Shown one piece after another: positions 1-64,000 of a stretch of 64,000 bases of DNA (within the stretch, counting starts at the first letter, position 1; each line of letters begins with the position of its first letter). Position numbers and translations under genes: made by a program. Source of the DNA: Rhodoluna sp. (lineage in GTDB: Bacteria > Actinomycetota > Actinomycetes > Actinomycetales > Microbacteriaceae); assembly GCA_024641095.1 (NCBI GenBank), contig JAHEDR010000001.1:124001-188000 (forward strand). Direction: 5' to 3'. The notes under the pieces were generated by a model. That model was not told the origin of the DNA. It ran no database searches and worked only from the letters and a program-made list of their open reading frames with translations.

Positions 1-480
1 GAAATTCGCGCAAACTCTGGAACACCAATCATCATGTTGACTGCCAAGACCGAAAGCGAAGATGTTGTTCGCGGACTTGAAGCCGGTGCAGATGACTACG
101 TTGTTAAGCCTTTTGATCCAACAGTTTTGCTAGCTCGTATTCGTGCGCGACTTCGCCCACTAGAGAAGGCAGACAGCGAGACTGTTCAGATTGGTCCTTT
201 GACTCTGGACATTGTTGGCCACGAAGTTCGTCGCGGCACCGAAAAGCTATTGCTTACTCCGCTTGAATTTAATCTTTTGCTAACTCTGGCGCTAAAGCCA
301 AAGCAGGTATTCACTCGAGAGATGCTGCTTGAACTTGTTTGGGGTTACCACTACAAGGCAGACACTCGTTTGGTGAACGTGCACGTGCAGCGTCTGCGTT
401 CAAAAATCGAAGACGACGTAGACAATCCAAAAATCGTGACCACCGTTCGCGGAATTGGTTATAAGGCTGGCCAAGGCTAA
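1..480 (+). CDS. mtrA: MtrA response regulator, C-terminal part
   Basis: This is the C-terminal 159 residues of an OmpR-family response regulator; the 5' end lies before the window and the frame is open from base 1. It starts inside the receiver domain, with the switch threonine in IIMLTAK and the conserved lysine in VVKPF, so the phosphoacceptor Asp is not visible. A winged-helix DNA-binding domain follows (LTPLEFNLL, VHVQRLRSKIE, RGIGYKA). Its TAA abuts the ATG of a MtrB-type kinase and LpqB comes next. That conserved actinobacterial order is why I call it MtrA, which in this phylum controls cell-wall and division genes. Confidence 0.93.
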   Translation, partial: EIRANSGTPIIMLTAKTESEDVVRGLEAGADDYVVKPFDPTVLLARIRARLRPLEKADSETVQIGPLTLDIVGHEVRRGTEKLLLTPLEFNLLLTLALKPKQVFTREMLLELVWGYHYKADTRLVNVHVQRLRSKIEDDVDNPKIVTTVRGIGYKAGQG

Positions 481-2079
481 ATGGCACTTCGAGCCGCCAT
501 TGATTGGGCGCTCGGTCTCTTCCGCCGATTCCTGCAGGTTCGCGCTGTTTTCACGACCGTAGTGCTTTCTGGTGTTGCACTGCTTGTTGTGGGCGGGTTT
601 CTTTCTTACTCAATTGGTAATGGTCTTTATCAAACTCGCGTCTCTCAGATTCTTGCTGAGTCAGAGCGCGGGGTAGTAGAGGTTCAAAATACTTTCTCTG
701 CTTCTACGGTCACCGATGAAATTGCGCTGCAGTCGCTTCTAAATTCCGTGGTTCCTTCACTTGAATCTTCTGGAACTAGCGATTCAAGAAAAGTTGCTCT
801 GCTTAGAACGCCCGGCCAAGTTGGTGCACAGATTCTGCAAAGCCCTATCTCTGCCGATCTTGATACTGCGGTTATTCCGGTTGATCTAAAGTCTCAGGTT
901 AGAAATTCCACCGGCCGGCTTACCTATCAGGCAATTGGTTTGCCTCAGATTAACGGATCGGTGCACCCGGGTGTTGTCGTTGGTGCACCAATCGAAATTC
1001 CATTGGCGGGCAAGTACGAGCTGTACCTTGTTTTTGACTTGAATGGTGAGCAGCAGACTCTTGATTTTGTGCAGAGCGTTTTGTTCTGGGGCATGCTCAT
1101 TCTGTTGTTCATGATTGGTGCGGTTAGCTACTTCGTGACTAACTGGCTGGTTAGGCCGGTACAGGTAGCGGCCGAGGTTTCCGAGGAAATCGCCGAAGGT
1201 GCATTGGACCGCCGCCTCACCGAACGCGGTGAAGACGTTATTGCAACCTTGGCTAGATCTTTCAACCGCATGGCCGATTCGCTTCAAAAACAAATTACAA
1301 AACTTGCCAGCGTTTCCAAGATGCAACAAAGATTTGTGTCCGATGTTTCGCACGAACTTAGAACACCGCTGACCACTATCAAACTTGCCGGTGACGTTAT
1401 TTTTGCCAGCCGCGAAAAGCTTGAGCCAGCCGCCAAGCGTTCGGCCGAGTTGATGCACGACCAGATTGAACGCTTTGAAGTCTTGCTAAACGACCTGCTA
1501 GAAATTTCCCGGTACGACGCCGGTGCCGTGGCCGCCGACCTTGAGATTCAGGACCTCAACGGAATCGTTGGTTCGGCAATCGCCGGTCTTGAGCCTTTGG
1601 CGCAGAGTCGCGGTTCGTTAATTGAAATTGAAATTCCTGCTGGACCGGTTGATGTTGAAGTTGATGGCCGCCGCATTGAGCGACTAGTGCGAAACCTTTT
1701 GGCAAACGCAATCGAGCACGGTGAATCGCGCCCAATCCGAGTTGCGGTAGGGCTCAGCGATTCTGCAGTGGCCGTAAGTGTGACCGATGCTGGTGTTGGT
1801 ATGTCGCGTGCAGAAGTCGACCGCGTATTCGACCGCTTCTGGCGAGCAGACCCTGCACGTAAGCGCACCACCGGTGGTACCGGTTTGGGCCTTGCAATTT
1901 CACTTGAAGACACCCAGCTACATGGCGGCTGGTTGCAGGTGTGGGCAAAGCCAAACGAAGGTGCTTCATTTAGGTTGACCCTGCCAAGACGTCAGGGCAT
2001 GATCTTCACGCAGTCACCTTTGCCACTACCGCCAAAGCGTTCACAGGTTGAAAGCAGTAAGGCGCGTGCAAATGACTAA
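481..2079 (+). CDS. mtrB: MtrB sensor histidine kinase
   Basis: This is a membrane sensor kinase of 532 residues that pairs with MtrA. It has two membrane segments (about 20-45 and 199-224) enclosing an extracytoplasmic sensor of roughly 150 residues. A HAMP linker follows to about 275, then a HisKA domain with the phosphorylated His at residue 291 in SHELRTP. The HATPase domain shows an N box (NLLANAIEHG, near 404), a G1 box (DAGVGM) and a G2 box (GTGLGLAIS). The ATG begins directly after the mtrA stop, so the two are one operon. Its stop overlaps the lpqB start by 8 nt, which suggests translational coupling of kinase and lipoprotein. Confidence 0.95.
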   Translation: MALRAAIDWALGLFRRFLQVRAVFTTVVLSGVALLVVGGFLSYSIGNGLYQTRVSQILAESERGVVEVQNTFSASTVTDEIALQSLLNSVVPSLESSGTSDSRKVALLRTPGQVGAQILQSPISADLDTAVIPVDLKSQVRNSTGRLTYQAIGLPQINGSVHPGVVVGAPIEIPLAGKYELYLVFDLNGEQQTLDFVQSVLFWGMLILLFMIGAVSYFVTNWLVRPVQVAAEVSEEIAEGALDRRLTERGEDVIATLARSFNRMADSLQKQITKLASVSKMQQRFVSDVSHELRTPLTTIKLAGDVIFASREKLEPAAKRSAELMHDQIERFEVLLNDLLEISRYDAGAVAADLEIQDLNGIVGSAIAGLEPLAQSRGSLIEIEIPAGPVDVEVDGRRIERLVRNLLANAIEHGESRPIRVAVGLSDSAVAVSVTDAGVGMSRAEVDRVFDRFWRADPARKRTTGGTGLGLAISLEDTQLHGGWLQVWAKPNEGASFRLTLPRRQGMIFTQSPLPLPPKRSQVESSKARAND

Positions 2080-3754
2080 GTCACTAAGAATTGTTTTGAT
2101 TGCTTCTCTTGCAATGCTGTTGGCGTTTACTTCTGCATGTGCTCAGCTGCCTAAGGGCGGTGAGATCAAGACCGGACCGAACGTTGAGTCTGGTTTGGAA
2201 ACCGATTACCTCTACTACTCACCATCAAGTCCGGCAGAGGGTGCAACACAAGAGGAAATCTTGCTTGGCTTTATGAATGCCGGCACCGGTCCGCAAAATG
2301 ACTACGCGGTTGCCCGCACCTACCTGGCCAAAGAATTCAACGCCGACTGGAAACCAAACTCTGAGGTTTTGGTTCAAGACGGTAAGCCAACCATCACACT
2401 CTCCGATAACGACTCGGCAACCGTAGTTGTTCCAATCTCGGCAACCATTAACGAGCGCGGTCAGTACCAGGCGGCACCGGCCGGCACCACTCGCTCAATT
2501 CAAATTACCTTCACTAAAGAAGGTGGCAACTGGCGCATAAATAATGCACCAAACCTAACCATGGTTATTCGCCCGGTATTTGATGTTGTGTTCAAGGCCT
2601 ATGCCGTTTACTTCTTCGACAACCAGCAAAAGCACTTGGTGCCAGATGTGCGTTGGTTCCCATCTAGGGCTTCAACCAGCACCCGATTGGTAAACGCACT
2701 TCTAGGTGGCCCAAGCGAGTGGCTGCAGCCTGCGGTTAGAACTTCAATTCCTAGCGGCACCAGACTCACACTCAGCAGCGTTACCGTTGCCGATGGTGTT
2801 GCCTCGGTTGACCTTTCCTCACGCGCTTTGCGAGCCTCGGCAATTAACCGCAAACTAATGCAGGTGCAGATTCGCGAAACCCTTCTGCAGCTAAGCAGCG
2901 TTTACTCGGTTCAGGTAACCATTGAACGCGGTGTATTGGAATCTGCAAACTGGGGATACTCAACTTCTCAGATTCAAATCTCAACGCCAGTTGCTTTGCT
3001 TAGTGATGAGCTCGTGCACCTTGGAGTTTCACAAACCAGCCCGCTTGATATGGGCAAGGAGTTTGTCGACAAAGTTGATGCAACCACCTTTGGTTTGAAC
3101 GTTGACGAAAAACTTTTGGCATTAGGCTCACCAACCGGCGTTTACTTGACTTACCTCAACCGCCCAAGCGAAGCGCCACAACTACTAACGTCGGGCAGTG
3201 AATATCTAGCTCCGATTGTTGACGTTGATGGCTATACCTGGGTAGTGCCTAAGGACGGCAAGCGCCCGCTGATGGTGTTTGATTCGCAGGGTCGCAGAAT
3301 TAGTTTCTTATCTGGTTGGTTAGCCGGCTCGCAGAGATTGAGCCTGTCAATTAGCTCAGAGGGCTCAAGGTTGCTTGTGGTCAGCGGCACTAGTGCCAAG
3401 AGCAAGGTGCAGGTTGCTGCAATCGTGCGCAATGAAAACGGAGATCCAATGAGTTTGGGTACAGCGTTTGAACCAATCGCCACATCAAATGCATACTCGG
3501 CAACCTGGCTAGACAACATTCGCATTGGTTTACTTGAATCGCAGGCTTCGCAGTACATGCAACCTATGGTCACCATGATCGGCGGAGACTCACGCAGCTT
3601 GCCAACTTTCACCTCGGGTTCAACAATTGTTGGTTCTGGCCAGGCCTCGCTGATTTACATTCTTGATTCCTACGGTGTGATGTATCAGTTCCGCGGTTCA
3701 AGCTGGGTCAAAGTGCGCGACGGCGTGAAGGCACTTCGTTTCCCAGCCAATTAG
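2072..3754 (+). CDS. lpqB: LpqB lipoprotein
   Basis: This is an exported lipoprotein of 560 residues that modulates MtrB signalling in actinobacteria. I chose the ATG at 2072, not the TTG 24 nt upstream, because it gives a clean lipoprotein signal: a charged MTKSLR start, a hydrophobic stretch and a lipobox ending in Cys23 (TSAC). Residues of about 175-295 resemble a GerMN domain (AVYFFD, then DGVASVDLSS). The rest fits the LpqB beta-propeller region. It overlaps the end of mtrB by 8 nt, completing the conserved mtrA-mtrB-lpqB unit. No terminator is evident before the next gene. Confidence 0.93.
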   Translation: MTKSLRIVLIASLAMLLAFTSACAQLPKGGEIKTGPNVESGLETDYLYYSPSSPAEGATQEEILLGFMNAGTGPQNDYAVARTYLAKEFNADWKPNSEVLVQDGKPTITLSDNDSATVVVPISATINERGQYQAAPAGTTRSIQITFTKEGGNWRINNAPNLTMVIRPVFDVVFKAYAVYFFDNQQKHLVPDVRWFPSRASTSTRLVNALLGGPSEWLQPAVRTSIPSGTRLTLSSVTVADGVASVDLSSRALRASAINRKLMQVQIRETLLQLSSVYSVQVTIERGVLESANWGYSTSQIQISTPVALLSDELVHLGVSQTSPLDMGKEFVDKVDATTFGLNVDEKLLALGSPTGVYLTYLNRPSEAPQLLTSGSEYLAPIVDVDGYTWVVPKDGKRPLMVFDSQGRRISFLSGWLAGSQRLSLSISSEGSRLLVVSGTSAKSKVQVAAIVRNENGDPMSLGTAFEPIATSNAYSATWLDNIRIGLLESQASQYMQPMVTMIGGDSRSLPTFTSGSTIVGSGQASLIYILDSYGVMYQFRGSSWVKVRDGVKALRFPAN

Positions 3755-3823
3755 AGCTGATTACTAATCCACAATTTTTTCAAACCGATACCAAGGCTGC
3801 GCGCCTAGACTCAAAATCATTGG

Positions 3824-4486
3824 GTGAGCACCTTTGAAGAATTCCTAAATTTAGTTCTGCCTTCACGCTGCGTGATTTGCCGCAGCATAGGCTCACCAAT
3901 TTGCAGTTCCTGTCGCAAGATTCACCTCACCGGATTTCGTGAGGTACGAAGGTTTGAACTCAGCGGGATTGCGATTTGCGAATACACAAATGAAGTCGCT
4001 CAGGTAATTCATGAGCTCAAAGAAAATTCACAAACATCAATTGCCAAGTCTCTAGCCAAAGAGATTGCGCTGCACATGCCAAACGATTGTGAGGTGCTGG
4101 TGCCAATGCCAAGCAAAACCGCTTCATTTCAAAAACGCGGTTTCAACCCCGCTTTGATTTTGGCAAATGCAATTACCAAAGAAGTTGCTCGTACCCAGAA
4201 CCGGCTGATCAAAGTGGCAAACCTAATCTCACTTGGTCGCGAAGTTCAAGATCAAGCAGCGCTCGATGGGCATGAGCGCAGAAGCAACCTGATTGGGTCA
4301 ATGCGGGCCAAAGAGTTTTCTACAGCCAACCTGGTTTGGCTGGTCGACGACATCGTCACAACTGGCGCCACCCTCAGCGAGGCTGCCAGGAGCCTTGCCG
4401 CCGTGGGCATCGGTGTTGGCGGTTTTCTAACCTTTGCCGAGACACTTCCAAAAAATAGGCAAAAACCAAACAAAGCGGCCGTTTAA
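3824..4486 (+). CDS. ComF-family phosphoribosyltransferase-like protein
   Basis: This is a 220-residue cytoplasmic protein of the ComF/GntX family. The N terminus carries a zinc-finger-like pair of CxxC motifs (Cys16, 19, 27 and 30). The C-terminal half is a type I phosphoribosyltransferase fold with the PRPP-binding loop VDDIVTTGAT at about 174-183. In Gram-positive bacteria ComF takes part in DNA uptake, but homologues are common in non-competent actinobacteria and the substrate is unknown. The start is GTG. A candidate -10 (TAGACT, 3806-3811) sits 12 nt upstream, so the gene may have its own promoter although it follows lpqB. No partner competence genes are in the window. Confidence 0.88.
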   Translation: MSTFEEFLNLVLPSRCVICRSIGSPICSSCRKIHLTGFREVRRFELSGIAICEYTNEVAQVIHELKENSQTSIAKSLAKEIALHMPNDCEVLVPMPSKTASFQKRGFNPALILANAITKEVARTQNRLIKVANLISLGREVQDQAALDGHERRSNLIGSMRAKEFSTANLVWLVDDIVTTGATLSEAARSLAAVGIGVGGFLTFAETLPKNRQKPNKAAV

Positions 4487-4488
4487 GG

Positions 4489-4520
4489 TATACCTTTCAT
4501 TCACAGGCAATGTTGCCTGT
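4489..4520 (+). promoter_or_regulatory. hpf promoter -10 and 5'-terminal inverted repeat
   Basis: A TATACC/TACCTT -10-like box (4489-4496) is followed by a perfect 8-bp inverted repeat, ACAGGCAA-TG-TTGCCTGT (4503-4520). With normal spacing, transcription would start at about 4502-4503, so the repeat would form a hairpin at the 5' end of the hpf mRNA or act as an operator over +1. No good -35 box is visible. Confidence 0.45.
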
Positions 4521-4535
4521 AGATATGAGGTCAAC

Positions 4536-5150
4536 ATGGAAGTTAACATCACCGCCCGCAACCTCACCGTCTCGGATCGCTTTCGAGAATACGTAGCCGA
4601 CAGAACCCACAAAGTGGAGCAGCTAGCTCATAAGGTGCAGTCGCTAGATATCAAAGTGACCAGACACGATCACAGCCGAAATTCCGGCCCCGAAGACCAG
4701 GTTGAGTTGACTGTCTTTGAGCCCGGTCACGTAATTCGTGCCGAGGCTCACGCTGGCGATAAGTTTGCCGCCTTTGACATTGCTTTCGGCAAGTTATCTG
4801 AGCGACTTCGCCGAGCCGCAGATCGCCGCAAGCACCACCACGGTTCAATCGGCACCAGCGAGCTAACCGCTCACGACTTTGCCGAGATTGACATTCGCCC
4901 GGCTGATTCCGACGTGCTGTTGGGTAAGCAGGTTCCGGCTGCTGCCGATGCCGGCCCAGACCTGGGGGAGAGCCCGGTTGTGATTCGCCGCAAGCAGTTT
5001 GAGGCCAACCCAATGACCGTTGATGATGCCCTTTATCACATGGAGCTGATTGGGCATGATTTCTACCTATTTCACGATTCCGAAACCGATAAACCAAGCG
5101 TGGTTTACCGCCGCAAGGGTTGGAACTATGGCGTTATCACGCTGAAATAG
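4536..5150 (+). CDS. hpf: Ribosome hibernation promoting factor, long form
   Basis: This 204-residue protein binds 30S subunits and drives 70S dimerisation in stationary phase or stress. The N-terminal domain (1 to about 110) begins MEVNITARNLTVSDRF, typical of HPF/YfiA. A linker leads to the C-terminal dimerisation domain (about 145-204; VVIRRKQFEANPM, then VVYRRKGWNYGVI), so this is the long form. The ATG at 4536 has an upstream ATGAGG for ribosome binding; a longer in-frame extension starting inside comF lacks support. HPF lies directly before secA, a common actinobacterial order. A hairpin near the transcript's 5' end is described separately. Confidence 0.96.
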   Translation: MEVNITARNLTVSDRFREYVADRTHKVEQLAHKVQSLDIKVTRHDHSRNSGPEDQVELTVFEPGHVIRAEAHAGDKFAAFDIAFGKLSERLRRAADRRKHHHGSIGTSELTAHDFAEIDIRPADSDVLLGKQVPAAADAGPDLGESPVVIRRKQFEANPMTVDDALYHMELIGHDFYLFHDSETDKPSVVYRRKGWNYGVITLK

Positions 5151-5172
5151 CCATTCTTAGAGCATCCTGTGG

Positions 5173-5206
5173 GAAACCCCCTGGCCCTTATGGGTTAGGG
5201 GGTTTC
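5173..5206 (+). terminator. Stem-loop after hpf
   Basis: This is a perfect 10-bp stem, GAAACCCCCT (5173-5182) pairing with AGGGGGTTTC (5197-5206), and the loop has a further CCC/GGG pairing. It has no T-run, so it may be a weak terminator or a processing or attenuation hairpin between hpf and secA. Confidence 0.6.
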
Positions 5207-5252
5207 GCCTAAGATTGAACCCAGAACCAATCAAACGGTATGGAGCAAAATC

Positions 5253-7919
5253 TTGGCATCAATCATCGACAAACTACTGCGCGCCGGCGAAGGCCGCCTT
5301 TTGGCCAAACTTCGCAACTATGCCGAGGCAGTAAACGCTCTTGAGGAAGACTTCAGTCACCTCAGCGATGAAGAGCTAGCCAACGAGACCAACGTTCTAC
5401 GCGAGCGCTACGGTGCCGGCGAGAGCCTTGACGACCTACTTCCTGAAGCCTTTGCCGCTGTTCGCGAAGCTTCAAAGCGCACCTTGGGTATGCGTCACTT
5501 TGACGTTCAGCTAATGGGTGGTGCCGCACTTCACCTTGGCAACATTGCCGAAATGCGCACCGGTGAAGGTAAGACTTTGGTGGCAACTCTGCCTGCTTAC
5601 CTAAACGCAATTGCCGGTCGCGGTGTGCACGTAATTACCGTGAACGACTTTTTGGCAAGTTACCAATCAGACCTGATGGGTCGCGTGTTCCGCGCCCTTG
5701 GTATGACCACCGGTTGCATCATTTCTGGCCAAGACCCACACGAGCGTCGTCAGCAGTACCTTGCCGACATTACTTATGGAACCAACAACGAATTTGGTTT
5801 TGACTACCTGCGCGACAACATGGCGTGGCAGCAGCAAGACATGGTTCAGCGCGGTCATTTCTTTGCAGTGGTTGACGAGGTTGACTCAATCCTTATCGAC
5901 GAGGCCCGTACTCCGCTGATCATCTCTGGTCCTTCATCGGGTGAGGCCAACCGTTGGTTCAACGAGTTCTCAAAGATTGCCGAAAAACTTCAGCCTGTTA
6001 TTGACTACGAAGTTGACGAGAAGAAGCGCACCGTTGGAATTCTCGAGCCTGGTATTGCCAAGGTTGAAGATTACCTAGGCATCGGAAACCTTTACGAGTC
6101 AGCAAACACTCCGCTGATTTCGTTCTTGAACAACTCAATTCGCGCCAAGGCGCTGTTCAAGCGCGACAAAGACTACGTAGTTATGAACGGCGAAGTTCTA
6201 ATTGTTGATGAGCACACCGGTCGTATTCTTGCCGGTCGCCGATACAACGAAGGTATTCACCAGGCAATCGAGGCCAAGGAAGGTGTTGAGGTTAAGGCCG
6301 AGAACCAGACCCTGGCTACCGTGACCCTGCAGAACTACTTCCGTCTTTACAACAAGCTTTCAGGTATGACCGGTACTGCAGAAACTGAAGCAGCCGAATT
6401 CATGTCTACCTACAAGTTGGGTGTTGTTCCAATTCCAACTAACAAACCGATGATTCGTCTTGACCAGTCAGACTTGATTTACAAGAACGAAGAAATCAAA
6501 TTCAACATGGTTGTGCGCGACATTGCTGAGCGTCACAAGAATGGTCAGCCAGTTTTGGTTGGTACCACCAGCGTTGAGAAGAGCGAGTACCTTTCTAAGC
6601 TTCTGGCTAAAGAGGGTGTGCGTCACGAAGTATTGAACGCAAAGAACCACGCACGTGAAGCAGCAATCGTTGCTCAGGCTGGTCGTTTGGGTGCGGTTAC
6701 CGTTGCTACCAACATGGCTGGTCGCGGTACTGACGTGATGCTTGGTGGTAACGCCGAGTTCCTAACCGTTGATGCTCTTAGCAAGCGCGGTTTGAACAAC
6801 GATGAAAACCCAGCAGAGTACGAAGCAGCCTGGGCCGAAGAATTTGCCAAGATCAAAGAGACCGTTGCCGAAGAAGCCGAAAAGGTTCTTGCAGTTGGTG
6901 GTCTTTACGTTCTAGGTACTGAGCGTCACGAATCACGCCGCATCGACAACCAGCTTCGTGGTCGTGCCGGTCGTCAGGGTGACAAGGGTGAATCTCGTTT
7001 CTACCTTTCATTGACCGATGACCTAATGCGTCTGTTCAACTCTGGTGCTGCAAGTTCTCTAATGAACCGTGCATCGGTGCCTGATGACACCGCGATTGAA
7101 TCAAAGATTGTTAGCCGCGCAATTCAGAGTGCACAGTCACAGGTTGAAGGTCGCAACGCCGAGATTCGCAAGAACGTTTTGAAATATGATGATGTTCTAA
7201 ACCGTCAGCGTGAGGCAATCTACAGCGACCGCCGCCACATTCTTGAGGGTGACGACATCGCAATGCGCGTTGAAACTTTCTTGGCCGATGCAATCGACAA
7301 CATTGTTGAGAGCCACGTTTCAGATGCAGCCGGTAACGACTGGGATCTTGAAGCGCTATGGACAGAGCTAAAGGCAATCTACCCAGTTGGTCTTGAAATC
7401 AGCGAGGTATTGGCCGAGGCGGGTAACCGTTCAAAGCTAACCAAGGCCTGGTTGACCCGTGAACTTGTTTCTGATGCAAAGGTTGCCTACGCAAAGCGCA
7501 CCGAGAAGATCGGTGAGACAGCCATGCGTGAGCTAGAGCGTCGTGTTGTGCTTTCGGTTGTTGACCGCAAGTGGCGCGATCACCTTTACGAGATGGACTA
7601 CCTAAAAGAAGGCATTGGCCTTCGTGCAATGGCACAGCGTGACCCTCTGGTTGAATACCAGCGCGAGGGCTACGGCATGTTCCAGCAGATGATGGGTGCC
7701 ATCAAGGAAGAGGCTATTGGCTTCCTATTCAACATTGAGGTTGAGGTAACTCCAGCTCCGGCGGTTGACCCGTCACAGTTGACTTACATTGCCCCTAATG
7801 AAGATGGTGCAGCCGAGGCACACGGTGCCAACGAGGCCCGTGCCAACGAGCAGAAGAACGAGAACCAGGGTCAGCAGAAGCCTGCCGACGGTTCTGGTAG
7901 CTCATTCTTCCGCTCGTAA
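5253..7919 (+). CDS. secA: Preprotein translocase ATPase SecA
   Basis: This is the essential motor ATPase of the Sec pathway (888 residues), which drives preproteins through SecYEG. The Walker A motif is GEGKT (about 104-108) and the DEAD-like box is [12 protein letters not shown] (from about 207). Motif VI is seen in GRAGRQGD. The preprotein cross-linking, scaffold and wing regions appear complete by length. The C terminus ends in GSGSSFFRS and lacks the CxCxHC zinc motif, as is usual for actinobacterial SecA1. The start is TTG, with GGAG 9 nt upstream; the nearby ATG at 5240 is out of frame. A TAAGAT -10 candidate lies at 5210-5215. Confidence 0.97.
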
Positions 7920-7937
7920 TCCGCGGAAATTGTTTGC

Positions 7938-8387
7938 TTAGAGCACGCTAACGGCTGTTGCTCGCCAGCGGTTGTTGATGCCTTCTAGGCGGATAGTAAC
8001 TGCACTCAAGCGGCGTTGCGTGTTAAGCAAAACCACAGACTCCACAACACCGTCGCGTGGCGAAGAATTCATCATGTTGTGAACCGAGATGTTTGGGTGC
8101 TTTGGTTTTTGACCAAGCTGGTTCCTGGTTTCTCGCGCCTGAGCTGCCCGGCGAGCAAGTCTCTGGTAAACGTCATCGTTTAGCAGGCGAGCCAATTGAT
8201 CAATCGGCCTAGACCCGGAAATAACCTCAACCACTCCGGTGGCCAATGCTTTGAGGCTTGCCTCAGGATCAGGCAGTTCTGCTGTTTTGTTGTACTGCGG
8301 ACCAAAGAAGTCTGCAGCTTGTTTTAGATTCTTTACATTGCGTTGGATCTGTTTTGAATCTCCTATTTTTCCTTTTTCTGTTGGCAT
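7938..8387 (-). CDS. Rv3235-family protein (DUF6459-like)
   Basis: This 149-residue protein is convergent with secA, 18 bp from its stop. The N-terminal third is polar and basic. The C-terminal part (DGVVESVVLLNTQRRLSAVTI, then NRWRATAVSVL) has the alternating pattern and terminal WRATAV motif I associate with the Rv3235 family, which is often encoded next to secA in actinobacteria. Its function is unknown. No signal peptide or membrane segment is visible. The family assignment comes from recalled resemblance and genomic position, not from a search. Confidence 0.7.
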   Translation of the reverse strand: MPTEKGKIGDSKQIQRNVKNLKQAADFFGPQYNKTAELPDPEASLKALATGVVEVISGSRPIDQLARLLNDDVYQRLARRAAQARETRNQLGQKPKHPNISVHNMMNSSPRDGVVESVVLLNTQRRLSAVTIRLEGINNRWRATAVSVL

Positions 8388-8548
8388 TTAAGTTTCCAAC
8401 TTTCTTAATTAATGAGAATTTCTTCCCCCTTAGAAAACTCTTCCCTAAGAATTCCGACGCTAGACCTGTGAATAATCGGATACAAGAGGTTTAAAAAATC
8501 TGTGGATAACTTAATTTTTTCTTGCAAATTCCTACCGATACTTGCAAG
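8388..8548. promoter_or_regulatory. AT-rich divergent intergenic region with DnaA-box-like sites
   Basis: This 161-bp gap is clearly richer in A+T than its surroundings. It holds TGTGAATAA (8467-8475) and TGTGGATAA (8501-8509), which are reverse complements of TTATTCACA and TTATCCACA. Both fit the DnaA-box consensus TTATNCACA, in the same orientation and 34 bp apart. The second overlaps a TAACTT -10 candidate (8507-8512) for the gene starting at 8549. A third copy, TGTGGATAA, lies at 9019-9027 inside that gene. Confidence 0.5.
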
Positions 8549-9046
8549 ATGCACATCGAAGATATCTTTGAAGATTTGGAAGCGCAGTTTGCTGCAACGT
8601 TGCAAGAAAGTCAACGGAAAAGTTTTTTCGAAGACTCAAACTTGGTTGTTCTGCAAACTTTGGATAAACAAATTGTTGAATTAGTTACGGCCGTGCTTGG
8701 AAGTGATTTCATCTCCGGGCTGAGCCCAAGCGATTCGGTCTGGCATTTTTACCTCCTAAATTCGGTAGCCAAAATAAACTTCAAAAAACTTGCATCGCAA
8801 GATTTTCCGCCCACTCGAGCCACCGATGCAAGCCTTGGCAGCTTTATAGAGGGCATAAAGACACCGTGCCCAATCAGATGGAAGTTGATTGGCTCTGATT
8901 TTCAAAACGCGGCAACGTTGCAGATCGCTCAAAACGGCCTTCTTGAAGTCTGCTCAAAACTTGATCCCAAAACATTCTTTGTGCCAATTTCCGCGACTTC
9001 GCAAATTTCCATCCAAATTGTGGATAACCCAAGCGACAAAATTTGA
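8549..9046 (+). CDS. Uncharacterised protein, 165 residues
   Basis: I do not recognise this protein. From the ATG at 8549 it has 165 residues starting MHIEDIFEDLEAQF, with an acidic, probably helical N terminus. It has no signal peptide, membrane segment or known catalytic motif that I can see. A TTG at 8522 would extend it by nine residues; neither start has a strong Shine-Dalgarno. The gene is AT-rich compared with its neighbours and precedes a SAF-domain protein and a CpaE-like ATPase on the same strand. It may be co-transcribed with them, but its stop is 20 bp before the next start and function cannot be inferred. Confidence 0.75.
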   Translation: MHIEDIFEDLEAQFAATLQESQRKSFFEDSNLVVLQTLDKQIVELVTAVLGSDFISGLSPSDSVWHFYLLNSVAKINFKKLASQDFPPTRATDASLGSFIEGIKTPCPIRWKLIGSDFQNAATLQIAQNGLLEVCSKLDPKTFFVPISATSQISIQIVDNPSDKI

Positions 9047-9065
9047 AACCAAGTTTGCTGATGAT

Positions 9066-9710
9066 ATGACCAGACCAAGAAAACTAAAGTCTCCACAGAG
9101 CGCCATGGCCAAGAACCTGCTGATGGTATTCGCCCTTTTCTGCCTTGCCGCCGGTGCGGTGAACTACGTAATTTCGGTAAACAACCACACCGATGAATAT
9201 TTGGTTGCCGAACGCGACCTGCCAGCGGGCAGCACCTTTGCAATCTCAGACACCAAGGTGGCAGACGCCAATCTTGGCTCCAGTGCCACCGCGTACCTCA
9301 AGGTGGGTGATTTGCCAAGCGGTAGTTATCTGCTTGGTCCAATTCGCGCGGGCCAACTTATTCCACGCAGCATGCTGGCTAGCGCCGCCATCGATGAGCG
9401 AGTACCAGTGGTTGTGCAATCGGCAATGGGCTTACCGGTCGGGCTCATCGCTGGGGCATCGGTTGATTTATGGGTTGCACCAATCGATGAGAACAAAGTA
9501 TTTGGCGAACCATATGTCTTGGTTTTAGGCGCCGAGGTTTCGCAGTTGATTGAGAACAAAGAAATGTTTGCTAACCAGACTCCGGCGGTGGAACTCTGGG
9601 TGCCGGTTGAGGCGGTAGGCCCGGTGCTTAGTTCAATTGCCAAGGGTGACAGCATCTCGTTGATCTTGCGCCCAACCCTGGCCGAAGAGTTGCCTGTAAA
9701 TAATGGCTAA
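9066..9710 (+). CDS. SAF-domain membrane protein, CpaB/RcpC-like
   Basis: This is a 214-residue protein with one N-terminal membrane helix (about 17-36) and then a SAF domain (about 44-105; YLVAERDLPAGSTF, then GPIRAGQLIPRSML). SAF domains occur in the CpaB/RcpC component of Flp/Tad pilus assembly, where the protein is thought to sit outside the membrane. The ATG at 9066 is preferred over an in-frame upstream extension that runs through the previous gene. The stop overlaps the next start by 8 nt (ATGGCTAA), so it is coupled to the CpaE-like ATPase. No other tad/flp genes are in the window, so a pilus role is only an inference. Confidence 0.8.
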   Translation: MTRPRKLKSPQSAMAKNLLMVFALFCLAAGAVNYVISVNNHTDEYLVAERDLPAGSTFAISDTKVADANLGSSATAYLKVGDLPSGSYLLGPIRAGQLIPRSMLASAAIDERVPVVVQSAMGLPVGLIAGASVDLWVAPIDENKVFGEPYVLVLGAEVSQLIENKEMFANQTPAVELWVPVEAVGPVLSSIAKGDSISLILRPTLAEELPVNNG

Positions 9711-10557
9711 GGCCAAACTTGTTTCGCTGTGGTCTGCACCGGGTTCACCCGGCAGAACCACCTTGGCCTGTTCCATTGCTGCCGAGCTAGTTGAGAGTGG
9801 CAAACGAGTTTTACTTATTGACACCGATACCCAGGCACCGTCAATTGATGTGATGCTTGGGCTAAACGATCACCCGGCAGGTATAGCCGCGGCATTCCGT
9901 CTGGTGAATCAGCAGAGATTTGACCTCGAACAATTGCGGCGGTTGAGTGTAGAGCTGGAATTATCGGGTGAGGTCCTAACTGTGATGACCGGACTCAGCA
10001 GTAGCTCACGCTGGCCGGAACTAAATAGTGATGCAATGGCCGGGCTTATCCAAACCGTGAGTGAGGATTTTGATTTCATCCTTTTGGACTTGGCGCCGGG
10101 CATTGAGGCTCAGCTCAGGGCACCACATTCAATGGTGGAACGAAACGAAATCACCAGGTGGTCGCTGCAAAATTCCAATCTGGTGATTGCGGTTTGCGGA
10201 GCAGATCCGGTATCGGTGGCTAGGCATCTGGATGCCATGAGTTCACTCACAGATTTGCAGCCGGTGGGCGAGGTGCTCACCTTGGTGAATCGCCTCAGGT
10301 CATCGGTGTTGGGTAATTCTGCTAAGTCGCAAATAGCAGAGACACTGGCACGGTTGGGTCAATTTGAGGTTGCCGGTTTTATACCCGATGACCCTGCGGC
10401 AGCCGATGCCGCAACCAAGGCTTCGCTGCCATTGGCGTTGGGCAAGAGGTCGTCGCAAGCAAGGCTTGCCATTTCACTGTTTACCAAAAGCAGAATTCTG
10501 GGGGAGCGCAATAAGTTAGACAAGCGCCTTGCAAAGTCGGTGGCTAAACTCGGTTAG
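9703..10557 (+). CDS. CpaE/MinD/ParA-like ATPase with atypical P-loop
   Basis: This 284-residue cytoplasmic protein belongs to the SIMIBI ParA/MinD class. The N terminus shows a P-loop-like WSAPGSPGRTTLA (about 10-22) in place of the usual KGGVGKTT: both the signature lysine and the canonical P-loop lysine are replaced, the latter by Arg. The Walker A' aspartates appear in LLIDTDTQAPSIDVML and the Walker B-like stretch in FILLDLAPG. Overlap with the SAF-domain gene suggests a CpaB-CpaE-like pair. Related actinobacterial proteins with GAPGRTT loops are known to me, so the change is probably a family trait. ATP binding is not assured. Confidence 0.8.
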   Translation: MAKAKLVSLWSAPGSPGRTTLACSIAAELVESGKRVLLIDTDTQAPSIDVMLGLNDHPAGIAAAFRLVNQQRFDLEQLRRLSVELELSGEVLTVMTGLSSSSRWPELNSDAMAGLIQTVSEDFDFILLDLAPGIEAQLRAPHSMVERNEITRWSLQNSNLVIAVCGADPVSVARHLDAMSSLTDLQPVGEVLTLVNRLRSSVLGNSAKSQIAETLARLGQFEVAGFIPDDPAAADAATKASLPLALGKRSSQARLAISLFTKSRILGERNKLDKRLAKSVAKLG

Positions 10558-12030
10558 GTGTCAACACTTAGCGAGATTAATAAGACCCACGGGCGTGCCT
10601 CTCACGCTGACATTGAGTGGCTTAATCTCTTGCAGGCAGACTGGCAGCTGGTTGCCGACCTCGTCTTTGCCGACCTAGTTCTTTGGCTTCCAACACCCGA
10701 TGGCAGTTTCGTTGCCGCCGGTCACGCGCGTCCTTCATCGGCGGCCACAATTTTTTATCGTGACATTAGCGGTGAGCCAGTTCGCAAGGAATGGGCTGCA
10801 CAGGTTAAGCAGGCTTTTGAAACCGGACAAACAGTTGACACTAAAGCGCAGGCCGGTTCTGATGGCACCACAACTCGTTTGAGTGCGGTGCCGGTTCGTC
10901 GCAAACTTTCTACCAAGTCAGATGAAGTTACTTCAGAGCCAATTGCCGTGGTTACTCGCCACACAAATTTGACCGAGGTAATCATGCCTAACCGTTTGCA
11001 ACTTAATTACCTAGGTTGCGGAAACGATCTTTTGGTGATGGTTGCCGAGGGAAACTACCCAGACTTTTCAAACCCAACCGGGCCTCGCCGCGGAGCACCA
11101 CGTGCAAACGATGGTTTGTTGAGACTCGATGAAGACGGGGTGGTTACCTTTGCTAGCCCCAACGGACTTTCTGCTTTCAACCGCTTGGGAATTCAGGGTG
11201 AGCTTGAAGGCGTTTCTCTGGCGGCTGCTTCAACTCAAATTCTTAAGGGCAAGAACATAGATGAGTCTTTGCCTTTGGTGCTAACCGGCCGCGCACCTTG
11301 GCGCACCGATATGGAATCAAGAAGTGTCACGCTTACCGTGCGTGCGATTCCGCTAAAGGCACATGGTAAGCGCGTTGGTGCAATTGTGCTTTGCCGTGAC
11401 GCAACCGAACTTCGCAAGCAAGAGCGTGAATTGATCACCAAGGATGCAACCATTCGCGAGATTCACCACCGCGTGAAGAACAACTTGCAAACCGTTGCCA
11501 GCCTTCTGAGAATTCAATCCCGCAGAAGCCAAAGCGCCGAGGCCAAAGAGTCACTCGAGCAGGCCATGCGCCGAGTTTCGGCTATTGCACTTGTGCACGA
11601 CACCCTTAGTGAAGGCCTTAGCCAGGACGTTAATTTTGACGAGGTGTTTGACCGCATCTTGATGCTGGCCACCGAGGTTGCTTCTAGCTTGAACACATCT
11701 ATCAAGACGTTGATTGACGGCAAGTTTGGTCAGTTGCGAAGTGAGATTGCAACGCCGCTTGCGGTTGCACTAACCGAGATCGTGACCAACGCGGTTGAGC
11801 ACGGATTGGCCGATAGAAGTGGTGTGGTTGCTGTGAACGCAGAGCGCAAACCTAAGCAAATTTCCATCACCGTTTCCGATAACGGCAAGGGCCTCACCGA
11901 CGGCAAGGTTGGCGCCGGTCTTGGAACTCAAATCATTCGCACCCTCATTGAGGGTGAGCTTCGCGGAAGCATTCACTGGTCATCACCTTCAGAGGGTGGC
12001 GCCAGGGTGGCAATCAGCATTCCGCTTTAA
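10558..12030 (+). CDS. PdtaS-type sensor histidine kinase
   Basis: This is a soluble histidine kinase of 490 residues, matching the mycobacterial PdtaS layout: an N-terminal GAF-like region (about 10-150), a PAS-like region (about 185-300), a HisKA_2 domain with EIHHRVKNNL (His303/304) and a C-terminal HATPase (EIVTNAVEHG, SDNGKGL). Such kinases phosphorylate ANTAR-domain regulators that act by antitermination; that partner is not in the window. The GTG start follows immediately after the stop of the ATPase gene, so it is in the same transcription unit. A strong bidirectional terminator follows. Confidence 0.88.
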   Translation: MSTLSEINKTHGRASHADIEWLNLLQADWQLVADLVFADLVLWLPTPDGSFVAAGHARPSSAATIFYRDISGEPVRKEWAAQVKQAFETGQTVDTKAQAGSDGTTTRLSAVPVRRKLSTKSDEVTSEPIAVVTRHTNLTEVIMPNRLQLNYLGCGNDLLVMVAEGNYPDFSNPTGPRRGAPRANDGLLRLDEDGVVTFASPNGLSAFNRLGIQGELEGVSLAAASTQILKGKNIDESLPLVLTGRAPWRTDMESRSVTLTVRAIPLKAHGKRVGAIVLCRDATELRKQERELITKDATIREIHHRVKNNLQTVASLLRIQSRRSQSAEAKESLEQAMRRVSAIALVHDTLSEGLSQDVNFDEVFDRILMLATEVASSLNTSIKTLIDGKFGQLRSEIATPLAVALTEIVTNAVEHGLADRSGVVAVNAERKPKQISITVSDNGKGLTDGKVGAGLGTQIIRTLIEGELRGSIHWSSPSEGGARVAISIPL

Positions 12031-12033
12031 ACA

Positions 12034-12061
12034 AAAAACCCGTCCAATAGGACGGGTTTTT
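12034..12061. terminator. Bidirectional terminator between the PdtaS-like gene and whiB1
   Basis: This is a perfect 12-bp stem, AAAAACCCGTCC (12034-12045) and GGACGGGTTTTT (12050-12061), with an AATA loop. A-run and T-run on the two sides let it work for both converging genes. Confidence 0.93.
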
Positions 12062-12072
12062 CAAAGTTGCTA

Positions 12073-12327
12073 TTAACCAGCTCGGCGTGCTCTGGCGTAC
12101 TTGCGCTTTAGAGACTTACGCTCATCTTCGCTAAGTCCACCCCAAACTCCGGTGTCCTGGTTTTCTTTGATCGCATACTCAAGGCACTGAGTAGAAACGC
12201 CACATTCGCGGCAAACGGCCTTGGCCTGATCGATCTGGTCAACTGCTGGACCTGTATTACCTACCGGAAAAAATAGTTCCGGGTCTTCGGTTAGGCAACG
12301 TGATTCGTTTAGCCATTGCATGTCCAT
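12073..12327 (-). CDS. whiB1: WhiB1-type iron-sulfur regulator
   Basis: This is a small redox-sensing transcription factor of 84 residues, the same length as mycobacterial WhiB1. It has four cluster cysteines (Cys11, 39, 42, 48; C-x27-C-x2-C-x5-C), the motif EDPELFFPVGNTGPA, the turn GVWGG and a basic C terminus (KRKYARARRAG) for DNA contact. WhiB1 binds a 4Fe-4S cluster and the primary sigma factor and is nitric-oxide sensitive. I chose the ATG at 12327 because the longer frame adds 21 residues without family support. A TAGCGT -10 candidate lies 5 nt upstream of this start and a 17-bp palindrome lies further upstream. Confidence 0.93.
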   Translation of the reverse strand: MDMQWLNESRCLTEDPELFFPVGNTGPAVDQIDQAKAVCRECGVSTQCLEYAIKENQDTGVWGGLSEDERKSLKRKYARARRAG

Positions 12328-12332
12328 ATATG

Positions 12333-12338
12333 ACGCTA
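12333..12338 (-). promoter_or_regulatory. Candidate leaderless -10 for whiB1
   Basis: TAGCGT (TAnnnT type) on the minus strand ends 5 nt before the ATG at 12327, with no Shine-Dalgarno between. This fits a leaderless or near-leaderless transcript. Confidence 0.35.
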
Positions 12339-12359
12339 TTCCTTTATGTCGTGTGTTGC

Positions 12360-12376
12360 TTTGACCAGTGGTCAAA
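12360..12376. promoter_or_regulatory. 17-bp palindrome upstream of whiB1
   Basis: TTTGACCA-G-TGGTCAAA is a perfect palindrome 33 bp upstream of the whiB1 start. The minus-strand arm contains TTGACC, a -35-like hexamer. It looks like an operator but does not match the CRP or CIRCE consensus; the binding protein is unknown. Confidence 0.5.
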
Positions 12377-12489
12377 CGAGGTGAAAACATCTTCCTGAAA
12401 GGTGATTTACGCTAATAAAAGCGGTTTTCGTCCTGTGAAAATCGTGCCACACGCACCCCCGGATGGCAATACCCAATATTGAGGACCCC

Positions 12490-12906
12490 ATGGCTAAAGC
12501 CCAAGAAATACGCCCAGTTGGCCTGGTAGTTGCCGCTGGATTAGTGGCCCTTGAGGGCGTGTTTGTAGGGGTCCTGGTGGCCCGTCTAGGGCTTGCGCTA
12601 GTGACCGGAGACACCAAAAGCCTGGTGACCTCCGTGGCATTATTTGCCCTCGTAGCCGCAGCGGCGGTTTGGGTAATTTATGTGGCTTTTAGTCTCTTCA
12701 AGGGCAAGCGCTGGGCCAGATCAGGCGGTGTTTTTTGGCAGCTGGTTCAGTTGGCTGTGGCCACCGGTAGCTTCAGTGGGCAGTTCGGCAGCCAGGCCAT
12801 TGGCTGGTCGCTGATCATTCCATCGGTGGTGGTTTTGGCACTGCTGCTCAGCAAAAAAGTCGTTGCCGCCACAATGGGAACGATCGAGAAAGACCTAGAT
12901 ATCTAG
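12490..12906 (+). CDS. Small four-helix membrane protein, unknown function
   Basis: This is a predicted integral membrane protein of 138 residues with four hydrophobic segments: roughly 9-38, 44-68, 80-99 and 104-124. It has no recognised catalytic motif. The ATG at 12490 has GAGGA just upstream; an in-frame ATG at 12463 is possible but has no ribosome-binding site. The gene is divergent from whiB1, and its end overlaps the end of the converging peroxiredoxin gene by 12 bp, which leaves no room for a terminator. I do not recognise a named family. Confidence 0.75.
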   Translation: MAKAQEIRPVGLVVAAGLVALEGVFVGVLVARLGLALVTGDTKSLVTSVALFALVAAAAVWVIYVAFSLFKGKRWARSGGVFWQLVQLAVATGSFSGQFGSQAIGWSLIIPSVVVLALLLSKKVVAATMGTIEKDLDI

Positions 12907-13368
12907 AAGCTTGCGCAACATGGCCACGTGGCCGGTTGCCTTGACGTTGTAGAGGGCCAAAGAAACCTTGCCCTTTTCGTCGATGGCAAAGGTTGAGCGA
13001 ATTACGCCTTCGTAGGTGCGGCCATACATGCTCTTGGTGCCATAGGCGCCATAGGTCTTGTGCACATCAAGGTCTGGGTCGCTCAAAAGTGAGAAGTTGA
13101 GGTCCTGGTTTTCCTTGAACTTCAGAAGCTTGGCTGGGGCGTCTGGGCTGATTCCCAAAACGGTGTAGCCGGCCTTTTTGAATGGGTTCAGGTTGTCATT
13201 GAAGTCGCAGGCCTCTTTGGTGCAGCCCGGGGTAGACGCGGCTGGGTAGAAGTACAAGATGACTTTCTTGCCCTTGTAATCGGCTAGCGATACCTTCTTG
13301 CCGTCCTGATCCAACACCTTGAAAGCAGGGGCTTTTGCGCCTACTTCTAGTCTCTCTGATGCGCTCAT
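12895..13368 (-). CDS. bcp: Thioredoxin-dependent thiol peroxidase (Bcp/PrxQ type)
   Basis: This is a cytoplasmic peroxiredoxin of 157 residues that reduces hydrogen peroxide and organic peroxides. The peroxidatic site is TPGCTKEAC: Cys49 with Thr46, and a resolving Cys54 five residues on, the atypical two-cysteine PrxQ/BCP arrangement. The thioredoxin fold is complete (AKAPAFKVLDQDGKKVSL at the N terminus). Its 3' end overlaps the convergent membrane protein gene. The upstream region is shared with the tRNA-Lys promoter. The start is ATG. Confidence 0.95.
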   Translation of the reverse strand: MSASERLEVGAKAPAFKVLDQDGKKVSLADYKGKKVILYFYPAASTPGCTKEACDFNDNLNPFKKAGYTVLGISPDAPAKLLKFKENQDLNFSLLSDPDLDVHKTYGAYGTKSMYGRTYEGVIRSTFAIDEKGKVSLALYNVKATGHVAMLRKLLDI

Positions 13369-13412
13369 AGACCAAAGTCTAGGTCAGGTTTGTGCTAAAG
13401 TTTTATCTCGTT

Positions 13413-13427
13413 GCGCTGTTTCAGCGC
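13413..13427 (+). other. Hairpin in the tRNA-Lys leader
   Basis: GCGCTG-TTT-CAGCGC is a perfect 6-bp stem that ends 5 nt before the mature tRNA 5' end. It may lie in the pre-tRNA leader and help RNase P or 5' processing, or it may overlap the promoter. Confidence 0.4.
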
Positions 13428-13432
13428 GATTC

Positions 13433-13505
13433 GCACCTCTAGCTCAATCGGCAGAGCAACTGACTCTTAATCAGTGGGTTCCGGGTTCAAGTCCCGGGGG
13501 GTGCA
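13433..13505 (+). tRNA. tRNA-Lys (CTT)
   Basis: This 73-nt cloverleaf has acceptor GCACCTC/GGGGTGC (one G-U pair), a D-stem GCTC/GAGC, an anticodon stem ACTGA/TCAGT with loop CTCTTAA (anticodon CTT, 13466-13468), a T-arm CCGGG-TTCAAGT-CCCGG and discriminator A. CCA is not encoded. Confidence 0.97.
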
Positions 13506-13507
13506 CG

Positions 13508-13544
13508 AAATTCCAGTTCCTTCTCACGAGGGCTGGAATTTTTT
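13508..13544 (+). terminator. tRNA-Lys terminator
   Basis: The stem AAATTCCAG (13508-13516) pairs with CTGGAATTT (13533-13541) and is followed by a T-run. Confidence 0.85.
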
Positions 13545-13579
13545 ATTTAAGCCTTGTTGCAAAACTTGTCTAGCCCCCC

Positions 13580-13585
13580 TAGATT
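13580..13585 (+). promoter_or_regulatory. Candidate leaderless -10 for the VOC-family gene
   Basis: TAGATT ends 6 nt before the ATG at 13592, with no Shine-Dalgarno in between. This suggests transcription starts at the start codon. Confidence 0.45.
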
Positions 13586-13591
13586 AAAACC

Positions 13592-14437
13592 ATGAGTTTG
13601 CCAGCAAATCTTTCGATGGGTGCAGTTACCCTGCGTGTAAAAAATCTTGACCTGATGATTGCCTATTACCGAGACGCGGTTGGCCTAGATCTAATTTCCC
13701 AGGTAGCTGGCTCTGCAATTCTTGGTCGAGGCACCACGCCATCGCTAATTCTTGAGCACGCACCAGAAATGAAACACGCAAGTGACAACCAAGCTGGTTT
13801 GTTTCACACCGCATTCTTGTTTGACACCAAAGCGCAGCTTGCTTGGGCAGTGGCATCGGTTGCAGCTAAGTACCCGGGTTCATTCACCGGCAGCGCCGAT
13901 CACCTAGTTAGTGAAGCTTTCTATTTTGACGATCCAGAAAACAATGGCGTTGAACTTTATTGGGACCGCGCACGCACCAACTGGAGCTGGAAGCACGGCG
14001 AGATTGAGATGGGAACTTTTGGCCTAGACCCAAACGCTTTCCTGCGCGAGAATCTGCCACAAAAAGTTGAAGACAGTGCTTCAAACATTGGCCACGTGCA
14101 CCTAAGCGTTGGCTCTGTTGAGCAGGCTCAGGATTTCTACGTGAACAAGCTTGGCTTTGATGTCACTTTGAACTGGGGCGGCACTGCACTTTTCGTAAGT
14201 GCCGGCGGCTACCACCACCACATGGCCATGAATATTTGGCGAAGCAGGGGAGCCGGTTTGCGCCAGCCAACTCTGGGCTTGCGAGACGTTTCTATTTTGC
14301 TTCCAGATGCCGATGCGGTGGGTGCGGTTGAAGAGCGCCTAAAGACTTCAAAGGTTGCCGTGCGAAACGATGGCCAAACCATTCACCTTGATGACCCTTG
14401 GGGCAACCAGGTGAGCCTAAGTGCAATCAATTCCTAA
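13592..14437 (+). CDS. Two-domain VOC (glyoxalase/extradiol dioxygenase-fold) protein
   Basis: This is a 281-residue cytoplasmic protein with two vicinal-oxygen-chelate modules. The first (about 8-130) contains LDLMIAYYRDAVGL, LFHTAFLF and the metal-ligand-like ELYWDR. The second (about 158-280) contains IGHVHLSVGSVEQAQDFY and ends with the DPWGNQV motif. The layout resembles Bacillus CatE/YfiE-type dioxygenases, but the substrate cannot be told from sequence. It is monocistronic between tRNA-Lys and the converging nifS gene, whose stop it overlaps by 4 bp. No Shine-Dalgarno is seen; a TAGATT -10 box 6 nt upstream suggests a leaderless mRNA. Confidence 0.85.
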   Translation: MSLPANLSMGAVTLRVKNLDLMIAYYRDAVGLDLISQVAGSAILGRGTTPSLILEHAPEMKHASDNQAGLFHTAFLFDTKAQLAWAVASVAAKYPGSFTGSADHLVSEAFYFDDPENNGVELYWDRARTNWSWKHGEIEMGTFGLDPNAFLRENLPQKVEDSASNIGHVHLSVGSVEQAQDFYVNKLGFDVTLNWGGTALFVSAGGYHHHMAMNIWRSRGAGLRQPTLGLRDVSILLPDADAVGAVEERLKTSKVAVRNDGQTIHLDDPWGNQVSLSAINS

Positions 14438-15573
14438 ATAAACACCGATACCGCTTCGGCAAGTGCCTTAGCCGCAGCGTGCAAGTCTTCGCGAGTTGTA
14501 TCGTGAGCAAAACTAAAACGCACAGCGGTCTGGGCAACCTCTGCTTGTATTCCTAAGGCAACCAAAACGTGTGATGGCTCATCGCTGCCGGCAGCACAAG
14601 CTGAACCGCTAGACACAATAATTCCGCGACGTTCAAGTTCTAGCAGCACGGCCTCACCGCTAACTCCCTGCAAGGTGAACGAAGCGATGTTTGCTTGGCG
14701 ATTTACCGGGTGGCCGGTCAACTTTGCATTCGGCACGGTGCTTAGTACTTCTGTAATGAATTCATCGCGCATCATGGCTGCAGCTTTTAGGTCTGCGTTA
14801 GTTTCACGAAGCTCATCCAGTGCATTTGCAATTGCAACAGCCCAGGCAACGTTTTCTGTGCCAGAGCGCAAACCACTTTCTTGGCCACCGCCGTGAATCA
14901 ACGGTTCAACATGCTTTCCCGCTCGAAGCACTAAGACTCCTGAGCCCTTTGGCGCACCAAATTTGTGACCAGAAACACTAAGTGCATCAACGCCAAGTTC
15001 TGGCACATTTAGTTCTTGCCAACCAACCGCCTGAACGGCATCGGTGTGAAATAAAGCGCCATTTTCGTGGGTCAACTTAGCCAACTCGGCAATTGGGTGC
15101 ACGGTGCCAGTCTCGTTATTGCTGGTCATCAGCGAAACAAGCGTTGTTTCTGGTCTTAGGCAGTCGGCAAGGTTTTGCACCTGACCAAATTCATCAAGCT
15201 CAGCCCAGGTCACTTCAAAGCCGTGAACTCGCACCAGGTAATCAATTGAGGCCAGCACGGCTTCGTGTTCGGTGCGTGCGCTAACGATGTGCTTGCCTCG
15301 CGGATTAGCCAATGCCAGCCCAACAATTGCAAGGTTGTCGCTCTCGGTGCCACCAGAGGTAAAAGTAATTTCAGAAGCACGAACGCCAAAGAACGCGGCA
15401 ACTTTTTTACGAGCATCTTCAAGTGCAGCGGCTGCGCGCGATCCAAACTCGTGAGTGCTAGATGGGTTTCCAAATTCAGAAGTTAGCCATGGCCAGGCCG
15501 CCTGCAACGCCGCGGGTTTCACCGGGGTAGTGGCCGCGTGGTCTAGGTAAATAACCGCTGAAGGATTTGTCAT
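14434..15573 (-). CDS. nifS: Cysteine desulfurase (NifS/IscS type)
   Basis: This is a PLP enzyme of 379 residues that removes sulfur from cysteine for Fe-S cluster assembly. It shows the N-terminal YLDHAATTPV motif, the PLP lysine in SGHKFGAPKG (Lys204) and the catalytic cysteine in SSGSACAAGS (Cys326). It is the last gene of the nrtR-nadA-nadB-nadC unit and overlaps the nadC stop by one base. As in Bacillus nifS-nad operons, it probably serves the 4Fe-4S cluster of NadA. Whether it is also the general desulfurase of the cell cannot be judged here. Confidence 0.94.
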   Translation of the reverse strand: MTNPSAVIYLDHAATTPVKPAALQAAWPWLTSEFGNPSSTHEFGSRAAAALEDARKKVAAFFGVRASEITFTSGGTESDNLAIVGLALANPRGKHIVSARTEHEAVLASIDYLVRVHGFEVTWAELDEFGQVQNLADCLRPETTLVSLMTSNNETGTVHPIAELAKLTHENGALFHTDAVQAVGWQELNVPELGVDALSVSGHKFGAPKGSGVLVLRAGKHVEPLIHGGGQESGLRSGTENVAWAVAIANALDELRETNADLKAAAMMRDEFITEVLSTVPNAKLTGHPVNRQANIASFTLQGVSGEAVLLELERRGIIVSSGSACAAGSDEPSHVLVALGIQAEVAQTAVRFSFAHDTTREDLHAAAKALAEAVSVFI

Positions 15574-16424
15574 TAGTTGATCTTTACGTCAAGGCCTAGG
15601 TCAAGCGCACGGGCGCTGTGAGTGAGAGCGCCAACTGAAATTACGTCTACGCCGGTTTTGGCAATCTCGCCAACGGTGTCTAGATTCACGCCACCAGATG
15701 CCTCCACTACGCACTTGCCGCCAATAAGTTCGACGCCCTTACGAAGATCGGTCAGGTTGAAGTTATCAAGCATGATGATGTCAACCTCGGCAGCAAGAAC
15801 AGCAGCAATCTGATCTAGGCGGTCCACCTCAACTTCAAGCTTCATTCCCGTAGGAAGCTCGGTGCGTACGCGCTTTAGCTCGGTGGTCAAATCTTTACCA
15901 CCGCGAGTAAGGACTGCAAGGTGATTATCTTTGGCCATCACCATGTCGCTAAGTGAGAACCTGTGGTTACGACCGCCACCATTAAGCACGGCCTGGCGCT
16001 CAAACGCGCGCAAACCTGGAGTGGTCTTGCGGGTATCAAGAATGTTTGCCTTGGTGCCGGCAACCTTAGCAACGTAGGCGGAAGTCAAAGTGGCAATGCC
16101 GCACATGCGTTGAACAAAATTCAACCCGATGCGCTCTGCGGTTAGCACTGCTCGAGCAGAACCGGTAACTACTGCCAGCAGTTGCCCCTTTTCAAATTTC
16201 TCGCCGTCTTTGATTTTCATTTCAACCTGCAATGAAGCATCGGTCAATTTGAAGGCGGCAATAAAAACTTCGGCACCGCTGAATACGCCCGGCTCGCGAG
16301 CAGCCAATTCGGCTACCGCTGTGGCATCAGAGGGAATCAAGTGTTCTGAGGTCACATCACCATTTGGTGCGTCTTCTTTTAGGGCAGCGCCAACAACCTG
16401 ATTAATCAATTCTTGAGTCAGCAT
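15573..16424 (-). CDS. nadC: Quinolinate phosphoribosyltransferase NadC
   Basis: This 283-residue cytoplasmic enzyme converts quinolinate and PRPP to nicotinate mononucleotide with CO2 release. It has the family's N-terminal domain (EDAPNGDVTSEHLIP) and an alpha/beta barrel with LDTRKTTPGLRAFE, NGGGRNHRFSLSD and VEVDRLDQ, then the C-terminal EASGGVNLDTV. The length is standard. It overlaps both nadB and nifS by one nucleotide, so it is translated as part of the operon. Confidence 0.97.
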   Translation of the reverse strand: MLTQELINQVVGAALKEDAPNGDVTSEHLIPSDATAVAELAAREPGVFSGAEVFIAAFKLTDASLQVEMKIKDGEKFEKGQLLAVVTGSARAVLTAERIGLNFVQRMCGIATLTSAYVAKVAGTKANILDTRKTTPGLRAFERQAVLNGGGRNHRFSLSDMVMAKDNHLAVLTRGGKDLTTELKRVRTELPTGMKLEVEVDRLDQIAAVLAAEVDIIMLDNFNLTDLRKGVELIGGKCVVEASGGVNLDTVGEIAKTGVDVISVGALTHSARALDLGLDVKIN

Positions 16425-17977
16425 TATTTAGCCTTTCTGACAATGGTGATTGGTTTTGCCATGGCCGGGTTGGTGTTTGGGTAATCCAAACGGTAGTGAC
16501 CACCGCGAGATTCTTCTCTTGCCAAAGCAGATGCAGTTACAGCTCTTGAAAGCAGCAAGAGGTTTGCGTCTTCCCAGTCGGTGAATAGACGGTTGCTGAT
16601 ATCTGCAGAACGCCATTTTTCAAGTTCATCGCGAGTTTCGATTAGCTGGCTTCCGGTGCGAGCAAGGCCAACCTTGTCCCACATCAGGGTCTGCAATTCC
16701 ACGCGGTCAACCACATTGCGTGATTGCTTAGGTGTGGTGTTGTCCGATTCATCTTGCAACTCAATCTCAGTTAGCAAACCGGTTTCGCGCCAGCGCACGC
16801 TTGCCGCCTGATCTGGCCAAGTTTCATCAAGCACCTGAACAGCACGCCTTGCAAAAACAATTGATTCCAGAAGTGAGTTTGAAGCCAAGCGGTTGGCGCC
16901 GTGAGCACCGTTGCAGCCAGCCTCACCAACTGCAAAAAGACCCTTCACAGATGTTCGGCCCCAGGTATCGGTTGCCACTCCACCCATCCAGTAGTGCGCG
17001 GCTGGAGTTACCGGAATCGGGTTCCTGCTCCAGTCCAAACCGTACGAGCGGGTTGTCTTATTAATGCTTGGGAATCTCTTGTTCAAGAATTCGGCGCCAA
17101 GTGCGGTGGCATCTAGCAACACCGGCTGGCCGCCCTGTGAAAGCATCTCGGCCTGAATGCCGCGAGCAACCACATCGCGCGGAGCAAGCTCGGCATCCTT
17201 GTGAATCTTTTGCATGAAGCGTTCACCCTTGTTGTTAATCAACACTGCGCCATCGCCGCGAACTGCTTCTGAAATTAGGAACGAACCTGGCACGGCAAGT
17301 GCGGTTGGGTGAAATTGGTAAAACTCAACATCGGCAAGTTCGGCACCGGCGCGGAACGCTGCGGCAACACCATCACCGGTAGTCACGTTTGGGTTGGTGG
17401 TGTGACGATAAAGCTGACCGGCACCACCACTAGCCAAAATAACTGCATCGGCTTCAACAAAGTGACGCCCCGATGCATCAAGCAGGTGCACACCAATTAC
17501 CACACCGTTCTTGATTTCAAAATCAACCACAAATGTGTATTCGTGAATTTCGGTTGCGGTTGCGCGCAAGGTTTCTACTAGAGCCTTGCTGATATCGGCA
17601 CCAGTGGTGTCTCCACCCGCGTGCAAGATGCGTGCGTGTGAGTGTGCGGCCTCGAGACCAAGTGCATACTTTGCACCCTGCTTATCAAAATCAACACCAA
17701 AACGAATCAAGTCGTTGATGCGCTCTGGGCCTTCTTTGCAAAGCACCTCAACGGCTGGTTCATAGCAGTAGTCGGCACCCGCAGAAAGGGTGTCGGCAAC
17801 GTGAGCCGCTATTGAATCGTCGTCTGCGGTTACCGCGGCAATTCCACCCTGTGCGTAGTGAGTGTTGCTTTCGGCGAGGTTTGATTTCGTAACCAAAACC
17901 ACTTCGTGAGTTTTGCTGGCTTCAACCGCCGCAATTAATCCGGCTACGCCGCTTCCAATAACTACAAGTTTTTTCAT
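16424..17977 (-). CDS. nadB: L-aspartate oxidase NadB
   Basis: This 517-residue FAD enzyme oxidises aspartate to iminoaspartate, the substrate of NadA. The N terminus carries the dinucleotide-binding motif VIGSGVAGLIAAVEAS. THYAQGGIAAV and the catalytic region HPTALAVPG, then LISEAVRGDGA, mark the succinate dehydrogenase/NadB family. GRTSVKGLFAVGEAGCNGAHGAN is the expected FAD contact near the C-terminal side (described here as the segment at about 340-362). One-base overlaps on both sides join it to nadA and nadC. Confidence 0.97.
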   Translation of the reverse strand: MKKLVVIGSGVAGLIAAVEASKTHEVVLVTKSNLAESNTHYAQGGIAAVTADDDSIAAHVADTLSAGADYCYEPAVEVLCKEGPERINDLIRFGVDFDKQGAKYALGLEAAHSHARILHAGGDTTGADISKALVETLRATATEIHEYTFVVDFEIKNGVVIGVHLLDASGRHFVEADAVILASGGAGQLYRHTTNPNVTTGDGVAAAFRAGAELADVEFYQFHPTALAVPGSFLISEAVRGDGAVLINNKGERFMQKIHKDAELAPRDVVARGIQAEMLSQGGQPVLLDATALGAEFLNKRFPSINKTTRSYGLDWSRNPIPVTPAAHYWMGGVATDTWGRTSVKGLFAVGEAGCNGAHGANRLASNSLLESIVFARRAVQVLDETWPDQAASVRWRETGLLTEIELQDESDNTTPKQSRNVVDRVELQTLMWDKVGLARTGSQLIETRDELEKWRSADISNRLFTDWEDANLLLLSRAVTASALAREESRGGHYRLDYPNTNPAMAKPITIVRKAK

Positions 17978-19257
17978 TAGAGAGGCTTTGCCGCCAACAT
18001 GCGCTCAAGTGCAACGGCAGCGGTCTTGCTTACCTTTGCATCAACTGTGATTTGGTTTACGACGTCGCCGGCTACCAAACGCTCAAGTACCCAAGCAAGG
18101 TAGCCCGGGTGAATTCGATACATGGTTGAGCAAGGGCAAACCACAGGGTCTAGGCAGAAGATGTTGTGCTCTGGGTGTTGAGCGGCAAGGCGCTGCACCA
18201 TGTTCACCTCGGTACCAATTGCAAAGGTTGTTGGTTCTGTAGCTGCTTCAACCGCCTTGCGAATGTAATCGGTTGAGCCGTATTCATCAGCAGCATCAAC
18301 TACATCCATCGGGCATTCAGGGTGCACAATCACTCGTACTCCCGGGAACTCGGCACGGGCCTTTTCGATCTGGCCAACATTGAATCTCTTGTGCACGCTG
18401 CAGAAGCCGTTCCAAAGAATCACCTTTGAATCAAGCAGTTGCTGCTTGGTGTTTCCGCCAAGTTCCTTGCGACCGTGCCAAAGCGGCATCTCGTCGAGCG
18501 ATACACCCATGGCCTTGGCTGTGTTGCGGCCTAGGTGCTGATCTGGAAAGAACAGCACGCGCTGCCCACGCTCAAATGCCCACTTCAAAACAATCTCGGC
18601 GTTTGATGAGGTGCACACGATGCCGCCGTTCTCACCGCAGAAGCCCTTCAAGGCAGCAGATGAGTTCATGTAGGTCACCGGAATTATTGGCATGCGGCCA
18701 TGGGCATCTGGCTCCTTGCCGTAAAGCGCGGTCAGCTCATCCCAGCACTGGGTGACAGAGTCAATGTCTGCCATGTCGGCCATTGAACAACCGGCAGCAA
18801 GGTTAGGCAAGATCACGGCTTGGTTATCGGCAGAAAGAATGTCCGCGGTCTCTGCCATAAAGTGCACGCCGCAAAAAACGATTGCCTCGGCTTCTGGGTG
18901 AGCCTTAGCTGCGTTGGCAAGTTGAAATGAGTCACCCAGGTAATCAGCGTGCTGCACAATTTCGTCGCGCTGATAGAAGTGACCAAGAATCACTACCTTG
19001 TCACCAAGTGTCTGCTTAGCCGCACGAATTCGTTCGTGCAGTTCTTCATCGGTTGCGCTCTTGTATTCATCTGGCAGCACACCTTGCTTTGGAGAGTTGC
19101 CTGGAATCACATCTTCGCTTGAAGCGCCTGGGCCATAAGAAACCGGACCACCATCAAATTCCCAAGGGCCTTTGGCCAGCGATGGGCTGCAGGTTGATTC
19201 TTTCGATGCGCCTCTAACGATTAGTTGAATGCGCTCGTTGACCGATGCTGTGGTCAT
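17977..19257 (-). CDS. nadA: Quinolinate synthase NadA (long actinobacterial form)
   Basis: This 426-residue 4Fe-4S enzyme condenses iminoaspartate with dihydroxyacetone phosphate to quinolinate. Visible motifs are ILGHFYQRDEIVQ, Cys129 in FCGVHFMAET, GCSMADMA, the cysteine in NGFCSVHKRF and the C-terminal VVCPCSTM, which together supply the three cluster ligands. An N-terminal extension of about 70 residues before the catalytic core matches the longer actinobacterial type. It overlaps the nrtR gene by 4 nt (ATGA) and nadB by one nucleotide. Confidence 0.97.
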   Translation of the reverse strand: MTTASVNERIQLIVRGASKESTCSPSLAKGPWEFDGGPVSYGPGASSEDVIPGNSPKQGVLPDEYKSATDEELHERIRAAKQTLGDKVVILGHFYQRDEIVQHADYLGDSFQLANAAKAHPEAEAIVFCGVHFMAETADILSADNQAVILPNLAAGCSMADMADIDSVTQCWDELTALYGKEPDAHGRMPIIPVTYMNSSAALKGFCGENGGIVCTSSNAEIVLKWAFERGQRVLFFPDQHLGRNTAKAMGVSLDEMPLWHGRKELGGNTKQQLLDSKVILWNGFCSVHKRFNVGQIEKARAEFPGVRVIVHPECPMDVVDAADEYGSTDYIRKAVEAATEPTTFAIGTEVNMVQRLAAQHPEHNIFCLDPVVCPCSTMYRIHPGYLAWVLERLVAGDVVNQITVDAKVSKTAAVALERMLAAKPL

Positions 19258-19973
19258 TTCTTTTTCTCCTGTTTGTTGGTGCTGTTTCTTAGTGGGCCTT
19301 GATCGGTTAGATCAATTGATGAGTCGTAGCGGTAAAGCTGCGGCGGTCGGTGGCGGGTGCCCTCAAGGCGTTCTCCGGTGGCAACCACTGCACCGTTGGC
19401 TTCAACCATGCGGCGGAAGTTACCCGGGTCAAGTTCGCGGCCCAGTACTGCCTCGTAAACCTCACGCAACTGCGCAAGAGTGAAACGTTCGCCAAGGAAC
19501 CCGTGAGCCAATCGGCTGTATTCCAATTTGTTGCGCAAACGCCAAAGCGCATAATCGACAATTAGGTTGTGATCAAAGGCAAGCTTGTCTAGTTCGTCAG
19601 CCCAAAACCAAGAAACGTTTTCGCTCTCAATTGCCTCGGCCGCTTCGTCGCTGCCAACCAGAGCCCAATAAACAATCGATACGACTCGGTCTTTGATGTT
19701 GCTGCCAGGGGAGCGGTCCAAACTTCCGAATGCGTAAAGCTGCTCTAGGTATCGGGGTTGCAAACCAGTGGTCTCAAAAAGATTTCTTGATGCGGCATCG
19801 CTGAGGTCTTCGTTCACGCCTAGCGGGCCGCCCGGTAGCGCCCACTGGCCTTGGAATGGTTTACGAATTCTTTTTACCAGCGCCAACGCAAGCTTCATGC
19901 AGCCGGTTGAATCTGGGCGCAGGGTAAAGATCACCGTTGATACGGCTAAGGCTGGAGCTTCGCTCAACGCCAA
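19254..19973 (-). CDS. nrtR: NrtR, Nudix-related repressor of NAD genes
   Basis: This 239-residue protein joins an N-terminal Nudix-like domain to a C-terminal winged-helix domain, the NrtR layout. The Nudix box is degenerate: Gly49-x5-Glu55-x7-Arg63 is kept, but the RE and EE glutamates are replaced (RN, ET), so hydrolysis is unlikely and ligand sensing is expected. The C-terminal half (FTLAQLREVYEAVLG, then FRRMVEANGAVVAT) is typical. NrtR proteins repress NAD synthesis genes and sense ADP-ribose or a related ligand. It heads the nad operon. The TTG start has AAGGG upstream. Two matching inverted repeats in its promoter support autoregulation. Confidence 0.92.
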   Translation of the reverse strand: MALSEAPALAVSTVIFTLRPDSTGCMKLALALVKRIRKPFQGQWALPGGPLGVNEDLSDAASRNLFETTGLQPRYLEQLYAFGSLDRSPGSNIKDRVVSIVYWALVGSDEAAEAIESENVSWFWADELDKLAFDHNLIVDYALWRLRNKLEYSRLAHGFLGERFTLAQLREVYEAVLGRELDPGNFRRMVEANGAVVATGERLEGTRHRPPQLYRYDSSIDLTDQGPLRNSTNKQEKKK

Positions 19974-19984
19974 CTACCCTTCTA

Positions 19985-20001
19985 AAAGTCATTATGACTT
20001 T
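19985..20001. promoter_or_regulatory. Proximal NrtR-type operator
   Basis: AAAGTCAT-T-ATGACTTT is a perfect 17-bp palindrome just upstream of the nrtR start, containing AGTCA-N3-TGACT. It would lie at or just downstream of the transcription start. Confidence 0.75.
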
Positions 20002-20011
20002 ATCTAGGGCT

Positions 20012-20041
20012 ATCTTACAGTCAGATTGACTTTAAGCACAA
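20012..20041 (-). promoter_or_regulatory. nad operon promoter
   Basis: On the minus strand TTGTGC (20041-20036) is the -35 candidate and TAAGAT (20017-20012) the -10, with an 18-bp spacer. The distal operator fills the spacer. Confidence 0.55.
20015..20035. promoter_or_regulatory. Distal NrtR-type operator
   Basis: This is a 21-bp inverted repeat with one mismatch and the core AGTCA-GAT-TGACT, the same half-sites and 3-bp spacer as the proximal site. The two centres are 32 bp apart, about three helical turns, so the sites would lie on the same DNA face. Confidence 0.72.
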
Positions 20042-20106
20042 GTTGCTAAGTTGCACACCGCAGTGCGGGCTTCGGACAGCGTGTCTCAGCACAGCTTCGC
20101 CCACGC

Positions 20107-20580
20107 TCAGTCCTCGCCGATGTCTTCGTTCCAGAGCGTTGGGTTGGCATCAATGAACTCACCCATCAGCTTGATCAGACCTAGGTCGTTCATCACGTGC
20201 ACCTCGGCACCGTGCTCGGCCACCCAGTCTTGGCCGCCCATAAAGTTTTTGTCATCGCCAACCAAGACCCTGCCAATGCCAAACTGGCGAATCAGCCCTG
20301 AGCAATACCAGCAAGGGGAGAGGCTGGTAGCCAGAGTCACCTTGCGGTACGAGCGTTGGCGGCCCGCGTTTCTAAAGGCGCTGGTTTCGCCGTGCATCGA
20401 GGCATCGCCTTCTTGCACGCGCAGATTGTGGCCGCTACCAAGTAGCTTGCCTTCTTCATCAAAGAGTGCCGCACCTATCGGAATGCCACCCTCGGCTAAA
20501 CCAAGATGTGCCTCGGCGATGGCTACGCCCAATTTGTCTTGATCTGTTTCGTAGATCTTGCCAACTTGAATTTCGCTCAT
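20107..20580 (-). CDS. Cytosine deaminase, yeast Fcy1-like
   Basis: This is a zinc deaminase of 157 residues in the CDA/dCMP-deaminase fold. It has the HGE motif (MHGETSAFRNAG) and the zinc ligands LSPCWYCSGL. The overall pattern, GGIPIGAALFDEEGKLLGSG at the start of the fold and a C terminus ending in WNEDIGED, closely follows the yeast cytosine deaminase Fcy1 rather than TadA or the amidohydrolase CodA. It lies 28 bp downstream of an NCS1 permease on the same strand, which supports a role in turning imported cytosine into uracil. Other nucleobases such as guanine cannot be excluded. Confidence 0.85.
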   Translation of the reverse strand: MSEIQVGKIYETDQDKLGVAIAEAHLGLAEGGIPIGAALFDEEGKLLGSGHNLRVQEGDASMHGETSAFRNAGRQRSYRKVTLATSLSPCWYCSGLIRQFGIGRVLVGDDKNFMGGQDWVAEHGAEVHVMNDLGLIKLMGEFIDANPTLWNEDIGED

Positions 20581-20608
20581 CGCCGAGGCCTCTCGTTTTA
20601 GTTATTAC

Positions 20609-22003
20609 TTAGTTCTTTGAGTTCTTGTCTAGCTTGCTGAAAACAACAAACAGAACAGAAGCTGCAACGAAACCAACCACTGCAGTTAGGTCACCAACAC
20701 CCCAGGCTGCTGCCAAAGGACCGGTGTAAAGAACCTGTGCTGCGAATCCCCAGATTGAGAATGCGGTTGCAATTACGAATGCAGCAGCACCAGCCCATGA
20801 GTTCTTAGGTGCAAGTGCACGAGCAGCAGCGTTCTTGCCCTTAGACAAAATGCGCTCTGTAAGTACAACTGCAATCCAAGGAGCAACCCAGTAAGAAACC
20901 ACTAGCAAGAATGAATCAAGCTGGTGAGCAACGTCACCGTTTAGAACACCAACGTATGAAAGCAAACCACCGGCAATACCAGCAAGAAGCACCATGATTG
21001 CACGACGAGTCTTGAAACCAAACTTGAAGCCCATTGCCAAGAATGACATTGCGCCTGAGTAAACGTTCAAGATGTTTGCAGAAACAGAACCAATCACGAT
21101 TGAGAAAAGCACAATCGCAGCAAAGGTTGGGTCAAATTCTGCAGTGAATGTTGAGGTTGGGTTTGCGATTCCCCAGAAGTCGCCAGGGTTACCTGCAAGA
21201 GCGTTGAACGCAATCACACCAACACCCATGATCAAGGTGGTTGAGGTGAAGTTACCAAGACCAGCGGCCAAGCCAAGAGCCTTCTTGCTTGTGGTTGCAG
21301 GTAGGTAGCGAGTGTAGTCAGAAGCAAATGCAGTCCAACCAGCGGTGTAACCGTAAGCAGCACCGGCGGTAAGAGTGAAGCCAGCCCATGGGAAAGCTGC
21401 GCCTGCAGCTGCAGGTGCAACATCAAATGCACCCTGCTGGCTAAGCACAACAAAAATCACGATTACCCAAACGATTGCCTGGAAGTAAGAAAGGTAGCGT
21501 TCCCACTTCTGAATCAAGTTGTGACCAACGAATGCAACTCCAACCTGAACAACAATGATCACGGCTAGAGCGCCGATAAGACCAAGTGCAGGGAACAGTG
21601 CCTGTAGAGCAAAAGTTCCTGAGATTGTGTTAACCGCAAACCAACCAATACCGGCAACCAAAGTTGACATACCTGAAGGAATTAGGTTTCCCCACTTACC
21701 AAAAGCGTTGCGACCAAGCACCATCTGAGGAAGACCAGCTTCTGGACCCCAGGTGCTCAAGATTCCGTGGGTGATACCGGCAAGTGCGTTACCTACTAGA
21801 ACCGCCAGCAGACCCTGCCAAACGTTTAGGCCAAAACCAATTGCAAGCGCACCAACAAAAACTGTCGCGAACTCTAGGTTTGGGGTAGTCCATACGGTGA
21901 ACAAGTGCCACGCTTTTCCGTGACGCTCGCCTGATGGAATTGGATGTACATCGTTAATTTCGATTGAGGTTGCCTTGGCAGAGCCTGAGTTATTTTGTGT
22001 CAT
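20609..22003 (-). CDS. NCS1-family cytosine/purine permease
   Basis: This is a 464-residue membrane transporter with about 12 hydrophobic segments, of the nucleobase:cation symporter-1 family. The N terminus carries WTTPNLEF and then GLNVWQGLLAVLVGN, GPEAGLPQMVLGRNAFGKWGN and later YTAGWTAFASDYTRYLP, all typical of CodB-like permeases. I prefer the ATG at 22003 to the TTG two codons upstream because a TAGATT -10 box lies 7 nt before it and no Shine-Dalgarno is present. It is the first gene of a two-gene unit with the cytosine deaminase, so cytosine is the likely substrate. Confidence 0.88.
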   Translation of the reverse strand: MTQNNSGSAKATSIEINDVHPIPSGERHGKAWHLFTVWTTPNLEFATVFVGALAIGFGLNVWQGLLAVLVGNALAGITHGILSTWGPEAGLPQMVLGRNAFGKWGNLIPSGMSTLVAGIGWFAVNTISGTFALQALFPALGLIGALAVIIVVQVGVAFVGHNLIQKWERYLSYFQAIVWVIVIFVVLSQQGAFDVAPAAAGAAFPWAGFTLTAGAAYGYTAGWTAFASDYTRYLPATTSKKALGLAAGLGNFTSTTLIMGVGVIAFNALAGNPGDFWGIANPTSTFTAEFDPTFAAIVLFSIVIGSVSANILNVYSGAMSFLAMGFKFGFKTRRAIMVLLAGIAGGLLSYVGVLNGDVAHQLDSFLLVVSYWVAPWIAVVLTERILSKGKNAAARALAPKNSWAGAAAFVIATAFSIWGFAAQVLYTGPLAAAWGVGDLTAVVGFVAASVLFVVFSKLDKNSKN

Positions 22004-22010
22004 GAACAAG

Positions 22011-22016
22011 AATCTA
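22011..22016 (-). promoter_or_regulatory. Candidate leaderless -10 for the NCS1 permease
   Basis: TAGATT on the minus strand ends 7 nt before the ATG at 22003. There is no Shine-Dalgarno upstream. Confidence 0.5.
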
Positions 22017-22119
22017 ATGGCGTAAATACAGGCATGTAGGCAGTTTCGGCATGTTGCGTGCGTGTTTTACAAATTTGTCACAAAAGTCTAAATCGGCACT
22101 TTAGGGTCTCGAAATATCC

Positions 22120-22136
22120 TTCAAGGTAACCTTGAA
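22120..22136. promoter_or_regulatory. 17-bp palindrome over the sprT-like -10
   Basis: TTCAAGGT-A-ACCTTGAA is perfect and covers TAACCT (22127-22132), a -10 candidate that lies 8 nt before the ATG at 22141. A bound protein would block polymerase, so it is a candidate operator. Confidence 0.5.
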
Positions 22137-22140
22137 ACAT

Positions 22141-22839
22141 ATGGCTTATCAGGATGAATTATTGGCTCCGCTCTTAGATGACGAAGCCGCACTGATTTCC
22201 ATGCTGGCCGAAAATTTTGACCAGCGAAACCAAGAAATCATCAAGACTGTTGTTGATATTTCCGACTTACCAACCATTGCCCGTTTAGAAAATGTTGGTT
22301 TTCAATCTGGCCGCGAATTTTCAAAAGGCAAACACCGATACCTGCGCATGAGTTGCGATCGCTACGACTACGTGCGATTGATGGCCGAGACAAAAATGGC
22401 CGAACACCTAGACATGAACGAATGGACGTTTGCTTTTGATAGCGCAAAACGTCGTGCAGGCCTTTGTAACTACACCGACAAAATAATTTCAATATCGCGC
22501 TACATGGTTGACATTCACAACATGGATGAAACTCTGCAGGTCGTGTTGCACGAGATAGCTCACGCGCTTGCCGGTAAGAGCGCGGGGCACACCAAGAAGT
22601 GGCTCAAGGTTGCCAAGTCAATTGGCTACCGCGACGAAAAATTTACCGGAACAGAGATTGCCGTTGAAACCGCAACTTGGATTGGAATTTGTTCACAGGG
22701 TCATAGGCATTACCGTTACCGCAAACCAACCAAGATGCTCAGTTGCGCAATTTGCAGTCCTGGCTTTAACGCGCGCTACTTAATTCGCTGGCGTCATCGC
22801 GATGAGGTGCTACCTAGTTATGGCGAACCAAATAACTAG
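22141..22839 (+). CDS. SprT-like zinc metalloprotein
   Basis: This 232-residue protein has a SprT-like metalloprotease core: VVLHEIAHALAG gives HExxH at His137-Glu138-His141, followed by GHTKKWLKVAKSIG, where the third ligand is expected. The C-terminal part has a zinc-ribbon-like CSQGH ... SCAIC pattern. SprT-domain proteins (Spartan, Wss1) can cut DNA-protein crosslinks, but the role of bacterial SprT is unsettled. The first 90 residues have no motif I recognise. The ATG at 22141 is chosen over a TTG 9 nt upstream because a TAACCT -10 box precedes it. The 3' end overlaps the converging crtEb by 30 bp. Confidence 0.82.
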   Translation: MAYQDELLAPLLDDEAALISMLAENFDQRNQEIIKTVVDISDLPTIARLENVGFQSGREFSKGKHRYLRMSCDRYDYVRLMAETKMAEHLDMNEWTFAFDSAKRRAGLCNYTDKIISISRYMVDIHNMDETLQVVLHEIAHALAGKSAGHTKKWLKVAKSIGYRDEKFTGTEIAVETATWIGICSQGHRHYRYRKPTKMLSCAICSPGFNARYLIRWRHRDEVLPSYGEPNN

Positions 22840-23676
22840 CAGGCTAACTACAAAGCCGGCAAAGAAGTTAAGCCAAATGAATTTTTTCCAACCGCGGTTT
22901 GCGTCTTCGCAAGTTGCATCGGTGATGTTCCAAAAAGGACCAACGATTACCAAGTAGGGAATAGCTGCAATTGCGGCAAGTGCACCAGGCCAGCCAGCGT
23001 TCAGCACAAGCAAGCCGGCGGCCAAATAGGCCATGAAGGCAAAACGCACAGTGGCGCGCGCACCAATCACGGTTGCAATCGATGAGATTCCGCCTTCGCG
23101 ATCGGCCTGCACGTCTTGCACCGCACCAAAAGCGTGCGAAGCAATGCCCCACAGGGTAAATGCCAAAATCATCGAGAGCAGTTTGGTTTCACCAAGGTCT
23201 GCGCCGGCCAGCGATAGACCAAAAATCATTGGGCCTACAAAGTGACTGCTTGAGGTAATCGAATCAAGAAATGGCTTCTCTTTAAATCTGAGCCCCTTGG
23301 CGCTGTAGGCGATGACCGTAAACAAGAACAGGTACAACCAACTGGTTGATGCCGAAGTTCCAACGAAGGTTAGGAATGCAACGAACGGCACACAGCTAAG
23401 CACCGCTGCATTCACGGTTAGGCGGTGCCACTTAGGCGAAAGCAGCGCGCCTTCAATTCCGCCCTTGCGAGGGTTCCTTAAATCGCTCTCGTAATCAAAG
23501 ACGTCATTGATGCCGTACATCAACAGGTTGTAGGGAATCAAAAAGAATAGGGTGCCCAACCAAAGTGTGGCGTTGTTGTTGCCAGAGATTAGCCAATACG
23601 AAACTGCAAACGGGTAAGCGGTGTTGATCCAAGAAACTGGTCGCGAAGACCAGAACAGTTGCTTTATGGCTTCCAC
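22810..23676 (-). CDS. crtEb: Lycopene elongase, UbiA family
   Basis: This is a membrane prenyltransferase of 288 residues that adds C5 units to the ends of lycopene to make C50 carotenoids. The first Asp-rich motif is NDVFDYESDLRNPRKG and the second is DVQADREGG; about eight hydrophobic segments surround them. It is the last gene of the carotenoid operon and overlaps crtYf by 13 nt. The order crtB-crtI-crtYe-crtYf-crtEb matches the Corynebacterium decaprenoxanthin operon, which supports elongase rather than another UbiA function. Confidence 0.92.
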   Translation of the reverse strand: MEAIKQLFWSSRPVSWINTAYPFAVSYWLISGNNNATLWLGTLFFLIPYNLLMYGINDVFDYESDLRNPRKGGIEGALLSPKWHRLTVNAAVLSCVPFVAFLTFVGTSASTSWLYLFLFTVIAYSAKGLRFKEKPFLDSITSSSHFVGPMIFGLSLAGADLGETKLLSMILAFTLWGIASHAFGAVQDVQADREGGISSIATVIGARATVRFAFMAYLAAGLLVLNAGWPGALAAIAAIPYLVIVGPFWNITDATCEDANRGWKKFIWLNFFAGFVVSLLVIWFAITR

Positions 23677-23960
23677 TTGAGTCCCGTCGTGATGTTGGTT
23701 GCTATTGAAATTAGCAGAGGCGCGGCAAGTGCGTAGGCAAAGTCTTCAATAGGAGCAACGCCAATCTTGATTCCAAGAATTAGGTTTTCGTCGTAGGCAA
23801 CAATTCCGGTGCCAACGATGATGTTGTCAAAGATTGCGGTGGCAATAACCAATGCGCCGGTTGCCAGGCCAATGGCCTTCCACGGTAATTGCTCACGCAA
23901 TACAAGGCCAACCAAAATCACTGCACCAAGAAATACTGCGTTCAAGCCAAGGTAAGTCAT
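23664..23960 (-). CDS. crtYf: C50 carotenoid cyclase subunit
   Basis: This small membrane protein of 98 residues has three hydrophobic segments and the cyclase motif APIEDFAYA. It is one half of the heterodimeric cyclase that closes the rings of the C50 flavuxanthin intermediate. It overlaps crtYe by 4 nt and crtEb by 13 nt. The names Ye/Yf are assigned by order; sequence alone does not tell whether the rings formed are beta, gamma or epsilon. Confidence 0.88.
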   Translation of the reverse strand: MTYLGLNAVFLGAVILVGLVLREQLPWKAIGLATGALVIATAIFDNIIVGTGIVAYDENLILGIKIGVAPIEDFAYALAAPLLISIATNITTGLKWKP

Positions 23961-24307
23961 TTGCCCACCTTGCGGTTATTGCCATTCTTATTTGTGAGGC
24001 GAGTGAATGCCTTCAGTAGAAGTAGAGCGCTGTAACTAAGCAAAGTCAAAAAGAAAATTTCTTCAAGTGGCATTTCTTCGTAAACCAAAATTCCGGTGAT
24101 GTGTGAGGCACCGCCTCTAAAGAAGATTCCACTTGAGATACCGGCAATGTCCCAAACTAAAAAGAACAAAACCGATACCAAAATCAGGCAAAGGTATTTT
24201 TTATTTTTTGCAACAGCCAGTTTGAATTTGAAATCAAGGGTTGCCAGTCCGGCAAGTGAAACAAGCAGGGCCGCCAGGTAGAGGAAACTCAATTGAGTCC
24301 CTTCCAT
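23957..24307 (-). CDS. crtYe: C50 carotenoid cyclase subunit
   Basis: This is a membrane protein of 116 residues with three hydrophobic segments. It shows the family motifs DFKFKL (about 25-30) and MPLEEIFFL near the C-terminal side, parallel to the PIEDF motif in its partner. It forms the heterodimeric carotenoid cyclase with the next gene. It overlaps crtI by 19 nt and crtYf by 4 nt, so the two subunits are translationally linked. Confidence 0.88.
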   Translation of the reverse strand: MEGTQLSFLYLAALLVSLAGLATLDFKFKLAVAKNKKYLCLILVSVLFFLVWDIAGISSGIFFRGGASHITGILVYEEMPLEEIFFLTLLSYSALLLLKAFTRLTNKNGNNRKVGK

Positions 24308-25890
24308 CCGTTCTCGCCGATTGGCTTGATCTCATTCGGCAAAGGTCCTGCCGATTTGTCATTGATTAGACGCTTATAAACAAGTTCCGCACCAATCAAG
24401 CACATCGGCAATCCAATTCCTGGAATGCTGTGGTGACCTGCGTAGTAAAGACCCTTAACCTTTTTGCTTTGATTAGTTGGTCTAAAGAATGCGCTCTGTG
24501 CAAGAGTGTGTGCCATACCAAGTGCGGTACCTGACCAAGCGTTGAGGTCGGTGGCAAAATCCTGCGGACCCATAGTGCGGCGAACCACAATGCGTTCAGC
24601 TAAATCTGGAATCTCGCACCACTTAGAAATTTGGTCAATGATTCCGTCGGCTGCTGCTTCGAACTCTGCATCACCGTTTCCGTTGATGCCACCCTTACCC
24701 AAACTTGGGTCTGCTGCTACCGGAACCAATACAAAGAGGTTCTCGTAGCCTTCAGGTGCAACCGATGAATCGGTGATGCTTGGCGCACAAATGTAAAGCG
24801 AGGCAGGGTTCGGAACTTTGCTGGTTGCACCCTGCTTCTTCTTTTCTGCAGGAGTGCGGAATACTTCTTCAAAGTTTTTAGCCCAGTCATCTGAATACAA
24901 CAGGGTGTGGTGATCAAGCTGTGGCAGGCGGCCCTTAACTCCTAGGAACAAAAGCATTGCCGATGGTCCTGGAACCTTGTCTTCCCACCACTTTGCTGGC
25001 AGGGTCTGGTCCTTTGCATCAAGCAGAGTTGTTTCAATGTGGTGCAGGTCGGCATTGCCAACCACTACGTCAGCCGGGTAAAAGATTTCGCCAACGTAAA
25101 CGCCGGTTGCCTTGCCCTTTTCAGTTGCAATTTTTGTGACTCGAGAGTTGGTGTGTACCACTGCGCCGTGTTTTTTAGCCAGGCGCTCAATTGCCTCAAT
25201 GATTGTGTAGAAACCACCCATTGGGTAGAAGACTCCAACGTTCATGTCCACGTGTGTCATCAGGTGGTACATGCTCGGGGTGTCGTACGGCGAGGCGCCC
25301 AAGAACACAGCAGGGAAATTCAGAATCTTGCGTAGACGTGCATCTTTTACATGCTTGGACGCAAAGGTGTCTAGGGGAGTCAGTAGGTGCTTTACAAATC
25401 TGCCGGCTCTAGCAATAACTTCTGGCTGCACAAATGATTTTGCATTTTGGAAGTTTGTGTAAAGAAAGTGCTTGATTGAAAGCTTGTAGGCATCTTCTGC
25501 CGAATCAATGTAATCCTGCAAACGCTGGCCAGCACCAGCCTCAATTGATTCAAAAAGTTCTTTGTTTTTTTCTAGATCTTTTCGAATAATAAGTTTTTCG
25601 TTGAATCCCTCATTGCGAGTTTGGTACGCAGGGTCAAGCTGAACCAATTCCAGTTCTTTTTCTGCGGTGGTGCCCATCAATTTGAAGAATTGATTGAATG
25701 CATCGGGCATCAAATACCAAGAAGGGCCCATGTCAAATTTGAAACCGTCTTGTTCCCAAATGTAAGCGCGCCCGCCAACTCGTTCACGAGCCTCAAGAAC
25801 AGTCACCTTCATGCCGGCTTTGGCAAGAAGGCCTGCAGTTGCAAGTCCCGCGATACCGCCACCTACAACAACTGCAGTTTTTTGACTCAT
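24289..25890 (-). CDS. crtI: Phytoene desaturase CrtI
   Basis: This 533-residue FAD enzyme desaturates phytoene to lycopene. The N-terminal dinucleotide-binding motif is VVGGGIAGLATAGLLAKAG, followed by LEARERVGGRAY and DMGPSWYLMP. The C-terminal CrtI signature region contains GLYYAGHHSIPGIGLPMCL. Length and motifs are standard. The start overlaps the crtB stop by 4 nt (ATGA), in keeping with an operon. Confidence 0.95.
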   Translation of the reverse strand: MSQKTAVVVGGGIAGLATAGLLAKAGMKVTVLEARERVGGRAYIWEQDGFKFDMGPSWYLMPDAFNQFFKLMGTTAEKELELVQLDPAYQTRNEGFNEKLIIRKDLEKNKELFESIEAGAGQRLQDYIDSAEDAYKLSIKHFLYTNFQNAKSFVQPEVIARAGRFVKHLLTPLDTFASKHVKDARLRKILNFPAVFLGASPYDTPSMYHLMTHVDMNVGVFYPMGGFYTIIEAIERLAKKHGAVVHTNSRVTKIATEKGKATGVYVGEIFYPADVVVGNADLHHIETTLLDAKDQTLPAKWWEDKVPGPSAMLLFLGVKGRLPQLDHHTLLYSDDWAKNFEEVFRTPAEKKKQGATSKVPNPASLYICAPSITDSSVAPEGYENLFVLVPVAADPSLGKGGINGNGDAEFEAAADGIIDQISKWCEIPDLAERIVVRRTMGPQDFATDLNAWSGTALGMAHTLAQSAFFRPTNQSKKVKGLYYAGHHSIPGIGLPMCLIGAELVYKRLINDKSAGPLPNEIKPIGENGWKGLN

Positions 25891-26783
25891 TTAGGTAACA
25901 CTCCCAAGAACGCCTTGATTAAAATAACAATCTTTTTAGGGTTAGAAACGCGAATGCGCTTCTTAATAAGTTCGTTAGCCGGGGTAGCGGCAACCTTTTC
26001 GTTTAGTTCTTCAAAGAACATCAGCGCGGCGGCAACTGCACGGCGAGACTCTGCCGGAAGTTTTACCAGAGCAGACTTTGCAACCTGAAGATCTGCACGT
26101 ATGTCATCTACCAAGCGGTCGCGTTCCGAGTTATTGAAATCGTCTACGCGCACCAGCGGAAAGTATGAACGGCCAAGCTTGTCGAAGTCGGCCGATAGGT
26201 CGCGCAAGAAGTTAACCTTTTGGAATGCTGCACCCAGGGCTCGTGCACCGGCAACGAAATCGGTGCGTTCTTGATCTGTAGTTGAGGCCTTCTTCAAGAA
26301 GACCTGCAAGCACATCAGACCAACCACCTCGGCCGAGCCATATACATATGCCTCAAAACTGCGCTTATCGTGCACTCGCTGAAACAGATCGGTGCGCATT
26401 GAATTAAAGAACGGCTGAATCAGATCGCGCTTGATGCCGGCTTCGCGAGCGGTGTGGGCAAAAGCGTGAATTACAAGATTTGTGCTGAAACCACATTCAA
26501 CCGCGCGGTAAGTCTCTTGTTCAAACTTGTCCAGCATTGAGTGGGGGTCGGCACCAATGTAGTTGTTCAGGGCTTCGGCCGCCGCGCCATCTACGATTTC
26601 GTCGGCAATTCGAACCAATGCATAGATATTGCGCACGTGCTGGCGCTCGTACTTGCCAAGCAACTTGGTTGCCCAGCCAAAAGAGGTTGAGTACTGGTCA
26701 ATCACCACGGCCGAGGAAAGCTCGGCAGCCCGGGTATAGAGGGAGAGGCCCTGAGGCTTCTTGGTTAGTGATTGCTTAGACAC
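25887..26783 (-). CDS. crtB: Phytoene synthase CrtB
   Basis: This 298-residue enzyme condenses two geranylgeranyl diphosphates to phytoene. The first Asp-rich motif appears in [11 protein letters not shown] and the second in [19 protein letters not shown]. It is the first gene of the carotenoid operon. The start is GTG at 26783, supported by a TAACCT -10 box 6 nt upstream (leaderless). The C. glutamicum operon also carries crtE for GGPP synthesis; here crtE is absent and must be elsewhere if the pathway is active. The divergent neighbour is ilvD. Confidence 0.94.
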
Positions 26784-26789
26784 CCAATT

Positions 26790-26795
26790 AGGTTA
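26790..26795 (-). promoter_or_regulatory. Candidate leaderless -10 for crtB
   Basis: TAACCT on the minus strand ends 6 nt before the GTG at 26783. The carotenoid operon would then be made as a leaderless mRNA. Confidence 0.5.
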
Positions 26796-26854
26796 CCTCT
26801 TGGTTCGGCAGGCAATTACAGGTATTCGCCCTACAGAACGCTTGGCAAAAAGAT

Positions 26855-26860
26855 TAGACT
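26855..26860 (+). promoter_or_regulatory. Candidate leaderless -10 for ilvD
   Basis: TAGACT ends 7 nt before the ATG at 26868, with no Shine-Dalgarno between. Confidence 0.5.
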
Positions 26861-26867
26861 TGAACCT

Positions 26868-28559
26868 ATGTCTGTAGATATCAAGCCACGTTCACGTGCC
26901 GTTACCGATGGAATTGAGAAGACCGCCTCTCGAGGCATGCTCCGCGCAGTAGGTATGGGCGATGAAGACTGGGTCAAGCCTCAAATTGGTGTGGCCAGCT
27001 CATGGAGTGAAGTTACTCCTTGTAACTTGTCACTCGACCGTTTGGCTGAAGCTTCAAAGCAAGGTGTCCACGCTGCTGGCGGCTACCCACTTGAGTTCGG
27101 AACCATCTCAGTTTCAGATGGCATCTCAATGGGTCACGAGGGCATGCACTTTTCTTTGGTTTCACGAGAGGTTATTGCCGACTCGGTTGAAACAGTTATG
27201 CAGGCAGAGCGCCTAGACGGTTCAGTTCTTCTTGCCGGTTGTGACAAGTCACTGCCTGGCATGTTGATGGCCGCTGCTCGACTAGATCTTTCATCGGTGT
27301 TCTTGTACGCCGGTTCAATCATGCCTGGCTGGGTTCGTCTTGAAGACGGAACCGAAAAGCAGGTAACCATCATCGACGCGTTCGAAGCGGTTGGTGCATG
27401 TAAGGCAGGAAAGATGTCTGAGGGTGACCTCGAGCGCATCGAAAAAGCTATTTGCCCGGGTGAAGGTGCTTGTGGCGGTATGTACACCGCAAACACAATG
27501 GCTGCAGCTGCAGAAGCACTTGGCATGAGCCTTCCAGGTTCAGCGGCCCCACCGGCAGCAGACCGTCGCCGTGACAACTGGGCACACCGATCAGGTGAAG
27601 CGGTGGTTAACTTGCTTCGTCTTGGCATCACTGCTCGCGACATTCTTACTAAGAAGGCTTTCGAAAACGCAATTGCGGTAACAATGGCATTTGGTGGTTC
27701 AACCAACGCCGTGCTTCACCTTCTTGCAATTGCTCGCGAAGCTGAAGTTGACCTAACTCTTGATGACTTCAACCGCATCGCCGATAAGGTACCTCACCTG
27801 GGTGACCTAAAGCCATTTGGTCAGTATGTAATGACTGACGTAGACCGTATCGGTGGTGTTCCAGTAATGATGAAGGCTCTGCTTGACGCTGGTCTAATTC
27901 ACGGTGATGCACTAACTGTGACCGGCAAGACCGTTGCCGAAAACCTTGCTGGGGTAAACACTCCAGACCCAGATGGCAAGATCATTCGCGCTATCAACAA
28001 CCCAATTCACAAGACCGGTGGTCTTGCTGTGCTTCGCGGAACAATGGCTCCAAACGGTGCCGTAGTGAAGACCGCTGGCTTTGACCTTGAGGAATTCACT
28101 GGTCCAGCTCGTGTGTTTGAGCGCGAGCGCGAGGCCATGGATGCACTTACCGAGGGCAAGATCGGCAAGGGCGACGTAGTGGTTATTCGCTACGAAGGCC
28201 CTAAGGGTGGCCCTGGCATGCGTGAGATGTTGGCCATTACCGCTGCCATTAAGGGTGCCGGTTTGGGCAAGGATGTTCTACTATTAACAGACGGACGATT
28301 CTCAGGCGGCACAACCGGCCTTTGCATCGGACACATTGCGCCAGAGGCCACCGAAGGTGGACCAATTGCTCTGGTTCGCGATGGAGACTTGATTCGAGTC
28401 AACATCGCTTCTCGATCGCTCGAACTACTCGTTGAGCCTGAAGAGTTGGCTGCCCGCAAGCAAAATTGGCAGCCCCTTCCACCGCGCTATACCCGAGGCG
28501 TTCTCGCGAAATATGCCAAGCTCGTGCACTCTGCAGAAGAGGGCGCGTACTGCGGTTAA
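26868..28559 (+). CDS. ilvD: Dihydroxy-acid dehydratase IlvD
   Basis: This 563-residue Fe-S enzyme forms the 2-oxo acids in valine and isoleucine synthesis. The cluster cysteines appear in [13 protein letters not shown] and [16 protein letters not shown], and [14 protein letters not shown] is the conserved C-terminal motif. The ATG at 26868 starts [15 protein letters not shown], the normal N terminus; an upstream in-frame extension would run through the promoter and into crtB. It is followed by ilvB after a 59-bp gap that holds a stem-loop. Confidence 0.97.
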
Positions 28560-28570
28560 TTCGCATTCCA

Positions 28571-28590
28571 AATCAATTTTCGAATTGATT
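28571..28590 (+). other. Stem-loop in the ilvD-ilvB gap
   Basis: AATCAATT-TTCG-AATTGATT is a perfect 8-bp stem with a TTCG tetraloop, 28 bp before ilvB. It has no T-run, so it may be an RNA stability or processing element rather than a terminator. Confidence 0.5.
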
Positions 28591-28618
28591 CACGCACAGC
28601 TAACGAGGAATGAATTAA

Positions 28619-30373
28619 ATGGCTAACGAAGTTCTAACCGGCGCAGCTGCGATTATTCGCAGTCTGGAGATGCTTGGTATTGAGCACGTTTTTGGTTTGC
28701 CAGGCGGCGCAATCTTGCCGACCTACGACCCACTAATGGACTCAAAGAAGATCCGTCACATTTTGGTGCGCCACGAGCAGGGTGCCGGTCACGCTGCTGA
28801 AGGTTACGCATCGGCATCTGGCCGTCTTGGTGTTTGCATTGCAACATCGGGCCCGGGTGCAACCAACTTGGTAACCGCAATTGCCGATGCCTACATGGAC
28901 TCTGTTCCACTTCTTGCAATCACCGGTCAGGTTGGCTCAAAGCTAATTGGTACCGATGCATTCCAGGAAGCAGACATTGTTGGTATCACCATGCCAATTA
29001 CTAAGCACTCATTCTTGGTAACCAAGGCAGAAGATATTCCAGAGACCATTGCCGCTGCCGTGATGATTGCAACCACCGGACGTCCTGGTCCAGTTCTGGT
29101 TGACATCACAAAGGATGCTCAGCAGGGTAAGGCCGAATTCGTTTGGCCACCAAAGGTTGAGCTTGCCGGTTACAAGCCGGTGACCAAGCCGCACGGTAAG
29201 CAGATTCAGGCAGCAGCACAAATGATTGCCGAATCAAAGAAGCCTGTGCTTTACGTTGGTGGCGGTGTTGTTCGTGCCGGTGCTCACAAAGAACTCTTGA
29301 AGCTTGCCGAGCTAATCAACGCACCGGTTGTGACCACTCTTATGGCGCGCGGTGCATTCCCTGACTCGCACAAGCAAAACCTTGGTATGCCTGGCATGCA
29401 CGGTACCGTTCCTGCAGTTACCGCACTGCAGAAGGCAGACCTACTTATTACTCTTGGTGCCCGATTTGACGACCGTGTTACCGGTGACGTAAAGAGCTTT
29501 GCACCTGGTGCAAAGGTTATTCACGTTGACATTGACCCGGCAGAAATCGGCAAGATTCGTTTCGCCGATGTGCCAATCGTTGGCGATGCCAAAGAAGTTA
29601 TTACCGAGCTAAATGCAGAACTACCTGCTGCACTTAAATCAGCTAAGCCTGATCTAAAAGAGTGGTGGAGCTTCATTGATGGTTTGGTTGAGCGCTACCC
29701 ACTGGGTTACACCAGCGCGGGCGACGGCAAGCTTTCACCTCAGCACGTTATTGAGCGCATTGGTGAGCTTTCTGGTCCGGAAGCAATTTACGCTGCTGGT
29801 GTTGGTCAGCACCAAATGTGGAGTGCACAGTTCATTAAGTACGAGCGTCCAAACGCTTGGTTGAACTCTGGCGGTGCTGGAACTATGGGTTACTCAGTTC
29901 CTGCCGCAATGGGTGCCAAGGTTGGCCAGCCAGATCGTTTGGTTTGGGCAATTGATGGTGACGGTTGTTTCCAGATGACCAACCAGGAACTTGCTACCTG
30001 TTCAATCAACAACATTCCAATCAAGGTTGCGATCATTAACAACTCTTCACTTGGAATGGTTCGTCAGTGGCAAACACTTTTCTACAACGAGCGCTACTCA
30101 AACACCGATCTTCACACCGGCACCGATGCTCTTATGATTCCAGACTTCGTGAAGTTGGCAGAGGCTTACGGTTGCTTGGCAATTCGCGTTGAAAAAGAAG
30201 AAGAGATTGACGCAGCAATTAAGTTGGCAATCGCAACCAACGACCGTCCGGTGGTAATTGACTTCATCGTTAGCCGCGACGCAATGGTTTGGCCAATGGT
30301 TGCTGCTGGTCTTTCAAACGACGAAGTTCAATACGCTCGCGATGCGGCGCCGATTTGGGATGGAGTGGAGTAA
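28619..30373 (+). CDS. ilvB: Acetolactate synthase large subunit IlvB
   Basis: This ThDP enzyme of 584 residues makes acetolactate and acetohydroxybutyrate, the first step common to branched-chain amino acids. It has the ThDP glutamate in [17 protein letters not shown]-domain segments such as [11 protein letters not shown], and the Mg-ThDP motif [11 protein letters not shown] ... [17 protein letters not shown]-like sequence just upstream supplies a ribosome-binding site. The small subunit starts 2 bp after its stop. Confidence 0.97.
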
Positions 30374-30375
30374 AG

Positions 30376-30882
30376 ATGTCTAGACACGTACTTTCACTAC
30401 TGGTTGAAGACAAGCCAGGTATTTTGACCCGTGTGGCAGCGCTGTTTGCTCGCCGCGGATTCAACATTGAGTCGCTTGCTGTGGGTACCACTGAGGTTGA
30501 GGGACTATCTCGCATCACCGTTGTGGTGGGTGTTGAGGGTGCTCCGCTTGAGCAGGTTACCAAGCAGCTAAACAAGCTAATCAACGTAATCAAGGTTGTT
30601 GAGCTTGAGGCTGACCAGGCTGTTCAGCGCGACCACATGCTTATTAAGGTGCGAACCGATGCGTCAACTCGCTCAGCGGTGTTGGAGGCAGTAACCTTAT
30701 TCCGTGCACGCGTTATCGACGTTGTGAGCGATGCACTAATCATTGAGGTCACTGGCGACACTGCCAAATGCGCGGCCTTCATCAAGGTTCTCGAACCATT
30801 CGGCATCAAGGAATTGGTTCAATCAGGTGTACTGGCTATGGGTCGAGGCTCAAAGTCAATCACCGAAAAAGTTCTAAAGTAA
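30376..30882 (+). CDS. ilvN: Acetolactate synthase small subunit IlvN
   Basis: This 168-residue regulatory subunit has an N-terminal ACT domain (HVLSLLVEDKPGILTRVAALF, RRGFNIESLAVG) that binds valine for feedback control, and the C-terminal ALS_ss domain. The ATG at 30376 lies 2 bp after ilvB; an extension beginning inside ilvB is not supported. The ilvBNC order is standard in actinobacteria. Confidence 0.96.
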   Translation: MSRHVLSLLVEDKPGILTRVAALFARRGFNIESLAVGTTEVEGLSRITVVVGVEGAPLEQVTKQLNKLINVIKVVELEADQAVQRDHMLIKVRTDASTRSAVLEAVTLFRARVIDVVSDALIIEVTGDTAKCAAFIKVLEPFGIKELVQSGVLAMGRGSKSITEKVLK

Positions 30883-30899
30883 ACAAACTTAAAAAATAG

Positions 30900-31943
<1,044 letters not shown>

Positions 31944-31963
31944 GCCGCAACCATCCAGTCTCG

Positions 31964-32010
31964 AAAAGGCGTCCGCCTCTCTAATAGAGGGCCGGGGGCC
32001 TTTTCTTTTT
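31964..32010 (+). terminator. Terminator after ilvC
   Basis: Outer stem AAAAGGC (31964-31970) pairs with GCCTTTT (31998-32004); inner stem CCTCT/AGAGG caps it. A T-rich run follows. Confidence 0.8.
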
Positions 32011-32080
32011 GGCTAGAATTGACCCAAGTTCCTCGTCGCTGTCGCCGCGGGCAAAACCTCCCACTTATCAAGGATTTCCA

Positions 32081-33670
32081 TTGTCTAAGCCAGTCGTACT
32101 AATTGCCGAAGAGCTTTCACCTGCAACCGTTGAGGCCTTAGGCCCAGACTTTGAAGTTGTAAACGTAGACGGCACAGACCGCCCAGCACTCTTGAAGGCG
32201 CTTGCTACCGCAAACGCAATCTTGGTTCGCTCTGCAACTCAGGTAGATGCAGAAGCAATCGCGGCCGCACCAAACCTAAAGGTTGTTGCACGTGCCGGTG
32301 TAGGTCTAGACAACGTAGACATCAAAGCTGCAACCACTGCAGGTGTGATGGTTGTAAACGCACCTACTTCAAACGTAGTTTCAGCTGCCGAGTTGGCAAT
32401 TGCACAGATGCTTGGACTTGCTCGTCACATTCCAGATGCAAACGCATCATTGAAGCGCGACGAATGGAAGCGCTCACAGTTCACCGGTGCAGAGCTTTAC
32501 GAAAAGACCGTAGGTATCGTGGGCCTTGGCCGCATCGGTGGTTTGGTAGCTGCACGTCTTGCAGGTTTTGGTGTTGAGCTAATTGGTTATGACCCATACA
32601 TCACTCCAGCTCGCGCTGAGCAGATGGGCGTAAAGCTTGCATCGCTTGAAGAAGTTATGAAGCAATCAGACTTCATTACCATTCACATTCCAAAGACTCC
32701 TGAGACCACCGGCATGATCGGCGAGGCTCAGTTCAAGATTGCAAAGCCAAACCTTCGCATCGTTAACTGTTCACGCGGTGGCATCATCGACGAAGACGCA
32801 CTGTTCAAGGCGCTAAGCACAAACCAGATTGCCGGTGCCGGTCTAGACGTATTCGTAAACGAGCCACCAAAGGGTTCACCGCTACTTGGTCTTTCAAACA
32901 TTTTGGTTACTCCGCACCTTGGTGCATCAACCGATGAAGCTCAAGAGAAGGCCGGTATCTCAGTTGCCAAGTCAGTTCGCTTGGCGCTCGCCGGAGATCT
33001 AGTTCCAGACGCGGTAAACGTTGCCGGTGGAAACATTGACGCATCTGTAAAGCCAGGCATTGCACTTATCGAGAAGTTGGGCCAGGTTCTATTTGGAATT
33101 TCAGGTGGTTCAGTTACCGCCATTGAAGTTGAAGTTCGCGGCGAGATTGCTGCACACGATGTATCAGTGCTAAAGCTTGCCGGTCTAAAGGGCTTCTTCC
33201 AGAATGCAGTTACCGAGCAGGTTTCTTACGTGAACGCACCGCTTATGGCGGAGCAGCGCGGTATTGACGTGAAGCTAACCGTTGATGCAAAGTCAGATGA
33301 GTACCGCAACGTGACCACCATCAAGGCAACACTTGCCGACGGAACCAGCGCTTCTGTTTCAGGTACCGTGATTGGTCCAAAGCTTCACCAGAAGATCGTG
33401 AACATCAATGGCTACGACGTTGAGCTTGGTCTTGCCGAGCACCTAGTGCTTATGGTTTACGCAGACCGCCCAGGAATTGTTGCGGTTTACGGCAAGGCAT
33501 TTGCCGACGCCAACATCAACATTGCGGCCATGCAGATTGCTCGTCAGCAAAAGGGCGGCAAGGCACTTTCTGTAATCACCGTTGACTCACCAGTTGCTGC
33601 CGGCGTACTCGAAGAAGTTCGCGTTGCAATCAAGGCAGACGTAATGAAGGCAATCGACATCATCGGTTAA
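32081..33670 (+). CDS. serA: D-3-phosphoglycerate dehydrogenase SerA (long type)
   Basis: This 529-residue enzyme starts serine synthesis by oxidising 3-phosphoglycerate. It contains the substrate-binding domain, the NAD-binding motif [13 protein letters not shown], the catalytic region [13 protein letters not shown] and [10 protein letters not shown], then the ASB intervening domain and a C-terminal ACT domain ([19 protein letters not shown]). The length matches the mycobacterial type I enzyme (528). The TTG start at 32081 has AAGGA upstream and gives the family N terminus; a frame extended to 32009 is not supported. Confidence 0.96.
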
Positions 33671-33703
33671 TTCCGATTCTTGAATCTTTAGTAAAGGAAA
33701 ATC

Positions 33704-33973
33704 ATGGCTCTAATTCTTGACGTACGTACCCCGGGCGAAATCGCAGAGGGTTACCTAGAGGGCGCAATCTTTGTTGACTTCATGTCAGAAGATTTCAAAG
33801 ACAAGGTAGTTGAGCTAGACAAGGCTGCCGACTACGTTGTGCACTGCCGCTCGGGAAACCGCTCAGGCCAGGCAATCGTAATCATGGCCGACTTGGGCTT
33901 CACTGGCGAGCTGGTAAACGGTGGCGGTCTTGAAGACGCTGCCGCTTCAACCGGCTTGAACATAGTTCAGTAA
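33704..33973 (+). CDS. Single-domain rhodanese-like protein
   Basis: This small 89-residue rhodanese domain has the active loop HCRSGNRSGQA with the catalytic cysteine, and the N-terminal motif LILDVRTPGEIAEGYLEGA. It could act as a sulfurtransferase or a sulfur carrier; the partner is not evident. AAAGGA precedes the ATG. It sits between serA and a methyltransferase with short gaps and no terminator, so it may be co-transcribed with serA. Confidence 0.9.
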   Translation: MALILDVRTPGEIAEGYLEGAIFVDFMSEDFKDKVVELDKAADYVVHCRSGNRSGQAIVIMADLGFTGELVNGGGLEDAAASTGLNIVQ

Positions 33974-33981
33974 TTAATCTC

Positions 33982-34608
33982 ATGTTGGATTCGTCTTATT
34001 GGGACACCAAATTTGATGTAGCGGATTACATCTACACCAAAGACGTAAATCGTTTCGTAAAAGAATATTGCGAACCGCTGATTGAAAAAATTGGCAAGAC
34101 CGGAAAAGTAATTGACCTTGCCGGTGGCGAGGGGCGTAATTCGGTTTGGTTTGCCGAACATGGTTGGCAAGCAGAGAACATTGATTTCTCTGGCAAGGCC
34201 CTGACTAAATTCTTGGCATTCGCCGAAGAGCGCGGGGTAGCGGAACTCTGTTTTGCCAATCGCGCCGATGCCACCGGTTTTGAATCGGTGTTGATGCCAG
34301 TAGACATTGGCGTTTGCGCTTACCTGCAGATTCCTCAGCCAGATCTATTTGATGCACTCGACAACCTAGTTGAAAACATCAAGTCCGGTGGCTATCTGAT
34401 GGGCGTATGGCATGCTCGCGAAAATCTGGAGGGCGGCTTTGGTGGCCCACAGGATCCGTTGGTATTGCCAACCGCAAGCGAAATGCGTGAATTCTTAGAG
34501 CAGTACGACCTAGAGATTGAATTTCTAGGTAACCGTGAAGGCCAGGTTCAAACCCGTGATGGCTTGAAGCCATCTACCACTCTGGTTCTGCTGGCCAAGC
34601 TCAACTAG
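33982..34608 (+). CDS. Class I SAM-dependent methyltransferase
   Basis: This 208-residue cytoplasmic protein has a TehB-like class I methyltransferase fold. Motif I is VIDLAGGEGRNSVWFA (about 44-59), with an acidic residue in ENIDFSGKAL and motif IV around PVDIGVCAYLQI. The substrate is unknown; related proteins methylate tellurite, thiols or small acids. It starts 8 bp after the rhodanese gene, which hints at sulfur-related chemistry, but this is inference from position only. Confidence 0.82.
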   Translation: MLDSSYWDTKFDVADYIYTKDVNRFVKEYCEPLIEKIGKTGKVIDLAGGEGRNSVWFAEHGWQAENIDFSGKALTKFLAFAEERGVAELCFANRADATGFESVLMPVDIGVCAYLQIPQPDLFDALDNLVENIKSGGYLMGVWHARENLEGGFGGPQDPLVLPTASEMREFLEQYDLEIEFLGNREGQVQTRDGLKPSTTLVLLAKLN

Positions 34609-34650
34609 CAGTAAACTCTTGATTTATACAAAGAGTTTTGGGAGCCTCAA

Positions 34651-35688
34651 TTGACGCGTGAATACAAGATTGCCGTTATCGGTGGAGATGGCATTGGCCC
34701 TGAGGTTACCGCCATTGCTCTCGAGGCAATTAACCGTGCCACCGTTGGCTCTGGCGTTGAATTCAAAACCACCGAGTTTGATCTTGGTGCCCGCCGCTAC
34801 CTAGCAACCGGCGAAACTCTTACCCAGGCAGACCTTGATGCACTAAAGCAGCACGATGCAATTTTGCTTGGCGCAGTTGGTGACCCAAAGGTGCCATCGG
34901 GTGTTCTTGAGCGCCAGCTACTTTTGAAGCTTCGTTTCTCATTTGATCACTACGTGAACCTGCGCCCAACCAAGTTGTACCCGGGTGTAGTTAGCCCACT
35001 TGCAGATCCGGGCAATGTTGATTTTGTTGTAGTTCGTGAAGGCACCGAGGGTCCATACGTTGGTAATGGCGGCGCGATTCGCGTTGGCACACCACACGAG
35101 GTTGCCAATGAGGTTTCGGTTAACACCGCCTTTGGTGTTGAGCGTTTGGTTCGCTACGCATTTGAACTTGCTTCAACCCGTGACCGTAAAAAGGTGACGT
35201 TGGTACACAAGCACAACGTATTGGTGCACGCGGGTTGGCTATGGCAGAACACCGTGAATAAGGTTGCCGAGGAGTTTCCGGCAATCAAGCACGATTACCT
35301 TCACATCGATGCCGCAACCATCTTCATGGTCACCGACCCTGAGCGCTTTGACGTTATTGTCACCGACAACCTGTTTGGCGACATCATCACAGACTTGGCC
35401 GCTGCTATCGGTGGCGGCATTGGGCTTGGAGCCTCTGGAAACATCAATCCAGACGGTGACTTCCCGAGCATGTTTGAACCGGTACATGGTTCAGCTCCTG
35501 ATATCGCTGGCAAGAATCTTGCAGATCCAACTGCAGCAATTCTTTCGGCAGCACTGTTGCTTGAACACCTGAAGAACCCGGTGGCAGCAGCGCGTATTGA
35601 AAATGCAGTAGCAGCTGACCTATCCACTCGTGGAAACAAGAAGCGTTCAACCCAAGAAGTAGCCGAAAGTATTTTCGCCCTTCTATAA
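34651..35688 (+). CDS. leuB: 3-isopropylmalate dehydrogenase LeuB
   Basis: This 345-residue NAD enzyme of leucine synthesis oxidises and decarboxylates 3-isopropylmalate. Family features are [41 protein letters not shown], the metal-binding [19 protein letters not shown] and the NAD site [14 protein letters not shown]. The start is TTG with GGGAG 7 nt upstream. ilvE follows after 23 bp. Confidence 0.97.
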
Positions 35689-35711
35689 AAGATTCAAGAA
35701 AGTAGCAGATC

Positions 35712-36806
35712 ATGGCCGATCTAAAGTTTGAAGTTATTCGCAACGCGAATCCAAAGCCAGACGCCGAGCGCGAAGAAATTCTAAAGGCCCCGGTATTTGG
35801 CGCAAACCTAACCGATCACCAAGTTGTTGTGGTCTGGGAAAAAGACAAAGGTTGGCACTCGGCACAGGTCTTGCCTTACGGCCCAATTCTCATGGACCCA
35901 TCTGCAGCCGTGTTGCACTACGGCCAGGAAATCTTTGAAGGCATCAAGGCTTACCGTCACGCCGATGGTTCAATCTGGACCTTCCGCCCTGAGGCAAACG
36001 CAAAGCGCCTGCAGAAGTCAGCGCACCGCATGGCATTGCCTGAACTTCCAACTGAGATTTTTATTGAGTCACTTCGCCAGCTAATTGCGGTTGATGGTGC
36101 TTGGGTACCAGAGCCAGTAAACGAGAAGACTCTTTACATTCGTCCGTTTGAAATTGCAGCCGAGAACTTCCTTGGCGTACGAGCAGCTCACCGTGCGGAA
36201 TACCGAGTTATTGCATCTCCGGTTGGTCCTTACTTCACTGGTGGCCTCAAGCCGGTTTCAATCTGGATTGCCCTTGACTCATCTCGCGCAGGCAAGCACG
36301 GTACCGGTGAGGCAAAGACCGGCGGAAACTACGCGGCATCTTTGCTTGCGCAAAACGAAGGCTACGAGAACGGTTGTTCTCAGGTGATGTTCCTCGACGC
36401 AGAGAGTGCTACCTACATTGAAGAACTTGGTGGCATGAACCTGTTCTTCGTTTATAAAGATGGTCACGTTGCTACGCCTTCACTTGACGGCACAATTTTG
36501 CGAGGCATCACCCGCGACTCAGTTATTCAGTTGATTAAAGACCGCGGTCTAAAGATTGAAGAGCGCAAGATCACACTAGACGAAGTTAAGGCCGGCATCG
36601 CCTCGGGCGAAATTGTAGAAGTATTTGCCTGTGGAACCGCAGCCGTAATTACACCTATCGGTCAGTTCAAGTCTCGCGAGGGAGTGATTGGTAACGCCGA
36701 CGCAGAACCTGGCGAACTGACTTCTAGCTTGCGTGCCGAGCTAACCGGCATTCAGTACGGAACGGTTGCAGACCGCCACGGCTGGATGTTGAAGCTAGCC
36801 GACTAA
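35712..36806 (+). CDS. ilvE: Branched-chain amino acid aminotransferase IlvE
   Basis: This 364-residue fold-type IV PLP enzyme performs the last step of leucine, valine and isoleucine synthesis. It shows VLHYGQEIFEGIKAYR, the PLP lysine in GEAKTGGNYAASL, and EELGGMNLFFV and EVFACGTAAVI in the C-terminal half. The gene follows leuB closely and leads into the FAH-family gene after 24 bp, so a leuB-ilvE transcript is likely. Confidence 0.97.
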   Translation: MADLKFEVIRNANPKPDAEREEILKAPVFGANLTDHQVVVVWEKDKGWHSAQVLPYGPILMDPSAAVLHYGQEIFEGIKAYRHADGSIWTFRPEANAKRLQKSAHRMALPELPTEIFIESLRQLIAVDGAWVPEPVNEKTLYIRPFEIAAENFLGVRAAHRAEYRVIASPVGPYFTGGLKPVSIWIALDSSRAGKHGTGEAKTGGNYAASLLAQNEGYENGCSQVMFLDAESATYIEELGGMNLFFVYKDGHVATPSLDGTILRGITRDSVIQLIKDRGLKIEERKITLDEVKAGIASGEIVEVFACGTAAVITPIGQFKSREGVIGNADAEPGELTSSLRAELTGIQYGTVADRHGWMLKLAD

Positions 36807-36830
36807 TCACAAACTTCAGAAGGTAGTCAC

Positions 36831-37586
36831 ATGCGCGTTGCGCGATTTAGCCTAAACGGCGAGCCAAAGTTTGGAATTCTTGACGGACCAGAATTGGTTT
36901 TGCTAAAAGGCCACCCGCTGGTGCTGGGTTATGAAACTACCGGTGAGCGCGTTCCGCTGAAAGATGTGAAGCTGTTGGCGCCAACCATTCCGTCAAAGGT
37001 AGTTTGCATCGGCAAAAACTACACCGATCACGTTGGCGAAATGGGCCTTGAGTTAAACCCAGAACCAACGATCTTTCTAAAGCCATCATCTTCAATCATT
37101 GGCCCGGGGGATTCCATTGTTCTGCCAACTCAGAGCAATCACGTTGATCTAGAAGTTGAGCTGACGATCGTGATGGGTCAGATTGCTAAAAATGTTTCAG
37201 AGAAAGACGCCCTGAATTACGTTTGGGGTTTCACCATTGCCAACGATGTAACCGCACGCGATTTGCAAGCATCGGATGACCAGTGGGCAAGGTCTAAGAG
37301 CTTTGATACTTTTTGTCCGCTTGGCCCGTGGATCGAGACCGAGTTCGTACCGGATGGCCAGATCTTGGAAAGCCGCATTGACGGTGACACCAAGCAGCAG
37401 GCCTCAATTGATTTGATGATTCACAACGTGCCAAAACTAATTTCGTACGTTAGCCACAACATGACTCTGCTGCCAGGCGATGTAATTCTTACCGGCACAC
37501 CTGCTGGAATCACAAGAATCAGCAGCGGCGAGCTGGTGGAATGCGAAGTAGAAGGCATCGGAACGCTAATTAATCCTGTCGTTTAG
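36831..37586 (+). CDS. Fumarylacetoacetate hydrolase family protein
   Basis: This 251-residue member of the FAH superfamily has the metal-binding glutamates in VDLEVELTIVMG, an N-terminal VVCIGKNYTDHVGEMG and the C-terminal LLPGDVILTGTPAGI. Such proteins are hydrolases or oxaloacetate decarboxylase-like enzymes (FAHD1 type); the substrate cannot be fixed. It lies 12 bp before gltX, an adjacency also common in other actinobacteria, and is probably on the same transcript. Confidence 0.9.
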   Translation: MRVARFSLNGEPKFGILDGPELVLLKGHPLVLGYETTGERVPLKDVKLLAPTIPSKVVCIGKNYTDHVGEMGLELNPEPTIFLKPSSSIIGPGDSIVLPTQSNHVDLEVELTIVMGQIAKNVSEKDALNYVWGFTIANDVTARDLQASDDQWARSKSFDTFCPLGPWIETEFVPDGQILESRIDGDTKQQASIDLMIHNVPKLISYVSHNMTLLPGDVILTGTPAGITRISSGELVECEVEGIGTLINPVV

Positions 37587-37598
37587 ACTGGAGCAATC

Positions 37599-39110
37599 AT
37601 GTCTTCAATTACAGCCCCGTTCACCACTGCAGCCGGCCCAGATGTAAAGGTGCGTTTTTGCCCTTCACCAACCGGCACCCCGCACGTAGGTCTAATTCGT
37701 ACCGCACTATTCAACTGGGCGTACGCTCGTCACACCGGCGGACAATTTTTGTTTCGTATTGAAGACACCGATGCCGAACGTGACTCTGAAGAGTCGTTCG
37801 ATCAGATTCTTGACGCTCTTGGTTGGCTTGGACTTAATTGGGACGAAGGCGTAAACGTTGGTGGCCCAGCGGAGCCTTACCGTCAGAGTGAGCGCGGTCA
37901 CATTTACCAAGAGGTAATTGAGAAGCTAAAGGCCTCGGGTCACATTTACGAGAGTTACCTGACCGGTGAAGAAATTGATGAGCGCAACAAAGCTGCGGGC
38001 CGTGCTGTGCAGCTTGGTTATGACAACTCTGAACGTGACCTAACTGAGGAACAACGTGCTGCTTACCGCGCCGAGGGTCGTTCACCTGCGCTTCGTTTGC
38101 GTGTGCCAGAAGTAGACATCACTTTCACAGACCTTGTCCGTGGTGAAATCACATTCCCTGCTGGCTCGTTCCCTGACTTTGTTGTGGTGCGCCCAAATGG
38201 TCAGCCGCTTTACACTTTGGTGAACCCGGTTGACGATGCCCTGATGGGTGTGACCCACGTTCTTCGTGGCGAGGACCTATTGTCTTCGACCCCGCGTCAG
38301 ATTGCTCTTTACAACGCAATGTACGAGGCGGGCATCACCCAGTTCATTCCACAGTTTGGCCACTTGCCTTACGTGATGGGTGAAGGCAACAAAAAACTTT
38401 CTAAGCGCGACCCTCAGGCAAACCTGTTCCACCACCGCGATCGCGGATTCATTCCTGAGGGGCTACTGAACTACCTGGCTCTGCTTGGTTGGGGCCTAAG
38501 TGCCGATCAAGACATCTTCACAATGGATGAATTGGCAGCTGCCTTTGATGTAACCAACGTGAATCCAAACCCTGCGCGTTTCGATCAGAAGAAGGCAGAT
38601 GCAATTAATGCGGCTCACATCCGATTGCTAACCATCGAGGACTTCAAGCAGCGCTTGCTTCCTTATTTGCAAAGCGCCGGCGTAGTTGGTTCAACTCTTT
38701 CTGCAAGTGAAGCTGCAATTCTTGATGCCGCTGCACCGCTTATTCAAGAGCGTCTTGTTGTGCTGAGCGAGGCACCAGACTTGTTGAGCTTCCTGTTCAA
38801 GAGTGCAGACCAGATCAAGATCGAAGCCGATGCACTTGACGGCATGCCAGAAAATGTTGCCGAAGTTCTTCGCGCGGCAATCGATGCAATTTCATCTATC
38901 GATGAAGCCGACTTCAAAACCGAGCCAGTGCAGCAAGCTTTGAATCACGCCCTGATTGAGGTCATGGGGCTAAAGCCAAGGTTTGCGTTTGGGCCACTGC
39001 GCACCGGTATTTCTGGTCGCAGAATTTCTCCACCGTTGTTTGAATCCATGGAGATTCTTGGCAAAGCCGAGACAATCGCACGCCTTGAGGCGTTTGCTCG
39101 CGCCGTCTAG
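37599..39110 (+). CDS. gltX: Glutamyl-tRNA synthetase
   Basis: This class I aminoacyl-tRNA synthetase of 503 residues has the HIGH-type motif in [15 protein letters not shown], the [12 protein letters not shown] region and the KMSKS-type motif KKLSKRD. The C-terminal anticodon-binding domain is present. In actinobacteria without GlnRS this enzyme charges both tRNA-Glu and tRNA-Gln, the latter being corrected by GatCAB. A tRNA-Gln gene lies 44 bp downstream and tRNA-Glu about 3 kb on. The start is ATG. Confidence 0.97.
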
Positions 39111-39129
39111 CAGGGCTAAGATTGAAAGT

Positions 39130-39145
39130 CGAGCCCCAGGGCTCG
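39130..39145 (+). other. Hairpin between gltX and tRNA-Gln
   Basis: CGAGCC-CCAG-GGCTCG is a perfect 6-bp stem without a T-run. It may terminate gltX weakly or protect a processed gltX-tRNA transcript. Confidence 0.4.
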
Positions 39146-39154
39146 GAAGTACCT

Positions 39155-39226
39155 TGGGGTATGGTGTAATTGGCAACACGGAGGTTTCTGGTACCTTTGT
39201 TCTTGGTTCGAGTCCAGGTACCCCAG
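39155..39226 (+). tRNA. tRNA-Gln (CTG)
   Basis: This 72-nt cloverleaf has acceptor TGGGGTA/TACCCCA, a D-stem GTGT/ACAC, an anticodon stem GAGGT/ACCTT with loop TTCTGGT (anticodon CTG), a T-arm CTTGG-TTCGAGT-CCAGG and discriminator G. CCA is not encoded. Confidence 0.96.
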
Positions 39227-39234
39227 CTTTGAAG

Positions 39235-39260
39235 ACAGTCGAAATATCGGCTGTTTTTCT
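39235..39260 (+). terminator. tRNA-Gln terminator
   Basis: ACAGTCG (39235-39241) pairs with CGGCTGT (39248-39254) with one G-U pair, followed by TTTTTCT. Confidence 0.8.
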
Positions 39261-39281
39261 ATTTAAGTAGAGAATTTATTT

Positions 39282-39662
39282 ATGATTGCCGCCGCCTTTG
39301 TGCTTGTTGTTGTTCAAACCTGCGTAGCTCTATTTCAATTGGCTCTGGTGCTTGGTGCGCCGATGGGCGAGTACACGCTTGGCGGCCAAAACCCCGGCAA
39401 GCTACCTAGAAACTTAAGAATTGCCTCGGCGGTGAGCATGCTGGTGAACCTGGCAATTGCCGGTCACTATCTTGCTCAAACCGGCAGCCTAACCACTCTG
39501 TTGCCAAGTGATTTGAATCAGATTGCAAACTGGTCACTGGAATGCTTCAACGTTGTGGGCTTAGTGATGAATTCAATCTCGCGCAGCAAGAAGGAACGCC
39601 AAATGTGGGTGCCGGTACTTTTGCTTTCGCTTGCCTGCTCGGTAATCGTTGCGCTTGGTTAG
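39282..39662 (+). CDS. Small membrane protein, unknown function
   Basis: This is a 126-residue integral membrane protein with about four hydrophobic segments (near 2-24, 45-66, 84-100 and 107-125). A conserved-looking loop GAPMGEYTLGGQNPGKLP lies after the first helix, and a basic SRSKKERQ stretch precedes the last. I do not recognise a named function. It follows the tRNA-Gln terminator, and its stop abuts the stop of the converging metallo-hydrolase with no space between. Confidence 0.78.
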   Translation: MIAAAFVLVVVQTCVALFQLALVLGAPMGEYTLGGQNPGKLPRNLRIASAVSMLVNLAIAGHYLAQTGSLTTLLPSDLNQIANWSLECFNVVGLVMNSISRSKKERQMWVPVLLLSLACSVIVALG

Positions 39663-40298
39663 CTAGACGGTAGTTTTCTGGCCAGGTTCCAGGTACTCAA
39701 ATTCTCCGCCGCCGGCCTCGGTCACCATTTTCACGCGACCATTATTTAGCTCGTGACCAATTGCGCTCAGGTGCACATTGTGAGTTGCAAAAGATCTCTT
39801 TGGCTTAACCGCAGTTACAAAATCCATCACGTCACCTATTTTGAGCCAAGGCGCCGAGGTTGGGCAGGCAAGCAGCTCAACCGCACGATCAGGTTGGGTG
39901 TAACTATCGCCAGGGTAGTAAAGCTTTGAGTTAATCATTACGCCGCAGTTTTGAATCAGCGGAATCGAGCGGTGAATCTCGGCGTGCATGTCGCCAAAGA
40001 ATTCCAAGGTGAATTGGCCGTGCTGAAAATAATCTCCGTCGTGCACGGCAGTGGTCTTGAAGGCGGCAAGACGCTTGCAGACTTCGTCGGTGCCATAAAT
40101 TACTGCATCCGGGTTCTTTTTCAAGATTGCATCAAGTTGCGCCTCGCTGCAGTGATCATCGTGCATGTGGGTAATCACAATGGCAACTACATTCTGAAAA
40201 TCGCCTACCGGGCGAGTGTATGAACCCGGGTCCAGAATTACTCGTTCGCCCTGTTCTTCAAGAACCAAACATGCGTGTTCTAGCTTTGTGATCTCCAT
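39663..40298 (-). CDS. Metallo-beta-lactamase-fold hydrolase
   Basis: This 211-residue cytoplasmic protein of the MBL superfamily has the metal motif ITHMHDDHC (HxHxDH type). Further likely ligands are in GDMHAEIH and YYPGDSYTQ, and a C-terminal histidine is in RSFATHNVHLS. The short form without extra domains resembles UlaG-like/YycJ-type hydrolases. The substrate is unknown. It is divergent from the pseudo-ATPase gene by 40 bp and converges on the small membrane protein with abutting stop codons. Confidence 0.85.
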   Translation of the reverse strand: MEITKLEHACLVLEEQGERVILDPGSYTRPVGDFQNVVAIVITHMHDDHCSEAQLDAILKKNPDAVIYGTDEVCKRLAAFKTTAVHDGDYFQHGQFTLEFFGDMHAEIHRSIPLIQNCGVMINSKLYYPGDSYTQPDRAVELLACPTSAPWLKIGDVMDFVTAVKPKRSFATHNVHLSAIGHELNNGRVKMVTEAGGGEFEYLEPGQKTTV

Positions 40299-40326
40299 TT
40301 CTTCATTCTGCCCTAACTTTGTGCCT

Positions 40327-40332
40327 TAAGAT
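40327..40332 (+). promoter_or_regulatory. Candidate leaderless -10 for the pseudo-ATPase gene
   Basis: TAAGAT ends 6 nt before the GTG at 40339. It supports this GTG as the true start. Confidence 0.48.
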
Positions 40333-40338
40333 TTTGAT

Positions 40339-41310
40339 GTGGGGAACGAACAAAACAAACTAAGCGCAGGTACGCGCGTTCGTGCTGCCCAATTTGGCCT
40401 AACCATCACAGACCCAGCCCAGTTTGAGCTGGCTGCCGATGTTGATGTGGTGCTATTCAATAAGGCGGGTACTCTAACCGCTCCGGTCAGACGCGTGGTC
40501 AAATCCCGCTTGGCCTACAGCTCGCCGCTAAGTACTCAGAGCGAGTTGCTTGCACTTGCTGCCGGGGTAGAAATTCACACCCAGCACCCAATCGCACAAT
40601 CAATTGTTGAAGAAGCCCAGCGCCAAAAGCTTGAGCTGCCAAATGTCTTTGACGTTCGCAGCATTCCAGGCTTGGGTGTTGCCGGTGTGCTTGATGGAGA
40701 GACCATCGTTATTGGTGGCCCTGGTCTGCTCACCTCAAGAAACATCCCAATCTACGTAGACGACTTGGTGCGCGCCGATGCCGCTAATGGAATTGGTAAC
40801 ACCGTGGTGTACGTGATTCAGAATTCTCAATTGATCGGCATGATCGAGCTAAGTGAAACCGTCTTGCCCGAGGCAATTGATGTGGTGAATCAACTTCACG
40901 CGCGCAAGATTCGCGTTGCAATGGTTACCGGTGATGCCACCGGTGTTGCCCAGCACGTAGCTGACCAACTTCGCATTGCAGAGTTTTTCGCCGAGATCGT
41001 GCCAAGTCGCAAAGCAGATGTGGTTCGCAAGCTTAAGTCCGACGGCTCTAAAGTTGCCGTGGTTGGTCATCTTGAAATTGATGCCTTGGCGCTTTCGGAA
41101 GCCCAGGTGGCAATCGCAATTGATTCTGATGGCAGCTCTGAGTCCACGGCGGCAGGACTGCACCTAACCAACACCGATGCCAAGAGTGTTCTAAAGACCA
41201 TCATGCTTTCTAAGCGTGCAAAAAATATCGGTACTCAAAAAATCTTGTCAATCGTAGCCGCAGGCTTCCTCGCGGTTGGCCTAGTGGTGGTTATTCTTAG
41301 TTCCCTATGA
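40339..41310 (+). CDS. Degenerate P1B-type ATPase-like protein (P and N domains only)
   Basis: This intact 323-residue frame corresponds to the phosphorylation and nucleotide-binding domains of a heavy-metal P-type ATPase, with one C-terminal membrane helix (about 303-322) and none of the upstream transport helices. The invariant DKTGT is NKAGT (Asn41 replaces the phosphorylated Asp). The GDGxND hinge is GHLEID (His244, Ile247). The N-domain HP motif (His83-Pro84), the GLGVAG loop, TGD (197-199) and the PSRK segment are kept. Catalysis by the usual phosphoenzyme route should be impossible, so a regulatory or binding role is likely. The stop overlaps the lipid kinase start by 4 nt. Confidence 0.85.
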   Translation: MGNEQNKLSAGTRVRAAQFGLTITDPAQFELAADVDVVLFNKAGTLTAPVRRVVKSRLAYSSPLSTQSELLALAAGVEIHTQHPIAQSIVEEAQRQKLELPNVFDVRSIPGLGVAGVLDGETIVIGGPGLLTSRNIPIYVDDLVRADAANGIGNTVVYVIQNSQLIGMIELSETVLPEAIDVVNQLHARKIRVAMVTGDATGVAQHVADQLRIAEFFAEIVPSRKADVVRKLKSDGSKVAVVGHLEIDALALSEAQVAIAIDSDGSSESTAAGLHLTNTDAKSVLKTIMLSKRAKNIGTQKILSIVAAGFLAVGLVVVILSSL

Positions 41311-42227
41311 AGCGTTTAGGTGTCATCGTGAATCCGTCGGCGGGTAATGGTGCCGGGCGCATTGAAGGCCACCAGGCCATCAGCGAGTTGCAACGAGAAA
41401 GCGAAGTGCTTGACCTAACCGGTAACTCCATGAAAGACAGCGAGCGAATCGCTCGAGCTGCAATCGCGGACCAACTTCTTGATGGTCTGGTGGTTGTGGG
41501 CGGCGACGGCATGGCGCACCTTGGCGTAAATCTTTGTGCGGAATCTGGAATTCCACTTGGCATCATTGCAGCCGGTACCGGCAACGATGCGGCTCGCGCA
41601 CTTGGCTTGCCAATTGGTGATGCGGTTGCTGGGGCCAGAGCGGTGCTAAATAATCTTCGTCAGCCACGAGTGGTTGATTTGGTAAAGGCCACAAGCTCCA
41701 CCGGAGACTTTTATTACTTCGGCAGCATATCGGCTGATTTCGTTTCGCTGGTAAACCACCGTGCCAATTCTTGGAAGTGGCCAAAGGGACCAAACCGCTA
41801 CAAACTGGCCATGCTTGCCGAATTGGCATCGTTCAAGCCAATCAAATACGTTGCCGAGATTGACGGAGTTCATAAAGAATTCGAGGCCATGCTTTGCTCG
41901 GTTGCTAACTCGCCTTTTTTTGGCGGCGGCATGAAGGTTGCGCCAAATGCCAAGATCGACGACGGCCAACTGGATGTTTTTATCGTCAACAAGATTTCTA
42001 GATTTGAACTCATCAAAGTTTTCCCACGGGTTTACACCGGCGACCACATCACGCACCCCGCAGTGGAGTTCATTCGTGCCAAGAAAATCACGCTGAAGCC
42101 ATCGGTGCCTATGCCGGCCTATTCAGACGGCGAACCGGTGGGCCTTGCGCCCTTTACCGCCGAAATCGCACCGGGGGCTCTCAAGGTCTACGCAACTAGC
42201 GCACTATCGGCATCTGTGGCAGAATAG
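41307..42227 (+). CDS. Diacylglycerol kinase-family lipid kinase (DagK/YegS type)
   Basis: This 306-residue protein is of the DAGK catalytic family. It begins GVIVNPSAGNGAGR and has the nucleotide-binding GGDGM (usually GGDGT) and GTGNDAARALGLP, plus the C-terminal DGQLDVFIV and a region with PMPAYSDGEPVG. It phosphorylates a lipid such as diacylglycerol, or takes part in sugar-lipid synthesis; the substrate is not determined by sequence. Translation is coupled to the degenerate P-type ATPase-like gene by an ATGA overlap. A tRNA-Glu gene follows after 15 bp. Confidence 0.9.
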   Translation: MKRLGVIVNPSAGNGAGRIEGHQAISELQRESEVLDLTGNSMKDSERIARAAIADQLLDGLVVVGGDGMAHLGVNLCAESGIPLGIIAAGTGNDAARALGLPIGDAVAGARAVLNNLRQPRVVDLVKATSSTGDFYYFGSISADFVSLVNHRANSWKWPKGPNRYKLAMLAELASFKPIKYVAEIDGVHKEFEAMLCSVANSPFFGGGMKVAPNAKIDDGQLDVFIVNKISRFELIKVFPRVYTGDHITHPAVEFIRAKKITLKPSVPMPAYSDGEPVGLAPFTAEIAPGALKVYATSALSASVAE

Positions 42228-42242
42228 ACAGGTTGCTCTAAC

Positions 42243-42315
42243 GGTCCCATCGTTTAGCGGCCTAGGACACCGCCCTCTCACGGCGGCAGCACGGGTTCAA
42301 ATCCCGTTGGGATCA
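42243..42315 (+). tRNA. tRNA-Glu (CTC)
   Basis: This 73-nt cloverleaf has acceptor GGTCCCA/TGGGATC, an anticodon stem CCGCC/GGCGG with loop CTCTCAC (anticodon CTC, 42277-42279), a T-arm ACGGG-TTCAAAT-CCCGT and discriminator A. CCA is not encoded. Confidence 0.96.
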
Positions 42316-42320
42316 CGAAT

Positions 42321-42360
42321 CTCCCTCTCGATGAATTATCTCGGGAGGGAGTTTTTCTTT
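42321..42360 (+). terminator. tRNA-Glu terminator
   Basis: An 11-bp stem (42321-42331 with 42341-42351, one T-G pair) has a 9-nt loop and is followed by TTTTTCTTT. It overlaps the last 25 bp of the converging MFS gene. Confidence 0.88.
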
Positions 42361-43586
42361 AAGTGAGTCACGGCGCTAAAGATCACAATTACGGCCACCG
42401 GAATAAACGCGGCGGCATTCAAGCCCATAAACGCAAAGCTGGCCATGATCGCTCCAGAGAATCCGCCACCCAAGGCGCCGGCAAGATTCATCGAGGTATC
42501 GCTTAGGCCCTGAACGTTAGTTTTTTCATCGGTTGGTAGGGTCTGAGCCAAAAGCGCCGAGGCCGATACTGTTGCCGCCGACCAGCCAAGGCCAAGTAAG
42601 AACAATCCAATCGTCACGAGTGTGCGATCGTGCTGGCCAAAGCCGGCGAAACAAAGAGCAAGCACGTAAATAATCTGACCAAGCAGCACAATGCGCACCT
42701 TGCCGTATCGGTCGCTAAGCCAACCAAATATCGGCGAGAACGCATACATGCCCGCAATGTGCAGGCTGATTGTGAAACCAACCACAACCAGGTCGTAGCC
42801 CATGTGGTGCATGTGCAGGGGAGTCATAGACATCACGGCCACCATCACCATGTGGCTCAGCGCAATTGAGGTAACCGCAAACGCCGCAACCGGATACTTG
42901 CGCAAAGTTTGCAACGCGGTCTTGAACGAGGTCTTTGGCTTCAGCCCGCCCTTAGCGCTATCAATTTCTTTAGCCACCAGCAGTGGGTCCGGTCGCAAAC
43001 CAAACCAAAAAACTGTGGTTGCCGAAAGCTGCGCGGCAATCGTGAACAAAAACGGCCCGGTCATCGGCGGCAGACCTATCAGGTCACCAATGAATTGCCC
43101 CGGCCCAAACAGGTTTGGCCCAATTACGGCACCGATAGTTGTTGCCCAAACTACGGTTGCAAGATCGCGCCCGGTAGATCTTGAACTTGAACCCGATAAG
43201 TCAACGGCCGCAAAGCGAGCCTGAAGTCCCGCGGCCGAACCGCCACCAAGCAAGAACAGGGCAATCAGTAGCAGCGGAAAGAAATGCACCGCGGCAGCGG
43301 TAATTACAAGAATCGCACCCAAAATGGCCAAACCGGCACCGGCGGCCAAGGCAACTCTGCGGCCCTTGGCGTTGGCTAGGCGAGCCATGGGCATGGCCCA
43401 GGTGGCTGCCCCAAGAGTGCTGAAAGTGGCTGCAGAACCGGCCCAAGCGCCGCTACCGGAAAGGTCTGCGGCAAGCAGTGAGCCAATAGACAGCGTGGAG
43501 CCAAGGGCAAAACCACCCAGAATCTGCCCGCTGGTCAGGACTCGTACGGTTCGGCCCTGTAGAAAATTAATCTGTTTCTCGTCCAC
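42336..43586 (-). CDS. Major facilitator superfamily transporter
   Basis: This 416-residue membrane protein has about 12 hydrophobic segments. The loop after helix 2 has MPMARLANAKGRRVALAAGAG, an MFS motif-A-like stretch, and the second half has GWLSDRYGKVRIVLLG, a clear motif A repeat. The substrate is unknown; a drug or metabolite efflux role is possible. The GTG start is preceded by a TAGGCT -10 box 6 nt upstream, so the mRNA may be leaderless. It is divergent from leuC. Its 3' end overlaps the tRNA-Glu terminator. Confidence 0.9.
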   Translation of the reverse strand: MDEKQINFLQGRTVRVLTSGQILGGFALGSTLSIGSLLAADLSGSGAWAGSAATFSTLGAATWAMPMARLANAKGRRVALAAGAGLAILGAILVITAAAVHFFPLLLIALFLLGGGSAAGLQARFAAVDLSGSSSRSTGRDLATVVWATTIGAVIGPNLFGPGQFIGDLIGLPPMTGPFLFTIAAQLSATTVFWFGLRPDPLLVAKEIDSAKGGLKPKTSFKTALQTLRKYPVAAFAVTSIALSHMVMVAVMSMTPLHMHHMGYDLVVVGFTISLHIAGMYAFSPIFGWLSDRYGKVRIVLLGQIIYVLALCFAGFGQHDRTLVTIGLFLLGLGWSAATVSASALLAQTLPTDEKTNVQGLSDTSMNLAGALGGGFSGAIMASFAFMGLNAAAFIPVAVIVIFSAVTHLKKNSLPR

Positions 43587-43592
43587 CCCGCC

Positions 43593-43598
43593 AGCCTA
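43593..43598 (-). promoter_or_regulatory. Candidate leaderless -10 for the MFS gene
   Basis: TAGGCT on the minus strand ends 6 nt before the GTG at 43586. The divergent leuC has a TAAACT -10 candidate at 43603-43608 and a GAGGT ribosome-binding site. Confidence 0.45.
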
Positions 43599-43635
43599 AA
43601 GGTAAACTTGGATTTCTATCATTTTGAGGTGTGTA

Positions 43636-45072
43636 ATGACGACTAAGCCGCTAACTCTGGCTGAAAAGGTATGGAACGACCACTTGGTCGCCAAAGGTTC
43701 CAATGGCACCCCAGACCTGCTTTACATTGACCTGCACCTAGTGCACGAGGTAACCAGCCCACAGGCTTTTGACGGTCTTCGCCTTGCCGGGCGCCCAGTT
43801 CGTCGCCCCGATCTCACAATTGCTACCGAAGACCACAACACACCAACCTGGGACATCGATAAGCCAATCGCAGACCCAACCAGCCGCACTCAGATTGAGG
43901 CGCTTCGCAACAACGCAAAAGAATTTGGCATTCGCATTCACTCGCTTGGCGATGCCGAGCAGGGAATCGTGCACGTGGTTGGTCCGCAACTTGGTTTGAC
44001 CATGCCGGGCATCACCGTTGTTTGCGGTGACTCACATACTTCAACTCACGGTGCTTTTGGAGCGCTCGCCATGGGTATTGGTACCAGCGAGGTTGAGCAT
44101 GTCTTGGCAACCCAAACGCTTCCGCTAAAGCAATTCAAAACCATGGCCATCAATGTTGAGGGAACTCTTCGACCAGGTGTCACCGCAAAAGACATCATTC
44201 TTGCCGTGATTGCCAAAATTGGAACCGGTGGCGGTCAGGGCTACGTTCTTGAGTATCGCGGTTCTGCAATTCGTTCGCTTTCAATGGAAGCGCGAATGAC
44301 AATTTGCAACATGTCTATCGAAGCCGGTGCACGTGCCGGAATGGTTGCACCAGATGAGATCACTTTCAACTACCTAAAGGGCCGCCCACACGCACCGGTT
44401 GGTGCCGACTGGGATGCAGCTGTTGAATACTGGAAGACACTTCCAACCGATGATGGCGCAACATTTGACGCCGAAGTTTTCTTGGATGCAAATACTCTTG
44501 ACCCATTCGTGACCTGGGGAACCAACCCTGGGCAGGGTGTAAGTCTTTTGGATTCAGTTCCAAACCCAGCAGATATTTCTGATCCAAACGAAAAAGCTGC
44601 TGCGGAGCGCGCTCTTGAATACATGGATCTAAAGCCAGGTACCAAGATGAAAGACATTCGCGTTGACACAGTGTTCTTGGGTTCTTGCACAAACTCTCGC
44701 ATCGAGGACTTGCGCGCAGCTGCAGCGGTAATCGAAGGTAAGAAAAAAGCTGACGGTCTTCGTTTTATGGTTGTGCCAGGTTCTGCGCGCGTTCGTTTGC
44801 AGGCAGAGGCTGAGGGCCTAGACAAGATCTTCAAAGACTTTGGTGCCGAGTGGCGCTTCGCCGGTTGTTCAATGTGCCTAGGCATGAACCCAGACCAACT
44901 TGCACCGGGCGAGCGTGCCGCGTCAACTTCTAACCGCAACTTTGAAGGCCGCCAGGGTAAGGGTGCACGCACTCACTTGGTTTCTCCTTTGGTTGCGGCA
45001 GCCACCGCAATTCGCGGAACACTTTCTTCACCTGCTGACCTAATTGCGGAATCAAACCAGGAGGTCAACTAA
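43636..45072 (+). CDS. leuC: 3-isopropylmalate dehydratase large subunit LeuC
   Basis: This 478-residue aconitase-family subunit isomerises 2- to 3-isopropylmalate with LeuD. The 4Fe-4S ligands are the cysteine in [13 protein letters not shown] and two cysteines in [32 protein letters not shown] is the conserved substrate region. The ATG at 43636 has GAGGT upstream; an in-frame extension of four codons is less likely. The stop and the leuD ATG share one base. Confidence 0.97.
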
Positions 45073-45671
45073 TGGAAAAGTTTGAAGTATTCACCGGAGT
45101 AGCTGTACCGCTTCGTCGCTCAAACGTTGACACCGATCAAATCATTCCTGCGGTGTACCTCAAGCGCATCACCAAGACTGGTTTTGAAGACGCACTGTTT
45201 TCTGCTTGGCGCAACGACCCAGAGTTCGTTCTAAACCAAGAGCCATACAAGAACGGCCAGGTGCTAGTTGCCGGTCCTGACTTTGGTACCGGTTCATCTC
45301 GTGAGCACGCCGTTTGGGCGCTTCGCGACTACGGCTTCAAGGCGGTTTTCGCCAGCAAGTTCGCCGACATCTTCCGTGGTAACTCTGGCAAGCAGGGCTT
45401 GGTCACCGGTGTAATCACCGACGAAGACACCGAGAAACTGTGGGCTGCTATCGAGGCAAACCCTGGTTCTTCAATTACCGTGAACTTGGTTGAACAAACC
45501 GCAAGCATTGGTGATTTGGTTGTGCACTTCGATATCGACGAGTACACCAAGTGGCGTTTGCTTGAGGGCTTGGACGACATTGGTCTAACTCTTCGCGACG
45601 AGCAGGCCATTACAGATTTTGAAGCCAAGCGCGGTGCTTGGATGCCAAAGACGCTACCGGCTAGGAACTAA
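45072..45671 (+). CDS. leuD: 3-isopropylmalate dehydratase small subunit LeuD
   Basis: This 199-residue swivel-domain subunit partners LeuC. It has the N-terminal [18 protein letters not shown], the [17 protein letters not shown] signature and the [14 protein letters not shown] segment. Length is standard. It is translationally coupled to leuC, and murA starts 2 bp after its stop, joining leucine and cell-wall genes in one transcript. Confidence 0.97.
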
Positions 45672-45673
45672 CG

Positions 45674-46987
45674 ATGAGTCAGATCACAGTTACAGGTGGC
45701 AAGCCACTTAAGGGTCGCGTAGATCTAAAGGGTGCAAAGAACCTAGTTACCAAGGCCATGGTTGCCGCTCTTCTCGGCGAAGGCCCAAGCGTACTAAAAG
45801 ATGTTCCATTCATCAGTGACGTAGAAATCGTTTCAAGACTTCTTCAGTTGCACGGTGTAAAGATTGAGCACACCGATGACGGCGTGATGTCGCTTGACCC
45901 AAGCAACGTTGCTTCGGCTCGCATGATTGACATTGACGCTCACGCAGGCTCATCGCGAATTCCAATTCTTTTCTGTGGTCCACTGCTGCACCGTTTGGGT
46001 GAAGCATTTATTCCTGGTCTTGGTGGCTGCCACATTGGCGACCGCCCAATTGACTACCACTTTGAAGTGCTGCGCAATTTTGGTGCGGTTATCGAAGAGC
46101 TTGAAAACGGCACACGCCTTTCTGCACCAAAGGGTCTAAAGGGCGCCAAGATTTCTTTGCCTTACCCATCGGTTGGTGCAACCGAGCAGGTATTGCTTAC
46201 CGCAACTCGTGCCGAAGGACTTACCGAGCTTTCTGGCGCGGCAATTGAACCAGAAATCATGGACCTGATTGCAATCTTGCAAAAGATGGGTGCCATCATT
46301 TCTGTAGACACCGATCGCGTGATTCGCATCGAGGGTGTTAAGGAACTTTCTGGTTACAACCACCGCGCACTGTTCGACAGAAACGAAGCCGCTTCTTGGG
46401 CCTGTGCCGCACTTGCAACCAACGGTGACATTTTTGTAGGCGGTGCACGTCAGCAAGAGATGACAACCTTCCTAAACGTGTTCCGCAAAGTTGGCGGCGC
46501 GTTTGAGATTGAAGACGACGGCATTCGTTTCTATCACCCAGGCGGTGACCTAAAGCCGGTTGTGCTTGAGACTGATGTTCACCCGGGCTTCATGACCGAC
46601 TGGCAGCAGCCTCTAGTTGTTGCGCTTACCCAGGCCAAGGGTCTTTCGATTATTCACGAGACTGTTTACGAAAACCGTTTTGGATTCACCGATGCACTTG
46701 TGCAAATGGGTGCCCAGATTCAGATTTACCGCGAGTGTCTTGGTGGCACCGCCTGCCGCTTTGGTCAGCGCAACTTCAACCACTCGGCAGTAATCTCTGG
46801 CCCTACTGAGCTTCACGCAGCAGACATTCGAGTACCGGACCTTCGCGGTGGATTCAGCCACATGGTTGCCGCACTGGCAGCCAAGGGAACTTCAAATGTC
46901 ACCAACGTGCAATTGATTTCACGTGGCTACGAACACTTCTTGCAAAAGCTAACTGATCTCGGCGCAGAATTTACTTACAGCGAGTAA
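45674..46987 (+). CDS. murA: UDP-GlcNAc 1-carboxyvinyltransferase MurA
   Basis: This 437-residue enzyme commits UDP-GlcNAc to peptidoglycan synthesis by transferring enolpyruvate. The N-terminal motif is LKGAKNLVTKAM (with the catalytic Lys and Asn). The catalytic loop has GGCHIGDRPIDYH, so Cys119, the fosfomycin target residue, is present; mycobacteria carry Asp there. The C-terminal RGYEHFLQKLTDLGAEF is typical. It lies between leuD and plsC in a tight cluster with gpsA and ddl. Confidence 0.95.
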   Translation: MSQITVTGGKPLKGRVDLKGAKNLVTKAMVAALLGEGPSVLKDVPFISDVEIVSRLLQLHGVKIEHTDDGVMSLDPSNVASARMIDIDAHAGSSRIPILFCGPLLHRLGEAFIPGLGGCHIGDRPIDYHFEVLRNFGAVIEELENGTRLSAPKGLKGAKISLPYPSVGATEQVLLTATRAEGLTELSGAAIEPEIMDLIAILQKMGAIISVDTDRVIRIEGVKELSGYNHRALFDRNEAASWACAALATNGDIFVGGARQQEMTTFLNVFRKVGGAFEIEDDGIRFYHPGGDLKPVVLETDVHPGFMTDWQQPLVVALTQAKGLSIIHETVYENRFGFTDALVQMGAQIQIYRECLGGTACRFGQRNFNHSAVISGPTELHAADIRVPDLRGGFSHMVAALAAKGTSNVTNVQLISRGYEHFLQKLTDLGAEFTYSE

Positions 46988-46991
46988 TTTG

Positions 46992-47780
46992 ATGGCCAAG
47001 CCAAAAAAAGAATTACCAATGCCGAAGATCAATCCTTCGGAACGCCACTTTGTGCTTGCGTTAATTGCCTCAATTCTTATTCCACTGGTCAGGTTGTTGT
47101 TTCGCGTAGACCCATCGGGTATTGAAAAGCTTCCTAAAAAGGGCCCATACATTTTGGTCAGCAACCACGTGACCAACGTTGATGCACTTGCGGTTGCCTA
47201 CTTCGTTTACGTGCAGCTAAAACGTGCACCACACTTTCTTGCCAAAGAGGGCCTATTCCGTGCACCGCTGATTGGTGCGGTTTTGCGCGCAGCCGGTCAG
47301 ATTCCGGTTTACCGTTCAGGTCACCGCAACGATGCACCGCTTAGGGCAGCACACTCTTACCTAGAGGCCGGCCACACCATCGCGATTTTCCCTGAGGGCA
47401 CACTCACTCGAAACCCAGAGCTTTGGCCAATGCGCGGCAAGTCAGGTGCCATTCGTTTGGCACTTGAAACCGGTGTGCCAGTATTTCCAATTGGCCAGTG
47501 GGGCAGCGAGCAGATTCTGCCTCAGTACGGCTCAAAGTTTCGCCCTGGCTTCTGGAAGCCGGTTCGCATTCTGGTTGGTGATGAGATTGACCTAAATAAC
47601 TATCGAAAAAAGCAACTAAACCCTGCCGAGTTAAACGACGCAACCGCATTAGTGATGCAGACTATTACCGAGTTGGTCGCTGAGCTTCGTGGCGAAAAAG
47701 CTCCAGCTGGTCTTTGGGATCCTCTAGAGGCTGGTCAAACCACCAGTGGCAACTTCAAGAAGGCAGGCAAGAAACAGTGA
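46992..47780 (+). CDS. plsC: 1-acyl-sn-glycerol-3-phosphate acyltransferase PlsC-like
   Basis: This 262-residue membrane-associated acyltransferase forms phosphatidic acid. The catalytic HxxxxD motif is NHVTNVDAL, and the glycerol-phosphate-binding motif is FPEGTLTRNPELWPMR. A single N-terminal hydrophobic stretch (about 21-38) probably anchors it. The ATG at 46992 is used; a TTG 3 nt upstream is possible. The stop overlaps the gpsA start (GTGA). A neighbouring glycerol-phosphate dehydrogenase supports a role in phospholipid synthesis. Confidence 0.92.
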   Translation: MAKPKKELPMPKINPSERHFVLALIASILIPLVRLLFRVDPSGIEKLPKKGPYILVSNHVTNVDALAVAYFVYVQLKRAPHFLAKEGLFRAPLIGAVLRAAGQIPVYRSGHRNDAPLRAAHSYLEAGHTIAIFPEGTLTRNPELWPMRGKSGAIRLALETGVPVFPIGQWGSEQILPQYGSKFRPGFWKPVRILVGDEIDLNNYRKKQLNPAELNDATALVMQTITELVAELRGEKAPAGLWDPLEAGQTTSGNFKKAGKKQ

Positions 47781-48781
47781 CCAAGATTGCAGTGATGGGT
47801 GCTGGTAGCTGGGGAACTACCTTCGCAAAAGTATTGGCCGATAATCCTGAAAACGATGTGACCCTTTGGGCTCGTCGCGAGGACATTGCCGAAGAAATTA
47901 ACACCGATAACCGCAACGGTGATTACCTGCCTGGAATTGTTTTACCAAAGTCGCTTAAGGCATCTACCGATGTCGCCGAAGTTTTGAAAGGTGCCGAGCA
48001 GGTTTACCTATCGGTTCCTTCGCAAACTCTTCGAGGCAACCTTGAGCAGTGGGGGCCGCTGCTGCCAAAGGACGCAATCATCGTGAGCCTTATGAAGGGT
48101 GTTGAAAAAGACACTGGCCTTCGCATGAGCGAGGTAATTGCAAACGTGGCTCAAATTGATCCGGAGCGCATCGCGGTTGTTTCTGGTCCAAACCTTTCAC
48201 TTGAAATTGCCGCAGGTCAGCCAACTGCCTCGGTTGCTTCAAGCATTAATAAAGAAACTCGTCAGGCGGTTGCTCAGGCAGCAAGCAACGAGTACTTCAC
48301 AACTTTTACCAACAAAGATGTAATCGGCACCGAGTTTGGTGGAATCCTTAAAAACCTGATTGCGGTTGCCATTGGAATCGTGAACGGTGTTGGCTACGGC
48401 GAGAACACCAAGGCGTCAATCATGACTCGCGGTTTGGCAGAGCTAACCCGCTTTGCCGTTGCCTATGGTGCCAAGAAGAAGACCATGGTTGGTCTTGCCG
48501 GTCTTGGCGACTTGATTGCCACCTCGGAGTCACCTCTTTCTAGAAACCACAAGGCAGGCGAAATGCTTGGCAAGGGTTACACGCTTCGCGAGGTTCAGCG
48601 CCGCATGTCGCAGACCGCAGAAGGTCTGGCATCGGTTGCTCCAATTTTGCAATTGGCTGCGGCCAAAGATGTTCGCATGCCAATCGTGGAACAGGTTCAA
48701 CTGGTACTTGAGGGCAAGATGAACCCTAAAGACATTGCTCCACACCTAACTCACGAAGCCGACGGCCCAGTAGGCGAGTAA
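47777..48781 (+). CDS. gpsA: Glycerol-3-phosphate dehydrogenase [NAD(P)+] GpsA
   Basis: This 334-residue enzyme makes glycerol-3-phosphate for phospholipids. It has the N-terminal VMGAGSWGTTFAKVL, SLMKGVEKDTG, VVSGPNLSLEIA, the catalytic lysine region EFGGILKNLIAVAIGI and the substrate-binding GLAGLGDLIATSESPLSRN. I chose the GTG at 47777, which gives the normal N terminus and a 4-nt overlap with plsC, over a longer frame starting inside plsC. It shares one base with the ddl start. Confidence 0.95.
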   Translation: MTKIAVMGAGSWGTTFAKVLADNPENDVTLWARREDIAEEINTDNRNGDYLPGIVLPKSLKASTDVAEVLKGAEQVYLSVPSQTLRGNLEQWGPLLPKDAIIVSLMKGVEKDTGLRMSEVIANVAQIDPERIAVVSGPNLSLEIAAGQPTASVASSINKETRQAVAQAASNEYFTTFTNKDVIGTEFGGILKNLIAVAIGIVNGVGYGENTKASIMTRGLAELTRFAVAYGAKKKTMVGLAGLGDLIATSESPLSRNHKAGEMLGKGYTLREVQRRMSQTAEGLASVAPILQLAAAKDVRMPIVEQVQLVLEGKMNPKDIAPHLTHEADGPVGE

Positions 48782-49866
48782 TGGCAAAGAAAAAAGTTGT
48801 ACTTCTGTTTGGTGGTAAATCCAGCGAGCACTCAATTTCATGCGCAACCGCAGCCGGTGTGCTTGGTGCAATTGATAGAAACAAGTACGACGTAATTCCG
48901 GTTGGCATCACTCAGCAGGGCGTATTCGTTCCCGCGGTTGATGACGCGCAGCACTGGGCACTTCGCAAAGGCCACCTGGCAACCGTTCAAGACGAAGGCG
49001 CACGCATTGAGTTTGCGCTAGACGGTTCAAGAAACGTGACCCGCGTTAATTTGGATGGCACCAGAGCATCACTTGGTGCTGCAGATGTTGTGTTCCCTGT
49101 TCTACACGGTCCGTTTGGTGAAGACGGCACAATGCAGGGCTACCTTGAACTAGTTGGCGTTCCTTACGTGGGCAACGGCGTGCTGGCTTCGGCAGCTGGC
49201 ATGGACAAAGAATTTACCAAGGCACTTTTTGAAGCGGCTAACATTCCGGTAACCCCACACGTTGTGATTCGCGAGTCAAACTGGTTGCGCGATCCAGAGT
49301 CTGCACTCGAGGCAGTAAAGGGGCTAGGCGGTCTACCGGTTTTCGTAAAGCCTGCGCGCGCGGGTTCATCGGTTGGAGTTTCAAAAGTAAAAGACTGGAA
49401 CGAATTTGCAAAAGCCGTGAAGTTAGCTTTTCAGCACGACAACAAACTTGTGGTCGAGCACGGGTTGGTTGGCCGTGAGGTTGAATGTGCCGTGCTTGAG
49501 GGCCGCGACGGTGCCAAGCCAAGAGTTTCAGTTGCCGGTGAAATTGTGGTTACCGGCCGCGAATTCTACGACTTTGATGCAAAGTACCAAGACGAAGATT
49601 CGGTTGACCTAATCATTCCGGCAAAACTCAGCGATGCCGAGTTGGCTCAGATGCAAGAGATTGCTCGCCGCGCGTTCCAGGCAATTGGCGGTCAGGGTTT
49701 GTCTCGCGTTGATTTCTTTTTGACCAAAGATGGTTTTTTCGTAAACGAAATCAACACCATGCCTGGTTTCACACCGCTTTCAATGTTCCCATCGCTTTGG
49801 CAGGCATCTGGAATTGAGTATCCAAAACTCATCGACGAGTTAATTGATCTAGCTCTAGCTAAGTAA
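48781..49866 (+). CDS. ddl: D-alanine--D-alanine ligase
   Basis: This 361-residue ATP-grasp enzyme joins two D-alanines for peptidoglycan. It shows LLFGGKSSEHSISCATA, VLHGPFGEDGTMQGYLEL, the ATP-grasp lysine region LPVFVKPARAGSSVGVSKV and the metal site VNEINTMPGFTPLSMFP. Standard length. It ends the murA-plsC-gpsA-ddl run and is convergent with the DUF3515 gene, one base apart. Confidence 0.97.
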   Translation: MAKKKVVLLFGGKSSEHSISCATAAGVLGAIDRNKYDVIPVGITQQGVFVPAVDDAQHWALRKGHLATVQDEGARIEFALDGSRNVTRVNLDGTRASLGAADVVFPVLHGPFGEDGTMQGYLELVGVPYVGNGVLASAAGMDKEFTKALFEAANIPVTPHVVIRESNWLRDPESALEAVKGLGGLPVFVKPARAGSSVGVSKVKDWNEFAKAVKLAFQHDNKLVVEHGLVGREVECAVLEGRDGAKPRVSVAGEIVVTGREFYDFDAKYQDEDSVDLIIPAKLSDAELAQMQEIARRAFQAIGGQGLSRVDFFLTKDGFFVNEINTMPGFTPLSMFPSLWQASGIEYPKLIDELIDLALAK

Positions 49867-49867
49867 G

Positions 49868-50323
49868 TTATTCGCTACAGGTTTTTGTAGCTTCAATATT
49901 TTGCACCGCATCGGCAACCGCCTCTAATGCGGTCACGCCAGCAATCGCGGTTGAATCCACAATCACCTCGGTTGCCGGTGATCGGCCAAAGGTAATGAAT
50001 CTAAAGCTTGGCGATTGACTGTCGTCAACCAACCAATCCACATCGCCCGCACTCACGCAAGAAAGTGTGCTTACGGTGACTGGCTCTAGCCCGCATCTAA
50101 CAATCACTGCGGTTGGTTCACCCCAGGCCGCGGTTGCCTGAGCATTGGTCACGCGCTTTTGGTGAGTATCAATTACATCGGGCAATCTAACCGATACCTC
50201 GGCACAGGCTGGGTCGTTGGCCTTTGGTGCGGCATCAAGGTTCACGGTTGGTGCGCACGCGCTGAGCACGGCAATAATTACCGCCGTCAGGCTCAAAGTA
50301 GCCAAAGTCTTAGAAATCTTCAT
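49868..50323 (-). CDS. DUF3515-family lipoprotein
   Basis: This 151-residue exported lipoprotein is of an actinobacterial family commonly encoded between ddl and thiL. The signal peptide ends in the lipobox LSAC (Cys23), followed by a domain with the family's DPACAEVSVRLPDVI and AWGEPTAVIVRCG; the remaining cysteines may form disulfides outside the cell. Function is unknown. I prefer the ATG at 50323 to the TTG at 50329 because a TAGCCT -10 box lies 7 nt upstream of it. Unlike its neighbours it is on the minus strand. Confidence 0.86.
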   Translation of the reverse strand: MKISKTLATLSLTAVIIAVLSACAPTVNLDAAPKANDPACAEVSVRLPDVIDTHQKRVTNAQATAAWGEPTAVIVRCGLEPVTVSTLSCVSAGDVDWLVDDSQSPSFRFITFGRSPATEVIVDSTAIAGVTALEAVADAVQNIEATKTCSE

Positions 50324-50330
50324 CTCCAAC

Positions 50331-50336
50331 AGGCTA
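50331..50336 (-). promoter_or_regulatory. Candidate leaderless -10 for the DUF3515 gene
   Basis: TAGCCT on the minus strand ends 7 nt before the ATG at 50323. It overlaps by two bases the opposing -10 of thiL. Confidence 0.48.
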
Positions 50337-50340
50337 CCTT
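50335..50340 (+). promoter_or_regulatory. Candidate leaderless -10 for thiL
   Basis: TACCTT ends 6 nt before the GTG at 50347. Only 23 bp separate the two divergent start codons. Confidence 0.48.
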
Positions 50341-50346
50341 TGTTAT

Positions 50347-51324
50347 GTGTCCAACGCAGAAACCATCAACTCGCTCGGCGAAAACGAGAGCCTCAAGCGC
50401 ACCATTGCCAGGCTTAACGTTTCGGAGCACGCACTGGTTGGCCCGGGTGATGACTCCGCGGTTATTTCTGCACCCGATGGCCGCTTTGTAGTCACCACAG
50501 ACACCTTGGTTGAGGGGCACGATTTCAAACTCGATTGGTCCTCGGGTTATGACCTTGGTTGGAAAGCGGTAGCCAGCAACATCGCAGACGTTGCGGCAAT
50601 GGGAGCGGTACCAACTTCACTTGTGGTTGCAGTCACAGCACCTGGTCACACACAAATTTCATGGCTCGAGGCATTCGCCGATGGCCTTCGCGATGCATGC
50701 ACAAAGTTAGCTCCGGGTTGCGGAGTAGTTGGCGGCGATCTTGCGGCCAGCGAAAAGGTAATGATTTCTGTTGCGGCGCACGGTTCACTTGAAGGTCGCG
50801 AGCCGGTGCTTCGTTCCGGTGCGCAGGTTGGTGACCTAGTTGCTGTTGCCGGCACACTGGGCAGAGCCGCTGCCGGCTTGGCGCTTTTGCAAAGTGGCAA
50901 CACCGATGCCATCAGCGCCTACGACGATTGGGTGAATGTTCAGCTAAGACCAAAGCCACCTATAGCGGCCGGCGTAGAAGCCGCGGTTGCCGGTGCAACC
51001 TCGATGTTGGATTTATCGGATGGTCTTGCCAAAGATGCAGCCAGAATTGCAAAGGCTTCGGCGGTCACCATTCAGATTGACCCGCTCATGCTTCAAGGTT
51101 TTGAAGCGGTACTAGAAGAAGCAGCTCGCGCAATTGATGCAAGCGAATCCGATTGGGTAATCGGCGGGGGAGAAGATCACTCGCTATTGGCAACTTTCCC
51201 AAGTGACGCGCAAATTCCACGCGCCTTCAAAGTTATTGGTGTGGTTCTACCCGCCGGTGCAGCACCAGTGATGCTTGGCGCTAACGCCCTACCTGAAAAA
51301 GGCTGGGATTCAGTTAAAGGTTAA
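50347..51324 (+). CDS. thiL: Thiamine-monophosphate kinase ThiL
   Basis: This 325-residue PurM-like kinase makes thiamine diphosphate from thiamine monophosphate. It shows VGPGDDSAVI, VTTDTLVEGHDF, VASNIADVAAMGAVP, VVGGDLAASE, AVAGTLGRAAAGLALL and MLDLSDGLAKDAAR, all family motifs that bind ATP and Mg2+. The GTG start has no Shine-Dalgarno but has a TACCTT -10 box 6 nt upstream. The ATG at 50345 is out of frame. dapD follows convergently after 36 bp. Confidence 0.95.
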   Translation: MSNAETINSLGENESLKRTIARLNVSEHALVGPGDDSAVISAPDGRFVVTTDTLVEGHDFKLDWSSGYDLGWKAVASNIADVAAMGAVPTSLVVAVTAPGHTQISWLEAFADGLRDACTKLAPGCGVVGGDLAASEKVMISVAAHGSLEGREPVLRSGAQVGDLVAVAGTLGRAAAGLALLQSGNTDAISAYDDWVNVQLRPKPPIAAGVEAAVAGATSMLDLSDGLAKDAARIAKASAVTIQIDPLMLQGFEAVLEEAARAIDASESDWVIGGGEDHSLLATFPSDAQIPRAFKVIGVVLPAGAAPVMLGANALPEKGWDSVKG

Positions 51325-51360
51325 GAAGTTTGCCGTGACGTTGAATTTCGCTTGCGATTT

Positions 51361-52305
51361 TCAACCATGAAGTAGTGAGTTTAGAACGATTCCCTCGCCC
51401 TTGCGTGGCAGTACCTCTACTCGGCCAGTCACAGAGTTTCTGCGGAACAAAAGATTCGCAACTCCAGAAAGTTCAGACGCCTTTGCGGTGCGTTCACCCT
51501 CGCCATCAATGATGGTCACCTTGGTTCCGGCGGTTACATAAAGTCCAGCTTCAACCACAGAGTCATCACCAATTGAAATTCCAACTCCAGCGTTTGCGCC
51601 AAGTAGTGCTCGTGCGCCAATAGCAACGCGTTCCTTGCCGCCACCAGATAGCGTGCCCATGATTGATGCGCCTCCACCAATGTCTGCGCCATCGCCAACG
51701 ACTACGCCCTGAGAAATTCGGCCCTCAACCATTGAGGTGCCCAAGGTGCCGGCATTAAAGTTCACAAAACCCTCGTGCATGATTGTGGTGCCCGGTGAAA
51801 GGTGTGCACCTAGACGCACGCGTGAGGCATCGGCAATGCGCACCTTTTTAGGAGTCACGTAGTCAACTAGTCTCGGGAACTTGTCGATCGCGTAAACGCT
51901 GATGCCCGCGCGAGTTAGTGCTGGGCGAAGTTCATCAAGTTCATCAATTGCAACCGGGCCAACGTTTGTAAAAGCCACGATCGGAAGATTTGGAATCAAG
52001 CCCTCGAGGTTGATTGTGTTTGGCTTCACCAATAGGTGTGAAAGCAGTTGCAGGCGCAGGTAGGCGTCGGCGGTAGAGGCCACCGGTGCGGTCAAGTCAA
52101 TCTCGGTGCGAACCACCTGAGTGATTACGCGGCGGCGCTCATCGGTGCCCACCATTGCATCAAGTGACTTTGGTACTACCCAGAGTGCGTCCGATTTAGG
52201 AGCATCGCCTAGCTGAGGGTTTGGGTACAAAACATCCAAAACGGTGCCATCTGCGGCGATTGTGGCTAGGCCGTGGCCCCAGGCATTGCTCTCTAAAAAC
52301 GTCAT
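51361..52305 (-). CDS. dapD: Tetrahydrodipicolinate N-succinyltransferase DapD
   Basis: This 314-residue enzyme succinylates tetrahydrodipicolinate in lysine/diaminopimelate synthesis. The C-terminal half is a left-handed beta helix with hexapeptide repeats ([19 protein letters not shown], then [18 protein letters not shown]) of the actinobacterial DapD type; the N-terminal domain has [14 protein letters not shown]. The divergent neighbour dapE acts later in the same pathway. A TAACCT -10 box 7 nt before the ATG implies a leaderless mRNA. Confidence 0.95.
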
Positions 52306-52312
52306 GGAAACA

Positions 52313-52318
52313 AGGTTA
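52313..52318 (-). promoter_or_regulatory. Candidate leaderless -10 for dapD
   Basis: TAACCT on the minus strand ends 7 nt before the ATG at 52305. Confidence 0.52.
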
Positions 52319-52323
52319 CAAGT

Positions 52324-52329
52324 TAGGCT
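52324..52329 (+). promoter_or_regulatory. Candidate leaderless -10 for dapE
   Basis: TAGGCT ends 6 nt before the ATG at 52336. The two divergent start codons are only 30 bp apart. Confidence 0.52.
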
Positions 52330-52335
52330 CGTTTT

Positions 52336-53418
52336 ATGGCCGGAGACCTATTAAATCTAGAAGCAGATGTCGTTGAGCTAACTCGCGACGTTTGCGACAT
52401 TGAATCGGTCTCGGGCAACGAAACCGCCCTGGCCAACGCCATTGAATCGGCCCTCAAGAACTACTCTCACCTGGAGGTAATTCGCGACGGTGATGCAGTT
52501 GTGGCCCGCACAAATCTTGGTCGCGCTTCTCGCGTAGTTATTGCTGGCCACATTGACACCGTTCCGGTGGCCAATAACCTGCCGGTGCAAATGCTTTCAA
52601 TGGAGCGCGAACAGGTGCTTTATGGTCGCGGCACAGTTGACATGAAGGCCGGCGTTGCTGTGCAGCTAAAGCTTGCGGCTACCGTTTCCGAACCAAACAC
52701 CGATGTGACTTATATCTTTTACGATCACGAAGAGGTAGAGGCCAGCAAGAACGGCCTTGGTCGTTTGGCTCGCAATCGCCCAGATCTTCTTGATGCTTCA
52801 TTTGCTGTTTTGTGCGAACCAACCTCGGCCGAGGTTGAAGGTGGTTGCAACGGCACCATGCGCGTTGAACTTCACTTCATGGGAGTCAAGGCTCACTCGG
52901 CAAGACCGTGGATGGGCAAGAACGCAATCCACGATTCTGCAAAAGCTCTAACCACACTCGCAAGCTACGTGCCTGAAGAGGTTGAAGTTGATGGTTTGGT
53001 TTACCGCGAAAGCCTCAATGCAGTTTTGATCATGGGCGGCATTGCCACCAACGTGATTCCAGATGACTGCGTGATCACCGTGAACTACCGATTTGCTCCA
53101 AGTAAATCGGGTGCTCAAGCCGAGGCGCATTTGCGTGAGGTCTTTGCCGACGTAGAGCTAAAAGTTGTAGACCTTGCCGAGGGTGCCAGACCTGGTTTGG
53201 ATCGTGCCGAGGCCAAGGCCTTCGTTGCCGCTACCAAGACCACAGCGCGACCAAAATACGGCTGGACAGACGTATCCCGATTCAGCGCGCTAGGCATCCC
53301 AGCGGTCAATTTTGGCCCTGGGGACCCTGCTAAGGCCCACGCCGACGACGAATCCTTGCCAGTTAGCCAGATTTACGCCTGCGAGAAGGCACTTCGGGCC
53401 TGGTTAACCGTGGGATAA
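52336..53418 (+). CDS. dapE: Succinyl-diaminopimelate desuccinylase DapE
   Basis: This 360-residue M20-family zinc hydrolase releases L,L-diaminopimelate. Metal and catalytic residues lie in [23 protein letters not shown] and [14 protein letters not shown]; a dimerisation domain (about 175-290) and the C-terminal [13 protein letters not shown] with the last zinc histidine follow. It pairs with the divergent dapD, and the DUF3117 gene follows on the same strand after 43 bp. Confidence 0.95.
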
Positions 53419-53461
53419 TAGAAATTCCGGCTATTTAGCCAGCAATACAAGGAGTTTCTCA

Positions 53462-53635
53462 ATGGCAGCAATGAAGCCACGCACCGGCGACGGACCAATG
53501 GAAGCCGAGCGCGAGCCACGCGGTCTTATCATCCTTCGAGTACCACTAGAGGGTGGCGGTCGACTAGTAGTTTCTGTAAACGACGAAGAAGCAAAAAACC
53601 TTCACCAGGTTCTTGCCGGAGTTGTTAAGAAGTAG
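53462..53635 (+). CDS. DUF3117-family small protein
   Basis: This 57-residue protein starts MAAMKPRTGDGPMEAE and contains RVPLEGGGRLVVSVNDEEA, which I recognise as the highly conserved actinobacterial DUF3117 family (55-57 residues, found near dapE in mycobacteria too). It has a strong AAGGAG 7 nt upstream, so it is well translated. Function is unknown. It is followed by a strong bidirectional terminator. Confidence 0.93.
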   Translation: MAAMKPRTGDGPMEAEREPRGLIILRVPLEGGGRLVVSVNDEEAKNLHQVLAGVVKK

Positions 53636-53647
53636 TTCTAGAAAAAG

Positions 53648-53678
53648 AAATCCCGATCAGTGATGATCGGGATTTTTT
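53648..53678. terminator. Bidirectional terminator after the DUF3117 gene
   Basis: This is a perfect 12-bp stem, AAATCCCGATCA (53648-53659) and TGATCGGGATTT (53664-53675), with a GTGA loop and a T-run. A-rich sequence on the other side serves the converging DUF4032 gene. Confidence 0.93.
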
Positions 53679-53696
53679 ATTTAAGCACCTTGGTCT

Positions 53697-55004
53697 TTAA
53701 ACCAAATCGCGCCAGTCAACTTCATCGTCGTCTTCGGCAACCACGATGGTTCCAGATGGAATTGCGGTTGGCAAAGTAATCAGCTCGGTTGGGGGAGAAA
53801 GGTAAGTTGCCTCGTCGCGGCGGTTAGCCAAAACATTATTGATGTAATCGGTAACTGCTTCATTCACCGGAACATCACGGCCCTGCTCTTCAGACATGTA
53901 CCAGCGGTGCTCGAGCACCTGGTGGTAAATCTCGGCAGGTTCCAGGCGGCCCGACATCTCTTTAGGAATTGAAGTCACAACCGGTTCAAAATATCTGCTC
54001 AACCATTCGTGAGCCAAAACTTCTTCGTCGGCTCCCGGGCGAGGGTTGTCGATTCGGTACTGATCCAAATCATTCAGCAAGCGGCGTGCTTGGTTTTCTT
54101 CAACGTCAAGTCCGGTTAGGCGAATCAAGCGGCGCGCGTGGTGACCGGCATCAACCACCTTTGGTTGAATCTTCACGGTCAATCCCTTGTCATCGGTCTT
54201 GATGGCAAGCTCTTCAATGTCAAAGCCAAGTTCGTTTAGGCGGTCCACGCGGCGGTTGATCTTCCAGCGGTCTTTGGCCTCAAAAGTTTCAATGCCGGTT
54301 AGCTCTGTCCAAAGCTCACGGTACTTTGCCACGATGCGTTCGCTGGTGGCAACCGCGTCCACGCCTGGTGCAGCGTGACCGCTGGCAATTAGATCCATTA
54401 GTTCGCCGGCAATATTTACGCGGGCGATTTCAAGATCGTTTTCGCGCTGGCCGTTTGAAAGACCAGAGTCGTAGAGGTGACCGGTTTCTGCATCCACTAG
54501 ATACGCAGCAAATGCGCCGGCATCGCGGCGGAACAAAGTATTAGAAAGTGAAACATCGCCCCAGAAGAATCCGGCAATGTGCAATCGCACAAGTAGCAAC
54601 GCAAGCGCGTCTACCAATCGCTTTGCGGTGTCTGGGCGAAGACCCTGCGACCACATGGCGCGGTAGGGAAGTGAAAACTTAAGGTGCCTGGTAATCAACA
54701 CCGATAGCAGCGGTTCGCCATCGGTGGTGGCACGGTTGTTTATGATCGCGAATGGCTCAACGCAAGGCACGTCTAGCTTGACCAAGTTTTTGAGCATGTC
54801 GTATTCACGCTTTGCCAACTCAGGGAGAGTTTCTTTAATCGCAATTACGTGATCGCTCAGGTGTGCGAAGCGCACGGTGTGACGGCTAAGGCCTTTAGGT
54901 AGCGCGGCAATGTTTTCTGCCGGCCACTCTTCTAATGGCAAATGCCACGGAAGATCCAGCAGAGCTGGATCAACCGTGGCAGCCGTTATATCTAAAGAGC
55001 TCAC
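53697..55004 (-). CDS. DUF4032 kinase-like protein
   Basis: This 435-residue cytoplasmic protein is of the actinobacterial DUF4032 family. Its N-terminal half has the fold signs of a Kdo/RIO-type kinase: IAIKETLPELAKREYDML (lysine and glutamate of the N lobe), a catalytic-loop-like FFWGDVSLSNTLFRRD and a DFG-like YLVDAETGHL. The C-terminal half is uncharacterised. It may be a phosphotransferase, but no substrate is known. The GTG start shares one base with the stop of the ABC ATPase gene, so the two are co-translated. Confidence 0.85.
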   Translation of the reverse strand: MSSLDITAATVDPALLDLPWHLPLEEWPAENIAALPKGLSRHTVRFAHLSDHVIAIKETLPELAKREYDMLKNLVKLDVPCVEPFAIINNRATTDGEPLLSVLITRHLKFSLPYRAMWSQGLRPDTAKRLVDALALLLVRLHIAGFFWGDVSLSNTLFRRDAGAFAAYLVDAETGHLYDSGLSNGQRENDLEIARVNIAGELMDLIASGHAAPGVDAVATSERIVAKYRELWTELTGIETFEAKDRWKINRRVDRLNELGFDIEELAIKTDDKGLTVKIQPKVVDAGHHARRLIRLTGLDVEENQARRLLNDLDQYRIDNPRPGADEEVLAHEWLSRYFEPVVTSIPKEMSGRLEPAEIYHQVLEHRWYMSEEQGRDVPVNEAVTDYINNVLANRRDEATYLSPPTELITLPTAIPSGTIVVAEDDDEVDWRDLV

Positions 55005-56080
55005 TAGTTAAGGCGAGCGCCTGATTCGATGTCAAACAGGTGAATTAGTCCGCCGTCAACCTTTAGGAACACGTTGTCGCCAGCGTGTGGGTGAGTGCGT
55101 CCGTCAACACGAGATACAACTTCTTGACCTGCGTCACCGATGTTGGTGTGACCGTATAGGTAACCGTCGGCACCAAGTTCTTCAACAACGTCAACCTCAA
55201 CTGAGATTCCGTCCTTCTTTGAAACAACTAGGTTCTCAGGGCGAATACCAACGGTAACGCTCTTGGCCTTGGTCTTTGAAAGGAACTTCTTGTCTACAGG
55301 TAGAACCTGAGTTCCAAACTGAACTCCGCCATCAACGATTGGTAGCTGCAATAGGTTCATAGCTGGTGAGCCAATGAAGCCTGCAACGAATACGTTTGCC
55401 GGTGCATCGTAAAGTTCTTGAGGAGTTGCAACCTGCTGAAGAACGCCGTCCTTCAAAACTGCAACGCGGTCACCCATGGTCATAGCTTCAACCTGGTCGT
55501 GAGTTACGTAAACAGTGGTTACTCCCAGACGACGCTGTAGCGATGCAATCTGAGTACGGGTCTGAACGCGAAGCTTTGCGTCCAAGTTTGAAAGCGGCTC
55601 ATCCATAAGGAATACCTGAGGCTTGCGAACAATCGCACGACCCATGGCAACGCGCTGACGCTGACCACCAGAAAGTGCCTTTGGTTTGCGAGATAGGTAA
55701 GGCTCAAGGTCTAGCAACTTAGCTGCTTCAAGAACGCGCTCTGCACGCTCTTCTTTGCTAACGCCAGCAATCTTTAGAGCAAAGCCCATGTTTTCTGCCA
55801 CGGTCATGTGTGGGTACAACGCGTAGTTCTGGAAAACCATCGCGATGTCGCGGTCCTTTGGCGGTACGTCTGTAACGTCGCGGTCACCAATCAGGATCTT
55901 GCCTGAATTAACTTCTTCTAGACCAGCAAGCATGCGCAGGGTGGTTGACTTTCCACAACCCGATGGGCCAACTAGTACTAGGAACTCGCCATCCTTGATG
56001 TCGAGGTTTACTGCATCCACAGCGGCACGGGTGCCACCTGGGTAAAGGCGGGTTGCGCCTTGGAATTTAACTGATGCCAT
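55004..56080 (-). CDS. Sugar-type ABC transporter ATPase (UgpC/MsmK family)
   Basis: This 358-residue ATPase is of the MalK/UgpC/MsmK group. It has Walker A GPSGCGKST (38-46), the Q-loop in VFQNYALYPHMTVAEN, the signature LSGGQRQRV, Walker B VFLMDEPLSNLD and the H-loop THDQVEA, followed by a TOBE/OB regulatory domain (about 240-358). No permease or binding-protein genes adjoin it, so it probably energises several sugar importers encoded elsewhere, as MsmK does. The ATG has GAAGGAA upstream. Its leader contains an 18-bp inverted repeat. Confidence 0.93.
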   Translation of the reverse strand: MASVKFQGATRLYPGGTRAAVDAVNLDIKDGEFLVLVGPSGCGKSTTLRMLAGLEEVNSGKILIGDRDVTDVPPKDRDIAMVFQNYALYPHMTVAENMGFALKIAGVSKEERAERVLEAAKLLDLEPYLSRKPKALSGGQRQRVAMGRAIVRKPQVFLMDEPLSNLDAKLRVQTRTQIASLQRRLGVTTVYVTHDQVEAMTMGDRVAVLKDGVLQQVATPQELYDAPANVFVAGFIGSPAMNLLQLPIVDGGVQFGTQVLPVDKKFLSKTKAKSVTVGIRPENLVVSKKDGISVEVDVVEELGADGYLYGHTNIGDAGQEVVSRVDGRTHPHAGDNVFLKVDGGLIHLFDIESGARLN

Positions 56081-56093
56081 GATATTTCCTTCA

Positions 56094-56111
56094 CCGGCAG
56101 GTACGTGCCGG
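56094..56111. promoter_or_regulatory. Inverted repeat in the ABC ATPase leader
   Basis: CCGGCA-GGTACG-TGCCGG is a perfect 6-bp inverted repeat 14 bp upstream of the ABC ATPase start. It may be an operator or an mRNA hairpin close to the ribosome-binding site. Confidence 0.45.
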
Positions 56112-56133
56112 ACGATCCGTAGTGAATAGAACC

Positions 56134-56170
56134 CTAGAAGCGGCGCCTCTAGGTAATGCCATTATGGCAT
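56134..56170. promoter_or_regulatory. Two inverted repeats between the ABC ATPase and DsbA-like genes
   Basis: CTAGA-N9-TCTAG (56134-56152) with a central GGCGCC, and the perfect palindrome ATGCCAT-T-ATGGCAT (56156-56170), lie in the 170-bp divergent region. Both look like protein-binding sites; the proteins are unknown. Confidence 0.5.
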
Positions 56171-56205
56171 CCGGCTGGGCTGGTCTAAACTAGAAATTCC
56201 CGATG

Positions 56206-56229
56206 TCACGCAATCGTGATGAATCGTGA
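56206..56229 (+). repeat. AATCGTGA direct repeats before the DsbA-like gene
   Basis: AATCGTGA occurs at 56212-56219 and 56222-56229, an exact 10-bp period. The first copy also pairs with TCACG at 56206-56210 (TCACG-CAAT-CGTGA). The repeats lie between a TAAACT -10 candidate (56186-56191) and the start codon. Confidence 0.5.
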
Positions 56230-56250
56230 AAATACCGTAAGGACCCCATT

Positions 56251-57093
56251 TTGACCCGTGAAAAGCAAACACGCTCTGAGCAGCGCGAAGCAGCCCGTGC
56301 AAAGGCTAAGGCCCTACGTGAACAGCACAAGAAGGGTGAGGCTCGTAAGCGCCTAGCTCTGCAGTTTGGTGTTGGTGGAGCGGTTATCGCTGTTATCGCA
56401 CTGGTTGCATTTGCCCTTGTTTCAGGCGCAAATAAAGAGACTGCTGTTCCAGCAAACTTCAGCTACAACGACGGCATCAAGATTGGTACCAACCTTGAAG
56501 CTTTCACTCCTGACTACACACCTGCCCCAGGCGAGGCCGGCACCAACGTGCCAAACATCCAGATCTACTTGGACTACCAGTGCCCGTTCTGCCGCGACTT
56601 TGAGTTGCCAAACTCATCTCAGATCGAGAGCTGGGTTTCAAAGGGTGTAGCCACCATCGAGATTCACCCAATTTCATTCCTTGATGGCCGCGGAACTCCA
56701 AACGAGTACTCAAGCCGTGCGGCTAACGCTGCAGTTTGTGTGGCCGAGCTTTCGCCAAACTCATTCTTCAAATACAACTCACTCTTGTTTGCCAACCAGC
56801 CTGAAGAGGGCACCGCGGGGCCAAGCAACAGCGAGCTATTTGACAGGGCAAAAGAAGCCGGTATCGCCAATGAGGCTGGCATCAAGTCGTGTATCGATGA
56901 AAAACGCTACGGCGCTTGGATCTCAACGATCACTACCAAGGCACTAAACGAAAACATTCCTGGAACCGAATACAAGGTTGAGGGAACCCCGTTCGTAATG
57001 GTTAACAACGAGCCATTCAAGACCGAGGTAAATGCTGACTTCTACAGCCCGGCACGTTTCGCTCAATTTCTTCAAAGCGTGACTGTCAACTAA
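56251..57093 (+). CDS. Membrane-anchored DsbA-like thiol oxidoreductase
   Basis: This 280-residue protein has a highly charged N-terminal tail, one membrane helix (about 33-58) and an extracytoplasmic thioredoxin/DsbA-like domain. The active site is YQCPFCRDFE (Cys111 and Cys114), and the cis-proline loop is probably GTPFVMVNN. Such proteins oxidise or isomerise disulfides in exported actinobacterial proteins. The TTG start has AAGGA 8 nt upstream. The gene is divergent from the ABC ATPase. A tRNA-Thr gene follows. Confidence 0.9.
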   Translation: MTREKQTRSEQREAARAKAKALREQHKKGEARKRLALQFGVGGAVIAVIALVAFALVSGANKETAVPANFSYNDGIKIGTNLEAFTPDYTPAPGEAGTNVPNIQIYLDYQCPFCRDFELPNSSQIESWVSKGVATIEIHPISFLDGRGTPNEYSSRAANAAVCVAELSPNSFFKYNSLLFANQPEEGTAGPSNSELFDRAKEAGIANEAGIKSCIDEKRYGAWISTITTKALNENIPGTEYKVEGTPFVMVNNEPFKTEVNADFYSPARFAQFLQSVTVN

Positions 57094-57144
57094 TATAAAA
57101 ACTTCTGAAGTTTCGGCTTCAGAGAGGTAGCCCTAGGGCTATCG

Positions 57145-57217
57145 GCCGACCTGGCGCAATTGGTAGCGCATCGCACTTGTAATGCGAGGGTTAGGGGTTC
57201 GAGTCCCCTGGTCGGCT
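57145..57217 (+). tRNA. tRNA-Thr (TGT)
   Basis: This 73-nt cloverleaf has acceptor GCCGACC/GGTCGGC, a D-stem GCGC/GCGC, an anticodon stem TCGCA/TGCGA with loop CTTGTAA (anticodon TGT, 57178-57180), a T-arm AGGGG-TTCGAGT-CCCCT and discriminator T. CCA is not encoded. Confidence 0.97.
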
Positions 57218-57230
57218 CGCTAAAACAAAG

Positions 57231-57262
57231 AAAATCGCATCCCTATGGGGTGCGATTTTTTT
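57231..57262 (+). terminator. tRNA-Thr terminator
   Basis: AAAATCGCA (57231-57239) pairs with TGCGATTTT (57251-57259), with an inner T-G pair and CCC/GGG, followed by a T-run. Confidence 0.92.
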
Positions 57263-57340
57263 GTTGCGAGCCGCCCAGGCGACTCGAACGTTCGAGTGCA
57301 TCTTTTATTTGAAATTTGAAATCAATTTTCAGAGGGAAAC

Positions 57341-57754
57341 TTAGCCGAGTAACTCCTCGGCAAGCTGCTCAACCCGCTCAAGAATTTCATCGCGCACCAT
57401 GGCAGCGCGTTGTGCACCCTCAATACCAAAATCTTTGGGCTCAATAATCAACCAGGTTTCAATCTCTGATTTCATGCCTTCGATTGGTTCAACCTTGGCC
57501 TGATCGCCAAGTACCACAACGCGGTCAACGCTCTTCAAGATTTCCGGGTCAATTGCCTTTGGGTGCTGCCCTTCTACCGAGACTTCAATTTCGGCAAGTG
57601 CGGCAACGGCATCGGCAGCAAGGTTTTTATCGGGTCCGGTTCCGCCCGAGAAAACCTCAACTTCATCGCCAACCAGGTGCTTCATAAGCGCCTCTGCGGT
57701 TTGAGATTTACCAGCGTTGTGCACGCAAATAAAAAGAACAGATGGTTTGCTCAT
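57341..57754 (-). CDS. Low-molecular-weight phosphatase/ArsC-like protein, altered active site
   Basis: This 137-residue protein has the LMW-PTP/arsenate reductase fold. The P-loop is ICVHNAGKSQ: Cys10 is present, but the C-x5-R arginine is Lys16. The general-acid region, where DP is usual, reads WLIIEPKDFG. It could be an actinobacterial thiol-dependent arsenate reductase relative or a phosphatase with changed activity. The C-terminal helix RAAMVRDEILERVEQLAEELL is normal. It starts 6 bp after msrB on the same strand, so both are probably one redox-related unit. Confidence 0.82.
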   Translation of the reverse strand: MSKPSVLFICVHNAGKSQTAEALMKHLVGDEVEVFSGGTGPDKNLAADAVAALAEIEVSVEGQHPKAIDPEILKSVDRVVVLGDQAKVEPIEGMKSEIETWLIIEPKDFGIEGAQRAAMVRDEILERVEQLAEELLG

Positions 57755-57760
57755 GATTGT

Positions 57761-58165
57761 CTACTTCTTGCCTTCAGAGAAAGTGATGCTCACCGAGTTG
57801 ATGCAAAAGCGATCACCGGTTGGAGTCTGGGGTGCATCTTCAAACACGTGACCCAGGTGTGAGCCACAGGCTGCGCAGCGAACCTCTGTGCGAACCATTC
57901 CGTGTGAGCGATCTTCAATTAGCTCAACGGCATCGCCTTCTTTTGGCTCGTAAAAACTTGGCCAACCGCAGTGTGAGTCAAACTTGGCAACACTCTTGAA
58001 TAGCTCAGCTCCGCAACCTCGGCAGGCAAAGGTACCTTCGCGTTCTTCTTCGAGCAGCTCTCCGGTGTAGGCGCGTTCGGTGCCTGCCTCGCGCAGCACG
58101 TGATACTCAAACTCAGTTAGCTCTTCGCGCCACTGGTCTTCGCTCTTATTAACCGGATAGTTCAA
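57761..58165 (-). CDS. msrB: Peptide-methionine (R)-S-oxide reductase MsrB
   Basis: This 134-residue enzyme repairs methionine-R-sulfoxide. It has the zinc CxxC pairs CRGCG and CAACGSHLGHVF, the substrate motif HCGWPSF and the catalytic cysteine in RFCINSVSI. Length is standard. The TTG start is preceded by AGGAGA. It is the first gene of a two-gene unit with the LMW-phosphatase-like gene and is divergent from the LytR_C gene. Confidence 0.96.
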   Translation of the reverse strand: MNYPVNKSEDQWREELTEFEYHVLREAGTERAYTGELLEEEREGTFACRGCGAELFKSVAKFDSHCGWPSFYEPKEGDAVELIEDRSHGMVRTEVRCAACGSHLGHVFEDAPQTPTGDRFCINSVSITFSEGKK

Positions 58166-58226
58166 GGTTCTCTCCTAAGCTCGCCTAATATTAGGTTTAC
58201 GCATTCAGATTAGTTAAGCAGGATTC

Positions 58227-58748
58227 ATGGCTAAAAAGTTCCCAATCGACGAGTTCGATTCGGCAGCCGTTCACGGCGGACGTCACCGCGCCCGTCGCAC
58301 TGCTAAAGATCGCGTACTTGAGTGGGTTCGAATTTTTGTAGCAGCCATCGTGGTTGCCGGTCTTGGCTACGGTGGACTTAAGTTTGTTGAAAACTCAAAC
58401 GTTTTTGACGGCTACCTACCAAGTTCAAGCCCCTCGGCAAGTGCCAGTGCTCAGGCTCTGCCTGCGGTCACAGTTCTTGATGGCGGGGGAGAAGAACTCG
58501 CTGCCGGTGCTGGTCAGATTCTGAAGGATGCCGGATTCAACGTGAGCGGGGCATCGGTGTTGGTTGATGCCAATAAGAAGCCGGTGGCAATTGAAACCAC
58601 AGTCGTAGTAATCACCGATGAGCTTTTCCGCGCTGATGCCGAGAGCATTGCCGCCAAAATTGGCAACCCACAGGTGATTGTTTCGCCCGAGTTTGCTGGC
58701 CCAATCACCGTTGTGCTGGGCTCAGATTACAAACTGCCGGTCGAATAA
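58227..58748 (+). CDS. LytR C-terminal-domain membrane protein
   Basis: This 173-residue protein has a short basic N-terminal segment, one membrane helix (about 35-53), a Ser/Ala-rich linker and an extracytoplasmic LytR_C-like domain (about 78-173; LPAVTVLDGGGEELAAGAGQ, then NPQVIVSPEFAGPITVVLG). LytR_C domains occur at the ends of LytR-CpsA-Psr cell-wall ligases and alone in actinobacteria; the catalytic LCP domain is absent here. Function is unknown. AGGATT precedes the ATG. Confidence 0.8.
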   Translation: MAKKFPIDEFDSAAVHGGRHRARRTAKDRVLEWVRIFVAAIVVAGLGYGGLKFVENSNVFDGYLPSSSPSASASAQALPAVTVLDGGGEELAAGAGQILKDAGFNVSGASVLVDANKKPVAIETTVVVITDELFRADAESIAAKIGNPQVIVSPEFAGPITVVLGSDYKLPVE

Positions 58749-58932
58749 CCGCAAAATCCGGTTATAACCGTTTCATAACCGATAGACCAATAACCCGAAA
58801 AGGCTTGCGCTCTAGTACCCCCTAGGGGCTAGTGTTGAACTTGGTCGTAGCAGTATCCGTAGCACAAGCTCTTTTCTATGCGACTCAGCCCGGGGTTTTT
58901 TCGGGTTGTTCCCATAGCAACAGGAGTAAAAA
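58746..58932 (+). promoter_or_regulatory. Upstream region and leader of cspA
   Basis: This 187-bp stretch holds three copies of ATAACCG (58746-58752, 58765-58771, 58776-58782) and an ATAACCC variant (58791-58797). One copy lies in the palindrome CGGTTATAACCG (58760-58771). CCCCTAGGGG (58819-58828), flanked by CTAG repeats, follows. Near the gene, AGCCCG/CGGGTT (58887-58907) can form a hairpin, and CAGGAG lies 7-8 nt before the ATG. A long structured leader is usual for cold-shock genes. No promoter can be fixed with confidence. Confidence 0.45.
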
Positions 58933-59133
58933 ATGGCACAAGGAACCGTAAAGTGGTTCAACGCTGAAAAGGGTTTTGGATTCATTACCCAGGATGGCGG
59001 AGCAGATGTATTCGTACACTTCTCAGCAATCCAGTCAGATGGCTACAAGGAGCTGAAGGAAAACCAGCGCGTTGAGTTCGAAGTAAAGAACGGCGACAAG
59101 GGCCCTCAGGCTGACGCAGTACACGTTATCTAA
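58933..59133 (+). CDS. cspA: Cold shock protein CspA family
   Basis: This 66-residue single cold-shock domain binds single-stranded RNA and DNA as an RNA chaperone. Both ribonucleoprotein motifs are present: KGFGFI (RNP1) and VFVHF (RNP2). It starts [17 protein letters not shown]. Length and sequence are standard for actinobacterial CspA. It is monocistronic, with a long upstream region and a strong terminator. Confidence 0.98.
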
Positions 59134-59154
59134 GCTACGACGCATAGATTTCTG

Positions 59155-59188
59155 AAAATCCCCCTCCCATTGCGGGAGGGGGATTTTT
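59155..59188 (+). terminator. cspA terminator
   Basis: This is a perfect 14-bp stem, AAAATCCCCCTCCC (59155-59168) and GGGAGGGGGATTTT (59174-59187), with a 5-nt loop and a T-run. It ends 1-2 nt before the first CIRCE element. Confidence 0.95.
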
Positions 59189-59189
59189 A

Positions 59190-59216
59190 TTTGCACTCTA
59201 GGGGTGAGAGTGCCAA
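59190..59216. promoter_or_regulatory. CIRCE element 1 (HrcA operator)
   Basis: TTTGCACTC-N9-GAGTGCCAA is close to the consensus TTAGCACTC-N9-GAGTGCTAA, with two differences. It is the distal of two sites upstream of groL. Confidence 0.85.
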
Positions 59217-59226
59217 AATAGACCTA

Positions 59227-59253
59227 TTAGCACTCGACAGGCTTGAGTGCCAA
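59227..59253. promoter_or_regulatory. CIRCE element 2 (HrcA operator)
   Basis: TTAGCACTC-N9-GAGTGCCAA matches the CIRCE consensus with one difference, 24 bp before the groL start. The two elements are 37 bp apart start to start. Confidence 0.93.
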
Positions 59254-59271
59254 AAACTAATAGGAGATTGA

Positions 59272-60897
<1,626 letters not shown>

Positions 60898-60949
60898 ACC
60901 TTTTGGTTTAGATCAAAAGAAAACAACTTATAGTCTGATCCACTATGAG

Positions 60950-60979
60950 CGGGTGGTTCCTTCGGGAACCGCCCGTTTT
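60950..60979 (+). terminator. groL terminator
   Basis: CGGGTGGTTCC (60950-60960) pairs with GGAACCGCCCG (60965-60975) around a TTCG tetraloop, followed by TTTT. One T-G pair. Confidence 0.92.
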
Positions 60980-60982
60980 CTT

Positions 60983-61270
60983 TTATAGGAACAGCCTCTG
61001 GTTTGCGTATTCAATTTCGGCGTACTGTGCCGCAGCAACTCCAAGTGCCGCACCTAATTCGCCCAGTTGTGAATCAACTGCGGTTGCGGTGGCTCGCCAC
61101 CTAATTACTAAATCTTGAAAGCTGTTTGCGGCAACACCGGTCCAGCTGCTCTGTAGGTTTTGCAGTTGTGAGAGCAGGGAGTCTGCCTCTTGGCTGAGTT
61201 TAGAAATTGTGTTTTGAATGCTGGCATTGGCTGCCAATACTTGTTCGCTATCAACGCTGAAGTGAGTCAT
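60983..61270 (-). CDS. WXG100-family protein (ESX-type)
   Basis: This 95-residue helical-hairpin protein has the WxG turn in QSSWTGVAANSFQ (about 42-54) between two predicted helices, the layout of EsxA/EsxB-like secreted proteins. No type VII secretion genes (EccC and others) or partner WXG100 gene are nearby, so it may be exported by a system encoded elsewhere or act inside the cell. It converges on groL; its stop is 8 bp past the groL terminator stem. A GAAAC-AA-GTTTC repeat lies just upstream of the ATG. Confidence 0.82.
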   Translation of the reverse strand: MTHFSVDSEQVLAANASIQNTISKLSQEADSLLSQLQNLQSSWTGVAANSFQDLVIRWRATATAVDSQLGELGAALGVAAAQYAEIEYANQRLFL

Positions 61271-61354
61271 GAAACAAGTTTCACGAATGCAAGTACGCGA
61301 GTTTAGGAAACTAAAAAAGTGTTGATAAACCTGCAGCTTTGAAGCTGTGGAGAA

Positions 61355-62839
61355 TTAGGCGGGAATTACAACTCGCATAGTTGCGCCGCCACCAGGGGTT
61401 TCAAGCGCAACGATCTTTCCGTCGTGACGAGTCACAATGCTTGAAACAATTGAAAGCCCAAGACCAGATCCACCGGTCTCGCTGTTGCGTGAATTATCTA
61501 CACGATAGAAGCGCTCAAAAACCTTGTCGCGAAGTTGCTCTGGAATTCCCTCGCCGTGGTCGCGCACCTCAAGAGTCAGGTAGCGCTTGCCATCGGCCGA
61601 GGCTTGGTTGTCCAGTGCAATTTCAATCTGCGCGCCATCGGGTGAGAAGCGCGAAGCATTAGCCAGCAGGTTGGTCAAAACCTGACGCATTGAATTTGCG
61701 TCTACGTTAGCTTCAACTACAGCGTCATCGGCAAGTGCATTGCCAGCCAAATCGGTAAGCACAATCTTGCGCTTGCCATCGGCCACCGATGCATCCTTGG
61801 CGGCATCAATCGCAAGCGAAACCATGTTGGTTTGACTGCGCTCAAGTTTGGTGGTCTCATCCATGCGAGTAAGGGTGAGCAAGCTTTCAACCAAGCCGGT
61901 CATGCGAATTGCTTCGCTCTCGATGCGGGTCATTGCCTCGGCAACCTGCTCTGGTTTTTGCAAAGCACCCATTCGGTAAAGCTCCGCATAACCGCGAACC
62001 GATACCAGGGGAGTGCGAAGCTCGTGGCTAGCGTCGGCAACGAAGCGACGCATCTGGTCAAGAGTCTTTGAGCGATCTTGCATGGCAGTCTCAATGCCAT
62101 CCAGCATCGTGTTTAGCGAACGGTTCAAACGAGCAATTTCGGTGTCGCCATCGCGTTCCATCAATCGCTGTGAGATGTCGCCCTCGGTCACTGCCTCGGC
62201 GGTGCGTTCAACTTCATTCAGCGGCTTTAGCGCCGATGAGATGGTTAGCCAAATACTTAGTGCAGAAAGAATTAGAAGGAGGGTTCCAAAGCCGCCACCA
62301 ATCAGCCCGTATTGAGAAAGCAGTGCGTTGTTGGCGCCGGTTGGCAAGGCAACCACAAGCGAGCCAGGCATTGAGGTGAGTGGCACGGCAACCATGCGCC
62401 AGCCCTTAACGCCAGAGTCGTCAGAGATTTGGCCATTCTCGTTTACCTCAAACGGAATGCCCTGAGTGAGCAACACGTAGTCGGCTGAAAAATTCGAAAG
62501 GTTGGGAACATCACGGTTGTCGCTTGCCGAAGAGACCAGACCAATCAGCAGGGTTCCGTCTTCGTCAAGGTAGGCAATGTAGAAATCGGTTGGAAGCGAT
62601 GGCAACTGAAGCTGTCTGGTGGCCAAACGATCTTCAAGCAGCGCTGGGTCCTCACCCTTAAGTGCAATAGATGTTGAGGTAAGCAAAGTGTCTACGTTTG
62701 CCTGCAGATATGTTCTAAGCAACGAGATGGTGCCGAGGCTTGAAACCAAAAGCAAGACACCAATTAGAGCCACAGAAAGTGCGGTGAGCTTGGTGCGCAG
62801 TGAAATGCGCTCCCAGGCCTTGCCGAACTTTGAACTCAA
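61355..62839 (-). CDS. Sensor histidine kinase, PhoR/TcrY-like
   Basis: This 494-residue membrane kinase has two membrane segments (about 16-38 and 182-204) around an extracytoplasmic sensor of about 140 residues. A HAMP linker, a HisKA domain with the phosphorylated His272 in ASHELRTPLVSVRG and a HATPase (NLLANASRFSPDG, DHGEGIP, GSGLGLSIV) follow. The TTG start has GGAAAG upstream and lies 4 bp after the response regulator stop, so the two form one operon. The stimulus is unknown. Confidence 0.92.
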   Translation of the reverse strand: MSSKFGKAWERISLRTKLTALSVALIGVLLLVSSLGTISLLRTYLQANVDTLLTSTSIALKGEDPALLEDRLATRQLQLPSLPTDFYIAYLDEDGTLLIGLVSSASDNRDVPNLSNFSADYVLLTQGIPFEVNENGQISDDSGVKGWRMVAVPLTSMPGSLVVALPTGANNALLSQYGLIGGGFGTLLLILSALSIWLTISSALKPLNEVERTAEAVTEGDISQRLMERDGDTEIARLNRSLNTMLDGIETAMQDRSKTLDQMRRFVADASHELRTPLVSVRGYAELYRMGALQKPEQVAEAMTRIESEAIRMTGLVESLLTLTRMDETTKLERSQTNMVSLAIDAAKDASVADGKRKIVLTDLAGNALADDAVVEANVDANSMRQVLTNLLANASRFSPDGAQIEIALDNQASADGKRYLTLEVRDHGEGIPEQLRDKVFERFYRVDNSRNSETGGSGLGLSIVSSIVTRHDGKIVALETPGGGATMRVVIPA

Positions 62840-62843
62840 GTAT

Positions 62844-63542
62844 TTACTTTCCGTTTTTCACTGACTTGTACATGTAGCCAACTCCGCGCTTGGTTTGAAT
62901 CAGTGGCTCTGTGGTTAGTGGGTCTAGTTTCTTACGCAGGTAAGAGACGTAGCTTTCCACGATACCCATTTCGCCGTTGAAGTCATACTCCCAGACGTGG
63001 TCAAGAATCTGCGCCTTTGTCAGCACGCGGTTTGGGTTTGACATCAAGAATCTAAGCAACTTGTATTCGGTTGGGCTCAGTTCCACCAGGGTGCCGTTCA
63101 CAAACACGTCGTGAGCATCTTGGTTGATTTTGATTTCGCCAATTTCAAGCACCGATTCCTCAACCTCGGCCGCTTTAGTGCGGCGCAGGATTGCGTTGAT
63201 GCGGGCCACAATTTCATCCAAGCTAAACGGCTTGGTCATGTAGTCATCGCCACCAACGGTTAGGCCAGTGATCTTGTCTTCGGTTTCGTCGCGCGCAGTC
63301 AAGAACAGCACCGGTGCGTTAATTCCCATTGAGCGAAGTTTCTTGGTCACGCTAAAGCCATTCATGTCAGGCAGCATTACGTCCAAGAGAATGATGTCGG
63401 GGGCGCCCTTTTCCGCTGCATTGACTGCATCGGTTCCGTTAGCAACGGCATGAACGCTGAAACCAGCAAATCTAAGGCTGGTTGAGAGGAGATCGCGGAT
63501 GTTTGGTTCGTCGTCGACGATTAGTACCTTTACGTTTTCCAT
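62844..63542 (-). CDS. OmpR-family response regulator, PhoP-like
   Basis: This 232-residue regulator has a receiver with acidic Asp10/Asp11, phosphoacceptor Asp54 (LLDVMLPDMNG), switch LTARD and lysine in MTKPF, then a winged-helix domain (LSPTEYKLLRFL, ILDHVWEYDFNG, ESYVSYLRKKLD, RGVGYMYK). Its wording is close to mycobacterial PhoP, TcrX and PrrA, but orthology cannot be settled here. It is transcribed before the kinase gene. A 19-bp inverted repeat (63570-63588) lies 28 bp upstream of its start. Confidence 0.93.
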   Translation of the reverse strand: MENVKVLIVDDEPNIRDLLSTSLRFAGFSVHAVANGTDAVNAAEKGAPDIILLDVMLPDMNGFSVTKKLRSMGINAPVLFLTARDETEDKITGLTVGGDDYMTKPFSLDEIVARINAILRRTKAAEVEESVLEIGEIKINQDAHDVFVNGTLVELSPTEYKLLRFLMSNPNRVLTKAQILDHVWEYDFNGEMGIVESYVSYLRKKLDPLTTEPLIQTKRGVGYMYKSVKNGK

Positions 63543-63569
63543 GGCTTTAGTTTCCGTGAGAAGCCTGAG

Positions 63570-63588
63570 AATCGGCTGTACGCCGATT
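63570..63588. promoter_or_regulatory. Inverted repeat upstream of the PhoP-like gene
   Basis: AATCGGC-TGTAC-GCCGATT is a perfect 7-bp inverted repeat between the helicase stop and the response regulator start. It could be an operator, or a weak terminator of the helicase gene, as it has no T-run. Confidence 0.42.
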
Positions 63589-63607
63589 GAGTGTCGCCTG
63601 TGAGGAT

Positions 63608-64000
63608 TTACAGGCTGTGGGCGTCCACAATCTCGTAGCTGTAGCCCTGTTCGGCTAGGAAGCGCTGGCGGTTCTGTGCAAAGTCCTGGTCAACGGTGTC
63701 GCGCGAGATAAGTGTGTAAAAGCTCGCGGCGCGGCCATCGGCCTTTGGTCTTAGCAAGCGGCCAAGGCGCTGTGCCTCTTCTTGTCTTGAACCGTAGGAA
63801 CCCGATACTTGAATCGCAACCGAAGCCTCAGGCAGGTCAACCGAGAAGTTGGCCACCTTGGAAACTACAAGAGTTGTAATTTCACCGGTTCGGAATTGCT
63901 CAAATAGTCGCTCGCGTTCATCCACCGGGGTCTCGCCGGTAATTTCAGGAACCTTTAGTGCAGCCGATACTTCGTGAATCTGATCCAGGTACTGACCAAT
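63608..64000 (-). CDS. XPB/Rad25-type DNA helicase, C-terminal part
   Basis: This is the last 130 residues of a superfamily 2 helicase whose 5' part lies beyond the window; the frame is open to base 64000. It shows helicase motif V-like LVVSKVANFSVDLPEASVAIQ, motif VI in SRQEEAQRLGRLLRPK and the C-terminal FYTLISRDTVDQDFAQNRQRFLAEQGY, which are typical of bacterial XPB helicases (described by segments of the region 63620-63925). The GITGETP-type segment before it fits the family. It probably acts in DNA repair or transcription-linked remodelling. Confidence 0.88.
   Translation of the reverse strand: MGQYLDQIHEVSAALKVPEITGETPVDERERLFEQFRTGEITTLVVSKVANFSVDLPEASVAIQVSGSYGSRQEEAQRLGRLLRPKADGRAASFYTLISRDTVDQDFAQNRQRFLAEQGYSYEIVDAHSL

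Follow-up and report, generated by a model that had tools for sequence, protein, structure and literature searches.

A probable membrane-tethered pseudo-pump of CopB descent at a conserved gene slot in Rhodoluna

The window is a 64,000-nucleotide stretch of a Rhodoluna sp. genome (Microbacteriaceae; GCA_024641095.1, contig JAHEDR010000001.1, positions 124,001 to 188,000 of the forward strand). It encodes a homologue of the heavy-metal P1B-ATPases in which residues required for catalysis and transport have been lost. This protein is considered, with moderate confidence, to be a non-transporting, membrane-tethered pseudo-pump whose retained function resides in the ATP-binding domain. Comparable degenerate forms recur in separate lineages of the genus and are under selection at the protein level. 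Genomes are referred to by G numbers, with G000 being that of the window, and G000, G010, G006 and G019 constitute the short clade.

The reading frame starts with a GTG codon and contains no internal stops, in agreement with the uninterrupted 323-residue frame described in an earlier note on this DNA. The P and N domains of a heavy-metal P-type ATPase, with HP, TGD and a PxxK-like segment, had also been proposed and are borne out by profiles and motifs. The NCBIfam profile for heavy-metal P1B-ATPases, TIGR01525, aligns residues 15-315 with profile positions 228-530 of 560 (E 6.8e-53), with a score of 180 bits that lies below the family cut-off of 346 bits. Pfam Hydrolase PF00702, representing the HAD superfamily fold, is matched at 73.4 bits, above its cut-off of 26.4. 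The PxxK segment reads PSRK (residues 222-225). The replacement of DKTGT by NKAGT and of GDGxND by GHLEID was confirmed by motif reading, with Asn41 occupying the place of the nucleophilic Asp of HAD superfamily enzymes. The N domain with its HP and GxG nucleotide site is present (alignment, sequence search, model). The A domain with TGE is absent, and the entire region of the CPx metal site (CPH for CopB) is missing (alignment). As the divergent upstream hydrolase starts 40 bases from the frame, there is no room upstream for an A domain or helices 1-6; the suggestion that the transport helices are missing and that one C-terminal helix is left holds by alignment and hydropathy.

Table 1. Features of the pseudo-P1B-ATPase locus, in positions of the window.
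Feature	Position	Strand	Basis
Pseudo-P1B-ATPase, 323 aa, frame intact	40339..41310	+	ORF call, profile matches, dN/dS
TAAGAT, -10-like box 6 nt 5' of the start codon (predicted leaderless promoter)	40327..40332	+	Sequence; kept in G010, G006, G019
NKAGT replacing DKTGT, residues 41-45; phosphorylated Asp to Asn	40459..40473	+	Motif reading, alignment
HP of N domain, residues 83-84, kept	40585..40590	+	Alignment, sequence search
GLG, residues 111-113, the GxG nucleotide loop of N domain, kept	40669..40677	+	Alignment, sequence search
TGD of P domain, residues 197-199, kept	40927..40935	+	Motif reading, alignment
Lys225 in PxxK segment of P domain, kept	41011..41013	+	Motif reading, alignment
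GHLEID replacing GDGxND, residues 243-248; first Asp and Asn gone, last Asp stays	41065..41082	+	Motif reading, alignment
Single C-terminal hydrophobic helix, residues ~305-323, tail anchor	41251..41307	+	Hydropathy; model helix 281-322
YegS/diacylglycerol-kinase-like lipid kinase, ATGA overlap (context, not shown as part of a system)	41307..42227	+	ORF call, profiles, loci
Divergent metallo-beta-lactamase-fold hydrolase (context)	39663..40298	-	ORF call, profile, loci

The structure prediction called for earlier yielded a confident AlphaFold2 model (29 rows; pLDDT 88.3, pTM 0.77) with a predicted CopB-like fold. Its best PDB match is 3skx, the ATP-binding domain of Archaeoglobus fulgidus CopB, with a TM-score of 0.88 by target length and 0.72 by query length, and the same domain is the top match of a phmmer sequence search (E 3.5e-39). 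The likeness covers the P/N sequence, the predicted fold and the HP, GxG, TGD and PxxK motifs. In contrast to a CopB-type P1B-ATPase, the window protein is without the catalytic Asp, GDGxND, the A domain, the CPH site and the transport helices. A model of the 504-residue form of G005, which keeps the Asp, was built on 5 rows only and, with a mean pLDDT of 38.5, carries no weight here. For ATP7B, excerpts of PMC3203118 support contacts of G1099 and G1101 with ATP and dispute a direct ATP contact of H1069, the His of the HP motif. The HP His is lost in G078, G082, G012 and G081 (alignment).

The short orthologues of G010, G006 and G019 are 72%, 66% and 50% identical to the window protein. Asn41 is conserved in three of the four short proteins, with Gly in G019, and the altered stretch NKAGTLTAP is identical among G000, G010 and G006. 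His244, the conservation of which had also been put forward as a check, is not kept (H, R, R, R). The predicted leaderless promoter was likewise recovered as a TAAGAT box conserved across the short clade: G000, G010 and G006 share TAAGAT, a spacing of 6 nt and GTG, and G019 has TAAGAT, 7 nt and ATG. The box also precedes a start in G009, G068 and the canonical G062, and so looks inherited. An assembly artefact is unlikely, as the one-contig genome G006 has the same short form. In a search of 249 genomes of the family, the best hit from any other genus reaches 41% identity, and among the matches listed none of the frames from other genera is shorter than 480 codons. The short form looks confined to Rhodoluna. 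The P/N domains of proteins from Saccharibacteria/Patescibacteria MAGs (loci L121, L123, L127, L130) are 38-41% identical to the window protein; these are possibly CopB-type pumps transferred into small genomes.

Within Rhodoluna, a genus of minute bacteria living in fresh water, the gene occupies a conserved slot between the hydrolase and the lipid kinase. A homologue search at E <= 1e-40 matched 47 of the 67 genus genomes, including that of the window. Together with the window, the 46 loci fetched gave 47 rows, which were sorted by motifs on the alignment into 19 canonical (CPH, TGE, DKTGT and GDG[IV]ND; the contig of G072 ends before CPH) and 28 degenerate. The upstream hydrolase is found in 43 of the 46 fetched loci and the contig ends first in the other 3. 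Most loci have gltX upstream and an MFS gene and leuC downstream, several with extra genes between. In the 20 genomes for which no strong match was obtained, the kinase and hydrolase were looked for instead, and 9 further loci were then fetched. These contained degenerate copies in G073, G011 and G020 (the last running into a contig end) and a canonical copy, cut by a contig end, in G004. In G003, G060, G076 and G032 the interval from hydrolase to kinase measures ~55-190 bases and contains no ATPase match, and the gene is thus dispensable in some lineages. Over the 67 genomes, the slot holds a canonical pump in 20, a degenerate copy with an open frame in 31 and no ATPase in 4, and could not be judged in 12 (G024 and 11 others).

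CPH is present in none of the 28 degenerate rows (alignment). The catalytic Asp is kept in 8 of them (G005, G007, G028, G063, G002, G059, G017, G068); the CPx site of these rows retains its Pro (APQ, SPQ, SPA), and the A domain or its TGE Glu is missing. TGE is kept in the degenerate G008, G033, G088, G013, G066, G083 and G074. None of the 28 degenerate frames tabulated is interrupted; they run for 323-678 codons, that of G074 reaching the contig end. Canonical pumps such as G067 and G029 belong to the same gene family and occupy the same slot, with P/N-domain identities to the window protein of 52-53% and 42%, respectively. They differ in being complete pumps: CPH, TGE, DKTGT and GDGxND are all present, and the N-terminus is rich in His.

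A Cys-rich, metallothionein-like stretch (CxCxHNPGGECHCPPNECKC) precedes the His-rich tail in 10 of 18 full-length canonical pumps (G034, G026, G025, G065, G069, G014, G079, G085, G070, G071) and in 0 of the 28 degenerate rows. In G076, where the ATPase is absent, a Cys-rich ORF of 28 residues that resembles a metallothionein (L095:3262-3348) lies between the hydrolase and kinase genes.

A P/N-domain tree of 53 rows, 5 of them outgroup, rejects a single clade for all degenerate rows (p-AU 3e-6), which rules out one origin for all such forms. On the gene tree, which long branches make unsure in places, six irreversible losses are counted (5-8 over 200 bootstrap trees); with returns allowed the count is also six changes, of which starred branches force 4. 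On a locus tree from four flanking genes, the degenerate state originates 8 times and absence 3 times. This tree covers 53 of 56 genomes (G066, G072 and G004 had too little sequence) and was built by a quick method with a midpoint root; the irreversible counts presuppose a canonical ancestor. By these trees, degeneration arose about 5-8 times independently, with different lesions. A single origin for the 13 rows nearest the window is compatible with the data (p-AU 0.485), leaving one origin or several for these rows. The close species G022 and G073 have degenerate forms of 382 codons, as against a complete pump (757-codon frame) in G034; these two forms probably share one origin, and the change may be recent. 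The Asp was lost to Asn in 5 of 8 lineages (analyst's judgement from the alignment and locus tree), a pattern that is suggestive only, since Asn is an easy single-base change from Asp. Other replacements are Glu, Ala or Pro, and Thr, with one Gly within the short clade.

The neighbouring kinase offers one alternative, namely that the ATPase remnant is its regulatory subunit, a role already raised in the earlier note along with coupling of the two genes by ATGA. The frames do overlap in the window and in G019, but in G010 and G006 a gap of ~10 nt separates the ATPase from the inferred kinase start. Adjacency, which had been proposed for a check as an invariable feature, holds for the window and for all but two (G059 and G017) of the fetched loci, hence for 44 of 46. 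The kinase also adjoins the ATPase at all 19 canonical loci, so the adjacency is older than the degeneration. Moreover, either gene occurs without the other: the one-contig genomes G059 and G017 carry a degenerate ATPase and have no lipid kinase match at E <= 1e-20, and the four genomes lacking the ATPase have the kinase. The co-occurrence test therefore speaks against a specific link, and regulation of the kinase is judged unlikely.

Selection was assessed by pairwise maximum-likelihood dN/dS. For the P/N region the ratio was below 0.1 in 31 of 31 degenerate pairs (LRT against 1 at least 120). Whole-ORF values were 0.013-0.165 in 14 of 14 degenerate pairs (LRT against 1 at least 129) and 0.003-0.049 in 5 canonical pairs, with 0.012-0.055 for gltX or leuC in the same pairs where available; many to most of the dS values are saturated, and four degenerate pairs have dS < 1.3. 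In these four the ratio is 0.161 (G033/G020), 0.110 (G059/G017), 0.083 (G008/G088) and 0.091 (G078/G012), and the whole-ORF ratio is 1.7-9 times that of gltX. As the values are well under 1 yet above those of gltX, constraint acts on these proteins, but more weakly than on a core gene. Catalytic residues have been lost (alignment) and purifying selection has been kept (dN/dS), the combination that marks a pseudoenzyme. Neither disabled frames nor a dN/dS near 1, as in a decaying pseudogene, were found in the degenerate rows.

In the clades with both halves, constraint has shifted away from the membrane part and onto the ATP-binding one. Membrane distance divided by P/N distance gives 1.47-3.55 for the six degenerate clades with a membrane half; for four canonical groups the result is 0.92-1.44, the ranges almost touching at 1.47 (G033/G008/G088) and 1.44 (G067/G062/G069). 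With N-tails left out, the ratios become 1.55-3.57 and 0.78-1.10, respectively. The membrane half is missing altogether in the short clade. The ratio of N- to P-domain distance lies at 1.72-1.94 in the canonical groups and at 0.33-1.23 across seven degenerate clades; for G000, G010 and G006 alone it is 1.66, near canonical, and falls to 1.14 once G019 is added. Five residues that the analyst chose as the N-domain site (E78, H83, G111, G113, G126) survive, on average, in 25 of the 28 degenerate rows, compared with 17.8 over all 79 columns that 17 or more of 18 canonical rows conserve (permutation p 0.006). In the P domain, Asp41 is kept in 8 of 28 rows and Pro250 in 1. D199 of TGD is kept in 25, D248 in 22, K225 in 21 and D244 in 19, so that loss in this domain is not across the board.

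These results bear on slow decay, in which a dying copper pump would be seen at different stages before its deletion from streamlined genomes. The gradient within the genus from full pumps through truncated forms to absence, the long stem branches of the degenerate clades and the elevation over gltX in unsaturated pairs would fit such a process. The earlier note had held that close relatives with DKTGT and all helices would indicate decay; such relatives exist, G067 among them, but decay is excluded by dN/dS and the open frames. The identity of NKAGTLTAP in three genomes and a constraint that has shifted, not uniformly relaxed, also count against it, and it is considered very unlikely. Repurposing over decay, as originally suggested, is supported by purifying selection in the short clade and six other degenerate clades, across ~5-8 losses.

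Equally improbable is that the protein modulates a second metal pump of its cell, acting as a dominant or decoy subunit. A P1B-ATPase search of 24 genomes did find one more full-length P1B-ATPase in G000 (609-codon frame) and three further ones above the cut-off in G006. However, G008, G012, G020 and G073 (92-97% complete) carry the degenerate gene and have no P1B match above the family cut-off, so control of another metal pump is not general. Least probable of all is an active enzyme of altered chemistry, either a HAD phosphatase or a pump for another substrate, for although eight degenerate rows keep the catalytic Asp and the Pro of their CPx site, these rows lack the A domain or its TGE Glu, and the window clade has Asn or Gly as nucleophile and no first Asp of GDGxND.

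Under the preferred pseudo-pump reading, the ancestor of Rhodoluna had a CopB-type copper P1B-ATPase in the slot flanked by the hydrolase and the lipid kinase, and the window protein descends from it in place. The descendant has lost the CPH metal site and the tail that bound metal, along with the A domain, helices 1-6, the Asp that is phosphorylated and the GDGxND hinge. The cytosolic ATP-binding unit (the N domain with TGD and PxxK of the P domain) has stayed under purifying selection, with a predicted tether to the membrane through the one C-terminal helix. Transport was presumably lost before phosphorylation, because no degenerate row has CPH and eight still have the Asp. The protein may bind ATP or another adenine nucleotide without being phosphorylated, and may serve as a nucleotide-dependent regulator or scaffold for a partner. 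In other P-type ATPases, putting Asn in place of the Asp makes ATP binding tighter, a point on which no passage was found in the open-access literature. Nucleotide sensing is a plausible role and the likeliest candidate. The loss of CPH and of the His/Cys-rich tail makes a metal sensor, as once proposed, unlikely.

Pseudoenzymes are known from many enzyme families. MJ0968 of Methanocaldococcus is a soluble P-type ATPase-like HAD protein with P/N domains and no transport domain. Unlike the window protein, such proteins keep the catalytic Asp and hydrolytic activity and have no membrane anchor. The guanylate cyclases of apicomplexans carry fused P4-ATPase-like domains, that of PfGCbeta being described as degenerated in excerpts of PMC6592433. 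These resemble the present case in placing a P-type ATPase fold in a signalling protein and differ in being eukaryotic, of P4 type and fused to a cyclase. Searches of the open-access literature brought up no bacterial pseudo-P-type ATPase described as being under selection, the review PMC10654040 being covered by key words.

A bolder reading is possible, if doubtful: at one Rhodoluna locus, separate lineages would have turned an ion pump convergently into an ATP-locked nucleotide sensor of the membrane, losing the metal site first and phosphorylation second, while selection moved to the N domain. If so, the change from Asp to Asn would leave an ATP-binding site that cannot be phosphorylated, and Rhodoluna would provide a natural series from pump to sensor. 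Rhodoluna lacicola MWH-Ta8 is culturable and editable, according to PMC4156110 and PMC11577799. Within one genus, the syntenic series runs from a complete pump through a dead but constrained ATP-binding protein to absence, and it makes the role of the ATP-binding half without the pump directly testable.
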